A stretch of 64,000 nt of DNA from an uncultured Lachnospiraceae bacterium (GTDB taxonomy: Bacteria > Bacillota > Clostridia > Lachnospirales > Lachnospiraceae), in contig CANRGB010000002.1 of assembly GCA_947630005.1 (NCBI GenBank), positions 1-64,000 on the forward strand. The letters run 5' to 3'. Of the stretch, positions 1 through 64,000 are shown piece after piece. The position numbers and the translations under genes are program-made. Every line of letters starts with the position of its first letter. The first letter of the stretch is position 1. The notes beneath the pieces were generated by a model that saw nothing but the letters and a program-made list of their open reading frames with translations, was not told the DNA's origin and did no database searches.

Positions 1-233
1 GGCTGATTCCGCTGTCGATCAACCTGATCACGCGAATGATCAAGACGACGAGCCTGATCCTGATGATCGGCGTCGTGGAAGTTCTGAAAGTGGGGCAGCA
101 GATCATTGAGGCCAACCGCATGGCAAGCCCCAACGCCGCGTTCGGAGTTTACCTGACGGTGCTGGTGCTTTACTTTATCGCGTGCTGGCCGATCAGCATG
201 CTTGCGAGATATCTGGAAAGAAGGTGGATGTAA
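1..233 (+). CDS. Amino-acid ABC transporter permease, C-terminal fragment (truncated by window start)
   Basis: Open frame from the window edge ending ...VYLTVLVLYFIACWPISMLARYLERRWM; followed 3 bp later by an amino-acid-type ABC ATPase. Confidence 0.8.
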   Translation, partial: LIPLSINLITRMIKTTSLILMIGVVEVLKVGQQIIEANRMASPNAAFGVYLTVLVLYFIACWPISMLARYLERRWM

Positions 234-236
234 CGT

Positions 237-1010
237 ATGGCGGAGCCATTGCTGAAAATAGAACATCTGAAAAAGAGTTTTGACGATAATCTGATCCTGA
301 ACGACATCAGCCTGACGGTGCACAAAGGGGAAGTCATTGTGGTCGTCGGGCCGAGCGGCTGCGGCAAGAGCACCCTGCTTCGGTGTATCAACGCGCTTGA
401 GCCGATCCAGGGCGGTTCCATCCGGCTGCAGGATGATGTGATCGATCCGAAGAGCAAAAATCTGACGGGCATACGCCAGAAGATCGGGATGGTGTTTCAG
501 AATTACGAACTGTTTCCCCATCTGACGGTGCTCGACAATATTATGCTCGCGCCGATGAAGGTGCAGAAGCGGAAGAAAGAGGATATCTCCCGGGAGGCGC
601 TCGGGCTTCTCGAGAGAGTCGGACTGAAGGAGAAGGCGAACAGCTTCCCGCGGCAGCTTTCCGGCGGCCAGAAGCAGCGTGTGGCGATCGTGCGCGCGCT
701 CTGCATGCATCCGGAGATCATGCTGTTTGACGAGGTGACGGCGGCGCTCGACCCGGAGATGGTCCGGGAGGTGCTCGACGTCATGCTTGACCTTGCGCGG
801 CAGGGGCGGACGATGATCATCGTGACGCATGAGATGCAGTTTGCGCGCGCCGTGTCCGACAGGATCGTATTCATAGACGGCGGAAAGATCGTTGAGGACG
901 CTGATCCGGAGCAGTTTTTCAAGGCTCCGAAGACGGAGCGGGCGCGGCAGTTCCTCAATATCTTCGAGTTTGACGCGGTCAAGCCTCATACGCCCCACAG
1001 CGCGGAATAG
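237..1010 (+). CDS. Amino-acid ABC transporter ATP-binding protein (GlnQ-like)
   Basis: Walker A GPSGCGKST, signature LSGGQKQRVAIVRAL, Walker B IMLFDEVTAALDPE, H-loop VTHEM. Confidence 0.95.
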   Translation: MAEPLLKIEHLKKSFDDNLILNDISLTVHKGEVIVVVGPSGCGKSTLLRCINALEPIQGGSIRLQDDVIDPKSKNLTGIRQKIGMVFQNYELFPHLTVLDNIMLAPMKVQKRKKEDISREALGLLERVGLKEKANSFPRQLSGGQKQRVAIVRALCMHPEIMLFDEVTAALDPEMVREVLDVMLDLARQGRTMIIVTHEMQFARAVSDRIVFIDGGKIVEDADPEQFFKAPKTERARQFLNIFEFDAVKPHTPHSAE

Positions 1011-1286
1011 CCAGAGCATGGCTTATGTTTTCTGAACGTGCACAAAAGCTGTCTTTTACAGAAGCCGCGAAGGCTGCCGAAGGTTATGGCCTGGAAAGAG
1101 AGCAAAATGCAGGAAAACGCGGGCCGGGGGACGCGTGAGTTTTGATAGAGAAAGAAAATCTGCCGGCGTGTGCGGCGCCTGCCGAAGCGGATTCCGGTCC
1201 GCGGGCAGGGAAAAACATACGGCGGCGGGCAGGGAAAATGCCGTCTGCCGCGTCTGCGGAGGGCGGCGGAAAAGGAGTGTTGTATT

Positions 1287-2258
1287 ATGAAAAAGGCAAA
1301 GAAACTGCTGATCGCGGCGTCAGCCCTCGCAATGGCGTTTTCTGTCACGGCGCTTGCGGACGACGGCGCAGTGTACCGCACGCTGGATGAGATCAAGGAA
1401 AGCGGAAAGATCAATATCGGCGTGTTTTCCGACAAGAATCCGTTCGGTTATGTGGATGAGAACGGTGAGTACCAGGGATATGATATTTATTTCGCGAACC
1501 GTCTCGCGGAAGATCTCGGCGTGGATGTGGAGTTTGTCTCGACAGAGGCAGCCAGCCGCATTGAGTTCCTTGAGACCGGAAAAGTTGATGTGATCCTCGC
1601 GAACTTCACGGTGACCGATGAGCGCGCGGAGGTCGTTGACTTCGCGCTTCCGTATATGAATGTGGCGCTCGGCGTGGTATCCCCGGACGACAACGTGATC
1701 GAGAGCCTGGACGATCTGACCGCGGACGACCCGGTGATCGTCATTTCCGGAACAACGGCGGAGACTTATCTTGTCGAGAATTATCCGGATCTTACTCTTC
1801 AGAAGTATGATACCTATGCATCCGCCAAAAACGCGCTTGAGAACGGCAACGGCGTGGCGTGGGCGAATGATAATACGGAAGTAATCGCGTACGCGCTTCA
1901 GAACGAAGGCTATACGGTCGGTATTCCGAGCCTTGGCAGCCAGGATACGATCGCTCCGGCAGTCTCCAAGGGCAACGAGACGCTGCTTGCATGGCTGAAT
2001 GAGGAGATTGAGGCGCTCGGCGAGGAGCAGTTCTTCCATGCGGACTATGAGGCGACGCTGGCTGACACATATGGACTTGAGTATGAGGAAACCCTTGTAG
2101 TGGAAGGAGGACAGCCGGCAGCAGAGGAAGCAGAAGAGGAGTCCGGAGCGGCTGAGACAGAAGCGGTCGAAGAAGATTCTGAAGTGGCTGAGACAGAGGC
2201 AGCTGAAGTTGAGACAGAAGTGGTTGAGGCTGCTGAAACTGAGGCAGTGACAGAATAA
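1287..2258 (+). CDS. Amino-acid ABC transporter substrate-binding protein (SBP family 3) with acidic repetitive C-terminal tail
   Basis: Signal-peptide-like MKKAKKLLIAASALAMAFSVTALA, SBP_bac_3-like body (GKINIGVFSDKNPFGYVDENGEYQGYDIYFANRLAEDLG). ATG at 1287 follows AAAGGAG. Confidence 0.9.
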   Translation: MKKAKKLLIAASALAMAFSVTALADDGAVYRTLDEIKESGKINIGVFSDKNPFGYVDENGEYQGYDIYFANRLAEDLGVDVEFVSTEAASRIEFLETGKVDVILANFTVTDERAEVVDFALPYMNVALGVVSPDDNVIESLDDLTADDPVIVISGTTAETYLVENYPDLTLQKYDTYASAKNALENGNGVAWANDNTEVIAYALQNEGYTVGIPSLGSQDTIAPAVSKGNETLLAWLNEEIEALGEEQFFHADYEATLADTYGLEYEETLVVEGGQPAAEEAEEESGAAETEAVEEDSEVAETEAAEVETEVVEAAETEAVTE

Positions 2259-2277
2259 ACTATGAAAAATTTTCATC

Positions 2278-2507
2278 CATGGTAGTAAACTTCCATGCCC
2301 GCGCTGCGGGCGCCACCATGAACATAAGTCCACGGATTGCTTCGTTGCTCTGCAACTCCCGCAATCCTACAGGTATTCGCAATTCGCATCGTTCACTTTG
2401 TTCACGCTGCTGTATTGCTCATACCTGTTGTCGTCTCCTGTGCATAGTCGGTCTGGCAAGTAAACTTGCCTCCCGTCTCTGCACGGAGACTGGACTTATA
2501 CAGTAAA
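2278..2507. other. Intergenic array of consecutive hairpins (structured element)
   Basis: CATGGT/ACCATG with inner GCCCGC/GCGGGC (2278-2320); GGATTG/CAATCC with GTTGC/GCAAC (2334-2367); CAGGTAT/ATACCTG with GCAAT/ATTGC (2370-2427); GGCAAG-taaa-CTTGCC (2455-2470); GTCTC/GAGAC (2475-2490). Confidence 0.6.
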
Positions 2508-2531
2508 CAGCGGGTGCGTCTGCACCCGCTG
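2508..2531. terminator. Intrinsic terminator hairpin between SBP gene and pckA (convergent)
   Basis: CAGCGGGTGC-gtct-GCACCCGCTG followed by aactttttc. Confidence 0.75.
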
Positions 2532-2547
2532 AACTTTTTCTGATGTA

Positions 2548-4152
2548 TTACAGTGCCGGGCCTGCGGAAACCAGAGCCTTGCCTGCCGGATTGCCTTCGT
2601 ACTTGGAGAAGTTCTTGATGAATCTCGAAGCAAGATCCTTTGCCTTTGCATCCCACTCGGACGGATCTGCGTACGTGTCGCGCGGGTCAAGGATGTTGGT
2701 GTCCACGCCGTTGAGCTCTGTCGGAACTTCAAAGTTGAAGTACGGAATCTTCTTGGTCGGTGCGTTCAGGATGTCTCCGTTCAGGATCGCGTCGATGATG
2801 CCGCGGGTATCGCGGATGGAGATACGCTTGCCTGAGCCGTTCCAGCCTGTGTTCACGAGGTAAGCCTTCGCGCCGCTCTTTTCCATTCTCTTGACGAGCT
2901 CTTCCGCGTACTTGGTCGGATGCAGCTCGAGGAACGCCTGGCCGAAGCATGCGGAGAAAGTCGGTGTCGGCTCGATGATGCCGCGCTCTGTACCCGCGAG
3001 CTTTGCTGTGAAGCCGGACAGGAAGTAGTACTGCGTCTGCTCCGGTGTCAGGATGGATACCGGCGGAAGTACGCCGAACGCGTCAGCGGACAGGAAGATT
3101 ACATTCTTTGCCGCCGGAGCCGCGGAAACCGGGCGGACGATCTTCTCGATGTGCGTGATCGGGTAGGATACACGGGTGTTCTCCGTCACGCTCTTGTCGG
3201 CGAAATCGATCTTGCCGTCCGCGTCCAGGGTAACGTTCTCAAGAAGCGCGTTGCGCTTGATCGCGTTGTAGATATCCGGCTCGGATTCTTTGTCCAGGTT
3301 GATGACCTTCGCGTAGCAGCCGCCCTCGAAGTTGAAGACGCCGTTGTCGTCCCAGCCGTGCTCGTCGTCTCCGATCAGAAGACGCTTCGGGTCGGTGGAA
3401 AGCGTAGTCTTTCCTGTGCCGGAGAGGCCGAAGAAGATCGCGGTGTTCTCGCCGTTCATATCGGTGTTCGCGGAGCAGTGCATGGAAGCGATGCTCTTCA
3501 GCGGCAGATAGTAGTTCATCATGGAGAACAGACCCTTCTTCATCTCGCCGCCGTACCAGGTGTTGATGATAACCTGCTCACGGCTCGTGATGTTGAAGAC
3601 GACCGCCGTCTCGGAGTTCAGGCCGAGCTCTTTGTAATTCTCTACCTTTGCCTTGGAAGCGTTGTAGACAACGAAGTCAGGCTCGAAAGTCTCAAGCTCC
3701 TCTGCCGTAGGCTCAATGAACATGTTCTTGATAAAGTGTGCCTGCCATGCCACTTCCATGATGAAGCGGATAGCCATGCGGGTATCATGATTTGCACCGC
3801 AGAATGCGTCGACTACAAAAAGTCTCTTGTTGGAAAGTTCTTTCAGAGCGATATCCTTTACTGCTCCCCAGGTTTCCTCAGAAGCCGGATGGTTGTCGTT
3901 TTTGTACTCATCGGAAGTCCACCATACGGTATCTTTTGAATTCTCATCGTATACGATAAACTTGTCCTGCGGAGAACGGCCGGTATAGATGCCTGTCATA
4001 ACGTTGACTGCGCCGAGTTCACTTACCTGTCCTTTTTCAAATCCTTCCAGGCCGGGCTTCATTTCTTCTTCGAACAGCGTCTCAAAAGAAGGATTGCGCA
4101 CGATTTCTGTTGTGCCGGTAATACCGTACTTGCTCAAATTGATTTCTGCCAT
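2548..4152 (-). CDS. pckA: Phosphoenolpyruvate carboxykinase (ATP)
   Basis: [41 protein letters not shown] and the [16 protein letters not shown] region; likely start is [11 protein letters not shown] at 4152, not the upstream ORF start. Confidence 0.96.
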
Positions 4153-4572
4153 TTTACATTTAACCTCTTTTCTTTCTAATGTAGGGTTTCCGGGAACGAT
4201 CAGGATAAACTCTGAAAATGCGGTGCCTGCCTGTTTCCTTAAAAAAGCAGGGCGGCCCTGCTTTTTCCTCTTGCCGCGTCCCGGAATCCAAAGATTCCGC
4301 CGCGGACTGCCGGACAGAGGAAATACGCAGATATATTCCCGGCCCGACAAGTTACATTATACATGATAAAGGCGTAAAATCAACAAAAATCTTAATTTTT
4401 GAGAAAATATTTCCGTAACCTAAAGTTTCTGTTAAAATTTTTCTGCGGGCTTTACGCGTTTTTTTAAATCTGATATACTGTAAAAAGGGAAGCGCGGAGA
4501 GGTCAGAAAACGGCCCGCAAAGCTTTCCTCCCTGTGGCCTGGGGTACAGAGGCCAGGAAAGAAGAGACAAGT

Positions 4573-6444
4573 ATGAATTATCAGTTTCAGTCTGTAAAAG
4601 ACCGGTCTGTTAAAAAGGGGAAGAACGGGGTCAAGCGTATTGTGTTCGGCAGAGTCGGTATTCTGGCGACCTGCCTGATCGTGCAGCTTCTTCTGCTTTT
4701 TGCCGGCATGAATTATCTTGCCCGGTATATCTACTGGTTTTTCGGCGGGTATCTCGCGTTCGGACTCCTCATTCTGTTTTTCATTGTCAACCGCACGATG
4801 AATCCCGGCATTCAGCTGAGCTGGGCGGCGATCGTTCTGATGTTTCCCGTGTTCGGCGGTCTGCTTTATCTTTATGTCGAGATCCAGCCGGGCACTCATA
4901 TGCTCAAAAGAGCGCTTGACAATATTGACGGCAGGCTGGAGGGGTTCCTCTGGCAGGATGAAGACGTTCTGGAGCGGCTCGACGCCCGGAACGCGAACGC
5001 GGCGCAGCTCGCGGCCTATGTTTACAGCGAGGAGAATTATCCCGTCTATAAAAATACGGGCGTGCGGTATTTCTCCGGCGGCGAGGAAAAGTTTGCCGAG
5101 CTTCTTCGCCAGCTCAGACTGGCGGAAAAGTTTATCTTCATGGAATATTTTATCGTGTCTCCGGGATTTATGTGGGATTCCATCTTTGAAATTCTCAAGA
5201 CGAAAGCGGCGGAGGGCGTTGAAGTGCGTTTTATGTATGACGGCATGAACGAGCTTTACAACGTGCCCGGGAATTTTCAGGATATGCTCCGCAGATCAGG
5301 CATTTCGTGCAAGGTATTTTCGCCCGTGTATCCGGTCATTTCAACACACTATAATAACCGCGACCACCGCAAGATCGTGGTGATCGACGGCCGTACGGCT
5401 TTTACAGGCGGCGTCAATATCGCGGATGAATATATCAACAGAAAGGAACGGTTCGGCCATTGGAAAGACGCCGCGGTCATGGTGCAGGGGGACGCGGTGC
5501 GGAGTTTTACGATCATGTTCCTGAAAATGTGGAATGTAGCGGGGAAGCTTGAGAATGTGGAGCCGTATCTGGATTTTCCGGACGGCGCCGCCCGCGGCCA
5601 GAGAAAGATACCGCTCCCGGATCATGCGCGGGACGAAGAGACGTTCCGGGCCGTTTCCGGGCGGAGCGGGAAAGAGACAGGAGATAAAGGACGGCGCCTG
5701 TCTGATTCTGAACGGCAGAAGAAAGAGGCGGGAGACGGAGAAACGTTCCGGGCCGGCCCCGGGCAGACGGGGACATCGGAAGCGGGTGAAACGGGAACTT
5801 CGGAGAGAGATCCGGAAACCGGCATCCGGGATTCGGGTGCCCGGGCGGAAGAAACCGGCGCGGGAAAAAAGGAGGAGACCGCTCTTGTGGAAAACCGGGG
5901 CTTCGTCCTTCCGTACGCGACCAATCCGTTCCACAGCGAACACATCGCCAAACGGATTTATCTCGACATCCTCAATCACGCGAAACGGTACGTGTATATC
6001 ATGACGCCGTATCTTGTCCCGGACTATGAACTGCTGCAGGCGCTGACTTACGCGGCGCGGCGCAAAGTGGACGTGAAGCTGCTTATGCCCCATATCCCGG
6101 ACAAGAAATACGCGTTTGCGCTCGGACATTCGTATTACCGCTATCTGATCCAGGCAGGCGTGCATATTTATGAATATACGCCGGGATTCGTGCACTCCAA
6201 GATTTTTGTGAGCGACGACATCGAGGCGGTGGTGGGGGCGATCAATCTCGATTACCGCAGCCTGTATCTGAATTTTGAGAGCGCGGTGTTTTTGTATGAC
6301 GTGCCGGCGGTCTTTGATATCAAGTCGGATTTCCTCCAGACGCTGAAGAGATGCCAGCTGATCACGGATTTCGATATCAGACATGACAAGATCACAAGAA
6401 AACTGGTCGGAGGCGTGCTGAAGCTGTTCGCGCCGCTGCTGTGA
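4573..6444 (+). CDS. cls: Cardiolipin synthase (PLD family) with a long low-complexity inter-domain insertion
   Basis: Two N-terminal TM segments, two HxK motifs (NNRDHRKIVVIDGRTAFTGG; GFVHSKIFVSDDIEAVVGAINLDYRS). Confidence 0.93.
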   Translation: MNYQFQSVKDRSVKKGKNGVKRIVFGRVGILATCLIVQLLLLFAGMNYLARYIYWFFGGYLAFGLLILFFIVNRTMNPGIQLSWAAIVLMFPVFGGLLYLYVEIQPGTHMLKRALDNIDGRLEGFLWQDEDVLERLDARNANAAQLAAYVYSEENYPVYKNTGVRYFSGGEEKFAELLRQLRLAEKFIFMEYFIVSPGFMWDSIFEILKTKAAEGVEVRFMYDGMNELYNVPGNFQDMLRRSGISCKVFSPVYPVISTHYNNRDHRKIVVIDGRTAFTGGVNIADEYINRKERFGHWKDAAVMVQGDAVRSFTIMFLKMWNVAGKLENVEPYLDFPDGAARGQRKIPLPDHARDEETFRAVSGRSGKETGDKGRRLSDSERQKKEAGDGETFRAGPGQTGTSEAGETGTSERDPETGIRDSGARAEETGAGKKEETALVENRGFVLPYATNPFHSEHIAKRIYLDILNHAKRYVYIMTPYLVPDYELLQALTYAARRKVDVKLLMPHIPDKKYAFALGHSYYRYLIQAGVHIYEYTPGFVHSKIFVSDDIEAVVGAINLDYRSLYLNFESAVFLYDVPAVFDIKSDFLQTLKRCQLITDFDIRHDKITRKLVGGVLKLFAPLL

Positions 6445-6693
6445 TCGAGAAGGAGGCGGTTTTTCCTCCTGCCCGCCTGCGCGGCCCGCATGCTGCGCAG
6501 CAGCTGGTTTCCATGCCTGGGCCTGTGATCGGGCAGGAGGCGGTTTTTCCTCCTGCTCGCCTGCGCGGCCCGCATGCTGCGCAGCAGCTGATTTCCTTAT
6601 GCGGGCCTGTGATCGGGCAGGAGGTGGTTTTTCCTCCTGCTCGCCTGCGCGGCCCGCATGCTGCGTCAGCAGCTGATTTCCTTATGCGGGCCT
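6441..6693 (+). repeat. Three tandem ~84-bp units of a palindromic REP-like element
   Basis: Units starting at 6441, 6525 and 6609: GTGATCGGGCAGGAGGCGGTTTTTCCTCCTGCTCGCCTGCGCGGCCCGCATGCTGCGCAGCAGCTGATTTCCTTATGCGGGCCT; inner inverted repeat GGCCCGCAT/ATGCGGGCC. Confidence 0.9.
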
Positions 6694-6706
6694 GTGCATA
6701 AAACAG

Positions 6707-6746
6707 AAAAAGACAGGAACGCCTTGAGCGGATATCCTGTCTTTTT
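6707..6746. terminator. Bidirectional intrinsic terminator between cls and mecA
   Basis: aaaaaGACAGGA...TCCTGTCttttt. Confidence 0.85.
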
Positions 6747-6829
6747 GTATTTGTCAGTCAGATGATGCCGCAGACGGCGCTTCCGCAAAACGCGGCGCGG
6801 ACCGCGTGATTTTGCCGCGGCCTGCGTGT

Positions 6830-7597
6830 TTATGACAGAAGAGAAAGCTTCTGGAGCGCCTGACCGGAAACGATGGTCTCCATATGCTCTGAAAAATAAG
6901 CGTCCATACCGGCCGAGTATTTGCAGGGAACCGCGTACTCGGAGAGGATGTTGCAGACTTTGTTGAAGTTTTCCGCGGGGCTGGTATCCTTCCGGAGGAT
7001 CAGATAATAGTCCCCGCTGTCCGGATTTTTGTAGAGCGCGTTCGGACCCTGGAACATGTCTCCCAGGATTCCGGCGGAGCGGATCACATTATCCAGCGAA
7101 TGGAAGAGATACAGCCTGGAGAGATTCAGAATCTCCGCGTCTTCCTGCGCAGGCTCTTCCGTTTCGGAAGCCTTCTGCCTGCCGCCTGCCGACTTTGCAG
7201 CCTGTTTTTTTGCCTCGGATATCCGATGGATCAGATCAATGATGTCATCGGCCCCTTCCATGCGTTCCATCAGATCTGTAAAAGAGGAGATAGAATCATT
7301 TTCTCCGTCGTCCGATGAGAAGCGCGAGAATCTGGTATCCAGTTCCTCAGGATCATCCACTTTGGTGATTACCACCAGGATGGCGTCCATGGAAATGGGA
7401 ATTGCTTCTATCACTAGCGGCATGTTGTCGGCTTCGAATCCGAAATCCTGAGCCGCCAGCCGCATCATATCCTGAAACAGTTCCTTCGCTTTGTCAGAGC
7501 CATAGGCCAGCTCGCTCAGTTTCAGCTCTCTGCTTGCAAGATCTTCTCTTGTCAGGGTACAGCGTATTTGTTTGTCACTGATTTTCTCGATTTTCAT
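6830..7597 (-). CDS. mecA: Adaptor protein MecA
   Basis: MKIEKISDKQIRCTLTREDL... and two-domain MecA-like layout (LYLFHSLDNVIRSAGIL; C-terminal LSEYAVPCKYSAGMDAYFSEHMETIVSGQAL). Confidence 0.85.
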   Translation of the reverse strand: MKIEKISDKQIRCTLTREDLASRELKLSELAYGSDKAKELFQDMMRLAAQDFGFEADNMPLVIEAIPISMDAILVVITKVDDPEELDTRFSRFSSDDGENDSISSFTDLMERMEGADDIIDLIHRISEAKKQAAKSAGGRQKASETEEPAQEDAEILNLSRLYLFHSLDNVIRSAGILGDMFQGPNALYKNPDSGDYYLILRKDTSPAENFNKVCNILSEYAVPCKYSAGMDAYFSEHMETIVSGQALQKLSLLS

Positions 7598-7732
7598 TTA
7601 ATCACATCCTTACCCATTAAATTGCAGACATGGAAAATAATCCCACGCGAAAAAACCATTTGCGTTTGCTCCAATACTATTATATACGTAATCAGGCCTT
7701 GATGTAAAGTGGATAAAAATGTGTAAAAAAGC

Positions 7733-7761
7733 TTGCATAATCAGCCCTTATTGTATATAAT
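7733..7761 (+). promoter_or_regulatory. Vegetative sigma-A promoter
   Basis: TTGCAT (7733-7738), 17-bp spacer, TATAAT (7756-7761). Confidence 0.75.
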
Positions 7762-7764
7762 AGT

Positions 7765-8035
7765 CATACGGGAGGCTATATGGCGTCATCCTTTAAGAAA
7801 GGAGGATACTCTTTATAGCTGTTTAAGAATCTTATTATCTGCTTTCAGAAATTCTGATTCCAGTCGGTGACAATCCTGTTCCCGGAAGATCCGGGATGCT
7901 GTGAAGACGGCGGATTGCCGCTCCGGTCATACGGACTATCGTCCAAGGTTCATCAGCAAGATCTGCTGTGCTGCCCTGTTTGATTATGAAATGACGATTC
8001 CATATATCCTTTCGCATACCCTTTTACGCATTATA
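7765..8035 (+). ncRNA. Candidate structured non-coding RNA (class unknown)
   Basis: Promoter directly upstream; 5' GGCTATATGGCGTCA (7774-7788) pairs with 3' TGACG-att-CCATATATCC (7992-8009); internal hairpins CCCGG-aagat-CCGGG, GCGG-attg-CCGC, CAGCA-agatc-TGCTG. No convincing plus-strand ORF. Confidence 0.55.
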
Positions 8036-8261
8036 ATCAATTTCTTTTTGTTACGCAAGTAGATTCTGAAATAACTGCGGTTTTGTAAACGCTGAGTTGC
8101 CGGCCGGAAGGAAAGCGTGCCGGGAAACCGCGTTTTCGGACGCGCGGCAGTGTTTCAGAAGGGCGTCTGTTTCCGCGGAAGCTTTTCATATTATAATATA
8201 TCACGGCTGAGGACGCACCTTCTATGAAAATGCAGAGCGGAGACAGGGAAAGGCAGGAAAA

Positions 8262-8498
8262 ATGAGGAAAAAGAAACACAAGTATTACAATCCTGCAGAC
8301 GCGAGAGCATTATTCAGGGAACTGCGCGGTTATGAGAGGGAAGGTACACAGCTCTTTCTGGATGGTTATCCGTGCGGAACGGAGGACATCGTAAACGCCT
8401 GCATGTTTGCTGAAGAACAGGTTTATATGCGGGACTTTATCAGTGACGACAAAGAGAAGATCAAGAGGATTAATTTCGTGAAAGTCGATCAGAAGTAA
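8262..8498 (+). CDS. Hypothetical small protein (78 aa)
   Basis: ATG start, lysine-rich MRKKKHKYYNPADARALFRELRGYEREGTQ; isolated ORF, no recognised family. Confidence 0.55.
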   Translation: MRKKKHKYYNPADARALFRELRGYEREGTQLFLDGYPCGTEDIVNACMFAEEQVYMRDFISDDKEKIKRINFVKVDQK

Positions 8499-8708
8499 CA
8501 ACGGCGAAACAAAGACAGGAAAGGAGAAAGCCGTCAGGCGACCGTTTCCCCTTGTGCACCGGCGGCCTCCGGCTGCTGTCTGCTTTGGACTTCTTAATTT
8601 TTTATAAAATGCGCGAATTTAAACGCAGATCATCGGATTTATGTTATAACTGAGAGAGTCACGCAAAACGGTTAAAAACCAGTCAGGTAACAGGAAAGGG
8701 GCAGCACA

Positions 8709-10424
8709 GTGAAGAAAACGGGAAAAAAGACCCCAAAAGCAGGGGCGGCAAGGGCAGCGGCGATCGCGGTCTGCGTCGTGCTGGCGGGGATTATCATATA
8801 TGCGGCCGTCAGATATGTGCCCACGCGGAAGCGAATGGGAGCGGATGAATATTTCGGCACGCTGAAAGAGGATGAACTGGCGGTGGTCGCGGAGGACCAT
8901 GTGGCGAAGGAGCGGGCGCGCTGGATCGACGACGCGCTGTATGTGGATTACGGCCTCGTCCGAAGCGAGCTGAATCCGCGCTTTTACTGGGATGATTCGG
9001 AGGGACTGATGCTGTTTACGACGGCGCTTGAGGTCTATGAGATCGCTCCGGACAGCGCTTCCTACACAGTGGACGGTAAGGAACAGGACGCCGGCCATGT
9101 GATCGTGCAGAACGCGGACGGCGGAATGTATCTGTCGCTGGATTTCCTCTGTGAACACTCGGATTTTACATACGAGATATTTGAGGATCCCGCGAGGCTT
9201 GTGATCACGTTCGGGGGCGTAACGAGGACGGAGGCGGCGGTCGTGAAAAAAACGGCTGTCCGGTATCGGGGCGGGATCAAGAGCCCGATCCTGACGGAAG
9301 TCCCGAAGGGGACCAAGGTTGTGGTTCTGCAGCAGCTGGAGAACTGGTCCGAGGTGGCCGCGCCGGACGGATATATCGGCTATCTGAAAAACAGCTGTCT
9401 GGGAGAGACGGAGGAGTCCGCGCGGGATTCCGTCTATACCGGCCCGGAATACACCAGCTTATCGATGGACGGACGCGTGGATCTTGTCTGGCATCAGATC
9501 GACCTTAAGGAGATGAACGATAATTTTGAGAAAGATACCGCTGCCATGAGCGGAGTGAACGTCATCTCGCCGACCTGGTATTTCCTCTCCGACAGCGAGG
9601 GAGCCATTGATTCCTTTGCGGATGTTTCCTATGTGGAGAAAGCGCACGCGGCGGGCCTTCAGGTCTGGGCGCTGATCAGTAATTTCAGCCAGAATGTCAG
9701 CACGAGCGAGCTGCTGGCGTCGAGAAAGGCGCGGAAGCGGGTGCAGGAGTATCTGATCTCGGAGGCGCTGACTGTCGGATTTGACGGGATCAATATCGAT
9801 TTTGAAGGGATCGCGGAGAGCGCCGGATACGATTACGTTCAGTTCATGCGGGAGCTGTCCATACTCTGCCGCAGGGAGGGACTGTTCCTCTCCGTGGACG
9901 TCCCGGTTCCGATGGATTTCTCGCGCCATTATGACAGAAAGGAGCTCGGAGTCGTCTGCGATTATGTGATCATGATGGGCTACGACGAGCATTACGCCGG
10001 CTCCGATATCACCGGAAGTGTGGCCTCCCTTGACTTTGAGCGGACCGGGATCGCGAACATGCTCCGGGAGGTGCCGAAAGAAAAAGTGGTCAGCGCGATT
10101 CCTTTCTATACGCGGCTCTGGTATACCGAGACGTACGCGGACGGTACGACGAACGTCACGAGCAGGGCGCTCGGCATGGGAAGGGCGTGGGAGATTCTCG
10201 AGGAGAACGGCGTGACGGCCGTCTGGGACGAGTCCGCCGAGCAGCCGTACGGCGAGTGGACGGATGCGGAAGGACTTTTCTGCCAGCTGTGGCTTGAGGA
10301 CGATTCCACGGTGGCGGAGCGGGCTTCGCTCGTAAAAGAAAACGACCTCGGCGGCATAGCCGCGTGGGTGCTGGGAAACGAGCTGGATTATGTCTGGAAA
10401 GTGATCACGGAAAACATCGGATGA
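8709..10424 (+). CDS. Glycoside hydrolase family 18 protein with N-terminal TM and SH3-like domain
   Basis: GH18 motif FDGINIDFEGI (DxxDxDxE); SH3-like GTKVVVLQQLENWSEVAAPDGYIGYL; N-terminal TM. Confidence 0.9.
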   Translation: MKKTGKKTPKAGAARAAAIAVCVVLAGIIIYAAVRYVPTRKRMGADEYFGTLKEDELAVVAEDHVAKERARWIDDALYVDYGLVRSELNPRFYWDDSEGLMLFTTALEVYEIAPDSASYTVDGKEQDAGHVIVQNADGGMYLSLDFLCEHSDFTYEIFEDPARLVITFGGVTRTEAAVVKKTAVRYRGGIKSPILTEVPKGTKVVVLQQLENWSEVAAPDGYIGYLKNSCLGETEESARDSVYTGPEYTSLSMDGRVDLVWHQIDLKEMNDNFEKDTAAMSGVNVISPTWYFLSDSEGAIDSFADVSYVEKAHAAGLQVWALISNFSQNVSTSELLASRKARKRVQEYLISEALTVGFDGINIDFEGIAESAGYDYVQFMRELSILCRREGLFLSVDVPVPMDFSRHYDRKELGVVCDYVIMMGYDEHYAGSDITGSVASLDFERTGIANMLREVPKEKVVSAIPFYTRLWYTETYADGTTNVTSRALGMGRAWEILEENGVTAVWDESAEQPYGEWTDAEGLFCQLWLEDDSTVAERASLVKENDLGGIAAWVLGNELDYVWKVITENIG

Positions 10425-10537
10425 AAAGCAGAATGGCCGCGCGGAGATTTTTTAAAAAATTTCCGCGGCGCACATATTTTCCTGTAAAGAAGAGATAATA
10501 GGATTGTGACATAATTCATTTACAGGAGGCCATAAAA

Positions 10538-10723
10538 ATGTCTAAGAACACGAACAATACGAACAATACGAACGCATCAAACAGCACGGGCAGCTCTAAC
10601 GGCTCCGGAAATACGAACGCGAAGAACTGCGGAAACTGCAGCAGTTCAAACTCCAAAAATAAGTCCGGCAGCAGGACGTCCGGAAATACGGCGGACAGCA
10701 GTTCCTCAAACAGCGAATACTGA
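10538..10723 (+). CDS. Asn/Ser-rich low-complexity small protein (61 aa)
   Basis: MSKNTNNTNNTNASNSTGSSNGSGNTNAKNCGNCSSSNSK...; SD acaggagg upstream of ATG. Confidence 0.6.
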   Translation: MSKNTNNTNNTNASNSTGSSNGSGNTNAKNCGNCSSSNSKNKSGSRTSGNTADSSSSNSEY

Positions 10724-10777
10724 TCCGGCGCGCAGGAATTAAAAAGAAGAATTAAAAATCAGAAAGAAAATCCTTAA

Positions 10778-10819
10778 GGACAGAGGAAAGACGGGAAACC
10801 GCCTTCCTCTGTCTTTTTC
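10778..10819 (+). terminator. Intrinsic terminator
   Basis: GGACAGAGGAAagacgggaaaccgccTTCCTCTGTCttttt. Confidence 0.85.
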
Positions 10820-10820
10820 T

Positions 10821-10874
10821 ATGCGCAGGCCCGCATGAGGAAACCAGCTGCTGGCGCAGCATGCGGGCCGCGCG
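10821..10874 (-). repeat. REP-like palindromic element, second locus (inverted orientation)
   Basis: ATGCGCAGGCCCGCATGAGGAAACCAGCTGCTGGCGCAGCATGCGGGCCGCGCGAT is the reverse complement of the 6.4-kb unit core. Confidence 0.85.
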
Positions 10875-11015
10875 ATATTTATTAAAAATAAAATTCCTGC
10901 GGGCAGTATGCTTTGTTTAGATGATGATCGATGAACCGGAAAAGTATACTTTGAGTTTCTTTACAGTTGGAGAAAAAACAGAGAAAATAAGGACTAAGAA
11001 AGGAGGGAATTCAGC

Positions 11016-12602
11016 ATGATTGAAGTTGTACTTTTTTTAGTTGCGGCTTATCTGATCTACCTGTTTATCACCCGCGTGCTGCCGGTTCTGCTTGCGGGCG
11101 GAGGCATTCTGATCCTGACGGTCATCGGGATCGCGTTTCTGGCAGGAGCTCTGATCGGTCTTGCTGTGGCCGTCAGAAATTATGCCCGGGCGATCACGGA
11201 GCATGTGGATTTTTCCGAATGGGAATGGAAAAAGGACAGCGAGCCCGCGGTGAGGAGCTATTTCTTTGGCCCGGGCTACCAGCAGCTGAGGGAGACCATC
11301 GCCGACGCGTTTAAACGGAACCGGGCGGAACAGAAGAAACATAAAAACGCGTTTCTGCCATTTCGGATTGCCCTGTTCATCTGCGTCAATCTGTTTGGAA
11401 CGGTTATTATGATCATATTCGCGGCAATACACGGAACCGTTACGACACTGGTCATGATGATTACCTATGTTGTGTTCACGGTTGTCTGGGCGCTTGACCG
11501 CGTATATCTCCAGATTCGCCGGATCCGCTCCGTATGTCCGGTCTGTAAAAAGAGGTCGCTGATTCCGTATTTTGTCTGTCCGCAGTGCGGGGAAATCCAT
11601 AAAAAGCTGGTGCCGGGGCCCTACGGGATCCTGAATCATACCTGTGTCTGCGGATACAGCCTGCCTGCCACTTTCTTTAACGGGAGATCTCAGCTGGATT
11701 CCAAATGTCCGTGCGGGGCCATGCTTGTCGCCTCAGATGCGGTTCAGATCGGAATTCAGCTGATCGGAGGAAGCAAGTCGGGCAAGAGCGTTCTGCTGGC
11801 CGCTCTGTTTCATGAATATCTGGAAAGGCTGAAACGTGTAAAGTCGCTTCATATGGAGATTACCGATGAGTACAGACCGTACTTTGACGAACTGGAAGAC
11901 TGGTACAAGGGCGGCGAAGCTCCGCCGACGGAATATATGAACTCGCGGATGTATCCGATTCTTCTTAAGAAGAAAAAAGGGATTAAAAAACAGCTCTCTG
12001 TTTATGATATCGCAGGCGAAATGTTTGACGGCGTGACGGCGCGGAATGAGGTTCTGCAGGAGCAGTTCCACTACTGCAGCGGACTGATGTTCCTGATTGA
12101 TCCGTTCAGTGACGGAAATCTGCGCAGCGGCCGCATCCGGGCCGGCGGGACGCTCGGGGAGTTCAGCAATATGAAGCCGGATGAGGTGGCCACAAACTTC
12201 ATCAATTATCTGGTCAGTACCGGACATGCCAGGACAAGCGAACGTCTGGCGGTTCCGATGGCGGTGATGATCGTCAAGAGCGATATCACGGAGGTCAGGA
12301 GGGTCATCGGCCCGGCGAGACTGAACGCCATGGTAAAACGGGGAGAATATACCGGTTATGAACAGGCCAGAGACGCGGAATGCAGGAAGTTTCTGGTGGA
12401 TATCGGACTGGATCTTGCCGTCAGCACGCTGGAAGCAAAATTTTCCAACCTGCACTATTTTCCGGTGAGCGCGATGGGGCACAGCCCGGACGGCGATCCG
12501 TATGAACCCTGGGGAATCATGGAGGCCATGGACTGGATTATGGCGCAGGCGGACAGTGAGCTGAACTCCATGATCCGGACAGTGAATGTTCAGAGGGCAT
12601 AG
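11016..12602 (+). CDS. Membrane-anchored zinc-ribbon P-loop GTPase-like protein (double-GTPase DO-GTPase2-like)
   Basis: Hydrophobic N-terminus; CxxC ribbons (CPVCKKRS, CPQCGE, CVCGYS, CPCGAM); P-loop GGSKSGKS; G3-like YDIAGE; G4-like IVKSD. Confidence 0.75.
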   Translation: MIEVVLFLVAAYLIYLFITRVLPVLLAGGGILILTVIGIAFLAGALIGLAVAVRNYARAITEHVDFSEWEWKKDSEPAVRSYFFGPGYQQLRETIADAFKRNRAEQKKHKNAFLPFRIALFICVNLFGTVIMIIFAAIHGTVTTLVMMITYVVFTVVWALDRVYLQIRRIRSVCPVCKKRSLIPYFVCPQCGEIHKKLVPGPYGILNHTCVCGYSLPATFFNGRSQLDSKCPCGAMLVASDAVQIGIQLIGGSKSGKSVLLAALFHEYLERLKRVKSLHMEITDEYRPYFDELEDWYKGGEAPPTEYMNSRMYPILLKKKKGIKKQLSVYDIAGEMFDGVTARNEVLQEQFHYCSGLMFLIDPFSDGNLRSGRIRAGGTLGEFSNMKPDEVATNFINYLVSTGHARTSERLAVPMAVMIVKSDITEVRRVIGPARLNAMVKRGEYTGYEQARDAECRKFLVDIGLDLAVSTLEAKFSNLHYFPVSAMGHSPDGDPYEPWGIMEAMDWIMAQADSELNSMIRTVNVQRA

Positions 12603-12632
12603 AAAACACGCATAAAGAAAAGGAGGAGAAAT

Positions 12633-13796
12633 ATGCCGTTAGATGAAAAAATCAGGCAGAACGCCGCAAAAACAGGTGCCGCCGGCACACGGGACCAGAC
12701 CTGGACGGCGGTTCCGGACAGAGCATCCCAGTATGAAGAACCAGATCCGGACAGACAGTTCCGGTCGGAAGAACCGATTCCGGACAGGGCATCCTGGTAT
12801 GAGGAGCCGGATCCGTCGGCGCCCGATGTGATCCCGATCAGTCCTGTTTCTGAGGCGTACGGCGCCGGACTCCGCAAAGTGTCTGACGCGCTGGATGAGA
12901 TCACCCGTCAGCTGAGCGCCCTTCAGGAAAAAAGCGGGACGGAAGATATAAGCCGGCGGATGGACAGCCTGCGCGAGAAGATCGATGGGCTGGATGCGGG
13001 ACGCCAGATGAGCGCTCTGATGGAGAAGATCGGTGCTCTGGAAGTGACGGCGGCGGAGATCAGGGAGAAGCAGGCCAGAAATGACAGACAGCTGGCCCAG
13101 TATATCAAAGAAAACGTGAATTTCCAGATTCAGGTCCGCCAGGGAATGCAGGAGGAGCTTGAAGAATTCCGCAAAGAGAAAAAAGGGGATCAGTACAACG
13201 CGATCCTCAGGGAGCTCGCGGATATCTTTTCTGTGTACAAGCCTCTGCTGCTTGACGGTTCCGATCCGGATAAGCTTCCGAAAAATATCGGCGCCCTGTT
13301 CGATCAGCTGAAGGACCTGATGTATGATTACGGAGCAGAAACCTTCCAGAGCAGCCCCGGAACGGAGCGGACGCCGCGCATGAGCAAGGTGATCCGGAAA
13401 GTTCCGACGGGGGACAGAACAAAGCACAACCTGATCGCGCGGAGCAGCCGTCCGGGCGTCAGGAAGGGAAAACTGCTGCTGAGCGAAGAGTATGTGGATC
13501 TGTATGTCTATGACGAAGCGCTGGACGTTCCGCAGCCGGAACCGGCGCCCGGCGAAGCGTCGGAGCAGCAGATGAAAGACGAAGCTTCGGAGGACGGGAA
13601 TTCCGATGAGGCGTCAGATGGAACGTGGCCGGGGAAAGATCCGGAAGCGGGGGCCTCCGGATGGACGCCGGAAGATCCGGAAGCGGAGGCCTCAGGACCG
13701 GGGCAGGAGGATCCGGAGACGGGAACCGCCGGGGAGTCTAAAGACGAAAATCCCGGCGCGGCAGAAGGAGAAGACAAAAACGGCGCTTCCGAATAA
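12633..13796 (+). CDS. GrpE-like nucleotide exchange factor with low-complexity termini and central coiled coil
   Basis: Coiled coil then QYNAILRELADIFSVYKPLLLDG..., C-terminal RKVPTGDRTKHNLIARSSRPGVRKGKLLLSEEYVDLYVYDE resembling the GrpE beta-domain; directly upstream of Hsp70 genes. Confidence 0.6.
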   Translation: MPLDEKIRQNAAKTGAAGTRDQTWTAVPDRASQYEEPDPDRQFRSEEPIPDRASWYEEPDPSAPDVIPISPVSEAYGAGLRKVSDALDEITRQLSALQEKSGTEDISRRMDSLREKIDGLDAGRQMSALMEKIGALEVTAAEIREKQARNDRQLAQYIKENVNFQIQVRQGMQEELEEFRKEKKGDQYNAILRELADIFSVYKPLLLDGSDPDKLPKNIGALFDQLKDLMYDYGAETFQSSPGTERTPRMSKVIRKVPTGDRTKHNLIARSSRPGVRKGKLLLSEEYVDLYVYDEALDVPQPEPAPGEASEQQMKDEASEDGNSDEASDGTWPGKDPEAGASGWTPEDPEAEASGPGQEDPETGTAGESKDENPGAAEGEDKNGASE

Positions 13797-13844
13797 ATTC
13801 GGAACACGCCGCGGAATATTTATCACAGACAGGAGGAAAAAATT

Positions 13845-15497
13845 ATGGGTGTTGTACACGGTGTTGATCTTGGGACCACAAATTCCTGTATCGCCAGACT
13901 GGATGATCACGAGAATCCTATTGTTATCCAGAATCTGGCAGAGGCGGGAGACACGGTTGCCTCGGCGGTATATTTTGAGAGTGAAAGCAATGTGATCGTC
14001 GGCGCTGCCGCTAAGGATATGGTAGAGGAGGACGGAGAACATGTCGTCCAGTTCGTCAAGCGGGAGATCGGCAAAAAAGACGGACGGACTTATGAATTTT
14101 ACGGGAAAAAGTACACGCCGGTCGAGATCAGCGCCCTGATTCTGCAGAGGCTGAAAAACATGGCGGAGGAGCAGGGCGAAAAGGTAGAGAAGGTTGTTAT
14201 CACATGTCCCGCTTATTTCGGGATTGAGGAGAGGAACGCGACGAGGGCCGCGGGCGAACTGATCGGCCTGGAGGTGCTGGACATCGTAAACGAACCGACG
14301 GCCGCCGCGCTCAGCTACTGCGCAAGGCAGTTTAAGGAGGAGCGGACGCTCATGGTCTATGACCTTGGCGGCGGCACTTTCGACGTCACAATCATGCGGA
14401 TGTCCCTGGCGGAGAACGAGGAGGGGCAGGAGGTTCAGAGAGTTACGGTCGTGGCCAGCGGCGGAAACGACAGGCTCGGCGGAAAGGACTGGGACGATAT
14501 CCTCTACGGTATGATCGAGTCCGTCTGCTGCGAGGAGAACGGGCTTACCCCGAAAGAGCTGGAACCGGAGACGAGACAGTCAATCCGCAGCAAGGTGGAA
14601 ACGACAAAGAAAAAGCTCAGCAGCGCCGAGAGCGCGAAGGTCAAAGTGTCCGTGAACGGGCAGATAACGAATGTCGTCATTTCCAGGGAAGAATTTGAGC
14701 AGATGACCGCGCCGAAGGTAGCGCAGACGATGGGTTATGTCGAAAACGTTCTGAAGGAAGCGGGGAATCCGCAGCTGGATTTCGTGCTTCTGGTCGGCGG
14801 TTCCACCTTTATGCCGATGATCCGGAACGCGGTGGAGGCAAGGTTTTCCGGGATCCCGGTGAATCTTTACGAGCCGAACCTCGCGGTCGCGAAGGGCGCC
14901 GCGATCTATGCCCACATGATTGTGGAGGAACCCGAGACTGAGCCGGCGCCGAGCCCGGACCCGGTTCCGAATCCGGATCCGACGCCGAATCCGGATCCGC
15001 ACGGGGAAGAAAAGGAGATCGTCAAGCCTCCCATTGATATCGTGGACCAGCTCCCGAGATCTTTCGGTCCCGGCGTGCTGAATGAGAACAACGAGTACAT
15101 CATTGACAACCTGGTCAAGAAAGGAAGCACCTCTCCGACAGAGGTGAAAAGAGAATATTACACGCCGCGTGACAATATGAAGATGATACGTCTGAAAGTA
15201 TTTGAAAGCATGAGCCTTGACGACGTGGTCATCCCGTGCGAGGACGGACAGGGCAATCCGATGCCTTCCGATCCGGCGTACGCGGTCAAATATCTGGGAC
15301 GTCTTGAGATGGAGATGCCTCCGGGAACGCCGGCGGATTCCAAGATCCTTGTGACTTTCCGCGCGGATATGACGGGGATCCACGTGAAAACGCTCGATGT
15401 GCGTTCCGGAACCGAGAAAGAGGAGGAGATCAGCTTCCTCTCCGATGTTGACAAGGAGAACAGCCCCGTTCACACGCTTCGCGTAGACGGAGAATAA
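13845..15497 (+). CDS. Hsp70 (DnaK-like) protein with PNPDP-repeat linker and non-canonical C-terminal region
   Basis: GVDLGTTNSCIARL, VYDLGGGTFDVTIMRM, FVLLVGGSTFMPMIRNAV; linker APSPDPVPNPDPTPNPDP. Confidence 0.9.
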   Translation: MGVVHGVDLGTTNSCIARLDDHENPIVIQNLAEAGDTVASAVYFESESNVIVGAAAKDMVEEDGEHVVQFVKREIGKKDGRTYEFYGKKYTPVEISALILQRLKNMAEEQGEKVEKVVITCPAYFGIEERNATRAAGELIGLEVLDIVNEPTAAALSYCARQFKEERTLMVYDLGGGTFDVTIMRMSLAENEEGQEVQRVTVVASGGNDRLGGKDWDDILYGMIESVCCEENGLTPKELEPETRQSIRSKVETTKKKLSSAESAKVKVSVNGQITNVVISREEFEQMTAPKVAQTMGYVENVLKEAGNPQLDFVLLVGGSTFMPMIRNAVEARFSGIPVNLYEPNLAVAKGAAIYAHMIVEEPETEPAPSPDPVPNPDPTPNPDPHGEEKEIVKPPIDIVDQLPRSFGPGVLNENNEYIIDNLVKKGSTSPTEVKREYYTPRDNMKMIRLKVFESMSLDDVVIPCEDGQGNPMPSDPAYAVKYLGRLEMEMPPGTPADSKILVTFRADMTGIHVKTLDVRSGTEKEEEISFLSDVDKENSPVHTLRVDGE

Positions 15498-15600
15498 AAA
15501 TATGCCGCGGCCTGCGTGCGGCAGGCCGCGGCAAAATAAAAGAGGCGGATAATGACTGACGTTTTGCGGGGCAGGCTGTAACCCGAATGGAGGAGAGAAA

Positions 15601-17886
15601 ATGGGAATTAAAATTGGAAAAAAAGTTGGAGTTGACCTTGGAACCACTAATTGCGCGGTCGCCGTGCTTGACGAGAAGACAGGGAAGCCGATAATCATTC
15701 CCAATTCGCAGGGGGAAAAGATCACGCCGTCCGTGATACAGTTTACCGAGGACGGGGGAGTCATTGTCGGCTCCGAGGCAAAAGAAGCGTTTGAGCTGGG
15801 AGAATCCGGATGTACGTCGGCTTTCAAAAGAAATATGGGGAAGGAAGGAACTTACTGTTCTTTTTATGGGAAAAGTTATACGCCGGTGGAACTCTCGGCG
15901 ATCCTTCTGCGTTATCTGAAAGAGGAGACGGAAAAGGTGACGGGACAAAAGATTGATGAGGCGGTCATCACCGTTCCGGCTTATTTTTACTCAAAAGAGC
16001 GCAGCGCGACGATGCAGGCGGCCCGGATGGCAGGGCTGAATGTCCGCCAGATCATCAATGAGCCCACGGCGGCTGCCATGAATTACGGCGTGAATCACTG
16101 GAGAGAAAACGCGGTGATCATGGTGTATGACCTTGGCGGCGGCACCTTTGACGTGACGCTCGTACAGATGAAAAAAGACAGCCAGATGGTAACGCTGAGC
16201 ACGGCCGGCGATCATACGCTGGGCGGAAAAGACTGGGATTCCAGGCTCTGTGGGATCCTGAAGCAGAAGATCTGGGAGGAGGCAGGGATATCTTCGTCCG
16301 ACTACCCGGAGATCGACAGGACCGTCACGCGGAGCGCGGAGAAGATCAAGAAGCAGCTGACAGAGCGCAGGGAGATCCGCGTGACGCTTCCGATCCCCGG
16401 ATACGGCAGATTTACGACTTCGGTCACGCTGGAAGAGTTCGAGAAGAGCACGAGGGATCTGCTTGAGAAGACGGGAAATCTGTGCGGCAGCGTCCTTGCG
16501 GACATGAATATGGGCTGGGAGGATGTGACGGACGTGCTTCTGGTCGGCGGTTCGACGAGAATGAAGCAGGTGGCAGAGTATCTGGAAGAGAAAAGCGGCC
16601 ACACCCCGCTGTCCCAGGTGCATCCGGATGAGGCGGTCGCCCTTGGCGCGGCCATTCAGGTCCATCAGCCGCTGCCGGAATACACGGTTGTGACGGTCGC
16701 GTCAAGAGCGGTTCCGGACGACAGCCGGAAAAATTCCGGCCTCTTCAACTTTAAAAAGAAAGAGAAGGTCTCTGAGCCGAAAAGTCCGGAGAGAAAGTAT
16801 AAAGTTGACGGACCGGTCGGACAGGAGATTTCCTTTGACAACGCGCTGAAGATGACGCACGTCGACGTCGCCGCCCACGCGATGGGCGTCATCGCGGTAA
16901 ATACGGAGGGAACCCGCTATATCAACAAGACGATCATACCCGCGAACCAGAGGATTCCGGTAAAATGTGCGGAGGCTTTCCGGTATTATACGTCCGCGAA
17001 AGGCGAAAATGAGGTGGAGATTTATGTGCTCCAGGGCGAGCGGGAGCCGCTGGACTGTCAGATTGTCGGAAAATATGTGGTCTCCGGCATACGGCATGAC
17101 CGGACGCAGAATCCGACGCTGATCCGCATCCAGTACAGCTATGATCTGAACGGAGTCGTACATGTCCAGGCCCGTCAGGGGAACGATACGAGGGATCTGC
17201 CCATACGGGAGGAACCCGTCCCGGAGGATATGAGCAAGTACGGAAGACCGGTGGAGCAGGAAGAAGGGGAGCTGATCGCGGAGCCGATCTCGGCGGTTAT
17301 GGCGGTTGACGTATCCGGCAGCATGAGCGGTCAGCCGATCAAGGACGCGCTGAAAGCCATGTGCAATTTTGTGGATCAGTTCCGGGATTATGAGGGCGGC
17401 GTGAAGATCGGTGTGATCGCCGTGTCAGACAGGTCGCAGGTCGTGCAGCAGCTGACGGGGGATCTGGAGAAATGCAAGGCCTCCATCCGGTCCATCAAAT
17501 CCTGTATGACGGGCGTCTGCAACGCGGGACATCCGTTTGCGGACGTGCTGCGCATGCTCAAAGGAGAAGAAGGAAAGCGGGTGGCGATCGTGCTGGCGGA
17601 CGGTGTCTGGGAGCATCAGGATACCGCGATTGAAGCCGCGAAAAAATGCCACAGGAAAGATATCAGCGTGATCGGCATCGGCTTTGGCTCGGCGGACGAA
17701 AAATTTCTCAGAGATATCAGCCATGGAGATATGGAAGCCATGCTCGTGGCGCAGAGCGAGCTGGTGCACAGTTTCGGAAAGATCGCGCAGGAGATCAGCG
17801 CGGACCGAAGCAGAGGAAAACACGGACGGGGCGGGGCGGATTCAGATGCGCTGACCTGGGAAGCCCCGGATGAGCAGCGGAAATAA
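15601..17886 (+). CDS. Hsp70-VWA fusion protein
   Basis: GVDLGTTNCAVAVLDEKTGKPIIIPN, VYDLGGGTFDVTLVQM, LLVGGSTRMKQV; C-terminal VWA with MIDAS VDVSGSMSGQPI. Confidence 0.9.
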   Translation: MGIKIGKKVGVDLGTTNCAVAVLDEKTGKPIIIPNSQGEKITPSVIQFTEDGGVIVGSEAKEAFELGESGCTSAFKRNMGKEGTYCSFYGKSYTPVELSAILLRYLKEETEKVTGQKIDEAVITVPAYFYSKERSATMQAARMAGLNVRQIINEPTAAAMNYGVNHWRENAVIMVYDLGGGTFDVTLVQMKKDSQMVTLSTAGDHTLGGKDWDSRLCGILKQKIWEEAGISSSDYPEIDRTVTRSAEKIKKQLTERREIRVTLPIPGYGRFTTSVTLEEFEKSTRDLLEKTGNLCGSVLADMNMGWEDVTDVLLVGGSTRMKQVAEYLEEKSGHTPLSQVHPDEAVALGAAIQVHQPLPEYTVVTVASRAVPDDSRKNSGLFNFKKKEKVSEPKSPERKYKVDGPVGQEISFDNALKMTHVDVAAHAMGVIAVNTEGTRYINKTIIPANQRIPVKCAEAFRYYTSAKGENEVEIYVLQGEREPLDCQIVGKYVVSGIRHDRTQNPTLIRIQYSYDLNGVVHVQARQGNDTRDLPIREEPVPEDMSKYGRPVEQEEGELIAEPISAVMAVDVSGSMSGQPIKDALKAMCNFVDQFRDYEGGVKIGVIAVSDRSQVVQQLTGDLEKCKASIRSIKSCMTGVCNAGHPFADVLRMLKGEEGKRVAIVLADGVWEHQDTAIEAAKKCHRKDISVIGIGFGSADEKFLRDISHGDMEAMLVAQSELVHSFGKIAQEISADRSRGKHGRGGADSDALTWEAPDEQRK

Positions 17887-17921
17887 AAATACAGCCCGCA
17901 GGCTGATGGAGGAAGCTGATT

Positions 17922-20900
17922 ATGCCGAGAAGAAATTATTTTGAGATGCTGAATCTGGACTGTGATCCGGCGGAGTCGAATAAGAAAGTGATAGAGAAGG
18001 CGATCGAATCGTGGAAAAGGGATCTGGAAGACCGGTGCGCGAATGAGCCGGACAAGGTCCGAAAAGCGCAGTTTCAGCAGGAGCTGGATCTGTACGAGGA
18101 TGTAAAACGGGTGCTTTCCTCTCCGAAAACGCGCAATCCGGAGGCAAAGGCCTGCAGGGAAGAGAAGATACGCCAGCTTGAGACGCTGATCGCGATTATG
18201 AAGCAGGGGCAGGAGGGAACGTGCGAGGTGACCAACGGCCAGCTGAGGAATGTCGCGGTGAAGCTGAGACTTCAGCTGGGCACGGTGAAGACGGTCTACG
18301 AGAGCAAAGGATTCACGGTTCAGAAAACCGGCCAGGGAGTGAATCTGAACGATATTTTCATGAAAGATAATCTGTTCACGACAATCTCGAGTCACATTGC
18401 CGTTCTGCACAGCATCAGGGAAGCAAAGTATCCCTGGTTTTCGAAGACGGGCGATCTGTACGATCTGGCCTGCTATTACTGCGGCGGAACAGAAAAAGAC
18501 TGTCCGGATTACCACAAGAAGAAAACGAATGAGCTTTTTATCACCATGCAGCGCGGCTCCACGCAGTATGCCAGCGACATGAGCGATCCCGGACACGCGC
18601 TGGATGACCTGTTCGCGGACGGGATGACGCAGGTCTTCAACAGCGAGGAGAACCGCAGGAAGTACGATCAGTCTCTGCGGAAAAACCGGCTCGCCGACTT
18701 TTTTCAGATGCTGAAATCGGCTCCGGAGGCGTTCAAGAGAGACCGGCAGTTTGCGGAGAGCTGTATCCGGACGATCCAGAAACAGTTCCCGGATTATAAT
18801 ACGGCTCTTGCCCTGTATAATCAGGAGGCGGGGCTGACGGATCCGTTCGAGCCTCTTGAGGCGCTGATTCATCTGACCTGCGCCATGTGCAGAACGCCGG
18901 CGGAATTCCGGACCAGGGAGGAAGCGGAAAAGGGGAAATGCCGCGCGTGCGGCGCGAGTCTGTATGTGAGGTGCCCGAAGTGCAAAAAGATGGTGCCGGC
19001 GGACGCGGACCGCTGTTCCTGCGGTTTTGCCATTTCCGAGATGAGGTTTTTCGGGGAATATAAGAACGCGGCGCTTTCGGCCCTGAAAAATATGGATCTG
19101 ACCGAGGCGAAGCGTCAGCTGGAAAACGCCCGGAACGCGTATCCGGGGCATCCGGATTTCGCGGAACTTGAGCGCCAGGTGAGCGCCGTGATAAAAGAAA
19201 ATCAAAAAGTGCTCGATGAGCTGCAGAATTACATGAATACAGGGCGGTACAGTCAGGCGGAGGCGTTTCTGACAAAGCTCGCCGTTTCGAGACCGAAGCT
19301 CCGCCTGGAAAGTCAGAGACGCCTCATCCGGGAGAAGATGGAGCAGGCGAGAAAACAGATGCCGGCCGCCGGCGATACGTCCTTCAGGGCGGGGAATACC
19401 TGCGTTTCGATTCTGGAAGTCGTAAAGGATTTTCAGCCGGCCATCGATCTGTTAAGGACAATCCGGCCGCGAGCCCCGCTGAATCTGAACGTCGCCGCGG
19501 TTCCGGGAAGAAGGCTGAAGCATGCGCTCACCTGGAATATGGCGGGCGACCGCGATGTCAGATACCGGGTCGTGAGAAAGACGAACGGTACGCCGGTGAG
19601 CCATACGGACGGCGTGACGCTTGCGGAAGGACTTAACGCGCTCGAATTTGAGGATACCAGGGTGGAGGCCGGCGTCAGCTACGGGTACGCGGTTTTCGCG
19701 GAGAGAAGAGGCGTCTATTCGGCCCCGGCCGTCCGCGAGATCGTGAACTACAGCGAACTGGATACCGGCCGCATGCAGTTTACGGCGGAGGACGGCGTGA
19801 TCCGCATCAGCTGGGTGCTCCCGGAAAACACCGTCGGCGTCCGGGTTCTGAAGAAAAAAAGCGGAATACCGGACCGTCTGCCGGGCAATGGCGGAACCGT
19901 TGCCGCGGAACGGGCGGGCGGAAATTTTACGGATCAGGATGTCGTGAACATGCAGGCGTACGGCTACCGGCTGCAGTGCGTTTATCCTTATCAGAACACG
20001 TTTAAATACAGCGAGGGCGTCACAAAGCTGCTGACGCCCGTACCGAAGCCGGTCGCCGTGCGGGATACGGCGGTAAAAAAGGACAGAACGCTGGTAACCG
20101 TGACCTGGAAATCCCCGGATCATACAAGAAGGGAAGTGGAAATACGGGAAACCTCTTCCAAAGCCGCGCGGGATATGATCGGTCAGGTCCTGCCCGTGTC
20201 GCGGATCAACGAGATACTCGGCCGGGGGGAAACGTACGGGTGGAGCTCAAGCGTTGACGAACGGTGCGTTTTCCGGATTCCGGATCATTTTTCCTGCATG
20301 GTCGCCGTCGTCACAACCGCCGGGACGAACGGAATTATTTCGGGCGTCCATCAGATCTCAAGCGTGGAAAAATGCGAAATAAACAGAAGAGAAACACGTG
20401 TGGAAGGGGTCCGTCTGAAGATAAAGCTGCAGGAGCTTCCGCGGGATCTGAGCAGGATCCATTATCTGGCGGCGCAGAGGACAGATCCTCAGGTGATTCC
20501 GTGGGCCGGGGAGGCGGACGCCAGGGCCGGGAGAATGATGGAAATGAGCGCGGATGAGTATCGGAAGGGCGGCATGATCGTCATTGACCATGTGCCGCGG
20601 GAAGATCTTTACATAACCGTGATCGGGGAATACCGGATGCCGAACGGTCAGACCGTGTATGCGGATCCTTCAAAATACCGGGTGGTCAATACTCCGAAGG
20701 AGAAGATTGTTTATTCTGTCAAATGGGCGGCGGCGGGCATTTTCAAATCCCATCCGGTCGCCAGAGGGGCGAAGCTGATTGTGGAATGTTCCGCGAAAGA
20801 AACTCCGGAGATGAAGCTTATGTACCGGATGGACGGACATATTCCGGTGAAGATCTCCGATCCGCAGACCCTGACGGTCTGTACGATCCCGGAGAGCGAG

Positions 20901-21062
20901 ACCGGATTCCCGTCCGGCGTGCTGCAGATGGATCTGCCGGACACCGCGTGGAGCTCCATGAAGGCCGGGAGCCAGCTCCGGCTGCTGATGAAAGAGGAAG
21001 ACCTGATGGAGTATGAACTTGAGATAAAAGACCTGAACACGCTGAAAGTGCCCGGGAACTGA
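17922..21062 (+). CDS. Large J-like domain / zinc-ribbon / Fn3-like repeat protein (1046 aa)
   Basis: N-terminal NYFEMLNLDCDPAESNKKVIEKAIESWKRDLEDR resembling J-like domains (no HPD); ribbons CAMC...CRAC, CPKC...CSCG; beta-rich Fn3-like C-terminal half. Confidence 0.65.
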   Translation: MPRRNYFEMLNLDCDPAESNKKVIEKAIESWKRDLEDRCANEPDKVRKAQFQQELDLYEDVKRVLSSPKTRNPEAKACREEKIRQLETLIAIMKQGQEGTCEVTNGQLRNVAVKLRLQLGTVKTVYESKGFTVQKTGQGVNLNDIFMKDNLFTTISSHIAVLHSIREAKYPWFSKTGDLYDLACYYCGGTEKDCPDYHKKKTNELFITMQRGSTQYASDMSDPGHALDDLFADGMTQVFNSEENRRKYDQSLRKNRLADFFQMLKSAPEAFKRDRQFAESCIRTIQKQFPDYNTALALYNQEAGLTDPFEPLEALIHLTCAMCRTPAEFRTREEAEKGKCRACGASLYVRCPKCKKMVPADADRCSCGFAISEMRFFGEYKNAALSALKNMDLTEAKRQLENARNAYPGHPDFAELERQVSAVIKENQKVLDELQNYMNTGRYSQAEAFLTKLAVSRPKLRLESQRRLIREKMEQARKQMPAAGDTSFRAGNTCVSILEVVKDFQPAIDLLRTIRPRAPLNLNVAAVPGRRLKHALTWNMAGDRDVRYRVVRKTNGTPVSHTDGVTLAEGLNALEFEDTRVEAGVSYGYAVFAERRGVYSAPAVREIVNYSELDTGRMQFTAEDGVIRISWVLPENTVGVRVLKKKSGIPDRLPGNGGTVAAERAGGNFTDQDVVNMQAYGYRLQCVYPYQNTFKYSEGVTKLLTPVPKPVAVRDTAVKKDRTLVTVTWKSPDHTRREVEIRETSSKAARDMIGQVLPVSRINEILGRGETYGWSSSVDERCVFRIPDHFSCMVAVVTTAGTNGIISGVHQISSVEKCEINRRETRVEGVRLKIKLQELPRDLSRIHYLAAQRTDPQVIPWAGEADARAGRMMEMSADEYRKGGMIVIDHVPREDLYITVIGEYRMPNGQTVYADPSKYRVVNTPKEKIVYSVKWAAAGIFKSHPVARGAKLIVECSAKETPEMKLMYRMDGHIPVKISDPQTLTVCTIPESETGFPSGVLQMDLPDTAWSSMKAGSQLRLLMKEEDLMEYELEIKDLNTLKVPGN

Positions 21063-21083
21063 GATACGAAAGGAGAATAAGAG

Positions 21084-22184
21084 ATGACAGATATCCTTTG
21101 TCCATACTGTATGAACAAAATCACGCCGGGTGGGATCAAATACGGGTGCCCGAACTGCGGAACCGAGGCGCACCCTTCCATGATTGAGAGGGCGCGTCAT
21201 ATGGCCCCGGTCTGCAGACAGCCCGGATGCGACAGACGGCTCGCGACGGACCGAAAATGTCCGAAATGCGGCGCGAATCTTCCGAGCGATATCCTGGATT
21301 ACAGCAAATATCTCAGGTTCAGCATTCTCGGGATCAGCGGGGCCGGCAAGAGCAATTTTCTCACGACAATGCTTCACGAGATGCGCAGCTCCGGGCTTCC
21401 CTGGGTGCTGACGCCGATGGATCCCGACACACAGACGGTATTCCGCGGGAATGAAAAGCTGATCTATGAAGACGCGGAGCCCGTGCCCGCGACGCCCCCC
21501 GGGACACCGCCGCAGCCCCAGCAGTGGAAAATACAGGACACGAAAAAGATGACGAACAGGATCATACCGTCCTATTCTCTGACGATTTTTGACGGAGCGG
21601 GCGAAGATCAGCAGAATATTGACCCCAAAATCAGCAAATACATCGCCGGTTCCAGGACGCTGGTCATACTGATCGATCCGCTCGCGCTTCCGGGCGTAAG
21701 GCGTCTGGTAAAGCCGGACGTCCTGTCCTGGTCATCGTCGAGAGCCAGCACGCACGAGGCGGCGGCCGATCTGGTGAACGGACTGGCCAGTTATATCCGT
21801 ACGAGCGCGAACATTAAAACGGGAAAGCTGATCGACAAGGATGTCGCGGTGGTGTTTACAAAGATGGATGCGGTGTTTGACAGCTTCGGCACCGCCACAG
21901 TCACACAGCCGGGACCTCACGTGATGAGGCAGGCGTTTATGGAGGCGGACGCGGACGCGGTCGACCTGGAAATCCGCGACTGGCTGATGCGCCAGGGGGA
22001 GCAGAGTTTCCTGAACGCCATTACAGTAAATTTCGGGCCGGATCGGGTACGGTATTTCGGGGTCTCCAGTTTCGGTCAGCCGCCGACGGGACCGAACAGA
22101 CTGGGCCGGGTACTTCCGCACCGTGTTCTGGATCCGCTGATGTGGGTGCTGGCCAAGGAAGGGATCATTCCGGCAAAAAGCTGA
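21084..22184 (+). CDS. Zinc-ribbon P-loop GTPase-like protein (DO-GTPase2-like), second copy
   Basis: CPYC...CPNC and CRQPGC...CPKCG ribbons, P-loop GISGAGKS, G3-like FDGAGED, G4-like FTKMD. Confidence 0.75.
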   Translation: MTDILCPYCMNKITPGGIKYGCPNCGTEAHPSMIERARHMAPVCRQPGCDRRLATDRKCPKCGANLPSDILDYSKYLRFSILGISGAGKSNFLTTMLHEMRSSGLPWVLTPMDPDTQTVFRGNEKLIYEDAEPVPATPPGTPPQPQQWKIQDTKKMTNRIIPSYSLTIFDGAGEDQQNIDPKISKYIAGSRTLVILIDPLALPGVRRLVKPDVLSWSSSRASTHEAAADLVNGLASYIRTSANIKTGKLIDKDVAVVFTKMDAVFDSFGTATVTQPGPHVMRQAFMEADADAVDLEIRDWLMRQGEQSFLNAITVNFGPDRVRYFGVSSFGQPPTGPNRLGRVLPHRVLDPLMWVLAKEGIIPAKS

Positions 22185-22193
22185 GCAAGGAGG

Positions 22194-24938
22194 ATGATTA
22201 TGCTGGATCAGGTGATTTATACAAGGTGTTTTCCGGCGCGCGATCTCATTCACGGCGGGGAAGTGCTGTACCTGGACGGGTACGGGACATTTTCCATGAG
22301 CCCGGGGATTTTTTCCCGGACGGACGAAAAAGACCGGGAATTTTTAAGAGAGCGTTTCGCGGACTATAACGGAGCAAAGGAGGGCGCGCCGCAGGGACTG
22401 TTCCGCTCCTACGAGTATGTGGAGCTGCCGGGCGGTCAGCATGCCCTGATCTCACTTGTCGTAAAAGCAAAGGAGGAGACGAAAGGGCTTGTCCGGGGAA
22501 TGAGTGCGAACGGCGCGGTATCCTCGATCCGGATTAATCCGTACGTCGAGCAGGCGTTTGTAGGGACGTTCAGAGATTATCCGATGTACTGGTTCGGATG
22601 CGGGGACTGGGACGCGCATCTTGCGCCGGTTCTGGATTTTTATATGGATGGAGCGCCGGATCCCGCTCCGCCGTTTCTCGCGCAGAAGGACGATGTGCCG
22701 AAAGGAAGGAAGCTCACCAGGGAGCAGATCCGCGCGTTTGTGCGCGGCGGCAGGGAGGAGGCGGTAAAAGCCTGCGTCTGGTTCCTGCTTCAGGAGGCGG
22801 AAAAGCCCGCGGACCAGAGGAAGGTTCTGCTGATCCGGGACACGCCGGAGCAGGTAGAGCTCTGGATCGCGGCGGTCAGCTCCTGTGTTTCCGCCGAACT
22901 CGCGGCCGGGATCACCTTTTCGACCAACCGCTCAAATCTTAATATAAATATTGAGACGGTGCTTTTTGACTGCGCGCTTTCGGAGGCCTCATCCCGCCGG
23001 GGCGCCGCGAAAAAACCGCTGTTTATGATTGTGGGCTTTCATCCGCAGGATGCGATGTGTTCCTCGGTGCGCCAGACTGCCGCGAGCCGTTTTGTGCTTC
23101 TTGACGGCGCTGCGCGAAAGCTCGGGACGGAGCCGGACGGAACGATCGGCAGGGCGTATTTCCGGGATATGGTGGAGATGTCCGACGATATCCGTGATTT
23201 CTGTGAGATCGTGCTTCCAAGCATTCCGCTGAAAAGACTCTCAGCAAAGATACCGGAGCTTTACGACGCGTATAAATATCTGCTGGACAGCAGCCATACG
23301 GAGGACAGCTGGAGTTATGACGACGCGCTGCGCCATCTGGAGTGCATCTCGCAGTTCGGTCTTTTTGAAAACGAGGTGCTCGTGGATTATATCCTGGACG
23401 GCTTTTTCAAAGTGTACGGAACCAGATTTTTCACGGCGGACGCGAAAGCGGGATACCCGCTTCTGAAGCTGCTCTCCCGGTACGCGGAGAAGGCGGGAAG
23501 GGAAGCCGCGGTGACAGATATCCTGGAGGATGTCCTGCGGGGACTGCTGGGGGATCTTCGCGGAAACGGCGGAAAGCTCGCCGCCGCCTGGTCCCTGATG
23601 AGAGGAATGGAGCCTTCCGTTCTCTGCCCGGTGCTTGACGGGATCTTTACCGGCGGCAGGATTTCTTCCTGCGCGGAACAGTTTCCTTTCTGCGCGCCGG
23701 AGGCGGTGGAGGCCGTTGTGGAAATGTATCTTGCGGCGCTTTCCGGAAAAGACGGCGGGACCGCGCCGGATTTCGGGGAGCTGATCTGCGGGGCAGTCGG
23801 AGCGGTGAGCCGTGACAGGGACGCCCTGTATCAGATACTTGACGCGCTCGCAGAATACGACGCGGGAATGCCCGGGCCGGCCGTGCTTCTGACTATGTCC
23901 CGCACGGACGCCGGCGGTGAGGAAAATCTCCGGGATGCGCTTCTTGACTATGAACAGGAAGATCTGGGGGAAATCTGCACTCTGGCGGAAAAATACAATC
24001 TGGAGCCGCAGCGGATCGAGGCGGTCCTTGCGCGCGAGGTGGAACGGGCGGGCGAATGTACGCAGGAAGCGGAAGACGCGTTTGATGGGATGATAAAAAG
24101 ACGCGGAGGCTACCCCGGAGCCGGGCTGGCGTTTTTCAAAGCGTGGGCGGATGTGAGCGATCCGGGGAGTTTCCCGAGTCTGATCGACGCCGTGCAGGCC
24201 TGCAGACCCGACCAGGAAGTTCAGAAAAAGCTCTTTAAAATGCTGGACGAAAGAATTACGCTGGAGACGGCGGTGAAGGGCGGCGTACTTCTGAAAAAAA
24301 TGGACGACTGGGGACGTACGCTTGCCGGAAGACTCAGATCAAAATCCGGAGTGCTGATCGAGATTTACCGGAAGCTGATGCAGGCAAACACCGAGGAAGA
24401 GGCGCTGTGCATGCTGGAACGGTATACGACGCAGCCGCTGTATGAGGACGAGAAATTCTTTGAAAGCGAGTATTTCAGAAAGCTTTCCTGGTCCGCCGGA
24501 AGATTTTACTCCGGTTATGTGAACCTGGCGGTGCTCAGTCTGTTCAGGACGCGCGACGACCGCGCGATGAAAAAGTATGTGGACTGCTATGTCGGCACTC
24601 TGCTTGACGGAGAAAAGATCAAAGGGCTGGCAAGGATCATGGTAAGCCTCTGTTACACGATAAAAATTGAGCTGAAGGTAAACGGTGTGAACGAGGAATA
24701 CGCGGACAGGGTCTGCAGAATTCTGCGGGATTCGTTCGAGCAGGTTCTTCCGGATTATTACAAACCGGGACTGTACGACGAAGTCAGAAGAATAGGCGGA
24801 ACCGACAGGCGCGTGGAAGAATATCTGCTGGATCTTCTGGAGCAGGCGGAGGAAAAGAGAAGATCCGGGGGCGGCCTGAGAGGTTTTCTTGAGAAAGGCA
24901 GAAAGGGACTGGGCGGTCTGTTCGGGAAGAAAGGGTAA
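22194..24938 (+). CDS. GTPase-associated protein 1 (GAP1)-like protein
   Basis: N-terminus MLDQVIYTRCFPARDLIHGGEVLYLDGYGTFSMSPGIFS; LFRSYEYVELPGGQHALISLV; mid-region AAGITFSTNRSNLNINIETVLFDC; adjacent to the GTPase gene. Confidence 0.6.
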   Translation: MIMLDQVIYTRCFPARDLIHGGEVLYLDGYGTFSMSPGIFSRTDEKDREFLRERFADYNGAKEGAPQGLFRSYEYVELPGGQHALISLVVKAKEETKGLVRGMSANGAVSSIRINPYVEQAFVGTFRDYPMYWFGCGDWDAHLAPVLDFYMDGAPDPAPPFLAQKDDVPKGRKLTREQIRAFVRGGREEAVKACVWFLLQEAEKPADQRKVLLIRDTPEQVELWIAAVSSCVSAELAAGITFSTNRSNLNINIETVLFDCALSEASSRRGAAKKPLFMIVGFHPQDAMCSSVRQTAASRFVLLDGAARKLGTEPDGTIGRAYFRDMVEMSDDIRDFCEIVLPSIPLKRLSAKIPELYDAYKYLLDSSHTEDSWSYDDALRHLECISQFGLFENEVLVDYILDGFFKVYGTRFFTADAKAGYPLLKLLSRYAEKAGREAAVTDILEDVLRGLLGDLRGNGGKLAAAWSLMRGMEPSVLCPVLDGIFTGGRISSCAEQFPFCAPEAVEAVVEMYLAALSGKDGGTAPDFGELICGAVGAVSRDRDALYQILDALAEYDAGMPGPAVLLTMSRTDAGGEENLRDALLDYEQEDLGEICTLAEKYNLEPQRIEAVLAREVERAGECTQEAEDAFDGMIKRRGGYPGAGLAFFKAWADVSDPGSFPSLIDAVQACRPDQEVQKKLFKMLDERITLETAVKGGVLLKKMDDWGRTLAGRLRSKSGVLIEIYRKLMQANTEEEALCMLERYTTQPLYEDEKFFESEYFRKLSWSAGRFYSGYVNLAVLSLFRTRDDRAMKKYVDCYVGTLLDGEKIKGLARIMVSLCYTIKIELKVNGVNEEYADRVCRILRDSFEQVLPDYYKPGLYDEVRRIGGTDRRVEEYLLDLLEQAEEKRRSGGGLRGFLEKGRKGLGGLFGKKG

Positions 24939-25018
24939 AGCAGGCAGCCGCCTGGGAAGGCAGGGTCGTCTTTGGCGGACGCGTGAAAACGCAGTTGGAA
25001 AAGTAAGGGGGATTGAGA

Positions 25019-28000
25019 ATGTCAGGTACATCAAGACCAGCGAGAAGACCGTCCGGACCGAACGGAGGCAGAACGGTTCCGCCGGCGGGAGGAGGTTCTT
25101 CTGCGCCGGCTCCGTCGGGAGGAAGTTCCTCTGTTCCTTCGCCGGCGGGCGGGAGCTCTTCTGTCCCTGCTCCGGGAGGAAGAAGCGCGATGCCGGCGCC
25201 GGCAGGAGGAAACAAACAGCAGCAGCAGATGAGAAAGCTTCTGATGGACGCTTCTGCACAGGCCGCTCTGCGCAGCAGCCTGCGCTCTGCGGGGCTGTAT
25301 CTGAACAGCCGTCACCTGGAGATGCTCTCTCCTCCCACCGGCGCGGCCGGGCTCTACCGCTGCGCGCTGGAAGGTACGGTTCCCGGGGAAATCGGCGGAA
25401 TAACGGCGTACCGAATCACCAAACTGATGTATAATGAGAATGAGGACTCCTTTGAAAAGCTTTCCAGTCTTTATGCGGCCCTGAACAGCTTCGGGGCGAT
25501 CGTGGCCCTGATCCTGAAAAGCGACGGGGAGCGCACGGAGCTTTACCTCTGCACCAATACCTCCGGGAGCGGCGCGATCGCCGGGGATCTGCTGGAAGGC
25601 AATCTGCGGGGTCAGTTTTCCGGGTGCGAGTTCCGGAAACTTGACGATGCGGCGGAGAAAAAGGCGCTGCTGGATTCGTTCGCGGCCTCGGCCGCGGGCA
25701 GCAGGACGATCCGCTCGCTCAGCATGATCCCGAGCCGCAGAGAGGATGAAAAACAGCATGGCAGGGAGTACAGCGCGCAGGGCATTGAGAAGTTTATCGA
25801 CGCCATGAACGGCAGGAACTATATCCTTGTGGTGATCTCCCAGCCGGTGTCGCCGGACGCGATGGACGAGTGCAGGGAGGGGCTGGAAGATCTGTATACG
25901 AGCCTGACCCCGTACGCGAAAGAACAGGTATCCTACGGCGAGAATGAGTCGGATTCCGTGAGCTATTCCATATCCAGCAGCGTGAATGATTCGGTCAGCC
26001 GTTCCATATCGAAATCCTTCGGAACCTCGCATACCTCCAGCATTTCCTCCGGGAGAAGCTCCAACAGGGGAAAAGGCTATGAATTTCTGGGCCTTCATTT
26101 TAACGACGGAAAAGGGGACACGACAGGGACTTCCGATTCAAGAGGAAACAGCACCGGAACCGGCAGCGGGAAGACGACCACAACCGGGACTGGAGTCACG
26201 GACGGACAGACTCACGGGACGACGGCAGGTTCCACGCGGACGCTGACGATGAGCAGAGACAACAAAGCGGTGGTCAATCTTCTGCAGAAGATCGACGAGC
26301 ATATCAGGCGCATCAGCTTAAGCCAGACGTTCGGCATGTGGAACAGCGCCTGCTATATCATTGCCGACGACGTGCCGACCGTGACGATCGGGACAAGCAC
26401 GCTGGCCTCTCTCTTTTCCGGGGATTCGCCTGCCGCTCCGCGCGCGTACTGCAGTCAGTGGGACGATACCTGCCCGAAGATGCGGGACGGAGTGCTTTTT
26501 GTTCTGCAGCGTCTGCAGCATCCGAAGATCCGGCTTGAGATGTACGACGAGGTGAAGAGCGGTTCCGGCGCCGGAACCCTGAAGCTTACGGATACCCAGG
26601 TCGTCACGCCGGCCATGCTGATAAGCGGCAAGGAGATCCCGACAATCATGGGACTTCCGAGAAAGTCGGTCCCCGGCATTACGGTGGACAGCATGGCGGA
26701 ATTCGGGCGGAACATCCCGGACGCCTGGAAAGCGCGTGTGCGCCGTCCCGTCCGGTTCGGCACGATCCATCACATGGGGCAGCCGGAAAAGACGAGGACG
26801 CAGACGTGGCTGGATCTGGACGCGTTCGCTTCCCATATGTTCATCTGCGGGGCCTCCGGCTCCGGCAAAAGCAACACAACCTACAATCTGCTGCAGGAAC
26901 TGATCAATAACAAGATTCCGTTCCTCGTGATCGAGCCCGCCAAAGGAGAGTACAAGATCGAATTCGGCGGACTGCCGGGGATCAATATCTTCACGGCGGA
27001 CGAAACGCCTTACCGCCAGCTTCGGATCAATCCGTTTGAGTTTAATCCCAACATCCATATCCTGGAGCATCTGGACAATCTGGTGCAGGTGATCAGCGCG
27101 TGCTGGCCTTTGTACGGGGCGATGCCGGGAATCCTGAAGCAGGCGTTTGAGCGGGCTTATATCGACCGCGGCTGGGATCTGAAGCACTCTGAGCGTCTGG
27201 CCGTGCGCGGGCCGAAATTTCCGGTATTTCAGGATCTGATCACGGCGCTGAACCGGATCATCGACGTCTCGCCTTACTCCGCGCAGACGAAAGGTGATTA
27301 CCGCGGAGCGCTTGTGAACCGGGTGTCCTCGCTCTGCAACGGTTTTGAGGGGCAGATTTTCGGCAGCAGCGCCGGTATCCCTGAGCGGACTCTGTTCGGC
27401 AGCAACGCGGTCGTCGATTTAAGCAGCATCGGATCGGATGAGACCAGATCCATGATTATGGGAATCCTGATCATCAAGCTTCGGGAATACCGCAAAGCGG
27501 CCGCCTCCGCGCCGAACAGCGAACTGGTGCATGTCACGGTTCTTGAGGAAGCGCATAACATCCTTAAGCGGTGTTCGCAGGAGACGGGCGTGGAGAGCGG
27601 AAACGTGCAGGGCGCCGCCGTCGGAAGCCTGTGCCGGTGCATCGCCGAGATGCGAAGCGCAGGAGAAGGCTTTATGATCATCGATCAGTCTCCGGGAGCG
27701 GTCGACGAGGCGGCGATCAAGAACACGGCGATCAAGATCGTCATGCGCCTTCCGTCAAAGGACGACTGCGAGGCGATGGGAACGGCCCTGAGCCTGAATG
27801 AGCAGCAGGTCAGGGAACTGAGCAGGCTGGATATCGGCGTCGCGGCCATTTATCATGCAGGCTGGACCGACACGGTCCTCGCGAAAATGGGAGATGTCTG
27901 GAAAGGAACTTACAGGCTGAAGGTCCGGCCGGAGCTGAGCAGGGCGGTTTACATCCGCGTGCAGGGAGCGGTCATACAGCTGATGTACCGGAGCCTAAAG

Positions 28001-28546
28001 GACGGGGAGCTTGCGGATATCTTCAGCGATGTGCAGGAGCTGCTGAAGATTCTCTGCGAGGGGCGCCTCGCCTTAAATCCGGCGCTTCCTTCCACGAAAC
28101 GGCAGGAGATCCTGGATCAGGTGCGCATCTTTGCCGACAACAATGATCCGTACATAAGGGAAAGAAAACAGAACGAGCTTGAGGACAGCTTTTATGATTT
28201 TGCGTCCGCGTTTATCGGTCTGGAGAGTATTCTGAAGGTATTCCCGCTTGAGGGAATCAGCACAGGGAAGGATCCGCTGAAACCTAAGGAAGTGGCTCTG
28301 GTGGTGCGCTGGGAAAAGGAAGTCAGAGCGGCGGTCGGGAAATATCTGAACATGCCGGAAAGCTGCGACCCGGACAGGGCATACCGGTGGCCCGCGGATC
28401 CGTCGTCCGCCGAGTATTTCTGGGAGGTCTACGTGTTCCTGCTTGGAAAATACGCGGAGCGGTACAAGGCGGATTCCTGTTACTTTAACGCTATGGTACA
28501 TTTAAATACGACCGGTTACTTCAACCGTATCAGGAGAGGAAGGTGA
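25019..28546 (+). CDS. HerA/FtsK-like (DUF87-type) ATPase with low-complexity N-terminus and Ser/Thr/Gly-rich insert
   Basis: Walker A CGASGSGKSNTTYNLLQELI, FLVIEPAKGEYK, Walker B-like VTVLEEAHNIL. ATG at 25019 (ORF track counts an upstream TTG at 25013). Confidence 0.8.
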   Translation: MSGTSRPARRPSGPNGGRTVPPAGGGSSAPAPSGGSSSVPSPAGGSSSVPAPGGRSAMPAPAGGNKQQQQMRKLLMDASAQAALRSSLRSAGLYLNSRHLEMLSPPTGAAGLYRCALEGTVPGEIGGITAYRITKLMYNENEDSFEKLSSLYAALNSFGAIVALILKSDGERTELYLCTNTSGSGAIAGDLLEGNLRGQFSGCEFRKLDDAAEKKALLDSFAASAAGSRTIRSLSMIPSRREDEKQHGREYSAQGIEKFIDAMNGRNYILVVISQPVSPDAMDECREGLEDLYTSLTPYAKEQVSYGENESDSVSYSISSSVNDSVSRSISKSFGTSHTSSISSGRSSNRGKGYEFLGLHFNDGKGDTTGTSDSRGNSTGTGSGKTTTTGTGVTDGQTHGTTAGSTRTLTMSRDNKAVVNLLQKIDEHIRRISLSQTFGMWNSACYIIADDVPTVTIGTSTLASLFSGDSPAAPRAYCSQWDDTCPKMRDGVLFVLQRLQHPKIRLEMYDEVKSGSGAGTLKLTDTQVVTPAMLISGKEIPTIMGLPRKSVPGITVDSMAEFGRNIPDAWKARVRRPVRFGTIHHMGQPEKTRTQTWLDLDAFASHMFICGASGSGKSNTTYNLLQELINNKIPFLVIEPAKGEYKIEFGGLPGINIFTADETPYRQLRINPFEFNPNIHILEHLDNLVQVISACWPLYGAMPGILKQAFERAYIDRGWDLKHSERLAVRGPKFPVFQDLITALNRIIDVSPYSAQTKGDYRGALVNRVSSLCNGFEGQIFGSSAGIPERTLFGSNAVVDLSSIGSDETRSMIMGILIIKLREYRKAAASAPNSELVHVTVLEEAHNILKRCSQETGVESGNVQGAAVGSLCRCIAEMRSAGEGFMIIDQSPGAVDEAAIKNTAIKIVMRLPSKDDCEAMGTALSLNEQQVRELSRLDIGVAAIYHAGWTDTVLAKMGDVWKGTYRLKVRPELSRAVYIRVQGAVIQLMYRSLKDGELADIFSDVQELLKILCEGRLALNPALPSTKRQEILDQVRIFADNNDPYIRERKQNELEDSFYDFASAFIGLESILKVFPLEGISTGKDPLKPKEVALVVRWEKEVRAAVGKYLNMPESCDPDRAYRWPADPSSAEYFWEVYVFLLGKYAERYKADSCYFNAMVHLNTTGYFNRIRRGR

Positions 28547-29157
28547 GACGCGTGAATTTTGGTCCCGAGGCGGAAAGAGAAGAAACAGAAAAAAACGAAT
28601 GTGATGAGACGAATGAGACAAGTGAAACAAATGAAACGGATGAGACAAATGAAATCAATGAGACGAATGAGAAGAATGATTCCGCGGAGAAAAACAGTTA
28701 TTTCAGCGACGCGTATCATTTAAAGCCAAATGAGGACTACGAGTCGAACCAGTACCGTTACCACACGGATCAGTACGGAAGGATCACCGGCTGTGAGGGC
28801 AGCCTGCGGCTGGAAGAAGGGAAGCGGAATCCGGATCATCAGAAAAGAGCAGGCGGGGAAGACCGCCTGGAAACGGATGAAGGCGGGCATCTGATCGCGT
28901 GCCGCTTTGACGGATCCGGAAAGATCGACAATCTGGTTCCGATGGACGAGGGACTCAACAAAGGAAAATACAGGACGATGGAAAACGAGTGGGCGGACGA
29001 ACTGAAAAAGGGAAATACGGTGGATGTGAAGATCCGCTGTAAATACGAGGGCGAAAGCCAGCGGCCGACGGAGTTTATCATAGCGAGCAGGGTGACGGAG
29101 CCGGACGGCAGGAGCAGAACGGAGACTTATCGGTTTAAGAACGGAGGAGGAGCTTGA
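28543..29157 (+). CDS. DNA/RNA non-specific endonuclease (Endonuclease_NS_2-like) toxin with N-terminal NET tripeptide repeats
   Basis: YHTDQYGRITGCEGSLRLEEGKRNPDHQ...DEGGHLIACRFDGSGKIDNLVPMDEGLNKGKYRTMENEWADELKKGNTVDVKIRCKYEGESQRPTEF, typical of the nuclease domain of YeeF/LXG-type toxins. Confidence 0.75.
   Translation: MRRVNFGPEAEREETEKNECDETNETSETNETDETNEINETNEKNDSAEKNSYFSDAYHLKPNEDYESNQYRYHTDQYGRITGCEGSLRLEEGKRNPDHQKRAGGEDRLETDEGGHLIACRFDGSGKIDNLVPMDEGLNKGKYRTMENEWADELKKGNTVDVKIRCKYEGESQRPTEFIIASRVTEPDGRSRTETYRFKNGGGA
28603..28674 (+). repeat. 9-bp microsatellite-like repeat encoding (D/N/S)E(T/I/K) tripeptides
   Basis: gatgagacg aatgagaca agtgaaaca aatgaaacg gatgagaca aatgaaatc aatgagacg aatgagaag. 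Confidence 0.9.
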
Positions 29158-29159
29158 TT

Positions 29160-29576
29160 ATGGCGGGAAATATCAGAGAAAACAGTCAGGAACTGGACAG
29201 CCTGATCCGAAAGATCGCGGAGAAGGCGGTCGGGATCATGCCGCGCGGCTGGCGTCTTGCCGCCGTCGGGTATTTTCTTGTCGGAGAGGAACTGCTCGAC
29301 CACCAGCAGATCGCGGCGCTCTGCGGAGCGGATGAGGAGTATCGGGATCTCATGGAAGAATCCTGGGATGATTTTGACCTGCAGGACGCGGCCCTGGAGA
29401 TCAAGGAACTGTTTGAGCAGCTGCACGAGCTGTGCGGCAGGGCAGGAGACAACTGGATGGAAGCGACGCTGGTCGTCAAAGGAAACGGTTCGTTTAAAAT
29501 GGATTTTGTCTATGAGGCGATCCGGGAATACGATAATTTCTTTATAGACGACTGGAGAAGCAGGTATCTCGTATAG
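29160..29576 (+). CDS. Candidate immunity protein (YezG/DUF600-like)
   Basis: Overlaps/abuts the nuclease stop codon; C-terminus NWMEATLVVKGNGSFKMDFVYEAIREYDNFFIDDWRSRYLV resembles YezG-type proteins. TTG at 29154 is an alternative start. Confidence 0.5.
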   Translation: MAGNIRENSQELDSLIRKIAEKAVGIMPRGWRLAAVGYFLVGEELLDHQQIAALCGADEEYRDLMEESWDDFDLQDAALEIKELFEQLHELCGRAGDNWMEATLVVKGNGSFKMDFVYEAIREYDNFFIDDWRSRYLV

Positions 29577-29587
29577 GAGCGCAGGAT

Positions 29588-30700
29588 ATGAATATTTTTA
29601 CCGAACCGGAGGATGTGCTGATCGCCGCCCTGTCCGCGAAGCAGCCGACAGTAAAACTGAGGCTGTATGGTCCGGCCGGGATGAGAATTGAGGGAACGTT
29701 CCGCAATGCGCTCAAAAAAGAGCGCCGGCTGCTCGCGTTTCTTCAGGGTTATGACGGCATCTATAACAGGGAAAACAGATGGATTTCGTTCGCGAATGAC
29801 TGTGAGCTGGAATTACAGTACCAGGACGACGCGCCGGACAGCCTGAGCGACGTGATTCTCGACAATCATGATTTTGACGTATCCCGCCTGATGACGCCGA
29901 ACCGTCCTCTGGAAGCAGTCATTGTGACGGACGATCAGAACAGGATCAAAAAGGCGATGGAATCCGCCATGAGCCATATGCAGAGCTGCTATGAGGGACT
30001 GATGGGGTGTGAATTCCATATGGCGCGGATCGAAAAACTGAGCAAAGACTGCGTGGTGCGCATAAGCTATCTGTACATAATGCCTTTTCAGGATCTGAGG
30101 GTATGGCAGAGAAAAGCCGCGTTTAACGCGAAGCTTATCTGGAAAAAACTGCTCGGCGGGGCGAGGCCCGCGCCGTTTGTAAAGCCGTTTCTCGCGTTCA
30201 GCTATCTGATGCAGGAATGTGAGTACGACCAGTTTGCCTATGACGAGATCGTAAGAGATAAAAGGACGGCCCAGACTGACCCCGCGCCCAATCTGGCTTA
30301 CGGCCCGCTGGAGGAAAAGCGCGGCATCTGCGGAGGAATCGCGTGGGCGTTTAAACGGCTGATGGATGAGGCGCGGATCCCGTGCCTCTGCGTGACCGGT
30401 TATCTGAGAGCGAAACCGACCGTCGGGCATATGTGGAATCTGGTACAGCTGGACGGGCAGTACTATCATGTGGACGCGGCCTGGGGACTGGATTCGGACG
30501 GCGTCTGCGTCGAGAAACTGCTCAAACCGGACAGTGATTTTGAGAGGACGCATATCTGGGAGGCCGGACAGTATCCCAAGGCGACCGGACGGCGCTATCA
30601 GTATGATTTCATTGAGGACTTTCTGGTCGAACACGGCGGCGGTTATCTTGATGAAGGGGCAGACGAAAAGTATATGTTTCCTGACAGCATTATCGAGTAG
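29588..30700 (+). CDS. Transglutaminase-like (papain-fold) domain protein
   Basis: Cys/His/Asp pattern KRGICGGIAWAFKRLMDEARIPCLCVTGYL...VGHMWNLVQLDGQYYHVDAAWG. Confidence 0.8.
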   Translation: MNIFTEPEDVLIAALSAKQPTVKLRLYGPAGMRIEGTFRNALKKERRLLAFLQGYDGIYNRENRWISFANDCELELQYQDDAPDSLSDVILDNHDFDVSRLMTPNRPLEAVIVTDDQNRIKKAMESAMSHMQSCYEGLMGCEFHMARIEKLSKDCVVRISYLYIMPFQDLRVWQRKAAFNAKLIWKKLLGGARPAPFVKPFLAFSYLMQECEYDQFAYDEIVRDKRTAQTDPAPNLAYGPLEEKRGICGGIAWAFKRLMDEARIPCLCVTGYLRAKPTVGHMWNLVQLDGQYYHVDAAWGLDSDGVCVEKLLKPDSDFERTHIWEAGQYPKATGRRYQYDFIEDFLVEHGGGYLDEGADEKYMFPDSIIE

Positions 30701-30738
30701 GATGAGGGACGGAGGGCACAGAGAAGGGAGATACGGTT

Positions 30739-30970
30739 ATGGCAGTGAATTACGGTTCTGGCTTTTCTGATCCTGCCGCTGTCGGAAGTATTCGGGCAGC
30801 GGACGGACGCCGCACTTTATCCGGCGGCCGAGTATGTGACCCTGCACGGCGGGATTGTATCCGCGGTATGCGGGGTACAGATACTGCGGAAACTGCCGTA
30901 CCGAGTTTCGTCCCCCGAAAACAGGTCCGGCATCCTGATTTACAGAGAGAGTGGTGAAAAATATGGCTGA
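30739..30970 (+). pseudogene. Apparently frameshifted small hydrophobic-N-terminus protein gene
   Basis: ATG at 30739 (MAVN...) runs in an unnatural frame; the frame from 30749 reads ITVLAFLILPLSEVFGQRTDAALYPAAEYVTLHGGIVSAVCGVQILRKLPYRVSSPENRSGILIYRESGEKYG* and its stop overlaps the next ATG. Confidence 0.4.
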
Positions 30971-31760
30971 GATAAATCCGAAAAGAGCGAAAAGAAAAAA
31001 TTCTTCCGGCGCGCTGCTGGCCGCCCTGTACACGATGTGCACGTTTGCGGTCTTTGTATTCATCGGACTGGTTATTTTTCATATGGCCACGCGCCGCGAA
31101 CCGGCAGACCTGACTGCGGACAGCCGTCAGACGGTTTCAGGCGGACAGCAGCAGGGTGACCAGAACGCCGGTATGCCGGACGACGGCTCCGGGCAGATTT
31201 CCGTGCAGACGCAGACCGCGGCGCAGGTACAGACGCAGGCAGCGGAGGAAACGCAGGCTCCGGCGCGGGCGCAGACACAGGATGCGGAGGAAACGCAGAC
31301 CTGGTCACGGACACGTGCCGCGGCGGAAGCGCACGCGCGCAGGCAGGCTCTGAATGAGGCACAGGCCTCGGCAGAGGCACCCGCGCAGACGCAGACTTTG
31401 ACGGAAGCTCCTGTACAGTCGGTCGTCTCCGGACTTTTTAAGGACGGAAGCGCGGATCCGGACGGTTATATCCTGCCGCAGAGCGAAAGCAGAGAACTTA
31501 CGGACGCCGACCTGTCCAATCTGACGCTGAAAGGGATCTGCTACGCCAAAAATGAGATCTACGCGCGGTACGGAAGGAAATTCCAGGCGGCGGAGCTCCA
31601 GGAATATTTTGACAGGCAGACCTGGTACAGCGGGACAGTAGAGGCGGGAGGAGAGTACGACCAGGGCATCGTCGACAGTATGAATGAATACGAAAATATC
31701 AACAAGGATTTCCTCTCGGATGCGGAAGAGAAGCTCGGAGGGTATTCCTTCGGATCGTGA
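30963..31760 (+). CDS. YARHG-domain membrane protein with Q/A/T-rich linker
   Basis: N-terminal TM (LLAALYTMCTFAVFVFIGLVIF), QTQ/AQA linker, C-terminal LKGICYAKNEIYARYGRKFQAAELQEYFDRQTWYSG. Confidence 0.8.
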   Translation: MAEINPKRAKRKNSSGALLAALYTMCTFAVFVFIGLVIFHMATRREPADLTADSRQTVSGGQQQGDQNAGMPDDGSGQISVQTQTAAQVQTQAAEETQAPARAQTQDAEETQTWSRTRAAAEAHARRQALNEAQASAEAPAQTQTLTEAPVQSVVSGLFKDGSADPDGYILPQSESRELTDADLSNLTLKGICYAKNEIYARYGRKFQAAELQEYFDRQTWYSGTVEAGGEYDQGIVDSMNEYENINKDFLSDAEEKLGGYSFGS

Positions 31761-31852
31761 CGTCCGGGCGCTTTTCGGGGACAGCGCCGCTGTTTGTCAC
31801 CGTAATTGCTGTGGCGGCCTACTATGTGATCTTTGTGGCGAAGCCTCTGTGA
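31757..31852 (+). CDS. Candidate 31-aa single-TM microprotein
   Basis: GTGA overlap with the upstream stop; translation MTSGRFSGTAPLFVTVIAVAAYYVIFVAKPL. Confidence 0.35.
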   Translation: MTSGRFSGTAPLFVTVIAVAAYYVIFVAKPL

Positions 31853-31958
31853 GATGCCGCGGCCTTTGGCGCAGTTCTGCCGGTCAGGACGCGGGTTTCT
31901 GGCTTTTGCCTGGTGAGATGCCGCGGTCTTCGGCGCAGCTCTGTCGGTCAGGACGCGG
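31851..31958 (+). repeat. 64-bp-period direct repeat (2 units)
   Basis: GAGATGCCGCGGcCTTtGGCGCAGtTCTGcCGGTCAGGACGCGG at 31851 and 31915. Confidence 0.85.
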
Positions 31959-31959
31959 C

Positions 31960-32034
31960 TTTTTCTCCTGCTCATCTGTGCGGCCCGCATGCTGCGCCAG
32001 CAGCTGATTTCTTTATGCGGGCCTGTGCATAAAA
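31960..32034 (+). repeat. REP-like palindromic element, third locus
   Basis: tttttctcctgctcatctgtgcGGCCCGCATGCTGCGCCAGCAGCTGATTTCTTTATGCGGGCCTGTGCATAAAA. Confidence 0.88.
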
Positions 32035-32086
32035 GGAAAGCCGCGGGGCCGCGCTGGATGTAAAGCGCGGCTTCGCGGTTTTTTTG
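32034..32086 (+). terminator. Putative terminator hairpin
   Basis: gGAAAGCCGCGgggccgcgctggatgtaaagCGCGGCTTcgcggttttttt. Confidence 0.65.
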
Positions 32087-32125
32087 GGCTTTGGTTTGTA
32101 AATCCGCGTCCGGAAATCCTGGATT

Positions 32126-32174
32126 AATTGTAACAATTCCAACTGGTTGACATTAAGAATTTTTCGTATATAAT
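32126..32174 (+). promoter_or_regulatory. Sigma-A promoter with upstream palindromic operator-like site
   Basis: TTGACA (32147-32152), 16-bp spacer, TATAAT (32169-32174); palindrome AATTGT-A-ACAATT at 32126-32138. Confidence 0.75.
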
Positions 32175-32242
32175 TAATAATAGTATAAAAATTCAGTAAA
32201 AGATATTGAGCAAAATTGGCAAAATCCCTGATACCTGGAATA

Positions 32243-34351
32243 ATGAAAGGGGAACTCAGAATGTTTAATCAGTATGGCCTGTTAATGAAGAGCGGCCGCT
32301 CCGGAACTTCGCGTACCATAAAGGATCCGGAACTCGGAAAATTTTTATATGATCTGTACATCGCGTGCGGCGCGGATCTTACGGACGAGCTGAACAGCTG
32401 GTGCATGGACGGTTCGGACAGCTGCAGCTGTTTTTATATGCCTTTTGACTACGGCCGCAAGTCGTATACGGGAAAGGAACAGCATATCCTGCCGACGTAC
32501 GGATTTCGCGGGATCAGCGCGGACGGCGTAAAATATATCAACCAGTATTTCCAGAAATATGAAGATATCATGGGCGGCGCGTTTGTGGACTATGTGTTCG
32601 GAACGGACTATATCAACCCGGAGGAGCTGTCCAAATACAATCAGGAAAACGAGACGGTCGAGCGGATGCGCCAGAAGCTCTGGGGAATTTCCCATGTGGT
32701 TGAAAAGCCGGATCTGATCTGCCGCATCATGGAGCGGGTCTGGGCGGCGAAAGAGAGCGATCCCGAGACCAGAATCCTGATTGTCCTTGAGAACGCCGGG
32801 GAGGAATCCCTGAACCTTCTGCGCCAGCTGTATCTGCTTCTTCCGCAGGGACTGCGCGCCCGGAACGGATTTGAGACGAATATCAGGCGGGAAGATCTGG
32901 ACGTGATCGCGCGGGACGATCTGCCCATCAGCATCCTTACCGCCGACAAGGCCGGCGCGGCAGGCCTGGATAAAAAATATTTAAAGGGACTTCGTTTTCC
33001 GGTCGAGATCATAAAGCTGGACGAAGTCAGTACATATCCCTGCGATCAGGAGCGGGTCGGCCAGCTGAAGCACCACTGCGAGCGGATGTCCGTGGTGACG
33101 GAGCGCTATCTGAATTACGCGGAGTGGACGGCGATGAATGAGGCCGGCCGGACTCAGAGTTCCTTCAGTATTTACAGCCGGATCTGGGAGCTGAGGGAGG
33201 AACTTTATTCCGGGAAAAATCAGGAGGCGGCATCCTTTACGGGGATTCCCGGACAGAAGATGGAAACCGGCGGGCAGAAATCCGGCGGAAAACAGGGAGA
33301 TAAGCTTGAGGTTCTGGTCCCGAAGAGGGAAATGGATGAGCTGAACGAGAAATATATTTCCTTAAAGCGCGGGAAGACCCGCGTCACGGCCGCCCGGAAT
33401 CTTCTGGGGATACTTGCGGCTGTTTTCGCGGCTGCCGGCGTGGCGATGGCCGTGATCTTCGGCGTGAGGATCCGGATGCTGCAGGATACCTATACGGAGC
33501 AGGAGGAAAAGCTTCAGAGTCAGGAAGCGGAGGTAAAGAGTCTGTCACAGCGGCTGAAGGAGCGTGAATCGGAGGCGGCGGATCTGTCACAGCAGCTGGA
33601 GGCGCGCGAGTCAGAGGCGGCAGATCTTTCGCAGCAGCTGGAGGCGCGTGAGTCGGAGGCGGCAGATCTTTCACAGCAGCTGGAAGACAAGAAAACGGAA
33701 ACCGCGAGCCTTTCAGAGCAGCTGGAGGGCCGTGAGTCGGAGGCGGCGGAGCTTTCGCAGCGGTTAAAGGACCGCGAATCGGAGGCGGCGGAGCTTTCGC
33801 AGCAGCTGGAGGGCCGCGAGTCGGAAGCGACGAGCCTGTCGGACCTTTCACAGCAGCTGGAGGCGCGCGAATCGGAAGCGGCCGAGCTTTCGCAGCAGTT
33901 AAAGGAACGTGAGTCGGAGGCTGCGGAACTGTCGCGTCAGTTAAAAGAGCGTGAATCGGAAGCGGCGGATCTGTCACAGCAGCTGGAAGACAGCAAGTCG
34001 GAAGCGGCGGATCTGTCACAGCAGCTGGAAGACAGCAAGTCGGAGGCGGCAGGCCTCTCACAGCAGCTGGAGGACAGCAAGTCGGAGGCGGCTGAGCTTT
34101 CACAGCAGCTGCAGGACAGCAGATCGGAGGCCGCGGGCCTTTCGGAACAGCTGGAAGAAGAGCGGTCAAAGAATGAGGGACTTCCGGCGGAGACGGGAGC
34201 GGCGGCAGAGGTTCAGCCGGCGTCCAGCGAATCGGAAGCACAGACGGACGCGGGGGTCCAGACAGAAGCGGACGCGGAATCTCAGCCGGGAACAGAACCG
34301 CCTGCGCAGCCTCAGACGGAACCGTACGTCCCGCTTGGAATTTTGTACTGA
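32243..34351 (+). CDS. Membrane protein: cytoplasmic GAP1-middle-like region, TM, extracellular 14-residue coiled-coil repeat
   Basis: MFNQYGLLMKSGRSGTSRTIKDPELGKFLYDLY...; TM NLLGILAAVFAAAGVAMAVIF; about 15 repeats of LSQQLEARESEAAD. Confidence 0.7.
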   Translation: MKGELRMFNQYGLLMKSGRSGTSRTIKDPELGKFLYDLYIACGADLTDELNSWCMDGSDSCSCFYMPFDYGRKSYTGKEQHILPTYGFRGISADGVKYINQYFQKYEDIMGGAFVDYVFGTDYINPEELSKYNQENETVERMRQKLWGISHVVEKPDLICRIMERVWAAKESDPETRILIVLENAGEESLNLLRQLYLLLPQGLRARNGFETNIRREDLDVIARDDLPISILTADKAGAAGLDKKYLKGLRFPVEIIKLDEVSTYPCDQERVGQLKHHCERMSVVTERYLNYAEWTAMNEAGRTQSSFSIYSRIWELREELYSGKNQEAASFTGIPGQKMETGGQKSGGKQGDKLEVLVPKREMDELNEKYISLKRGKTRVTAARNLLGILAAVFAAAGVAMAVIFGVRIRMLQDTYTEQEEKLQSQEAEVKSLSQRLKERESEAADLSQQLEARESEAADLSQQLEARESEAADLSQQLEDKKTETASLSEQLEGRESEAAELSQRLKDRESEAAELSQQLEGRESEATSLSDLSQQLEARESEAAELSQQLKERESEAAELSRQLKERESEAADLSQQLEDSKSEAADLSQQLEDSKSEAAGLSQQLEDSKSEAAELSQQLQDSRSEAAGLSEQLEEERSKNEGLPAETGAAAEVQPASSESEAQTDAGVQTEADAESQPGTEPPAQPQTEPYVPLGILY
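33537..34170 (+). repeat. 42-bp in-frame minisatellite encoding LSQQLExxxSEAA(D/E) repeats
   Basis: Repeated ctgtcacagcagctggaggcgcgcgagtcggaggcggca with minor variation. Confidence 0.92.
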
Positions 34352-34355
34352 GACT

Positions 34356-34449
34356 GTTACAGTTCACACATGCGCTGTCCCGCGAGGTGATTTCCGTGCA
34401 TCGCGGAGCGCTGTTACGTTCACGACCTGCAAGGGAGTGAACAGTGATC
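34356..34449. repeat. Palindromic repeat family 2, copy A
   Basis: GTTACAGTTCACACATGCGCTGTCCCGCGAGGTGATTTCCGTGCATCGCGGAGCGCTGTTACG... ends GTGAACAGTGATC; near-identical to 59256-59333. Confidence 0.88.
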
Positions 34450-34518
34450 TGAGACTATCGCCGCGCGCGGCGTCTGTTTTTGGAGGGAGGAAGATTTTTG
34501 AAGCAGAGAAAGAAGCTT

Positions 34519-35199
34519 ATGATGAAAAAACGAACAGCGGGTCTGGCGGCCGCCGTACTGCTCTTTTGTCTGTGCGGCATGACGATTCTGGCGGCGGAGC
34601 AGGTTCCTTCCGCGGATCTGACGTTTGACGGATTCCGGGCGGATCTTATTTCGGCTTTGAATGTCCGCCGCGATCTTCTGAACCAGGCAGGCGGGGCGGC
34701 GCTGGACAAACAGACAGCGGTATCGGCTGCCCAGAAAGAATGGGAGATCATGGGGAAGTATGACGGGGCCGATTTTCTGGCGTTTGGAGAGAATGAGGAA
34801 TATCTCAGGAGAGAGTATCTGCGCGGACTCGGGCAGCAGGCGGGCCTTGCGGCGGACGAGCCGGACGATGGCGCTTTCTGGAAAAGCTGGGATGAGGGCT
34901 ACCTGAGAAGGGCCTATGTGCTGGAAGAATTGTACGCGATCTATTATCTGGAAGGGATTCCGGAGGAGATAACCAGTCATCTGGGCGAGACGACGGGCGG
35001 ATACGCCGCGAACGGCACGCAGGAGGTATACCAGATTCAGTCCCTGATCGGGGTGGACGCGGACGGACAGACCGGGAAAAAGACGGTTCTGGCGCTGAAG
35101 AAGAAGCAGGAGGAGCTGGGACTGGAGATCAACGGGGTCGTAAACGCCGCCCGGCTGGAGGAACTGAATCAGAAGCTGGCGGAAGCCGGGCAGGGTTGA
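34519..35199 (+). CDS. Secreted protein with putative peptidoglycan-binding domain at C-terminus
   Basis: Signal peptide MMKKRTAGLAAAVLLFCLCGMTILAAE; C-terminal YQIQSLIGVDADGQTGKKTVLALKKKQEELGL (PG_binding_1-like). Confidence 0.65.
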   Translation: MMKKRTAGLAAAVLLFCLCGMTILAAEQVPSADLTFDGFRADLISALNVRRDLLNQAGGAALDKQTAVSAAQKEWEIMGKYDGADFLAFGENEEYLRREYLRGLGQQAGLAADEPDDGAFWKSWDEGYLRRAYVLEELYAIYYLEGIPEEITSHLGETTGGYAANGTQEVYQIQSLIGVDADGQTGKKTVLALKKKQEELGLEINGVVNAARLEELNQKLAEAGQG

Positions 35200-35310
35200 G
35201 CGCTTTGCGCGTTCCTGCGTTCCGGGGTGAAAGGCATGAGAAATTTATGGATTGTCCTGCCGGACAGTTTATGATGCGGAAACGGAAGGATAAACAGGAA
35301 GGAGAATCAC

Positions 35311-37623
35311 ATGAACAGGAAGCATCTGTCTGCGCGCCTGCTTGCGGCCGCAATGCTCTTTTTGATCGGCGTCTATGGAGGGAAAACGGCGGGCGTACTT
35401 TCTGTAAATGCCTCCGCGGAAGAGAACGATACAGTGCAGGAGGCGGCCGCCCCCGGGCAGTATGAGGCGTCTGGCGTCCCCGCCGGAGCAGAAGAAACCG
35501 GGACGGCTCTGACGTCGGGAGAAATCCCGTCCGATGAGTATGAGCGGGCCGTCTGGTATGGTTTTTTGCCGCAGGGTCTGGCTTTGGGCGCGGACAAGCC
35601 GGCTACATGGGGTGAGTACTGTACCATGATAGGGAACATGCTGGAGCGCAAAGGGGAAACGCTTGGAGCGCAGTGGAAGGAGCTTGCGGCGCTGGCCCTG
35701 CATTCGGAGCAGGAGATGGTGCGGGATCAGGGATGTTTCGTCCTCTACCGGGCGGCGGAGCTGATGGGGGAAGACCAGAATGACGGAGGTCTGCGCGCTG
35801 TTTCCACAAATCCTCACCTTCTTCCCAGCAATGACGGCTCTTTGTATTCGTGGGATTACCGCGTTTTTACCGGCGAGGGAAATGATGAGTGGATTCAGGA
35901 CGATACCTATGAGGGACTGTTCGGACAGATGAGCTATATCACGGCTGCCGTTATGTTCTGCCAGTTCCGCATAAGCCTCTGCTCTTTTGAGACGCTCTAT
36001 GATACGCAGACCGATATCACGGATCCGCTGACTGTCAGGGAGGCGGCCCTGTCGGTTCTGAGACTTTATGAATGTACGCCTGATGCGGCAAAAGCGTTCT
36101 GGCTTGACAGAATTGAAAAACTTGACGAGAAAGTCCTCTCTGCGGGAGAACCGGAGGAAGTGACCGCGCTGAGGGAACAGATTCTTCACACGGAATCAGG
36201 CATTGTCCGGTCGGACGTCCAGATTCCGGGCCAGACTTATACAGGAACGGCGTATTATGTGTCCAGCAGCGGCAGCGACGACAACGACGGACTTTCGCCG
36301 GAAACCGCGTGGGCCACTCTGGACAAGATCAACCAGACGCCTCTTTTCTACGGGGACGCGGTTTTCTTTGAGCGCGGCGGCACCTATCGCGGAAATCTCT
36401 ACCTGTATGACACGGACGGATATGTCACGCTGTCCGCGTATGGGGAAGGAGAGAAGCCGGTGCTGACTTCCGCCGGGGAGTGCGCGGCCGGTGCGGAGAA
36501 ATGGTCGCTGTGGTATGAGGAAGACGGCGTGAGGATCTGGAAATATTATAAAGACTGTCTGGACTGCGGCCTTATCGTTTTTGACGACGCCCGGGCAGGG
36601 TATAAAGTTGTTGCAGACTGGTCCGGTACGGAATGGATCAACAGGGACGGGACTCCGTTTGACATCGCGGCCTCGCTCACGGAGGATCTGGACTTTTTCT
36701 CGGACGACGGCGGCAGATTTGGCGGAGCCGCGGACTTTTATGTGGGTCCGGGGGGCTCGCCGGAAGATGTGAAATACGGTCCTTTATACCTGCGCTGCGA
36801 CGAGGGAAATCCCGGGGAAGTGTTTGGCTGCGTTGAGCTGTGCACTATGACCGCTCCGGATGAGAGGGACGGCGCTTATGAGGGCACGGTGGCCGACGGA
36901 ATTGACGGAAGCGTGTATGATAATCTGAGCATAAAATATTTCCCGATGGGAGGCGTCTGCATAGGCGGCAGAGACAATATCATTCAGAACTGCGAGATCG
37001 CCTGGGGAGGCGGCTGTGTGCAGTATATGGAAAACGGAAAAATCACCGGTCAGATGGGCGACGCCATCAACGGCTGCGGGCTGGAAAACTGCAGGCTCAC
37101 CGGCAATTATATCCATGATATAGTTTCCTCGCCGCTGATCGTCGAAAGCTGGCGGGACGTGCAGATCAGAGATATCTCCGTCAGCCGGAATCTGATCGAG
37201 CGCACGGGCGGCGGGATCAATATCAATGATAACGAGAATATTTCCTTTGAAAATGTCTCGGTCAATGATAATGTGTTCTATCTCGTGAGCGCTTCCTGGC
37301 CGGGAGAAAGACTTGTCCGCAGCGGCCTGATCGCCGCCGGGGAGTGGACGGCATGTTTTCGCATCCGTGATCCGTACGAGTACACGAACTGTACCTTTTC
37401 CGGCAACGCCATGTATGATCCGCTGATGCTTTTCTATTACTGCGATGTGCCGCTGCCGCAGATGTCGGATAATCTGTATGTGCCGTCGGAGTACACGGCC
37501 GCTTTTGCGAATATAAAATACAACGAGGAGACCGGACCTTACATCCCGGCCCGGATGGAAGAGGCGGAGCATATCGTCAGAGATGTCTTCGGCGATTCCA
37601 CAAGTGAGATAAAAAATGAATAA
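35311..37623 (+). CDS. Secreted right-handed beta-helix protein (pectate-lyase-fold type)
   Basis: Signal peptide; GTAYYVSSSGSDDNDGLSPETAWATLDKIN...; parallel beta-helix-like turns (IIQNCEIAWGGG, GLENCRLTGNYIHDI). Confidence 0.8.
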   Translation: MNRKHLSARLLAAAMLFLIGVYGGKTAGVLSVNASAEENDTVQEAAAPGQYEASGVPAGAEETGTALTSGEIPSDEYERAVWYGFLPQGLALGADKPATWGEYCTMIGNMLERKGETLGAQWKELAALALHSEQEMVRDQGCFVLYRAAELMGEDQNDGGLRAVSTNPHLLPSNDGSLYSWDYRVFTGEGNDEWIQDDTYEGLFGQMSYITAAVMFCQFRISLCSFETLYDTQTDITDPLTVREAALSVLRLYECTPDAAKAFWLDRIEKLDEKVLSAGEPEEVTALREQILHTESGIVRSDVQIPGQTYTGTAYYVSSSGSDDNDGLSPETAWATLDKINQTPLFYGDAVFFERGGTYRGNLYLYDTDGYVTLSAYGEGEKPVLTSAGECAAGAEKWSLWYEEDGVRIWKYYKDCLDCGLIVFDDARAGYKVVADWSGTEWINRDGTPFDIAASLTEDLDFFSDDGGRFGGAADFYVGPGGSPEDVKYGPLYLRCDEGNPGEVFGCVELCTMTAPDERDGAYEGTVADGIDGSVYDNLSIKYFPMGGVCIGGRDNIIQNCEIAWGGGCVQYMENGKITGQMGDAINGCGLENCRLTGNYIHDIVSSPLIVESWRDVQIRDISVSRNLIERTGGGININDNENISFENVSVNDNVFYLVSASWPGERLVRSGLIAAGEWTACFRIRDPYEYTNCTFSGNAMYDPLMLFYYCDVPLPQMSDNLYVPSEYTAAFANIKYNEETGPYIPARMEEAEHIVRDVFGDSTSEIKNE

Positions 37624-37638
37624 AAACGGATAATTTAT

Positions 37639-37673
37639 ATCCCCCCCACCGGCTTGTGGAGGGGATTTTTTTC
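37639..37673 (+). terminator. Intrinsic terminator
   Basis: ATCCCCCCCACcggcttGTGGAGGGGATttttttt. Confidence 0.85.
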
Positions 37674-37765
37674 GGATATAATAAGCGAAAATGCTGCAGG
37701 GAGACTGCTGATTCAGGACGGTTGTCCGCCAGGCGGGCATAGATGTTCAGACAGGAGAAAGAAGA

Positions 37766-39412
37766 ATGAGATTGAAAAGAATTACAGATTTATTGAGCGC
37801 GGCTGCGCGGCCGCATTTTTCAGGTGTCTGCCGGAAGACGGGAGCGGCCGCCCTTTTCTTTATGATGGTGTCGGCGTGTCTGGCATGGGGGTCTGCCCCG
37901 AAGGTGTGGGCGGAGGAGACAAAGGATGAGGTCGTCGTCACGATGCCGCCGTCCTCGGAACCTTCTTCCGGTTTTGATCCGGCGTACGGCTGGGGCGCGG
38001 GCGAGCATGTGCATGAGCCGCTGATTCAGAGCACGCTGGTCCGCACGACGAAGGATCTCGGGATCGAGAACGATCTGGCGACGGAATACGGCTGCAGCGA
38101 GGACGGGCTGACCTGGACTGTAAAGATCCGCGATGATGTCAAATTCACGGACGGGGAGCCTCTGACCGCGGAGGATGTTGCGTTTACGTACAATAACTGC
38201 CGTGACGTCAGCTCGGTCAATGATTTTACGATGCTGAAGGAGGCCGTGGCCGTCGACGATACGACGGTGGAATTTCATATGAACGAACCGTACTCGATCT
38301 GGCCGTACACAATGGCGATCGTGGGCATTGTGCCGGAGCACGCGTACGACGAGAATTACGGCCAGAATCCGATCGGTTCCGGGCGTTACATTATGAAGCA
38401 GTGGGACAGGGGACAGCAGATCATCTTTGAGGCGAATCCGGATTATTACGGCGAGGCCCCGAAGATGAAGAAAGTGACGGTCCTTCTGATGGAGGAGGAC
38501 GCGGCGCTCGCGGCCGCGATGTCCGGCCAGGTGGATGTGGCCCACACGGCGGCTTCCTACGCGGATATGGGAATTGACGGGTACAGTCTTTTCAGCGTGG
38601 AATCCGTGGACAACCGCGGGTTCAACCTTCCGGCCGCGGAACCCGAGGAGATTGACGGGGTTACGTACGGCAACGCGTTTACGGCCGACGTCAATGTGCG
38701 CCGCGCGATCAATCTTGCGATCGACCGGGACGAGATGATCCGGAATGTATTGAACGGCCATGGTTCTGCCGCGTACAGCATCTGCGACAAGATGCCGTGG
38801 TACAACGACGAGGCGGTTACGGAGTATGATCTTGACGCCGCGAAGCAGCTGATGGACGAGGCAGGCTGGACCGAAGGAGAGGACGGCATCCGGGAGAAGG
38901 ACGGAGTGAAGGCCGCGTTCACGCTGATGTTCAGCAATGGGGATTCCGTGCGCCAGGCGCTCGCGGAGGACACGGCGAACCAGCTGAGGGAGCTTGGCAT
39001 CGAGGTGACGACGGAGGGAGTCGGCTGGGATACGGCTTACACCCGCGCGCAGTCGGACGCGCTCGTCTGGGGCTGGGGCGCTCACACGCCGATGGAGCTT
39101 TACAACATTTATCACACGCTGGACGACGGATTTGCGGAGTACTCTCCGTACGCGAACGGGACCGTGGACGATTATATGGATCAGGCGCTGCAGGCGACGG
39201 ATCTGGAGGAATCCTATGAGCTCTGGAAAAAGGCGCAGTGGGACGGCACGACCGGCGTCACGCAGGAGGGAGATATCCCGTGGATCTGGCTGTGCAACAT
39301 TGATCATCTGTACTTTGTGCGCGACGGTCTGAAAATTGCCGATCAGAAAATTCATCCGCACGGACACGGCTGGTCGATCGTCAATAATGTAGATCAGTGG
39401 GAGTGGGAGTAG
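37766..39412 (+). CDS. Peptide/nickel-type ABC transporter substrate-binding protein (SBP family 5)
   Basis: Signal/TM region; DLATEYGCSEDGLTWTVKIRDDVKFTDGEPLTAEDVAFTYN; VRRAINLAIDRDEMI; HPHGHGW C-terminus. Confidence 0.9.
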   Translation: MRLKRITDLLSAAARPHFSGVCRKTGAAALFFMMVSACLAWGSAPKVWAEETKDEVVVTMPPSSEPSSGFDPAYGWGAGEHVHEPLIQSTLVRTTKDLGIENDLATEYGCSEDGLTWTVKIRDDVKFTDGEPLTAEDVAFTYNNCRDVSSVNDFTMLKEAVAVDDTTVEFHMNEPYSIWPYTMAIVGIVPEHAYDENYGQNPIGSGRYIMKQWDRGQQIIFEANPDYYGEAPKMKKVTVLLMEEDAALAAAMSGQVDVAHTAASYADMGIDGYSLFSVESVDNRGFNLPAAEPEEIDGVTYGNAFTADVNVRRAINLAIDRDEMIRNVLNGHGSAAYSICDKMPWYNDEAVTEYDLDAAKQLMDEAGWTEGEDGIREKDGVKAAFTLMFSNGDSVRQALAEDTANQLRELGIEVTTEGVGWDTAYTRAQSDALVWGWGAHTPMELYNIYHTLDDGFAEYSPYANGTVDDYMDQALQATDLEESYELWKKAQWDGTTGVTQEGDIPWIWLCNIDHLYFVRDGLKIADQKIHPHGHGWSIVNNVDQWEWE

Positions 39413-39455
39413 GATTTTACTTGGATAAAAAATTTTCAGTGAATAGGAGAGAACT

Positions 39456-40451
39456 TTGTTGAAGCATAATCTGTGGTTTGCCGGAAAGAGCTTTCTGCGC
39501 ATGATTCTGCTGCTGATCGCGGTGAGCATTGCGACCTTCGCGCTGGTCTCGGTCTCGCCGATCGATCCGCTGCAGGCGAATGTGGGACAGGCGGCTCTGG
39601 GTTCGATGAGTGAGGAACAAAAGGAAAAACTGCGTTCGTACTGGGGGGTGGACACACCCCCTGCCGAACGTTATATAAACTGGGCAAAAGACGCGGCGAG
39701 AGGCGACATGGGAACCTCCCTGCTTTACCGTCAGCCCGTCATGGATGTGATAAAAGTCAAGCTGGCGAACTCGCTGTTTCTGCTTGCGCTGGCCTGGCTG
39801 ATATCCGGGGCGCTCGGCTTTGCGCTCGGCGTTCTGGCCGGGATTTTCCGGGGAAGTCCCGCGGATAAGGCGATCAAGGGCTACTGCCTTGTAATCGCGA
39901 GCACGCCGGCGTTCTGGCTGGCCCTGCTTTTGCTGATCGTCTTTGGCGTCTGGCTGAAGGTGCTGCCGATCGGACTGAGCGTGCCGATCGGGATGGAGGC
40001 GCAGGACGTCACGTTTCTGGACCGGGCGCGCCACGCGGTCCTTCCGGCGGTGACTTTAAGCATCACGGGCGTCTCCAATATCGCGCTGCATACGCGGGAG
40101 AAGATGATTGACATCATGGAGAGCGATTACGTCCTCTTTGCGCGCGCGAGGGGAGAGAGCCTCCGGGATATCGTGCGCGGCCATGCTCTGCGCAACGTGC
40201 TGCTTCCCGCGATGACGCTGCAGTTCGCGTCGATCAGCGAGATCATCGGCGGCTCGGTGCTGGTGGAGCAGGTTTTCTCCTATCCGGGTCTGGGGCAGGC
40301 GGCCGTCACAGCCGGGACAGGCAGCGACGTTCCGCTGCTGATGGGTATCACACTGATCACGGCAGCTATCGTATTTCTCGGTAATTTTATCGCCAATCTG
40401 CTGTACGGCGTGGTGGATCCGCGCATCCGGAGGGGAGGGCGCGAGGGATGA
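39456..40451 (+). CDS. Peptide/nickel-type ABC transporter permease (DppB/NikB-like)
   Basis: FLRMILLLIAVSIATFALVSVSPIDPL...; EAA-like REKMIDIMESDYVLFARARGESLRDIVRGHALRNVLLP. Confidence 0.92.
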   Translation: MLKHNLWFAGKSFLRMILLLIAVSIATFALVSVSPIDPLQANVGQAALGSMSEEQKEKLRSYWGVDTPPAERYINWAKDAARGDMGTSLLYRQPVMDVIKVKLANSLFLLALAWLISGALGFALGVLAGIFRGSPADKAIKGYCLVIASTPAFWLALLLLIVFGVWLKVLPIGLSVPIGMEAQDVTFLDRARHAVLPAVTLSITGVSNIALHTREKMIDIMESDYVLFARARGESLRDIVRGHALRNVLLPAMTLQFASISEIIGGSVLVEQVFSYPGLGQAAVTAGTGSDVPLLMGITLITAAIVFLGNFIANLLYGVVDPRIRRGGREG

Positions 40452-40530
40452 ATCAGTATGCAGAATGGAGAGAACTGCGCCGTGAAATAAGGAACGGCGG
40501 GTTTATGTATCTGGCGGAAAGGGAACGGAG

Positions 40531-41382
40531 GTGCAGGATTTGAAAGAGAGCGGAAAACGTTTCGGATGGAACCAGAGACAGCGCGCCAGGCTTCTGCTTG
40601 TTTTCTCCGTTTTATTTCTCGTGACGGTCGCTGCCGCGGGGTATTTCTGCCGCGACGCGTCGATGGTGACGGATTTCTCCCGGAAGAACCTGGCGCCCTG
40701 TTTCGCGTATCCGTTTGGCACGGACTGGATGGGACGGAATATGTTTTACCGGACGCTGACCGGACTCTCGATGAGTATTCTGATCGGCGTCAGCGCGGCG
40801 GCGGTCAGCGCGGTCATGGCGCTCATTCTTGGAATCGCGGCGGCGGCGCTCGGAAAGCGGGCGGACTCTGTGATCAGCTTTCTGATCGATATGGTCATGG
40901 GAATTCCGCATATTCTGCTGCTGATCCTGATCTCCTATGCCTGCGGCAAGGGCTTAAAAGGCGTGATCGTCGGCGTGGCGCTGACTCACTGGACTTCGCT
41001 CGCGCGGCTGATCCGCGGCGAGGTGCTGCAGCTGAAGGAGAGCGAGTATATTCAGATTGCGGAGCGGCTCGGTCACAGCAAACTGCAGGTGGCGGCAAAG
41101 CATATGCTGCCGCATCTTTTTCCGCAGTTTGTCGTGGGCCTGGTGCTGATGTTCCCGCACGCGATTCTGCATGAGTCCAGCGTGACGTTCCTCGGCATGG
41201 GACTGTCGTCGGAGCAGCCCGCGATCGGCGTGATTCTCTCGGAGAGTATGCGCTATCTGATCATGGGAGAGTGGTGGCTGGCGCTGCTGCCCGGGATCAT
41301 GCTGGTGCTGACGGTGGTGCTGTTCGATCTGGGCGGGACAAGCCTGAGACGGCTGCTGGATCCGAACAGTGTGCACGAATAA
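40531..41382 (+). CDS. Peptide/nickel-type ABC transporter permease (DppC/NikC-like)
   Basis: CFAYPFGTDWMGRNMFYRTLTGLSMSILIGV; EYIQIAERLGHSKLQVAAKHMLPHLFPQFVV. Confidence 0.92.
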   Translation: MQDLKESGKRFGWNQRQRARLLLVFSVLFLVTVAAAGYFCRDASMVTDFSRKNLAPCFAYPFGTDWMGRNMFYRTLTGLSMSILIGVSAAAVSAVMALILGIAAAALGKRADSVISFLIDMVMGIPHILLLILISYACGKGLKGVIVGVALTHWTSLARLIRGEVLQLKESEYIQIAERLGHSKLQVAAKHMLPHLFPQFVVGLVLMFPHAILHESSVTFLGMGLSSEQPAIGVILSESMRYLIMGEWWLALLPGIMLVLTVVLFDLGGTSLRRLLDPNSVHE

Positions 41383-41407
41383 AAACAGACAGGCCGAACC
41401 GTTTTCA

Positions 41408-41440
41408 GGACAAGTGACAGATAACGGGAATCGAACCCGT
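41408..41440 (-). other. tRNA T-arm-like sequence (possible degenerate tRNA 3' fragment)
   Basis: Minus strand ...GGAGACGGG-TTCGATT-CCCGTTATCTGTCAC: 5-bp stem closing a canonical TTCGATT loop; no complementary 5' acceptor nearby. Confidence 0.3.
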
Positions 41441-41482
41441 CTCCTGCCGGGAGAGACTTTTGATGAAATGGAGGTGTGGATT

Positions 41483-42514
41483 TTGAGCTGTACAAATAAA
41501 CGTCATATCCTTGAGATTGATGAACTTTCCGTCTCGTTTCTCCAGTATGAGAACAGCCGCAGCAGCCGGCAGATCGAGCTTCCGGTGATCTCGAAGCTGT
41601 CGGTCTCGGTTCATGAGGGGGAGATTGTCGCGGTCGTGGGGTCGAGCGGTTCCGGAAAGAGCCTGCTCGCGCACGCGATTCTCGGCATGCTTCCCTACAA
41701 CGCGCGGACCGGGGGGAAGATCTACTTTAACGGGGAACTGCTGACGCCGGAAAAAATCCGTGAATACCGCGGCGGACGCATCGCGTTTGTGCCGCAGAGC
41801 ACGACGTATCTCGATCCTCTGATGAAGGTTGGGGAGCAGGTGAGAGGCGGACGGAACAGCTCCGGCGGGAAGGATTCCGGGCGGGGCGGCCGTCCCTCGG
41901 GAGGCAGGCGGAACGACCCGGAGAGACGGAAAAAGCAGCGGGCGCTTTTTGCGCGGTACGGGCTGAGTGAGGAGACGGACGCGAAGTATCCGTTCGAGTG
42001 TTCCGGCGGAATGACGCGCCGCGTACTGCTGACCTCAGCTCTGATGGGGAACCCGGAACTGATCATCGCGGACGAGCCGACACCGGGCATGGATCTGGCG
42101 CTGGCGAAGAAATCCATGGAAGATTTCCGCGCGTTTGCCGATGAGGGAAAAGGCGTGCTGCTGATCACGCACGATATCGAGCTGGCACTGGAAGTCGCCG
42201 ACCGCATCGCGGTATTCTACGCGGGGACGACGATCGAGGAAGCGCCCGTTTCGGATTTCGCGTCGGAACAGCTGCTCCGCCATCCGTATACCAGGGCGCT
42301 GTGGCGCGCGATGCCGCAGAACGGATTCCAGCCGCTTCCCGGCACACAGCCGTACGTGAAGGATATGCCCGCAGGCTGCCCGTTCGGACCGCGGTGCGAG
42401 AACTATTCGCGGGAGTGCGCGGGGGAGATCCCGATGCAGCGTGTGGGGTGCGGCACGGTGCGGTGCGTGAAATATCACGGGGAACCGCTGGCGGTGCATG
42501 AGCATCACGCGTGA
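41483..42514 (+). CDS. Peptide/nickel-type ABC transporter ATP-binding protein (DppD/NikD-like)
   Basis: VVGSSGSGKSLLAHAILGMLPYNA, ECSGGMTRRVLLTSALMGNPELIIADEPTPGMD; TTG start after GGAGGTG preferred over the upstream ORF start. Confidence 0.9.
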   Translation: MSCTNKRHILEIDELSVSFLQYENSRSSRQIELPVISKLSVSVHEGEIVAVVGSSGSGKSLLAHAILGMLPYNARTGGKIYFNGELLTPEKIREYRGGRIAFVPQSTTYLDPLMKVGEQVRGGRNSSGGKDSGRGGRPSGGRRNDPERRKKQRALFARYGLSEETDAKYPFECSGGMTRRVLLTSALMGNPELIIADEPTPGMDLALAKKSMEDFRAFADEGKGVLLITHDIELALEVADRIAVFYAGTTIEEAPVSDFASEQLLRHPYTRALWRAMPQNGFQPLPGTQPYVKDMPAGCPFGPRCENYSRECAGEIPMQRVGCGTVRCVKYHGEPLAVHEHHA

Positions 42515-42548
42515 AAGCAATAATCACATAACACGGAGGGAAAGCGGT

Positions 42549-43145
42549 ATGCTGCTCGAAGGAAAAAATCTTACGTTTGCGTACGACAGGAAAAAAGGAA
42601 ATATTCTGACGAACGTCAGTCTTCGGATCGACAGCAGGGAGCCGGCGGCGATCGTCGGGCCGAGCGGTTTCGGCAAGACGACGCTGTGCAAGATCCTGAG
42701 CGGCTATCTGCGGCCGCAGGCCGGCGAGGTGCTTCTGGACGGAAAGCCGCTTCCGAAGAAAGGCTGCTGTCCGGTGCAGATGGTCTGGCAGAATCCGGAG
42801 CGCGCGGTAAATCCGCGCCTCAGAATGCGGGCGACGCTTGCGGACGGACAGCAGATCGAGGACCGGATCATCCGGGAGCTCGGGATCGAGGAGGACTGGA
42901 TGAACCGCTATCCGCAGGAACTCTCCGGCGGAGAGCTTCAGAGGTTCTGCATCGCCCGCGCGCTCGGCCGGGACACAAAATTTCTGATCGCCGATGAGAT
43001 CAGCACGATGCTTGATATGATCACGCAGAGCCAGATCTGGAACTTTCTGCTCAAAGAGACGAAGGAGCGCGGAATCGGTCTGATCGTTATCTCGCACAGC
43101 GAGGCCCTGCTGTCGAGGGTGGCCGGGAGGCGGCTGACGTTTTAA
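42549..43145 (+). CDS. Peptide/nickel-type ABC transporter ATP-binding protein (DppF/NikE-like)
   Basis: IVGPSGFGKTTLCKILSGYLRP, ELSGGELQRFCIARALG, FLIADEISTMLDMITQ. Confidence 0.9.
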   Translation: MLLEGKNLTFAYDRKKGNILTNVSLRIDSREPAAIVGPSGFGKTTLCKILSGYLRPQAGEVLLDGKPLPKKGCCPVQMVWQNPERAVNPRLRMRATLADGQQIEDRIIRELGIEEDWMNRYPQELSGGELQRFCIARALGRDTKFLIADEISTMLDMITQSQIWNFLLKETKERGIGLIVISHSEALLSRVAGRRLTF

Positions 43146-43310
43146 ACTCATGGCGCGGCAGGGCGGACATGATTTTTCCGTCGTACACTGTGTAGGGTAT
43201 CGCCTCCAAATTTCAGTCACATCCATGGATTTTCATCCGTCAGATTAAAGTATACAATAAAACAGAATAGGGTGTATAATTCTGAATAAATATCAACGGA
43301 GGGTTTTATT

Positions 43311-44348
43311 ATGTTAAATGCAAAAGAAAACATGCGTGAATGTATCAAAAAAGGCGGAAAACCGGAGCGTTTTGTAAATCAGTATGAGGCGGTGCAGCTT
43401 CTCTTTGATCCGCACACGATCCATGACGCGCTGTTAAAGCCGGGCGATCTTCTGGTAAAGAACGCGTGGGGCGTCTACAACTCCTTCCCGGCAGGAACGC
43501 CGGGACAGTTCCCTGTACAGGACGACGCGCATCTTCTGATCAAGGACATCGAGCACTGGCAGGATTACGTAAAAGCTCCGTCGCTTGACTTCCCGCAGGC
43601 GGAATGGGACATGATGAAGGCCGTGTACGACGGCGTGGACGGGACGAAATCCTACAAAGCGACTTTTATCGCTCCCGGTCTGTTTGAGCAGTGCCATCAC
43701 TTCCTCCGCATCGAGGAGGCGCTCGTCAACCTGTATGAGTATCCGGACGAGATGCACGATCTGATCAAATATCTGACCGAGTGGGAAATGAAGCTCGCGG
43801 AACTGATCTGCACGAACCTGAAGCCGGACGCGATCTTCCATCACGACGACTGGGGAAGCGCGAACAGTACGTTCATGTCGGCGGATATGTTTGAGGACTT
43901 CTACAAGGATTCGTACAAGGAAATCTACAAATATTATCATGACCACGGCGTTGAGCTGATCTTCCATCATTCCGACAGCTATGCCGCGACGCTGGTTCCG
44001 GATATGATCGAGATGGGAATCGACGTATGGCAGGGCGCGATCTGGTCCAACGATATTCCGTCCCTCATCAAGAAATACGGCGGAGATATCACCATCATGG
44101 GCGGCATCGACAACAAATTCATGGATTTTGAAGGCTGGACGGATGAGGATACGAGAAAGGCCTCCACAATGGTCATGGAAGCCTGCGGCATGAATTACTT
44201 CATCCCGTGCATCGCGCAGGGCGGTCCGGGAAGCGTATTCCCGGGAGCATACCTCTCCATGTGCAATAACATTGATAAATACAACGAGGAGAAACTTGGA
44301 ATGCCGATGTTCGACGGATTCCGTCTGCCGCATCAGATCATGTTCTAG
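43311..44348 (+). CDS. Uroporphyrinogen decarboxylase (URO-D)-family protein
   Basis: URO-D-like barrel motifs: IFHHDDWGSANSTFMSADMFEDFYKDSYKEIYKYYHDHGVELIFHHSDSYAATLVPDMIEMGIDVWQG; IMGGIDNK. Confidence 0.8.
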   Translation: MLNAKENMRECIKKGGKPERFVNQYEAVQLLFDPHTIHDALLKPGDLLVKNAWGVYNSFPAGTPGQFPVQDDAHLLIKDIEHWQDYVKAPSLDFPQAEWDMMKAVYDGVDGTKSYKATFIAPGLFEQCHHFLRIEEALVNLYEYPDEMHDLIKYLTEWEMKLAELICTNLKPDAIFHHDDWGSANSTFMSADMFEDFYKDSYKEIYKYYHDHGVELIFHHSDSYAATLVPDMIEMGIDVWQGAIWSNDIPSLIKKYGGDITIMGGIDNKFMDFEGWTDEDTRKASTMVMEACGMNYFIPCIAQGGPGSVFPGAYLSMCNNIDKYNEEKLGMPMFDGFRLPHQIMF

Positions 44349-44570
44349 GGTTCTCTGCCGGCGGCGCGGGAGCGCACCCGAACCCGGGAACCGTATCAGA
44401 CGGACTCGGATCAATGTCAGATTTTCTTTTGCCTCATACTTTATAATACAGGAGCCGCGCCGTAAGACGCATCATCGCCCGCGGGCCGCGGGGAAGCATC
44501 CGTGAATCCTGCTGCGATGATCAGGAAGCGGCGCTCCTGTGAAACTGCCTGGAGTGTGAGGTGAAGCAGT

Positions 44571-44873
44571 ATGACACTCGAAACAATTGCCGCAAAAGAA
44601 CTGGACTGGTATATCGAGGACGGCGGCTACTGGATCATAGATCTGAGGTCGGAGGAAGAGTACCGGGAGAGACATATCAAAGGAGCGGTCAACATTCCGC
44701 AGGACGAGCTGAAAGCGGGCCGGTATATTCCGCAGCACATGCCGCTGATTCTGTACTGTGAACGCGGTTCGCGCAGCATGGCGGCGGCGAAAAGTCTCGC
44801 GGAGAAGGGATACCGGGTCATATCGGTCGTAGGCGGGATCCGGGCGTACCGCGGAAAATATCTTGTCGCATAA
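44571..44873 (+). CDS. Rhodanese-like domain protein
   Basis: YWIIDLRSEEEYRERHIKGAVNIPQDEL...LILYCERGSRSMAAAKSLAEKGYRVISVVGGI. Confidence 0.92.
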   Translation: MTLETIAAKELDWYIEDGGYWIIDLRSEEEYRERHIKGAVNIPQDELKAGRYIPQHMPLILYCERGSRSMAAAKSLAEKGYRVISVVGGIRAYRGKYLVA

Positions 44874-44929
44874 AAAACCGATGCGGCGGCGTACGCCTGC
44901 TCATATCTGGTGTAATACAGAGATTTAAG

Positions 44930-44970
44930 CAAGCAGCACCTTTGCTTTTCGGCGCGGGGTGCTGCTGTCT
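44930..44970 (+). terminator. Intrinsic terminator after rhodanese gene
   Basis: AAGCAGCACCtttgcttttcggcgcgGGGTGCTGCTgtctt. Confidence 0.75.
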
Positions 44971-45026
44971 TATGCGCAGGCCCGGGTAGGGAAATCAGCT
45001 GCTGACGCAGCATGCGGGCCGCCCGC
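44971..45026 (-). repeat. REP-like palindromic element, fourth locus (inverted orientation)
   Basis: TATGCGCAGGCCCGGGTAGGGAAATCAGCTGCTGACGCAGCATGCGGGCCGCCCGCA. Confidence 0.82.
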
Positions 45027-45145
45027 AATTTCTGTCTCAAATCATTTTGACAACTCCGAAGTACAAAGATATAATACGGGAAAAACACGGTTACAGGACA
45101 GAGCAAATATCCGGTGACGTTCATAAAAAGAAAAGGAGACAGATC

Positions 45146-47647
45146 ATGAGAGAAATCTTCAGGATGGAAACACACCCGTTATGTATTTTGCAGAACGTAG
45201 TCAAGGGGGAAAATTACCGCATCACCGTGCTGACGGATTCGTTGCTGCGTCTGGAATACAGCAGGACGGGAGAGTTCGAGGACCGGGCCACGCAGACAGT
45301 GCTGAACAGAAATTTTCCGGAGGTTCCCCACACGGTGAAGGAGACGGATGAACAGCTGGAGCTTTTTACGGAGCGCCTGCATCTGATCTACAATAAAAAA
45401 GAATTTTCTTCGTTCGGCCTGAGCGTGCAGGTGCTTGGAAATATGAGCAATTATCGCAGTATCTGGCATTACGGCGACGAGGCCGGCGATCTGGGCGGCA
45501 CGGCGAGAACGCTGGACCAGGTGAACGGATCGTGCGCGCTTGAGCATGGCCTGATGTCGCGGTACGGCTTCTCCGTGCTGGACGACAGCGGTACGCTTGT
45601 GCTCACAGACGACGGCTGGGTGGAACCGGGAAAGAAAGGGCATCTGGACTTATATTTCTTTGGGTACGGCCACGAATACCGGCGCTGCCTGACGGACTTT
45701 TACCGTCTCTGCGGCTGGCCGTCCATGCTGCCGCGCTATGCGCTCGGCAACTGGTGGAGCCGCTATTACGCTTATACGGAGGAGAGCTACCGCAGCCTGA
45801 TGGAACGGTTTGACGAGGAAAATCTGCCGTTCACCGTGGCGGTTCTGGACATGGACTGGCATCTGACCGATATTGATCCGAAATACGGGAGCGGATGGAC
45901 CGGGTATACCTGGAACCGGGAGCTTTTTCCGGATCCGGAAGGGTTCATGGACTGGCTGCACAACCGCGGCATGAAAGTTACGCTGAACGTGCATCCGGCT
46001 GACGGAGTGCGGGCGCACGAGGAGATGTACCCGCAGATGGCTGAGGCGATGGGGATCGATCCCGCGTCCGGGGAGCCTGTGAATTTTGATTTCTCAGATC
46101 CGGAGTTTGTGGAGGCGTATTTCTCCGTCCTGCACCATCCGAATGAGGAAAGAGGCGTCGATTTCTGGTGGATCGACTGGCAGCAGGGCCGGAACACGAA
46201 GGTGGAGGGCCTGGATCCGCTCTGGATGCTGAATCATTTCCACTATCTCGACAGCGGCCGCGGGGGCAGACGGCCGATGACGTTTTCCAGGTACGCGGGT
46301 CCGGGTTCGCACCGGTATCCGGTCGGGTTTTCCGGAGATACGCATATGACGTGGGCTTCTCTGGATTTTCAGCCGTACTTCACGGCGACGGCCTCCAACA
46401 TCGGATTCGGCTGGTGGAGCCACGATATCGGCGGACATATGCTCGGCATAAAGGACGATGAGATGATCGGACGCTGGGTGCAGTACGGCGTGTTTTCCCC
46501 GATCATGCGCCTTCACTCGACGAAGGACGAATTCAACGGCAAGGAACCCTGGCGCTTCAAGGAAGAAGTGCGCCGCGTGATGAGTGATTTCCTGCGCCTG
46601 CGCCATCAGATGATGCCGTATCTGTATACGATGAACTGGCGCACGTTTTGCTGCGGCCTGCCGCTTGTGGAGCCGCTGTACTATGAGTACCCGGAGGAGA
46701 GCGCGGCCTATGAGATGAAGAACGAATATTTCTTCGGGACGGAGCTGATTGCCGCCCCCATCACGACGCCGCGGATCAAAGGGCTGAATGTGGCCAAAGT
46801 AAAGGCGTGGCTTCCGGATGGAATCTGGTTCGATCTGTTTACGGGGACGACTTACCGCGGAGGACGCAGGCTGGAACTTTACCGGGGGATCGGCTCGATT
46901 CCCGTGTTCGCGAAGGCGGGGGCCATCCTGCCGTTTACGCCGGAAATTTCCGCTGCCGCCGCAGGCTCGAATCCCGGGAAGCTGACACTGAAAGTGTACG
47001 GAGGCGCGGACGGCTTCTTCCGGATGTACGAGGACGAAAATGATACAAGGAACTATGAGAAGGAACCCTGCGCGGATTGTGTGACGACGGATTTCAGACT
47101 GGAATGGAACCGCGGCGGCGGTCAGAGATTCCTGATCGGCCCCGCAGCCGGCAGCCGCTCTTTGATCCCGGAAAAGCGCGCATATACCGTGGAACTTTAC
47201 GGATGTGAGACCGCGCCGGAGGAAAACGGGCCGCGGCACGGTGCGCAGATGCCGGATACCGCCGGGGACCTGTCCGGCCGGGCCGCGTTTTCTGGTGTGA
47301 ACGGGACAAATGCGCCGCGCCTGTTCATAAACCGGCAGGAGCGGACCGATTTTACCTGGGAGTACGACGACGCGGCACGGTGCGTAAGGATCGCGCTTCC
47401 CGAGACCGGTCCGGACGACGCCGTCGAGATCGTTTTTGAGAGAAAGCTTCGGCTTGCGAAAAACAGGACAAAGGAGATGCTGTTCGCGTTTCTGAACCAG
47501 GCGGAAATTGAGTTTAAAACAAAATCCGCAGTCTATAATCTGGTCAGAGAGAACAAGGATCTGGGGACTGTCGTTGGCGAACTGCGGGCTATGGATGTGG
47601 AACATGAACTGATGGGATGCGTTCTGGAGATCCTGACGGCGTTCTGA
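45146..47647 (+). CDS. Glycoside hydrolase family 31 (alpha-glucosidase-like)
   Basis: GH31 motifs: PRYALGNWWSRYYAYTEESY, FTVAVLDMDWHLTD, VDFWWIDWQQG, GFSGDTHMTWASLDFQPYFTATASNIGFGWWSHDIGGH. Confidence 0.95.
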   Translation: MREIFRMETHPLCILQNVVKGENYRITVLTDSLLRLEYSRTGEFEDRATQTVLNRNFPEVPHTVKETDEQLELFTERLHLIYNKKEFSSFGLSVQVLGNMSNYRSIWHYGDEAGDLGGTARTLDQVNGSCALEHGLMSRYGFSVLDDSGTLVLTDDGWVEPGKKGHLDLYFFGYGHEYRRCLTDFYRLCGWPSMLPRYALGNWWSRYYAYTEESYRSLMERFDEENLPFTVAVLDMDWHLTDIDPKYGSGWTGYTWNRELFPDPEGFMDWLHNRGMKVTLNVHPADGVRAHEEMYPQMAEAMGIDPASGEPVNFDFSDPEFVEAYFSVLHHPNEERGVDFWWIDWQQGRNTKVEGLDPLWMLNHFHYLDSGRGGRRPMTFSRYAGPGSHRYPVGFSGDTHMTWASLDFQPYFTATASNIGFGWWSHDIGGHMLGIKDDEMIGRWVQYGVFSPIMRLHSTKDEFNGKEPWRFKEEVRRVMSDFLRLRHQMMPYLYTMNWRTFCCGLPLVEPLYYEYPEESAAYEMKNEYFFGTELIAAPITTPRIKGLNVAKVKAWLPDGIWFDLFTGTTYRGGRRLELYRGIGSIPVFAKAGAILPFTPEISAAAAGSNPGKLTLKVYGGADGFFRMYEDENDTRNYEKEPCADCVTTDFRLEWNRGGGQRFLIGPAAGSRSLIPEKRAYTVELYGCETAPEENGPRHGAQMPDTAGDLSGRAAFSGVNGTNAPRLFINRQERTDFTWEYDDAARCVRIALPETGPDDAVEIVFERKLRLAKNRTKEMLFAFLNQAEIEFKTKSAVYNLVRENKDLGTVVGELRAMDVEHELMGCVLEILTAF

Positions 47648-47737
47648 CACACGCGGGGCGTGGGAGCGCGCAGCACGAAACAATCCGTCTGGCATCTTTT
47701 GACCCCAACATCATGTCATTCTGATACTTTAATGCGT

Positions 47738-47774
47738 ACGGGGCGCGAAAGTGCGTAAGCACGAAGCGCCCCGT
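47738..47774. terminator. Strong nested hairpin between convergent GH31 and histidine kinase genes
   Basis: ACGGGGCGC-gaaa-GTGC-gtaa-GCAC-gaa-GCGCCCCGT. Confidence 0.7.
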
Positions 47775-47820
47775 GGGTTTTCATTCAGGGTGATGCCCTG
47801 GCATACATATTCTGATTGTT

Positions 47821-50097
47821 TTACTTATTCAGCAGAGCCAGCAGCTGTCTGACGTCGATCGGTTTTGTCAGAAAACCGTCCATGCCGCACTGCTTTGCTT
47901 TTTCGCGGTCCGCGGGAGACGAGTTGGCGGTGCAGGCAAAGATCCGGACTGTCTTTGCGTCCGGCCTGGCCATTTTCCGGATCATCTCGGTCGTCTCGAA
48001 GCCGTTCATGACAGGCATCATCAGATCCATCAGAATGTGGCTGAACTCTCCGGGAGCGGAGACAGAGAAAATATTCGAGGCGATCAGTCCGTTTTCCGCG
48101 AGGACGACGGTATAGCCTTCCTCCTCCAGCAGGTCGATCAGGATCTCCGCGTTCAGCTCGTTGTCCTCCGCAACGAGGATCTTGCGCACGGGTTCCTCCG
48201 GCCCGGATATCTGTCCGTCCGCGTCCTTTGTCCCGGATGCCCCGCTTTCGGTTCCTTCGCCGTCCGGCTGCCGGGAGTCCGGTTCTTCCCCGGGCGTTTT
48301 TTTATCGGTTTTACTGTCCGGATCGGTCTTATCGGCGGCGGTCCCGGGACGTTTTCTGACGTCGGGGATCGGCACGATGAACTCGCCGTGCGGATCGGTG
48401 ATCTCCGGTTTGCGGCTGGGCGCTTCCTCATCTGAGATCTCGGCCGGGAAGCGGAAGACAAAGCGGCTTCCCTCGCCCGTGCGGCTCTCGACGGTCAGAT
48501 CTCCTTTCATCAGTTTCGCGAGCTGGTAGCTGATGGACATTCCAAGCCCCGCGCCCTGATTTCCCTTGGACACGGTATTCAGCTCGCGGGTAAAGGAGTC
48601 AAAGATCTTTTTCTGAAATTCCGGGCTCATCCCGCAGCCGGTGTCGGAGACTTCCACCCTGGTTTCCACCCGGTCTTTCCCGAGCGGAGTCTGGCTCACG
48701 CTCAGCGTCACATGACCGCTGCTGTTCGTGAACTTACAGGCATTGTCGAGAAGATTCAGAATGATCTGCTGTATGCGGACCTCGTCCCCGAGAAGAACGG
48801 GGAAGGAAATATCCGTCTGAATCGAAAAGATGATTCCCTTGTACTCCATATGTTTTCGTTCAATGATATCGATGGTCTCGATCAGCGTGGGCAGCGAGAA
48901 CGGTTTGTGCCCGACTTCGGTTTTGTTCTCCTGAAGCTTTGACATATCGAGAATGTTGTTAACCAGCAGCAGCAGATACTGCGCGGTGGAGGAGGACTGC
49001 CTCAGATAGGAGGTGAGCTTCTCGTGCCGGTCAAGATTCTGCGCCATCAGATAATTCAGCCCGATCAGGCCGTTGAGCGGCGTGCGGATCTCATGGCTCA
49101 TCATGGAGAGAAACTGATCCTTTGCCTTTGCTTCCGCCCGTGCGTTCAGCGTCTTTACGTAGAGATAGATGCTCACGAAGATCAGGCAGCAGAGTATGAT
49201 CAGGATGATCCCCAGCAGCAGGATACTGTAGCGGTAGCGGTAAGCGAAGTCGGCCAGGCTGTAATTGTACTGGTGGCCCAGCGTCTCTTCGATGATATAG
49301 TTCGCAATCTCATCCTGCGTGATGACTCCGATCGCCTTGTTGATGACCTGGATGATCGTTTCTTTCTCGGTCCACTCCTGCTCGTCCGTATGCTCCAGCG
49401 ACACGACTGCGGAAAAGCAGAGCTTGTCGTCCAGTCCCACAAGAGGGATGACCTTCAGTTCCTCGTAGGCAGGCTTGTTCAGCCAGAATTCGGCGACATA
49501 CTGGTTCAGGATCAGCAGGTCGGCTTTCTTCTTTTTGACCGCGTCGAAGCAGTGCTCGATCGAATCATAGTCAACGATCTCAAAGTTCGGATACTGCTCG
49601 GCGAGCACCAGCTTGATTGTCTGCGATCCGCTTGCGAGCGCGATCTTCAGCTGTTTTGATATATTAAAGGAGAGATCCGGCTGGCCGATGATCACTTTTC
49701 TGGTCGACAGATAAGGCTGGCTCATCAGAATGCCGCGCGCGTTCGCGTTCGCCTCGTTGTATTCCACGCTTGTGACAAGATCGAAATCCTCTGCGCGGAG
49801 ATAATCGTAGGTCACGGCGCCAGACGGGAGCGCGACATATTCAAAGCGGAGGCCGGACACCGCGGAGATCCGTTCAAAGATCGTCCGGGAGACGCCGTCA
49901 AATTTTCCGGTTTCCTGATTCAGAAAGGAGATTGGGATCTGGTCCGCGACATACCCGACTTTCAGCGTGCCGGCTTTTTCGATACAGTCCTGTTCTTCCT
50001 GTGTGAAAAGGGCGCTCTGCGCTCCCAGCGCGTGTCCGGGCAGCAGCCCGCTCAGAAGAATACACAGCGCAGCAAGAATAAAAATGTTCTTTTTCAT
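47821..50097 (-). CDS. Hybrid sensor histidine kinase: periplasmic SBP (family 3) sensor, HisKA, HATPase, receiver
   Basis: GTLKVGYVADQIPISFLNQETGKFDGVSRTIFERIS; HisKA MMSHEIRTPLNGLIGL; HATPase DTGCGMSPEF / GAGLGMSIS; REC KILVAEDNELN...HILMDLMMPVMNG. Confidence 0.93.
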   Translation of the reverse strand: MKKNIFILAALCILLSGLLPGHALGAQSALFTQEEQDCIEKAGTLKVGYVADQIPISFLNQETGKFDGVSRTIFERISAVSGLRFEYVALPSGAVTYDYLRAEDFDLVTSVEYNEANANARGILMSQPYLSTRKVIIGQPDLSFNISKQLKIALASGSQTIKLVLAEQYPNFEIVDYDSIEHCFDAVKKKKADLLILNQYVAEFWLNKPAYEELKVIPLVGLDDKLCFSAVVSLEHTDEQEWTEKETIIQVINKAIGVITQDEIANYIIEETLGHQYNYSLADFAYRYRYSILLLGIILIILCCLIFVSIYLYVKTLNARAEAKAKDQFLSMMSHEIRTPLNGLIGLNYLMAQNLDRHEKLTSYLRQSSSTAQYLLLLVNNILDMSKLQENKTEVGHKPFSLPTLIETIDIIERKHMEYKGIIFSIQTDISFPVLLGDEVRIQQIILNLLDNACKFTNSSGHVTLSVSQTPLGKDRVETRVEVSDTGCGMSPEFQKKIFDSFTRELNTVSKGNQGAGLGMSISYQLAKLMKGDLTVESRTGEGSRFVFRFPAEISDEEAPSRKPEITDPHGEFIVPIPDVRKRPGTAADKTDPDSKTDKKTPGEEPDSRQPDGEGTESGASGTKDADGQISGPEEPVRKILVAEDNELNAEILIDLLEEEGYTVVLAENGLIASNIFSVSAPGEFSHILMDLMMPVMNGFETTEMIRKMARPDAKTVRIFACTANSSPADREKAKQCGMDGFLTKPIDVRQLLALLNK

Positions 50098-50160
50098 ATG
50101 GTCACCTGTTCTGCGGGAGCACGAAACGCGGAACGGCCTGCCCGCCTCTTGTGAAAAACG

Positions 50161-50248
50161 ACTCTTTTCGGTGCTTTTTGGGTCTTGGTGTCATGTTTTT
50201 CCATGTGAACATGGAACGCATGACCTTTCGGCCCTGGCATCATGATAT
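50161..50248. repeat. ~88-bp direct repeat, copy 1
   Basis: cttttcggtgctttttgggtcttggtgtcatgtttttccatgtgaacatggaacgcatgacctttcggccctggcatcatgatat. Confidence 0.9.
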
Positions 50249-50360
50249 GGTATTGGGGTCAAAAGGTATTTTGCCCCCATGATGCCACGGATTTCTCCGC
50301 ACTTCGTGCTTCCGAAATCCTGAAACACCTCAAATCCGCGCATTTTTCCATGAAAAATGG

Positions 50361-50448
50361 CTCCTTTTCGGTGTTTTTGGGGTCTCAGTGTCATGCTTTT
50401 CCATGTGAACATGGAACGCATGACCTTTCGACCCTGGCATCATGATAT
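50361..50448. repeat. ~88-bp direct repeat, copy 2 (offset exactly 200 bp)
   Basis: ccttttcggtgtttttggggtctcagtgtcatgcttttccatgtgaacatggaacgcatgacctttcgaccctggcatcatgatat. Confidence 0.9.
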
Positions 50449-50567
50449 TAAAAATATCAAACTACAACGTATTATACCCCCGTATTTTTGGCTTGTCAAA
50501 ATGATTTGAAACAATGTTGTAATTTCGGGCGGAATTCATTATACTACCGGAAAAGGAGGGCTGCTTC

Positions 50568-51452
50568 ATGGGAGAAAATGATGATTATGTTCTGATCCAC
50601 CCGACCGACAGCAAATTTTCCGATCTGTATCTGTGCTTCTGCGGTTACGAGAAATGCGAGTCTCTGCACAGCTACGGGATCGCGGTGCGTCCTAATTATA
50701 TCATCCACTATATTCTGGAGGGAAAGGGGAAGTTTCAGGCGGACGGCCGCACCTATGAGCTTGAGGCAGGCCAGGGATTTCTGATCGTACCCGGCGTTCC
50801 GACTTTCTATCAGGCGGACGCGGAGGACCCGTGGACTTATGTGTGGGTCGGCTTTGGCGGAAAGCTCGCGGGGGAGTATCTGCGGGATATCGGCCTTACG
50901 GAGAACCGGCCGATCTTTCGCTGCGGCAGTTCGAACGCTCTGAAAGAGGCGGTTCTGACGATGCTGAAAAACAACAAATACACTCCGTACAACCAGTTTC
51001 TGCTGGAGAGCCAGCTGTATCTGTTCTTCGCGCTTCTGGCGTCGGATATCGACGTCGCGGTGCCGCTCAGGGAGAGCAGGGAGAACCTGTATGTCAGCAG
51101 GGCCGTCGAGTTCATTCAGAATAACTATCCGTACAAGATCCATGTGTCGGACATCGCGGCTTACGTCTGCATCAACAGAAGCTATCTCTATACGCTGTTC
51201 AAAAAGACGCTGAACGTCTCGCCGCAGGAATATCTGGCGGATTTCAGGCTGACGCGCGCGAAGGAGCTGCTCAGCATCACCGACATGTCCGTGGAGAGCG
51301 TCGGAATGTCCTGCGGCTATCAGGATCCGCTCGTGTTTTCCAAAGCGTTCAAACAGAAGGTCGGACAGACTCCTTCCGCGTTTCGGAAAAATGTCAGGCG
51401 GGAGGTTCCCGCGAAGCTGGAAAGCAGGCGCGAAAAACTGGATCTGCTGTGA
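50568..51452 (+). CDS. AraC-family transcriptional regulator
   Basis: Cupin-like N-terminus; double HTH: KIHVSDIAAYVCINRSYLYTLFKKTLNVSPQEYLADFRLTRAKELL...VGMSCGYQDPLVFSKAFKQKVGQTPSAFR. Confidence 0.95.
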   Translation: MGENDDYVLIHPTDSKFSDLYLCFCGYEKCESLHSYGIAVRPNYIIHYILEGKGKFQADGRTYELEAGQGFLIVPGVPTFYQADAEDPWTYVWVGFGGKLAGEYLRDIGLTENRPIFRCGSSNALKEAVLTMLKNNKYTPYNQFLLESQLYLFFALLASDIDVAVPLRESRENLYVSRAVEFIQNNYPYKIHVSDIAAYVCINRSYLYTLFKKTLNVSPQEYLADFRLTRAKELLSITDMSVESVGMSCGYQDPLVFSKAFKQKVGQTPSAFRKNVRREVPAKLESRREKLDLL

Positions 51453-51637
51453 TTCGCGCGGAATACCTGAAAAAGAGTTTCTTATTAAACATTTTGACTA
51501 ATTTCTTTAACAAATACTTCTGAAAAATTAGGATATTACCTGATAAACTATAGATAAGGGATGTCATATTCCACAACATAGTCAACATAAAGTCTGGATT
51601 GAGATTCTCGGGGAAAAAGAAACGGGGGTGCCTGATT

Positions 51638-52570
51638 TTGAAGAAGGAAAAGAGGACCGTAGGATTTACCGAAGATGTGGATTTTGTCTGTTTTGAAGAT
51701 CTGCAGCAGACACAGAATATCAGCATCGTAAATCCGATCAACCTGGATTACTGCGGCAGAGAAAAATGCAAGCCCGGATTTCAGTTCGGCCCGTTTGTCA
51801 GGGAATGTTATGTGATCCATATGGTTTTCGGAGGCCGCGGGGAGCTTCTGCTGGGAGGGGCGCGTTATGAGCTGACGGCAGGACAGGCCTTTCTGATCCG
51901 CCCGGAGGAGGAAGTCATCTACCGCGCGGATCAGGAAGACCCCTGGGAGTATATGTGGGTCGGCTTCCACGGCTGCCGGACGGAGGAATTTATCCGGCAG
52001 ATCGGTTTTGACGAAGGGAACTCCGTGATAGAGTTTCACAACGCGGAGGCTCTGGAACAGACAATCCGCCAGATGCTGGAGGCCAGACAGCTCACATTCA
52101 CGAACGAGCTGATCCGCATGAGCGCGCTGTTCGCGTTTTTTGCCCTGCTGACGCAGGAGAACGTAAAAGTTCCCCATATTCAGCAGTCTTCTTATCCGGA
52201 TTCTGTTTATGTCAGAAACGCGGTCAATCTCATCATGCGCTCTTACAAGAAAAAGATCCGGGTCGCGGAGCTCGCGGATATGATCGGAATCAGCCGGAGC
52301 CATCTGACCAATGTCTTCAAAAAAGAAATGAAAGTATCTCCGCAGGAATTTCTGATGAATTACCGGATGGAAAAAGCGGCGCAGCTGCTGCGCGAGACAG
52401 AACTTCCGGTCAACGTCGTCGCCGCCGAGGTGGGGTACAGCGATTCTCTGTCGTTCTCCAAGCTGTTTAAACAAAGATACGGGATGAGTCCGTCCGGATA
52501 CAGAAATACGGAGGTGGAGCTGGCGGAAAAAAACCGGAAAGGGGATTATACGAGCTCACATCCTCTGTGA
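51638..52570 (+). CDS. AraC-family transcriptional regulator (paralog of the preceding gene)
   Basis: KIRVAELADMIGISRSHLTNVFKKEMKVSPQEFLMNYRMEKAAQLL...VGYSDSLSFSKLFKQRYGMSPSGYR. TTG start at 51638 assumed. Confidence 0.93.
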   Translation: MKKEKRTVGFTEDVDFVCFEDLQQTQNISIVNPINLDYCGREKCKPGFQFGPFVRECYVIHMVFGGRGELLLGGARYELTAGQAFLIRPEEEVIYRADQEDPWEYMWVGFHGCRTEEFIRQIGFDEGNSVIEFHNAEALEQTIRQMLEARQLTFTNELIRMSALFAFFALLTQENVKVPHIQQSSYPDSVYVRNAVNLIMRSYKKKIRVAELADMIGISRSHLTNVFKKEMKVSPQEFLMNYRMEKAAQLLRETELPVNVVAAEVGYSDSLSFSKLFKQRYGMSPSGYRNTEVELAEKNRKGDYTSSHPL

Positions 52571-52642
52571 AAATGCCGTCCGCGCCGCGTCCCCGGGATT
52601 TCCGGGCCTTCGCCTGAAAATCCCCCGCGGGAAGCGGGGAAT

Positions 52643-52772
52643 CCATTGCGTGCCGGCGCAGAAATCAGAACCGGGGAATCTTTTGCAGGCCGGGAAACGG
52701 GGAACCCATTGCGTGCCGGCGCAGAAATCAGAACCGGAAATCCCATTGCGTGCCGGTGCGCGGCCGAAAACC
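52643..52772 (+). repeat. Short direct repeats (2 full and 1 partial copy)
   Basis: CCATTGCGTGCCGGCGCAGAAATCAGAACCGG at 52643-52674 and 52706-52737; divergent partial copy at 52743-52772. Confidence 0.88.
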
Positions 52773-52778
52773 GGCAGA

Positions 52779-53465
52779 TCAGGGCTGCCCCTGCGTATCC
52801 TCCGGCGCGTTATCCTCCGGTGCGGCATCTTCGATCGATTCCGGCGCGGGAAGCCAGGGCCGGAAAATCCTGTAATAGATGAAAGAGCTGACCCAGCCGA
52901 GAAAGCCGAATCCGAACAGCAGCCAGACGATGAACGTCGTGAGCAGCAGCTGAAGATCGGTCAGCGTGAGGTACAGCGGAAAGAACGTCAGCACCGCGAT
53001 CAGGAGCGTCCAGAGAATATTTTTCGCGGCAAGAAAGAAAGACTGTACGAGAAGATTCAGAAAACTGTTCTCGAACGCGGCGATGACCGGGAAGATAAAA
53101 AGGGTCGTGAAGAGCCCGATCGCTCCGATTATGAGAAAAAGATAATACAGCGGAAGGAACGGCACAACCCCTCCGGGGCGGAACATGCCGATATCCGCGA
53201 TGACAACGACGGCGAACGCGATGACGAGCAGCCAGGCGAGCGTCGCCTGTTTAAAATTGCGGCGGAAGCTCCGGAAAAAGTCCCGCGCGGGCGAACTGTC
53301 CGGATACTGGATCTTCCGCAGGAACGCGTACTGCATGGAAGTAAGCGAGATGCCGAACGTGACGACCGGCAGGGAGCAGATCAGAAACAGCACATTCAGG
53401 ATCAGAATATCACCGATCTTTCCAAAGAAACGGCTGAACATCCCGTTTTCGTTAAATATGTTCAT
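52779..53465 (-). CDS. DUF624 / YesL-family membrane protein
   Basis: MNIFNENGMFSRFFGKIGDILILNVLFLICSLPVVTFGISLTSMQYAFLRKI; multiple TM segments; adjacent to sugar ABC operon. Confidence 0.8.
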   Translation of the reverse strand: MNIFNENGMFSRFFGKIGDILILNVLFLICSLPVVTFGISLTSMQYAFLRKIQYPDSSPARDFFRSFRRNFKQATLAWLLVIAFAVVVIADIGMFRPGGVVPFLPLYYLFLIIGAIGLFTTLFIFPVIAAFENSFLNLLVQSFFLAAKNILWTLLIAVLTFFPLYLTLTDLQLLLTTFIVWLLFGFGFLGWVSSFIYYRIFRPWLPAPESIEDAAPEDNAPEDTQGQP

Positions 53466-53757
53466 AAAACAGTCCCTCCATTTGTATATATTGTCCAAAA
53501 GACTAAATAATTTTAGTATATTCGCAATAAATTGTCAACTGTTATTGAGCATTTGGCACAAAATTGCACATAATTCCATATAGTTTCGACATTTCACCAT
53601 GTACTAATTGCATAAAGAACTGTAAACTAATAATGCTTAATTAGACGGTTTCCCAAAAACAACAGATGTTTTGCTGCTTTACAATCGTGCTGTGAGGGAC
53701 CGTTACCGGAACTTATAAACGCAGGCTTTTGGCCTGAACAAAAAAGGAGGAACTAGG

Positions 53758-55044
53758 ATGAAAAAGAGATTCGCAGCAATGGCAATGGCATCCGCGATGG
53801 TATTGTCATTAACCCCCGTAACAGGAATGACCACGATGGCAGCTGACGCGCTGCAGGTCGTTATCTGGGACAGCAACCAGCAGGCAGGTATCCAGGAGAT
53901 CTGCGACCTGTTTGAGGAGGAGACGGGCATTCCGGCAAAGGTCGAGGTTAAGAGCTGGGACAGCTACTGGCAGCTGCTTGAGGCAGGCGCACAGGGCGGA
54001 GATCTTCCGGACGTGTTCTGGATGCATTCCAACAACTCTCAGATGTACATGAAGAACGACATGCTTCTGAAGCTGGACGACTACATTGAGGCAAGCGACG
54101 TGATCGACATCGAGAACTACATGCCGGAAGTTACCGAGCTGTATACGTATGACGGTTCTTACTACGCAATCCCGAAGGATTACGATACGATCGCTCTGTG
54201 GTACAACAAGACCATGTTTGACGAAGCGGGCCTTGCTTATCCGGACAACACCTGGACATGGGATGATCTGTATGACGCGGCGGTTGCCCTGACCGATAAG
54301 GACAACAATCGGTATGGTTTCGCGATGAACCCGTCAAACGATCAGGATACCTACTACAACATGGTTTACTCCATGGGCGGCACGATCCTGAAAGAGGATA
54401 AGACCTCCGGTTATGACGATCCGGCTACTCTGAAGGCTATGGAATATGTAGGAAAGCTTCTGACCGACGCATGCCCGAACCCGACGACGATGTCCGAGAC
54501 AGGTACCGACGTTATGATGAGCTCCGGTACAGTTGCAATGATCATGCAGGGTTCCTGGATGACCGCAGGCTTCATGCAGAACGAGTATATGTGCGAGAAC
54601 TGCGACGTAGCGATCCTTCCGTATGACAAAGAGACAGGCATCCGTGCTTCGATCTGTAACGGACTTGGCTGGGCGGCTTCTTCCATGACTGACAGACCGG
54701 ATGACTGCTGGAAGCTCCTTGAGTGGTTCGGCTCCAAGGAAATGCAGATGAAGCAGGCGGAGCTTGGCGTTACGATGTCCGCATACGAGGGAACTTCCGA
54801 TACATGGGTAAACTGCACGGATATCTTCAACCTTCAGCCGTATCTTGAGATGGCAGGCGAGTCCAAGGATGAAGGCGTTACGAACGAACTGGTTCTGAGA
54901 CCGTACACCTACAACTCAACCGTATGGTCAAGCGCGGCACAGAGCGCTCTCGTGGCGGCATGGAACGATCCGTCTCAGATGGAGCAGGTCTGCAAGGACT
55001 TCGCGGTTCAGATGAATCAGTACATCGCGCAGGAGAACGGCTGA
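53758..55044 (+). CDS. Sugar ABC transporter substrate-binding protein (SBP family 1)
   Basis: Signal peptide; VVIWDSNQQAGIQEICDLFEEETGIPAKVEVKSWDSYWQLLEAGAQGGDLPDVFWMHS. Confidence 0.93.
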   Translation: MKKRFAAMAMASAMVLSLTPVTGMTTMAADALQVVIWDSNQQAGIQEICDLFEEETGIPAKVEVKSWDSYWQLLEAGAQGGDLPDVFWMHSNNSQMYMKNDMLLKLDDYIEASDVIDIENYMPEVTELYTYDGSYYAIPKDYDTIALWYNKTMFDEAGLAYPDNTWTWDDLYDAAVALTDKDNNRYGFAMNPSNDQDTYYNMVYSMGGTILKEDKTSGYDDPATLKAMEYVGKLLTDACPNPTTMSETGTDVMMSSGTVAMIMQGSWMTAGFMQNEYMCENCDVAILPYDKETGIRASICNGLGWAASSMTDRPDDCWKLLEWFGSKEMQMKQAELGVTMSAYEGTSDTWVNCTDIFNLQPYLEMAGESKDEGVTNELVLRPYTYNSTVWSSAAQSALVAAWNDPSQMEQVCKDFAVQMNQYIAQENG

Positions 55045-55100
55045 TATCAGTATCAGATCAGCATTGAATAAAAGCAGCAGCATAACATAATATGTAAGGA

Positions 55101-55131
55101 ATGACGGGCGGGTAATATGCCTGCCCGTCAT
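55101..55131 (+). terminator. Intercistronic hairpin / probable attenuator between SBP and permease genes
   Basis: ATGACGGGCGGGtaatatgCCTGCCCGTCAT followed by ttatcgtat. Confidence 0.65.
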
Positions 55132-55166
55132 TTATCGTATCGTTATGGAGAGATAAGGAGAAAAGT

Positions 55167-56069
55167 ATGGCAAATAAAAGCGGAAAAGCTCCCATGACAA
55201 GCTGGGAGAAGAATCAGTTCAAGTGGGGCTGGATCTTTATCCTGCCTACGATGATCGGTCTGATCGCACTGAACATCTATCCGATCTTTGCGACGGTCTA
55301 TCAGTCATTCTTCAAGACAGGCGATTTCGGCCGCGGCAATATCTTTGTCGGTCTGGAGAACTACGCCACCATGATCAAGGACGCCGAGGTATGGCAGTCC
55401 CTGTGGAACACAATCAAGTACGCGATCATTGAGGTTCCGTTCTCAATCTGTATCGCACTTGTGCTCGCGGTATTCCTGAACCGTAAGATGAAAGGCCGCA
55501 GCGTTTATCGTGCAATCTTCTTCCTGCCGATGATCGCGGCTCCGGCGGCTGTCGCCATGGTATGGCGCTGGCTGTACAATTCACAGTTCGGTCTTCTGAA
55601 CAACCTCTTCGGGCTCCATGTAGAGTGGATCTCCAACCCGAAAATCGCATGGATCAGCGTCGCCGTTATCGGTGTATGGTCCATTCTTGGTTACAACATC
55701 GTGCTTTTTATCGCAGGTCTGCAGGATATCCCGCATGACTACTATGAGGCGGCTGAAATTGACGGCGCTTCCGGCGTTGCCGCGTTCTTCAACATCACGC
55801 TGCCGCTGCTTTCCCCGACAATCTTCTTCGTACTCATCACGAGAGTCATCGGCGCCATGCAGGTGTTCGACCTCGTATACATGGTAATGGACAGAACAAA
55901 CCCGGCTCTTCCGAAGACACAGTCGATCGTTTACCTGTTCTATCAGTACTCATTCAACTTTGGTAACAAGGGCTACGGCTCAGCGATCGTCATGCTGCTT
56001 CTGGCTGTCATTCTGATTGTCACGGTATTCCAGAATATCGGCCAGAAGAAGTGGGTGTTCTATAACTAG
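55167..56069 (+). CDS. Sugar ABC transporter permease (MalF/UgpA-like)
   Basis: FILPTMIGLIALNIYPIFATVYQSFF; EAA loop YYEAAEIDGASGVAAFFNITLPLLSPTIFF. Confidence 0.94.
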   Translation: MANKSGKAPMTSWEKNQFKWGWIFILPTMIGLIALNIYPIFATVYQSFFKTGDFGRGNIFVGLENYATMIKDAEVWQSLWNTIKYAIIEVPFSICIALVLAVFLNRKMKGRSVYRAIFFLPMIAAPAAVAMVWRWLYNSQFGLLNNLFGLHVEWISNPKIAWISVAVIGVWSILGYNIVLFIAGLQDIPHDYYEAAEIDGASGVAAFFNITLPLLSPTIFFVLITRVIGAMQVFDLVYMVMDRTNPALPKTQSIVYLFYQYSFNFGNKGYGSAIVMLLLAVILIVTVFQNIGQKKWVFYN

Positions 56070-56086
56070 AAAGGAGGAACTGGAAT

Positions 56087-56926
56087 ATGGAAAGTATGGA
56101 GACCAAAAGGAAAGTTACACAGATTGCAATACATATCATTTTGATCATTTTCTCTTTCATCATGCTGGTTCCTTTCGCGTGGATGACACTGACCGCGTTC
56201 AAGTCGGCTACGGAAGCTACGCAGGTTAACCCGTTTGTAATCTTCCCGTCCAAATGGCTGACGGATGCGTTCGTTAGAGTATGGAACAACATGAACTTCC
56301 TGCTTCTGTACAAGAACACGCTGCTTCTGATCTTCTGGCGTGTTGTATGTGCGGTTCTCACCGCGACGATGGCAGGCTACGGATTCTCAAGACTGGAGTT
56401 CAAGGGCAGAGACGCAATGTTCAACCTGATCCTGTTCCAGATGATGATCCCGTCACAGATTTTCCTGATCCCGCAGTACGTCATGGTCAGCAACATGAAG
56501 ATGACCAACACGATCTTTGCTCTGGTATTCCCGGGCATCGTTACCGCGTTCGGTACCTTCCTGCTGAAGCAGGCTTACATGGGACTTCCGAAGGATCTTG
56601 AGGAGGCGGCCCGTATGGACGGCTGCAACATCTTCCAGACCTTCCTTCTCATCATGGCTCCGCTGGCACGTTCCTCGATGGTTGCTCTCGCAATCTTCAC
56701 GGCCGTGTTCGCGTACAAAGACCTGATGTGGCCGCTGGTTGTTAACACAAGCTCCACGATGATGCCTCTGTCCGCAGCGCTCGCTACGATGCAGGGCCAG
56801 TACAGCTCGAACTATCCGGAGCTGATGGCGGCTTCTCTGATCGCCTGCGTTCCGATGATCGTGCTCTACCTGATCTTCCAGAAGCAGTTCATCGAAGGTA
56901 TCGCTACATCCGGCGGAAAACTGTAA
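56087..56926 (+). CDS. Sugar ABC transporter permease (MalG/UgpE-like)
   Basis: EAA loop LEEAARMDGCNIFQTFLLIMAPLARSSMVALAIFTAVFAYKDLMWPL. Confidence 0.94.
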   Translation: MESMETKRKVTQIAIHIILIIFSFIMLVPFAWMTLTAFKSATEATQVNPFVIFPSKWLTDAFVRVWNNMNFLLLYKNTLLLIFWRVVCAVLTATMAGYGFSRLEFKGRDAMFNLILFQMMIPSQIFLIPQYVMVSNMKMTNTIFALVFPGIVTAFGTFLLKQAYMGLPKDLEEAARMDGCNIFQTFLLIMAPLARSSMVALAIFTAVFAYKDLMWPLVVNTSSTMMPLSAALATMQGQYSSNYPELMAASLIACVPMIVLYLIFQKQFIEGIATSGGKL

Positions 56927-56964
56927 TTCCACATCCAATGACGTTAAGTTAAGTGATTTCGAAC

Positions 56965-57010
56965 GCCGCAGGGGCAGGTCCTTCCCGGAGACACCCTGCC
57001 CCTTTGCGGC
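56965..57010. terminator. Long GC-rich hairpin after the sugar ABC operon
   Basis: GCCGCAGGGGCAGGtccttcccggagacaCCCTGCCCCtttGCGGC. Confidence 0.65.
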
Positions 57011-57168
57011 TGTTAACTGACATTAGCTCACGTCAGTTAGGTGCGGACGGCAGAGGTCGTTTCCTTTGAGGCGTTTGTCAGAAACGCTTGACTTAATGAA
57101 AACTGAAGGTATTATAAAGGGAACAGAACAGTTCCCTTTTTTACGTTAAAGGAGAATCTGGTGATGTG

Positions 57169-57861
57169 ATGAAAAAAAGAAAGATAAAAGAAAACATGCG
57201 CCGGAACGCGCGCGAAGAGTGGCAGAAGATCCGGCAGATGGACAGAAAATCGGCGGCCGTCTATATCTGGGATTACTATAAGCTCTGGATCATCGGGATC
57301 GTGACGTTTGTTTTTCTGGTGATCTATTTTATCACGGTATTTCTCAACAGGCCGAAGGATACGCTGCTCCATGTGACGATGGTGAACTTCTACGACAACG
57401 TCTCGGAGAAATCGGATTTTTATAAGGATTTTATTGAATATTCGGGTTTTAACGTGGAAGAAGGCGACGTGATCTTTGACGCGAACGTCTTTTTCAATCT
57501 GATCCGGCCGGCGGACAGCAAATCCTCATATTTCCAGAAGACGATCGCGTTTCTCGAGGCAAAGACCACGGACGCGGTCATCTGCGAGTACGACAATCTG
57601 ATGGGAATCGGAGCGGGAGGCCGTTTCCTCGACCTGTCGGATGAGAAGGTGAAGTCCATTTACGAAAAATATCAGGATCGGATCGTGTATCTTGCCGAAT
57701 CGGAGGAACGGGATGAGGAAGTGCCGATCGGCATCGATATCTCCGACAGCCCGGTGCTCGCCCGGATGAACGGCTATACCGACAAATGCTATATCGCCGT
57801 CTCCGCGTACACGGAGCGTCTGGACGCGGTGGAGGTTTTCATCGATTATCTGCTGTCATGA
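57169..57861 (+). CDS. Hypothetical single-TM protein
   Basis: Basic N-terminus; TM LWIIGIVTFVFLVIYFITVFL; soluble C-terminal domain of unrecognised family. Confidence 0.7.
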   Translation: MKKRKIKENMRRNAREEWQKIRQMDRKSAAVYIWDYYKLWIIGIVTFVFLVIYFITVFLNRPKDTLLHVTMVNFYDNVSEKSDFYKDFIEYSGFNVEEGDVIFDANVFFNLIRPADSKSSYFQKTIAFLEAKTTDAVICEYDNLMGIGAGGRFLDLSDEKVKSIYEKYQDRIVYLAESEERDEEVPIGIDISDSPVLARMNGYTDKCYIAVSAYTERLDAVEVFIDYLLS

Positions 57862-58059
57862 CCTCCTGCCGCTGCGGACGCGGCTGTAAAAGCCGTAACA
57901 AAATGCAGGGAAATCTCCACATTTGTTCTGATGACATCTCTGCCAGGATGTGCTATGATGATTAAGACTGGCAGATCGTGTCCGCATCTGCCGGGCTGAT
58001 GCGGGAACAGACGGGCCGTAATATCCGGCCTGACAGAAACAGTGAAAGGAGAACTACAT

Positions 58060-59223
58060 ATGAAACAGCAGATGCTGAAATATTTCGAAGAAGTCTTCGG
58101 AGATACGGACGGTGTGGAGGTCTTTTTCGCGCCGGGAAGAGTGAATCTGATCGGGGAACATACGGACTACAACGGAGGCCACGTTTTCCCGTGCGCTCTC
58201 ACGATCGGAACCTACGGAGCGGTCAGAAAGAGAGACGACCGGAAGCTTCGTTTTTATTCAAAGAATATTGACAAGCGCGGCGTCGTTGAGAGCAGCCTTG
58301 ACGATCTGGTTCCGTCCGAGGAGGCGGGCTGGACGAACTATCCCAAGGGAGTGATCTGGGCGTTTGACGGCCTTGGCATGAAGCTCGACCGCGGCCTGGA
58401 TCTGGTCATCTTCGGAAATATCCCGAGCGGCTCCGGCCTTTCCTCCTCGGCGTCCCTCGAGGTGCTGACGGGCGCGATTCTCCGCGATCTGTACGGGTTT
58501 GACGTCAAGAACCAGATGCTTGCGAAGTTCGGGCAGTATTCGGAGCAGCATTACAACGGAGTCAACTGCGGCATCATGGACCAGTTCGCGATCGCGATGG
58601 GCAGGAAGGATCAGGCGATCTTCCTCAACACCGACACGCTTGCGTACGAGTACGCGCCGCTGCAGCTTGGCGATGCGAAGATTGTGATCGCCAATACGAA
58701 CAAGAGACGCGGACTGACGGATTCCAAGTACAACGAGCGCAGAAGCGAGTGCGAGGCGGCCCTGGCAAAACTGATGACGGTGACCGATATTTCCCATCTG
58801 TGCGAACTGAACGAGGAGCAGTTTGAGAAATATAAGAGTGTGATCGACGATCCGGTTCTTCTCCGCCGCGCGCGCCACGCCGTCAGTGAGAACCAGAGGA
58901 CGCTCCGCGCGGTGACGGCTCTGAAGGAAGGCCGTCTGGATGATTTCGGAAAGCTGATGAACGAGTCCCACGTATCGCTCCGCGACGACTATGAGGTGAC
59001 GGGCGTCGAGCTGGATACGCTGGTTGAGGCCGCGTGGAAGGCGGACGGCGTGATCGGTTCGCGCATGACGGGAGCCGGCTTCGGGGGATGTACGGTCAGC
59101 ATCGTAAAGAGCGGGGACGTGGATTCCTTTATTGAGAAGGTCGGGAAAGAATATACGGCGAAGACGGGGCTTACGGCCGATTTCTATGTTGTGGAAGTCG
59201 GAGGCGGCCCGCAGAAATTATAA
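58060..59223 (+). CDS. galK: Galactokinase
   Basis: GRVNLIGEHTDYNGGHVFPCAL, GNIPSGSGLSSSASLEV, GSRMTGAGFGGCTVSIV. Confidence 0.97.
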   Translation: MKQQMLKYFEEVFGDTDGVEVFFAPGRVNLIGEHTDYNGGHVFPCALTIGTYGAVRKRDDRKLRFYSKNIDKRGVVESSLDDLVPSEEAGWTNYPKGVIWAFDGLGMKLDRGLDLVIFGNIPSGSGLSSSASLEVLTGAILRDLYGFDVKNQMLAKFGQYSEQHYNGVNCGIMDQFAIAMGRKDQAIFLNTDTLAYEYAPLQLGDAKIVIANTNKRRGLTDSKYNERRSECEAALAKLMTVTDISHLCELNEEQFEKYKSVIDDPVLLRRARHAVSENQRTLRAVTALKEGRLDDFGKLMNESHVSLRDDYEVTGVELDTLVEAAWKADGVIGSRMTGAGFGGCTVSIVKSGDVDSFIEKVGKEYTAKTGLTADFYVVEVGGGPQKL

Positions 59224-59255
59224 ACGCCGGCAGAGATTTCGCTGGCGGTGCAATA

Positions 59256-59333
59256 GTTACAGTTCACACATGCGCTGTCCCGCGAGGCGATTTCTGTGCA
59301 TCGCGGAGCGCTGTTACGGAGTGAACAGTAATC
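59256..59333. repeat. Palindromic repeat family 2, copy B
   Basis: GTTACAGTTCACACATGCGCTGTCCCGCGAGGCGATTTCTGTGCATCGCGGAGCGCTGTTACGGAGTGAACAGTAATC; terminal inverted repeats GTTACAGTTCAC/GTGAACAGTAATC. Confidence 0.88.
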
Positions 59334-59348
59334 AGTCAGGAGGCAGGA

Positions 59349-60962
59349 ATGGATAAGATTCAGAATTATATCACCCGTCTGGTACAGTACGGCCTGGCAG
59401 CGGGTCTGATCGGGCAGGACGATGTGCTGTACACGGCGAACCGTCTGCTGGAGCTGCTGAAGATCGACGCGCTTGACGAGGAGGCGGAGGCAAAGATGCT
59501 CGCGTACGCGGCGGGCAGGGATTCCGCCGGGGAATGCGCGCCGGCCAAGGACACTTCTTTTGCCGCGGGCGGCAGTGATCCGAATAATATAGAAGAAACG
59601 GAGATCATCGGACAGCTGGAACAGATCCTCGGAGGCATCTGCGACTACGCTTATGAGCAGGGAATCCTTGAGGAAAACAGTGTGGGATACCGGGATCTTT
59701 TTGACACAAAGGTCATGAGCGTCCTCGTGGACCGTCCTTCCAATGTGATCCGGCGTTTCCGCGCGCTGTATCAGGAGGATCCGAAGAAAGCGACGGACTA
59801 TTACTATAAATTCAGCCAGGACACCGATTATATCCGCCGGTACCGGATCGCGCGCGACCGCAAGTGGACGGCGCCGACGCAGTACGGTGAGCTGGATATC
59901 ACAATCAATCTCTCAAAGCCGGAGAAGGATCCGAAGGCGATCGCGGCGGCGCGGCTGGCAAAGCAGACGTCCTATCCGAAATGTCTGCTCTGCAGGGAGA
60001 ATGTGGGATACGCGGGGCGGCTGAACCATCCGGCGCGCCAGAATCACAGAATCATCCCGGTCACGATCAACGGCAGCAGCTGGGGATTCCAGTATTCCCC
60101 GTACGTCTATTACAATGAGCACTGTATCGTGTTCAACTCGCAGCATACGCCGATGAAGATCGAGCGCGCGACGTTCGCGAAGCTGCTCGATTTCGTGCGT
60201 CAGTTCCCGCACTATTTCGTGGGCTCGAATGCGGATCTCCCGATCGTGGGCGGTTCGATCCTGAGCCACGATCATTTCCAGGGCGGCTGCTATGAGTTTG
60301 CGATGGCAAAAGCGCCGGTGGAAAAAGAGATCACCTTTAAAGGATACGAGGATGTAAAGGCCGGGATCGTGAAGTGGCCGATGTCGGTCATCCGCATCAG
60401 CTCCGCGGACACGGAGCGCCTGATCGATCTGGCGGACCGGATCCTTCTCGCGTGGCGGGGCTACACGGATGAGGACGCGTTCATTTTTGCCGAGACGGAC
60501 GGCGAGCCGCACAATACGATCACACCGATCGCGAGAAAGCGCGGAGACCTCTACGAGCTCGATCTTGTGCTCCGCAACAATATCACGACGAAGGAGCATC
60601 CGCTCGGCGTCTACCACCCGCATGCCGAACTGCATCATATCAAGAAAGAGAACATCGGCCTGATCGAGGTCATGGGACTTGCCGTGCTCCCGGCGCGCCT
60701 GAAGGATGAGCTGGAGCATCTGCAGGAGGCGGTTCTTGCGGGCCGCGATATCCGCGCTGACGAGGAGCTCGCGAAGCACGCGGACTGGGTCGATGAGCTG
60801 AAGCAGAAGTATGATTCCTTCACGGAGGAAAATATTGGGAAGATCATCCGGGACGAGGTCGGCATCGTGTTTATGAAGGTGCTGGAGCACGCCGGCGTCT
60901 ATAAACGCACGGAGCAGGGACAGGAAGCGTTCCTGAAATTTGTGGAGTACGTAAATAAGTAA
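59349..60962 (+). CDS. galT: UDP-glucose--hexose-1-phosphate uridylyltransferase (class II / Firmicutes GalT)
   Basis: NHPARQNHRIIPVTINGSSWGFQYSPYVYYNEHCIVFNSQHTPM; LPIVGGSILSHDHFQGGCYEFAM; follows galK. Confidence 0.96.
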   Translation: MDKIQNYITRLVQYGLAAGLIGQDDVLYTANRLLELLKIDALDEEAEAKMLAYAAGRDSAGECAPAKDTSFAAGGSDPNNIEETEIIGQLEQILGGICDYAYEQGILEENSVGYRDLFDTKVMSVLVDRPSNVIRRFRALYQEDPKKATDYYYKFSQDTDYIRRYRIARDRKWTAPTQYGELDITINLSKPEKDPKAIAAARLAKQTSYPKCLLCRENVGYAGRLNHPARQNHRIIPVTINGSSWGFQYSPYVYYNEHCIVFNSQHTPMKIERATFAKLLDFVRQFPHYFVGSNADLPIVGGSILSHDHFQGGCYEFAMAKAPVEKEITFKGYEDVKAGIVKWPMSVIRISSADTERLIDLADRILLAWRGYTDEDAFIFAETDGEPHNTITPIARKRGDLYELDLVLRNNITTKEHPLGVYHPHAELHHIKKENIGLIEVMGLAVLPARLKDELEHLQEAVLAGRDIRADEELAKHADWVDELKQKYDSFTEENIGKIIRDEVGIVFMKVLEHAGVYKRTEQGQEAFLKFVEYVNK

Positions 60963-61043
60963 GAAACAAAATGCGGAATACATAAATAAGTAAATAAGTA
61001 AGAAACAGAATGCGGAATACATAAATAAGTAAGAAGCAGAATC
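60953..61043 (+). repeat. Tandem repeat derived from the 3' end of galT
   Basis: AAATAAGTAAGAAACAAAATGCGGAATACAT (60953), AAATAAGTAAGAAACAGAATGCGGAATACAT (60992), partial AAATAAGTAAGAAGCAGAATC (61023). Confidence 0.85.
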
Positions 61044-61217
61044 AAGAAACAAAAACAGGAAGCAAAATAAGAAACAGAATCAAGAGACAAACTCAGCGGC
61101 TGCGGATATTCTGCAGCCGCTCTACAAAAAAGAGCCGCCGTCCGTGCGTTTTGCAAAACGCGCCCCGTTCGCGGCCCGCGAGAGGGCAGACGGCAGCCGG
61201 AAGGCAGGGAATAGGTA

Positions 61218-61721
61218 ATGTATGATCAGCTGACAGAGAAGGACATTCAGAAGATAGAAGAGGAGATCGAGTACCGCAAGCTTGTGGTGCGCAAGGAAGC
61301 GATCGAGGCGGTGAAAGAGGCAAGGGCGCACGGGGATCTGAGCGAGAACTTTGAATACCATGCGGCCAAGAAGGATAAGAATACGAACGAGAGCCGGATC
61401 CGCTATCTGGAGCGTATGATAAAGACGGCGCGGGTGATCTCCGACGACTCAAAAGACGATGAAGTCGGGCTGAACAATACGGTGCAGGTTTATTTTGAGG
61501 AGGACGACGAGGTCGAGACGTATAAACTGGTGACGACGGTGCGCGGCAATTCGATGAACGGACTGATCAGTATCGAGTCTCCGCTTGGCAGGGCGCTGCT
61601 CGGACATAAGACGGGCGACCGTGTGCACGTGCAGGTGAATCCGAATTACGGGTATGAGGTGGAGATACGTTCGATTGAAAATACGGTGGACGACGGGACC
61701 GACAGGATTCGGAAATTTTGA
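61218..61721 (+). CDS. GreA/GreB-family transcription elongation factor
   Basis: Coiled-coil N-terminus EARAHGDLSENFEYHAAKKDK; C-terminal SPLGRALLGHKTGDRVHVQ. Confidence 0.9.
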   Translation: MYDQLTEKDIQKIEEEIEYRKLVVRKEAIEAVKEARAHGDLSENFEYHAAKKDKNTNESRIRYLERMIKTARVISDDSKDDEVGLNNTVQVYFEEDDEVETYKLVTTVRGNSMNGLISIESPLGRALLGHKTGDRVHVQVNPNYGYEVEIRSIENTVDDGTDRIRKF

Positions 61722-62097
61722 TGTCCATCCTCCCGTCTTGCCCGTCCGATGTCCATCCGCCGGTGCATGCGGGCATGCCCGCCGATGGACGCCGTCCGGG
61801 GCTTTCACGCAAAAAGGAGGGAGCCCCCGCACATCGCTGTACGGAGGCCTCCAAAAGAAGAGAAAATGTATGAAAACTTAACGAATGTTAAGACTGCTGT
61901 TAGTCGAAGCCGGAACGAATACACACGCGCCACATACTGTTCAGACTTCATTTTATTAACAAAAGGGATTCGCGAATCTGTTTTCCTCTCGTTATCTTAT
62001 GTCTAAGAGTATATGCGGAAATTGTGTCCAAATCGTGACAAAAAGCTGAAAGAAATCTAAAAGAAAAATGAAAGAAAATTTATAAAGAGGTGGTCAG

Positions 62098-63459
62098 ATG
62101 GATATAAATGAGGCGCAGTACAGGAAAATGACAGAGGAGTCGGTGGCGCGTCTGATCTCGTCGCTCGCGGTTCCCACGATCATCAGCATGATCGTGTCAG
62201 CGGTCTACAATACGGCCGATACGTATTTTGTGTCGCAGCTGGGGACGAGCGCGTCCGGGGCGGTCGGCATCGTGATGTCGCTGATGGGGCTGATCCAGTC
62301 GAGCGGTTTTCTGATCGGGATGGGCGCCGGGAGCTGGATGTCGCGGCTGCTCGGGGAAAAGCAGGATGAAAAAGCGTCGGAGGTGGCCGCGAGCGCGTTT
62401 TATATGGCGCTTGCGTTCGGACTTGTGATTGCCGTCGCCGGCGTGAATTTCCTTGATCCGCTGGTCGGGCTTCTCGGCGCGACCGATACGATCCGCCCGT
62501 ACGCGAGAGATTACGCGCAGTATATCCTCTATGCGGCGCCGCTTCTGATCGCGTCCTTCACGATGAACAAAATGCTGTGCTCGGAGGGGAAGGCGCGGTT
62601 TGCGATGATCGGCATCGCGTCCGGCAGCGTTCTGAATATTATTCTGGATCCGGTCTTTATCTTTGTTTTCCATCTCGGGATTGCCGGCGCCGCGATCGCG
62701 ACGGCGATCAGTCAGGCAGTCGGTTTCTGTATTCTGCTGTATATGTACGTGAGCGGGAAAACCGTCGCGAAACTGAATCCGCGCGGCATGTCGAGACATC
62801 CCGGGGTTTACGCGGACATGATAAAATTCGGGCTTCCGTCCTTCTTCCGGCAGGGCCTTTCCAGCGTCGCGATGATCGCGCTGAACACAAACGCCTCGGA
62901 TTACGGCGACGCCGCCGTCTCCGCGATGACGATCGTGACAAAGATCTTCATGCTCGTCTTTTCGGTGGTCATCGGTTTCGGCCAGGGATATCAGCCTGTC
63001 GCCGGCTACAACTACGGCGCGAAGAAATATGGCCGGGTAAAAGAATCCGTTCTGTTTATGCTGAAGACTGCGACCCTGTTTATCACGGTGTTCGCGGTGC
63101 TGGTCTATGCGGCGTCTCCCGCGCTGATCCGGCTGTTCATCAGCGACGACGCGGATGTGATCCGGATCGGGACGGACGCGATGCGGCTGCAGTGCCTGGC
63201 GATGCCGTTCCTGCCGCTTGGCGTCTGCGCCAACATGACGTTCCAGTCAATCGGAAAATCCGCGCTCGCGACGTTTCTCTCCGCCGCCCGTCAGGGCTAC
63301 GTGTTCCTTCCGCTCATCATGATCCTGCCGGGGATCTTCGGCATACGCGGAGTGGAGATGGGACAGCCCGCCGCGGATATCATAACGTTCTTTATCTGTA
63401 TCCCGTTTCTCGTGAGGTTCCTGAGGGAGTGTTCGGCGGGGGCGCGGGAACGCGGGTGA
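62098..63459 (+). CDS. MATE-family efflux transporter
   Basis: ARLISSLAVPTIISMIVSAVYNTADTYFVSQLGTSASGAVGI; 12-TM pattern; VIGFGQGYQPVAGYNYGAKKYGRVKE. Confidence 0.94.
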   Translation: MDINEAQYRKMTEESVARLISSLAVPTIISMIVSAVYNTADTYFVSQLGTSASGAVGIVMSLMGLIQSSGFLIGMGAGSWMSRLLGEKQDEKASEVAASAFYMALAFGLVIAVAGVNFLDPLVGLLGATDTIRPYARDYAQYILYAAPLLIASFTMNKMLCSEGKARFAMIGIASGSVLNIILDPVFIFVFHLGIAGAAIATAISQAVGFCILLYMYVSGKTVAKLNPRGMSRHPGVYADMIKFGLPSFFRQGLSSVAMIALNTNASDYGDAAVSAMTIVTKIFMLVFSVVIGFGQGYQPVAGYNYGAKKYGRVKESVLFMLKTATLFITVFAVLVYAASPALIRLFISDDADVIRIGTDAMRLQCLAMPFLPLGVCANMTFQSIGKSALATFLSAARQGYVFLPLIMILPGIFGIRGVEMGQPAADIITFFICIPFLVRFLRECSAGARERG

Positions 63460-63479
63460 CGGGAAATAAAATATTCATG

Positions 63480-63516
63480 AAACATCCGCGGGGATGCAGC
63501 TTCCGCGGATGTTTTT
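63480..63516 (+). terminator. Intrinsic terminator after MATE gene
   Basis: AACATCCGCGGggatgcagcttCCGCGGATGTTtttg. Confidence 0.85.
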
Positions 63517-63580
63517 GTTGGAAAAAGACTGAAAGTATGGTAGAGTAAACCATATAAATGATTGGTGGGATTTTATATTT

Positions 63581-64000
63581 ATGGAAGAATTACGTGAATC
63601 GTTTGAAATAACAGAAAAGCGTCAGGAAGAATCGGCGGGTATAGAAGCAGATCTGAGTGAAGACAACAGCCAGGATGAGGAAAGTATTTTTAATGAAAAG
63701 GAAATAAGAGTATCACAAAAGAGTATAACAGTTTCTTTGATAGAACACTGGATTCAGGATGGAACCTTAAATCTGACTCCGGAGTATCAGAGAAATCTGA
63801 TCTGGGATATCAACAGGAAATCATCTCTTATCGAATCTTTACTATTAAATATACCAATTCCGACATTTTATGTGGATGAAGACGGGGACGGCATAAAGAA
63901 CGTTATAGATGGGCTGCAGAGACTTTCCGCCATTCACTGGTATATAAGTAATGAATTTCAATTACGGAACCTGCAGTATCTTGGCCAATGTGAGAATAAA
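63581..64000 (+). CDS. DUF262 / GmrSD-type N-terminal domain protein, truncated at window end
   Basis: ATG at 63581, open to the edge: MEELRESFEITEKRQEESAG...LTPEYQRNLIWDINRKSSLIESLLLNIPIPTFYVDEDGDGIKNVIDGLQRLSAIHWYI; contains the DGQQR-like motif DGLQRL. Confidence 0.8.
   Translation, partial: MEELRESFEITEKRQEESAGIEADLSEDNSQDEESIFNEKEIRVSQKSITVSLIEHWIQDGTLNLTPEYQRNLIWDINRKSSLIESLLLNIPIPTFYVDEDGDGIKNVIDGLQRLSAIHWYISNEFQLRNLQYLGQCENK

Follow-up and report, generated by a model that had tools for sequence, protein, structure and literature searches.

It was concluded, with moderate confidence, that the stretch following the promoter P+ in the window (the whole DNA of 64,000 nucleotides that was analysed) forms the core of a long (~490 nt) structured 5' untranslated leader of the orf78 mRNA, transcribed from P+. 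Judging from sequence comparisons, the leader most likely controls the use of orf78. An earlier note on this DNA had proposed a stand-alone structured non-coding RNA. A promoter-driven structured RNA on the plus strand was retained from that proposal, whereas its stand-alone nature was considered less likely than a 5' leader of orf78, because no terminators were found, a second covarying helix occurred in related genera and the element co-occurred with orf78. The region was judged to encode a real structured RNA outside Rfam, about which the earlier note was wrong only in kind. Two features were absent from it, namely the connection with the downstream orf78 and a strongly conserved minus-strand promoter that faces P+ from the far end (8058-8030).

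Results

Promoter, fold and coding capacity

The element was located within the 664-bp intergenic region between mecA and orf78, on a contig of a draft bacterial genome (G000:C2), presumably from Lachnospiraceae or a closely related group. The features of the locus are listed in Table 1.

Table 1. Features of the mecA-orf78 locus (positions in the window)
Feature	Position	Strand	Basis or remark
mecA	6830..7597	-	Pfam MecA, 1e-67; transcribed divergently from a separate promoter
mecA promoter TTTACA-18-TATAAT	7679-7708	-	promoter scan
Promoter P+, TTGCAT-17-TATAAT	7733..7761	+	TTGCAT 7733-7738, 17-bp spacer, TATAAT 7756-7761; TTGnnn-17-TATAAT at the same place in related loci
Structured 5' leader RNA (inferred)	7768..8261	+	start site to orf78 start codon; structured core 7769-8014
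Closing stem, 5' arm (A)	7769..7789	+	genus covariation; cross-genus arm-swap tests
AAGAAAGGAGG, Shine-Dalgarno-like (C), no start codon	7795..7805	+	near-invariant in the genus, frequent in other genera
Inner helix, 5' side GAATCTT	7827..7833	+	pairs with 7945-7951
Small hairpin GGAC-UAUC-GUCC	7933..7944	+	a relative has a double-sided change of one pair
Inner helix, 3' side AAGGTTC	7945..7951	+	pairs with 7827-7833
Closing stem, 3' arm (A')	7991..8014	+	minimum-energy fold; genus covariation
Promoter P-, TTGCGT-17-TATAAT	8030..8058	-	TTGCGT 8058-8053, 17 bp, TATAAT 8035-8030; genus-specific
TATCACG motif	8199..8205	+	upstream of orf78 in 74/81 leaders
orf78, small conserved gene, 78 aa	8262..8498	+	presumably controlled by the leader
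Glycosyl hydrolase family 18 protein with SH3 domain	8709..10424	+	downstream of orf78

The promoter of the earlier note was found exactly as described and recurred in related genomes. It had been omitted by a strict promoter scan because TTGCAT agrees with TTGACA at only three of six positions; P+ is supported by its conservation across related genomes. Transcription from P+ would start at ~7768, and the 3' extent of the leader was deduced from the lack of terminators.

The minimum-energy fold contained the stem CGGGAGGCTATATGGCGTCAT/ATGACGATTCCATATATCCTTTCG, which corresponded to the long closing stem noted earlier and which covaried both within the genus and across genera. The plus strand of the region (273 nt) folded with an energy of -83.1 kcal/mol (z = -2.4), with 2 of 200 shuffles being equally good, and the minus strand folded about equally well (z = -2.8). 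Since the plus-strand fold exceeded the shuffles only modestly and was matched by the minus strand, the folding energy alone decided neither the reality of the structure nor its strand, and hence the case depends on the comparison with relatives.

The earlier note had also held that the region contained no convincing plus-strand ORF. Indeed, no plus-strand ORF of at least 60 aa was found there. A small coding ORF was rejected as well: a 12-codon frame at 7780 (MASSFKKGGYSL-stop) was limited to close relatives, was disrupted in locus L012 and was not conserved over the genus, and the frames following the Shine-Dalgarno-like element varied between relatives.

Several other features of the locus and the window were recorded. 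The CCACTTTACATAT -35 region of the mecA promoter could still be made out ahead of the mecA genes of distant relatives. A GC-rich repeat of ~107 bp (GCGGGCCTGTGATCGGGCAGGAGG...) was present in two to three copies at 6500-6690 of the window, directly after a phospholipase D-like gene. The Clostridiales-1 RNA (RF01699) had two copies in the window, 2325-2498 and 50280-50442, both on the minus strand; another copy was found in L069 and a fragment beside mecA in L005, so that its distribution was dispersed and repeat-like.

Conservation within the genus

The region upstream of mecA was compared with that of 46 other genomes of the same genus, in which the element was present nearly everywhere. The exceptions were L077, apparently lacking the element, and genome G035, lacking a mecA match. 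The MecA identity was only ~60% in distant members of the genus. The order of the segments was TTGCnn or TTGAnn-17-TATAAT, 7-8 nt, GAAAGGnTATAyGG, AGAAAGGAGG, a core that varies, GCTGTACTTCCC in most cases, and CCrTATAnCCTTTC, and the element length ranged from 70 to 258 nt.

The closing stem was evaluated in an alignment of 37 distinct sequences anchored at the promoter and at the CCTTTC end. In this alignment 81% of the stem cells were paired, compared with 29-48% when the arms were slid by 1-3 columns. Covariation among homologs, proposed earlier as a check, was borne out by 29 double-sided changes, where shuffled sequences gave 15.7 +/- 3.2 (0 of 500), as well as by the positive cross-genus arm-swap test described below. 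The inner helices were derived from the six closest sequences, and seven pairs were changed on both sides overall. The helices of a structured non-coding RNA were thus supported by covariation.

Additionally, a covariance model was built from 13 genus sequences and served solely for a copy-number test. It matched 30 of the 47 genus genomes, essentially at one locus apiece, missed the longer variant of the window itself and found no other genus among 200 genomes of the family.

Two irregularities were observed among the genus loci. Palindromic or repeated inserts were located between the elements and the flanking promoters in L006, L064 and L066 (in the latter two between A' and P-), which suggests small mobile repeats landing there. 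Genome G008 carried the locus in two slightly different copies on separate contigs (L017 and L057), and it is probably a mixed draft genome.

Conservation of the closing stem across genera

Homologues of orf78 were found in 90 of 249 genomes of the family, and most of the fetched loci had a divergent mecA within 200-850 bp. The intergenic regions of other genera had almost no sequence in common with the window. They began with a promoter resembling P+ and a stem arm behind it, the complement of which came 70-330 nt later; such arm pairs were of the AGAAGATAGT/ACTATCTTCT type, TGTGAAATGATGTGT/ACACATCATTTCGCA, TGAGAAGAGATC/GATCTCTTCTCA and TAGGAGATTTGAGGC/GCCTCAAATCTCTTA. Only the Shine-Dalgarno-like C and TATCACG remained as short motifs between the genera.

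The pairing was assessed by an arm-swap test on 46 loci of the same family outside the genus of the window, with a variant run on 36 of them. Score was the sole criterion for the promoter, the arm was placed at a fixed offset from it, and the pairing had no part in the choice. The contiguous helices of the loci's own A and A' averaged -18.2 kcal/mol versus -12.6 +/- 0.39 kcal/mol for permuted partners, and the own mean was never reached in 10000 permutations (the best being -14.1); the loci are mutually related and the permutation extremes should not be read as exact probabilities, and since related partners strengthen the permuted set, the contrast is conservative. The pairing was also stronger on the plus than on the minus strand (p = 0.00092, 46 loci). 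The combination of synteny and the arm-swap test recovered the layout in dozens of loci, whereas the genus covariance model recovered none beyond the genus. The element is a structured RNA, conserved in an abundant gut-type bacterial group, that escapes covariance models based on sequence.

Connection with orf78

It was also observed that, in many other genera, the segment directly after A (B) was complementary to the 60 nt preceding the orf78 start (B'). The helices were TGATAGCCACGTTC/GGATGTGGTTATCA (L118), TGATAGCTACG/CGTAGCTATCA (L139), TGATAACTATG/CATAGTTATCA (L138), TGTAACTATG/CATAGTTACA (L163), GGATAAATA/TATTTATCC (L133) and CAGGCAGCTGTG/CGCAGCTGTCTG (L195), with GATAGCCAC/GTGGTTATC, GATAACTATG/CATAGTTATC, GTAACTATG/CATAGTTAC and AATCGGA/TCCGATT as further examples. 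Own B/B' pairs scored -13.2 versus -9.87 +/- 0.35 for permuted ones (best of 10000, -11.75), where the orf78 start codons were set by frame and Shine-Dalgarno sequence and may be off at single loci. Two controls with displaced windows were null (p = 0.14 and 0.35). The B/B' pairing was looked for in the genus of the window and was not detected; there, the putative link with orf78 is drawn from its position, from the lack of terminators and from the relatives.

By a simple hairpin-plus-U rule, no intrinsic terminator was found between P+ and orf78 in any of 81 leaders, and the T content 3' of A' was equal to background. The orf78 loci without an adjacent mecA often retained the leader (for example L119, L120 and L134), and 19 mecA loci without a detected orf78 showed no A/A' signal on average (-11.6 versus -11.3). 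Hence, the element belongs to orf78. The promoter was upstream on the same strand and was conserved together with orf78, RNA and gene were not separated by a terminator, and in other genera, as distinct from that of the window, a covarying pairing reached the orf78 start region. A 5' leader of the orf78 mRNA is the simplest and most likely reading of these comparative data.

Searches of Pfam, NCBIfam and the PDB sequences gave no match for orf78, and its single-sequence AlphaFold model had no significant fold match in the PDB. The family consensus was ...EL..YE..G...L.G...SP..IV.A...EE..YMRDY..D...I....F.

The TATCACG motif often occurred as TATAATATATCACG, usually within ~100 nt of the orf78 start codon, and often preceded CCTCC or TCCTTTTGG. 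It was present beside orf78 even where no leader was found (L147 and L155). The motif may be a promoter, an operator or an RNA motif, and orf78 may be transcribed from a promoter of its own close to TATAATATATCACG.

Convergent promoter P-

The best-conserved block in the genus was TTGATTATAATGCGTAAAAG on the minus strand, which was a part of P-. Of 44 genus loci, 39 had this promoter in the form TTGCnn-17-TATA(A/C)T. Within the genus, the best score of a minus-strand promoter 3' of A' was 13.4 versus 10.5 in shuffled sequences; in other genera it was 10.2 versus 10.1. The distance between P- and the stem varied from 13 to 157 nt in a part of the genus, and P+ was constant at 7-8 nt. Since P- was found in most genus loci and did not exceed the shuffles elsewhere, an antisense RNA over the leader is likely in the genus of the window, and antisense transcription, as judged by these scores, is not a part of the ancestral element. 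The G-U pairs of one subclade had at first hinted at a minus-strand RNA as the main product; this was rejected in view of the genus specificity of P- and of the cross-genus strand test favouring the plus strand.

Discussion

Alternative explanations

A stand-alone RNA gene of ~250 nt, the P+ transcript of which would end near A' through processing or termination and act in trans, is a rather doubtful alternative. It could act, for example, by pairing of B with an orf78 mRNA made from another promoter, or through contact with ribosomes or a protein. The strong promoter, the closed compact structure and the Shine-Dalgarno-like element without a start codon agree with such a gene, TATAATATATCACG near orf78 could be the promoter of orf78 itself, persisting as it does where the leader is missing, and a trans-acting RNA encoded beside its target would give identical B/B' covariation. 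However, none of the 81 loci had a terminator 3' of A', T was not enriched at that place, the RNA tracks orf78, and B' sits between A' and the start codon.

Regulation by a pair of fully overlapping convergent RNAs from P+ and P-, through antisense pairing or colliding polymerases, was judged improbable. Both strands fold well and P- is conserved with its 17-bp spacing, but genera without P- retain the plus-strand structure, which makes P- only an added layer, and its variable distance from the stem, unlike that of P+, argues against the pair in the same way. The least probable explanation, to which very little credence was given, is that there is no RNA element and that a DNA inverted repeat, such as two operator copies behind convergent promoters, folds by chance. 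Within the genus both ends do bear the motif GAAAGGATATAYGG downstream of a promoter. Outside it, however, the arms vary by locus yet stay complementary in the absence of P-, and the plus-strand pairing, including G-U pairs, exceeds that of the minus strand.

Proposed mechanism

We proposed that the orf78 mRNA would be transcribed from P+ and that its leader would act as a switch. The order A-B-A'-B' is interleaved, and thus the helices would form either a pseudoknot or two competing, mutually exclusive folds; switching between the folds would expose or hide the ribosome-binding region of orf78. C (AAAGGAGG) might serve as a decoy, competing with the orf78 Shine-Dalgarno sequence for the pyrimidine-rich stretch (CCTCC or TCCTTTTGG) behind TATCACG. 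The C/C' and C'/Shine-Dalgarno pairings were rejected, since exchanging the partners between loci made them no weaker (p = 0.75 and 0.94, respectively); hence the decoy at the ribosome site of orf78, suggested by C and by the pyrimidine stretch, is speculation. In the genus of the window, P- probably produces an antisense RNA over the leader as a second layer of control. Taken as a whole, a widespread leader outside the curated families, in which interleaved helices and a Shine-Dalgarno decoy switch orf78 translation under an overlaid genus-specific antisense promoter, is a tentative model. If true, it would describe a regulatory RNA retaining its shape but almost no sequence. The element provides a functionally uncharacterised small-protein family with a probable regulator, and the pairing model is concrete and testable.

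Comparison with known systems

No Rfam 15 family matched the region at the gathering score, in agreement with the earlier note, in which no known family had been recognised. Two likenesses suggested there were not supported. The element resembles 6S RNA in its end-joining closing stem, stand-alone-looking promoter and similar core length. However, 6S (RF00013) gave no match even at E up to 10, and the genome carries a separate 6S RNA on another contig (G000:C50:116-296); a 6S-like identity was thus rejected. The likeness to the raiA motif was limited to the length class, and RF03072 had no match in the window or the genome, where the control genomes were also silent and only the window result counts.

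A catalogue of 3161 predicted structured RNAs of the human microbiome (Fremin and Bhatt 2021, PMC8040213) could already list the element; neither mecA nor Lachnospiraceae occurs in its main text. No description of the element was found in literature searches.

The Shine-Dalgarno-like GAAAGGAGG near the 5' end, lacking a start codon, resembles the STAB-SD 5' mRNA stabilisers, in which the cry3A type carries GAAAGGAGG. The copy in the element sits inside a long-range closed structure.

Another comparison is with structured 5' leaders that control translation, such as riboswitch-type and ribosomal-protein leaders. The element shares with them a same-strand promoter, an untranslated segment, long and structured, ahead of a single gene with which it stays in synteny, and alternative or pseudoknotted long-range pairings close to the start codon. 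It differs in having no known ligand or protein and no match to an Rfam leader or riboswitch, and in that its sequence is hardly conserved between genera, whereas its pairing is conserved.
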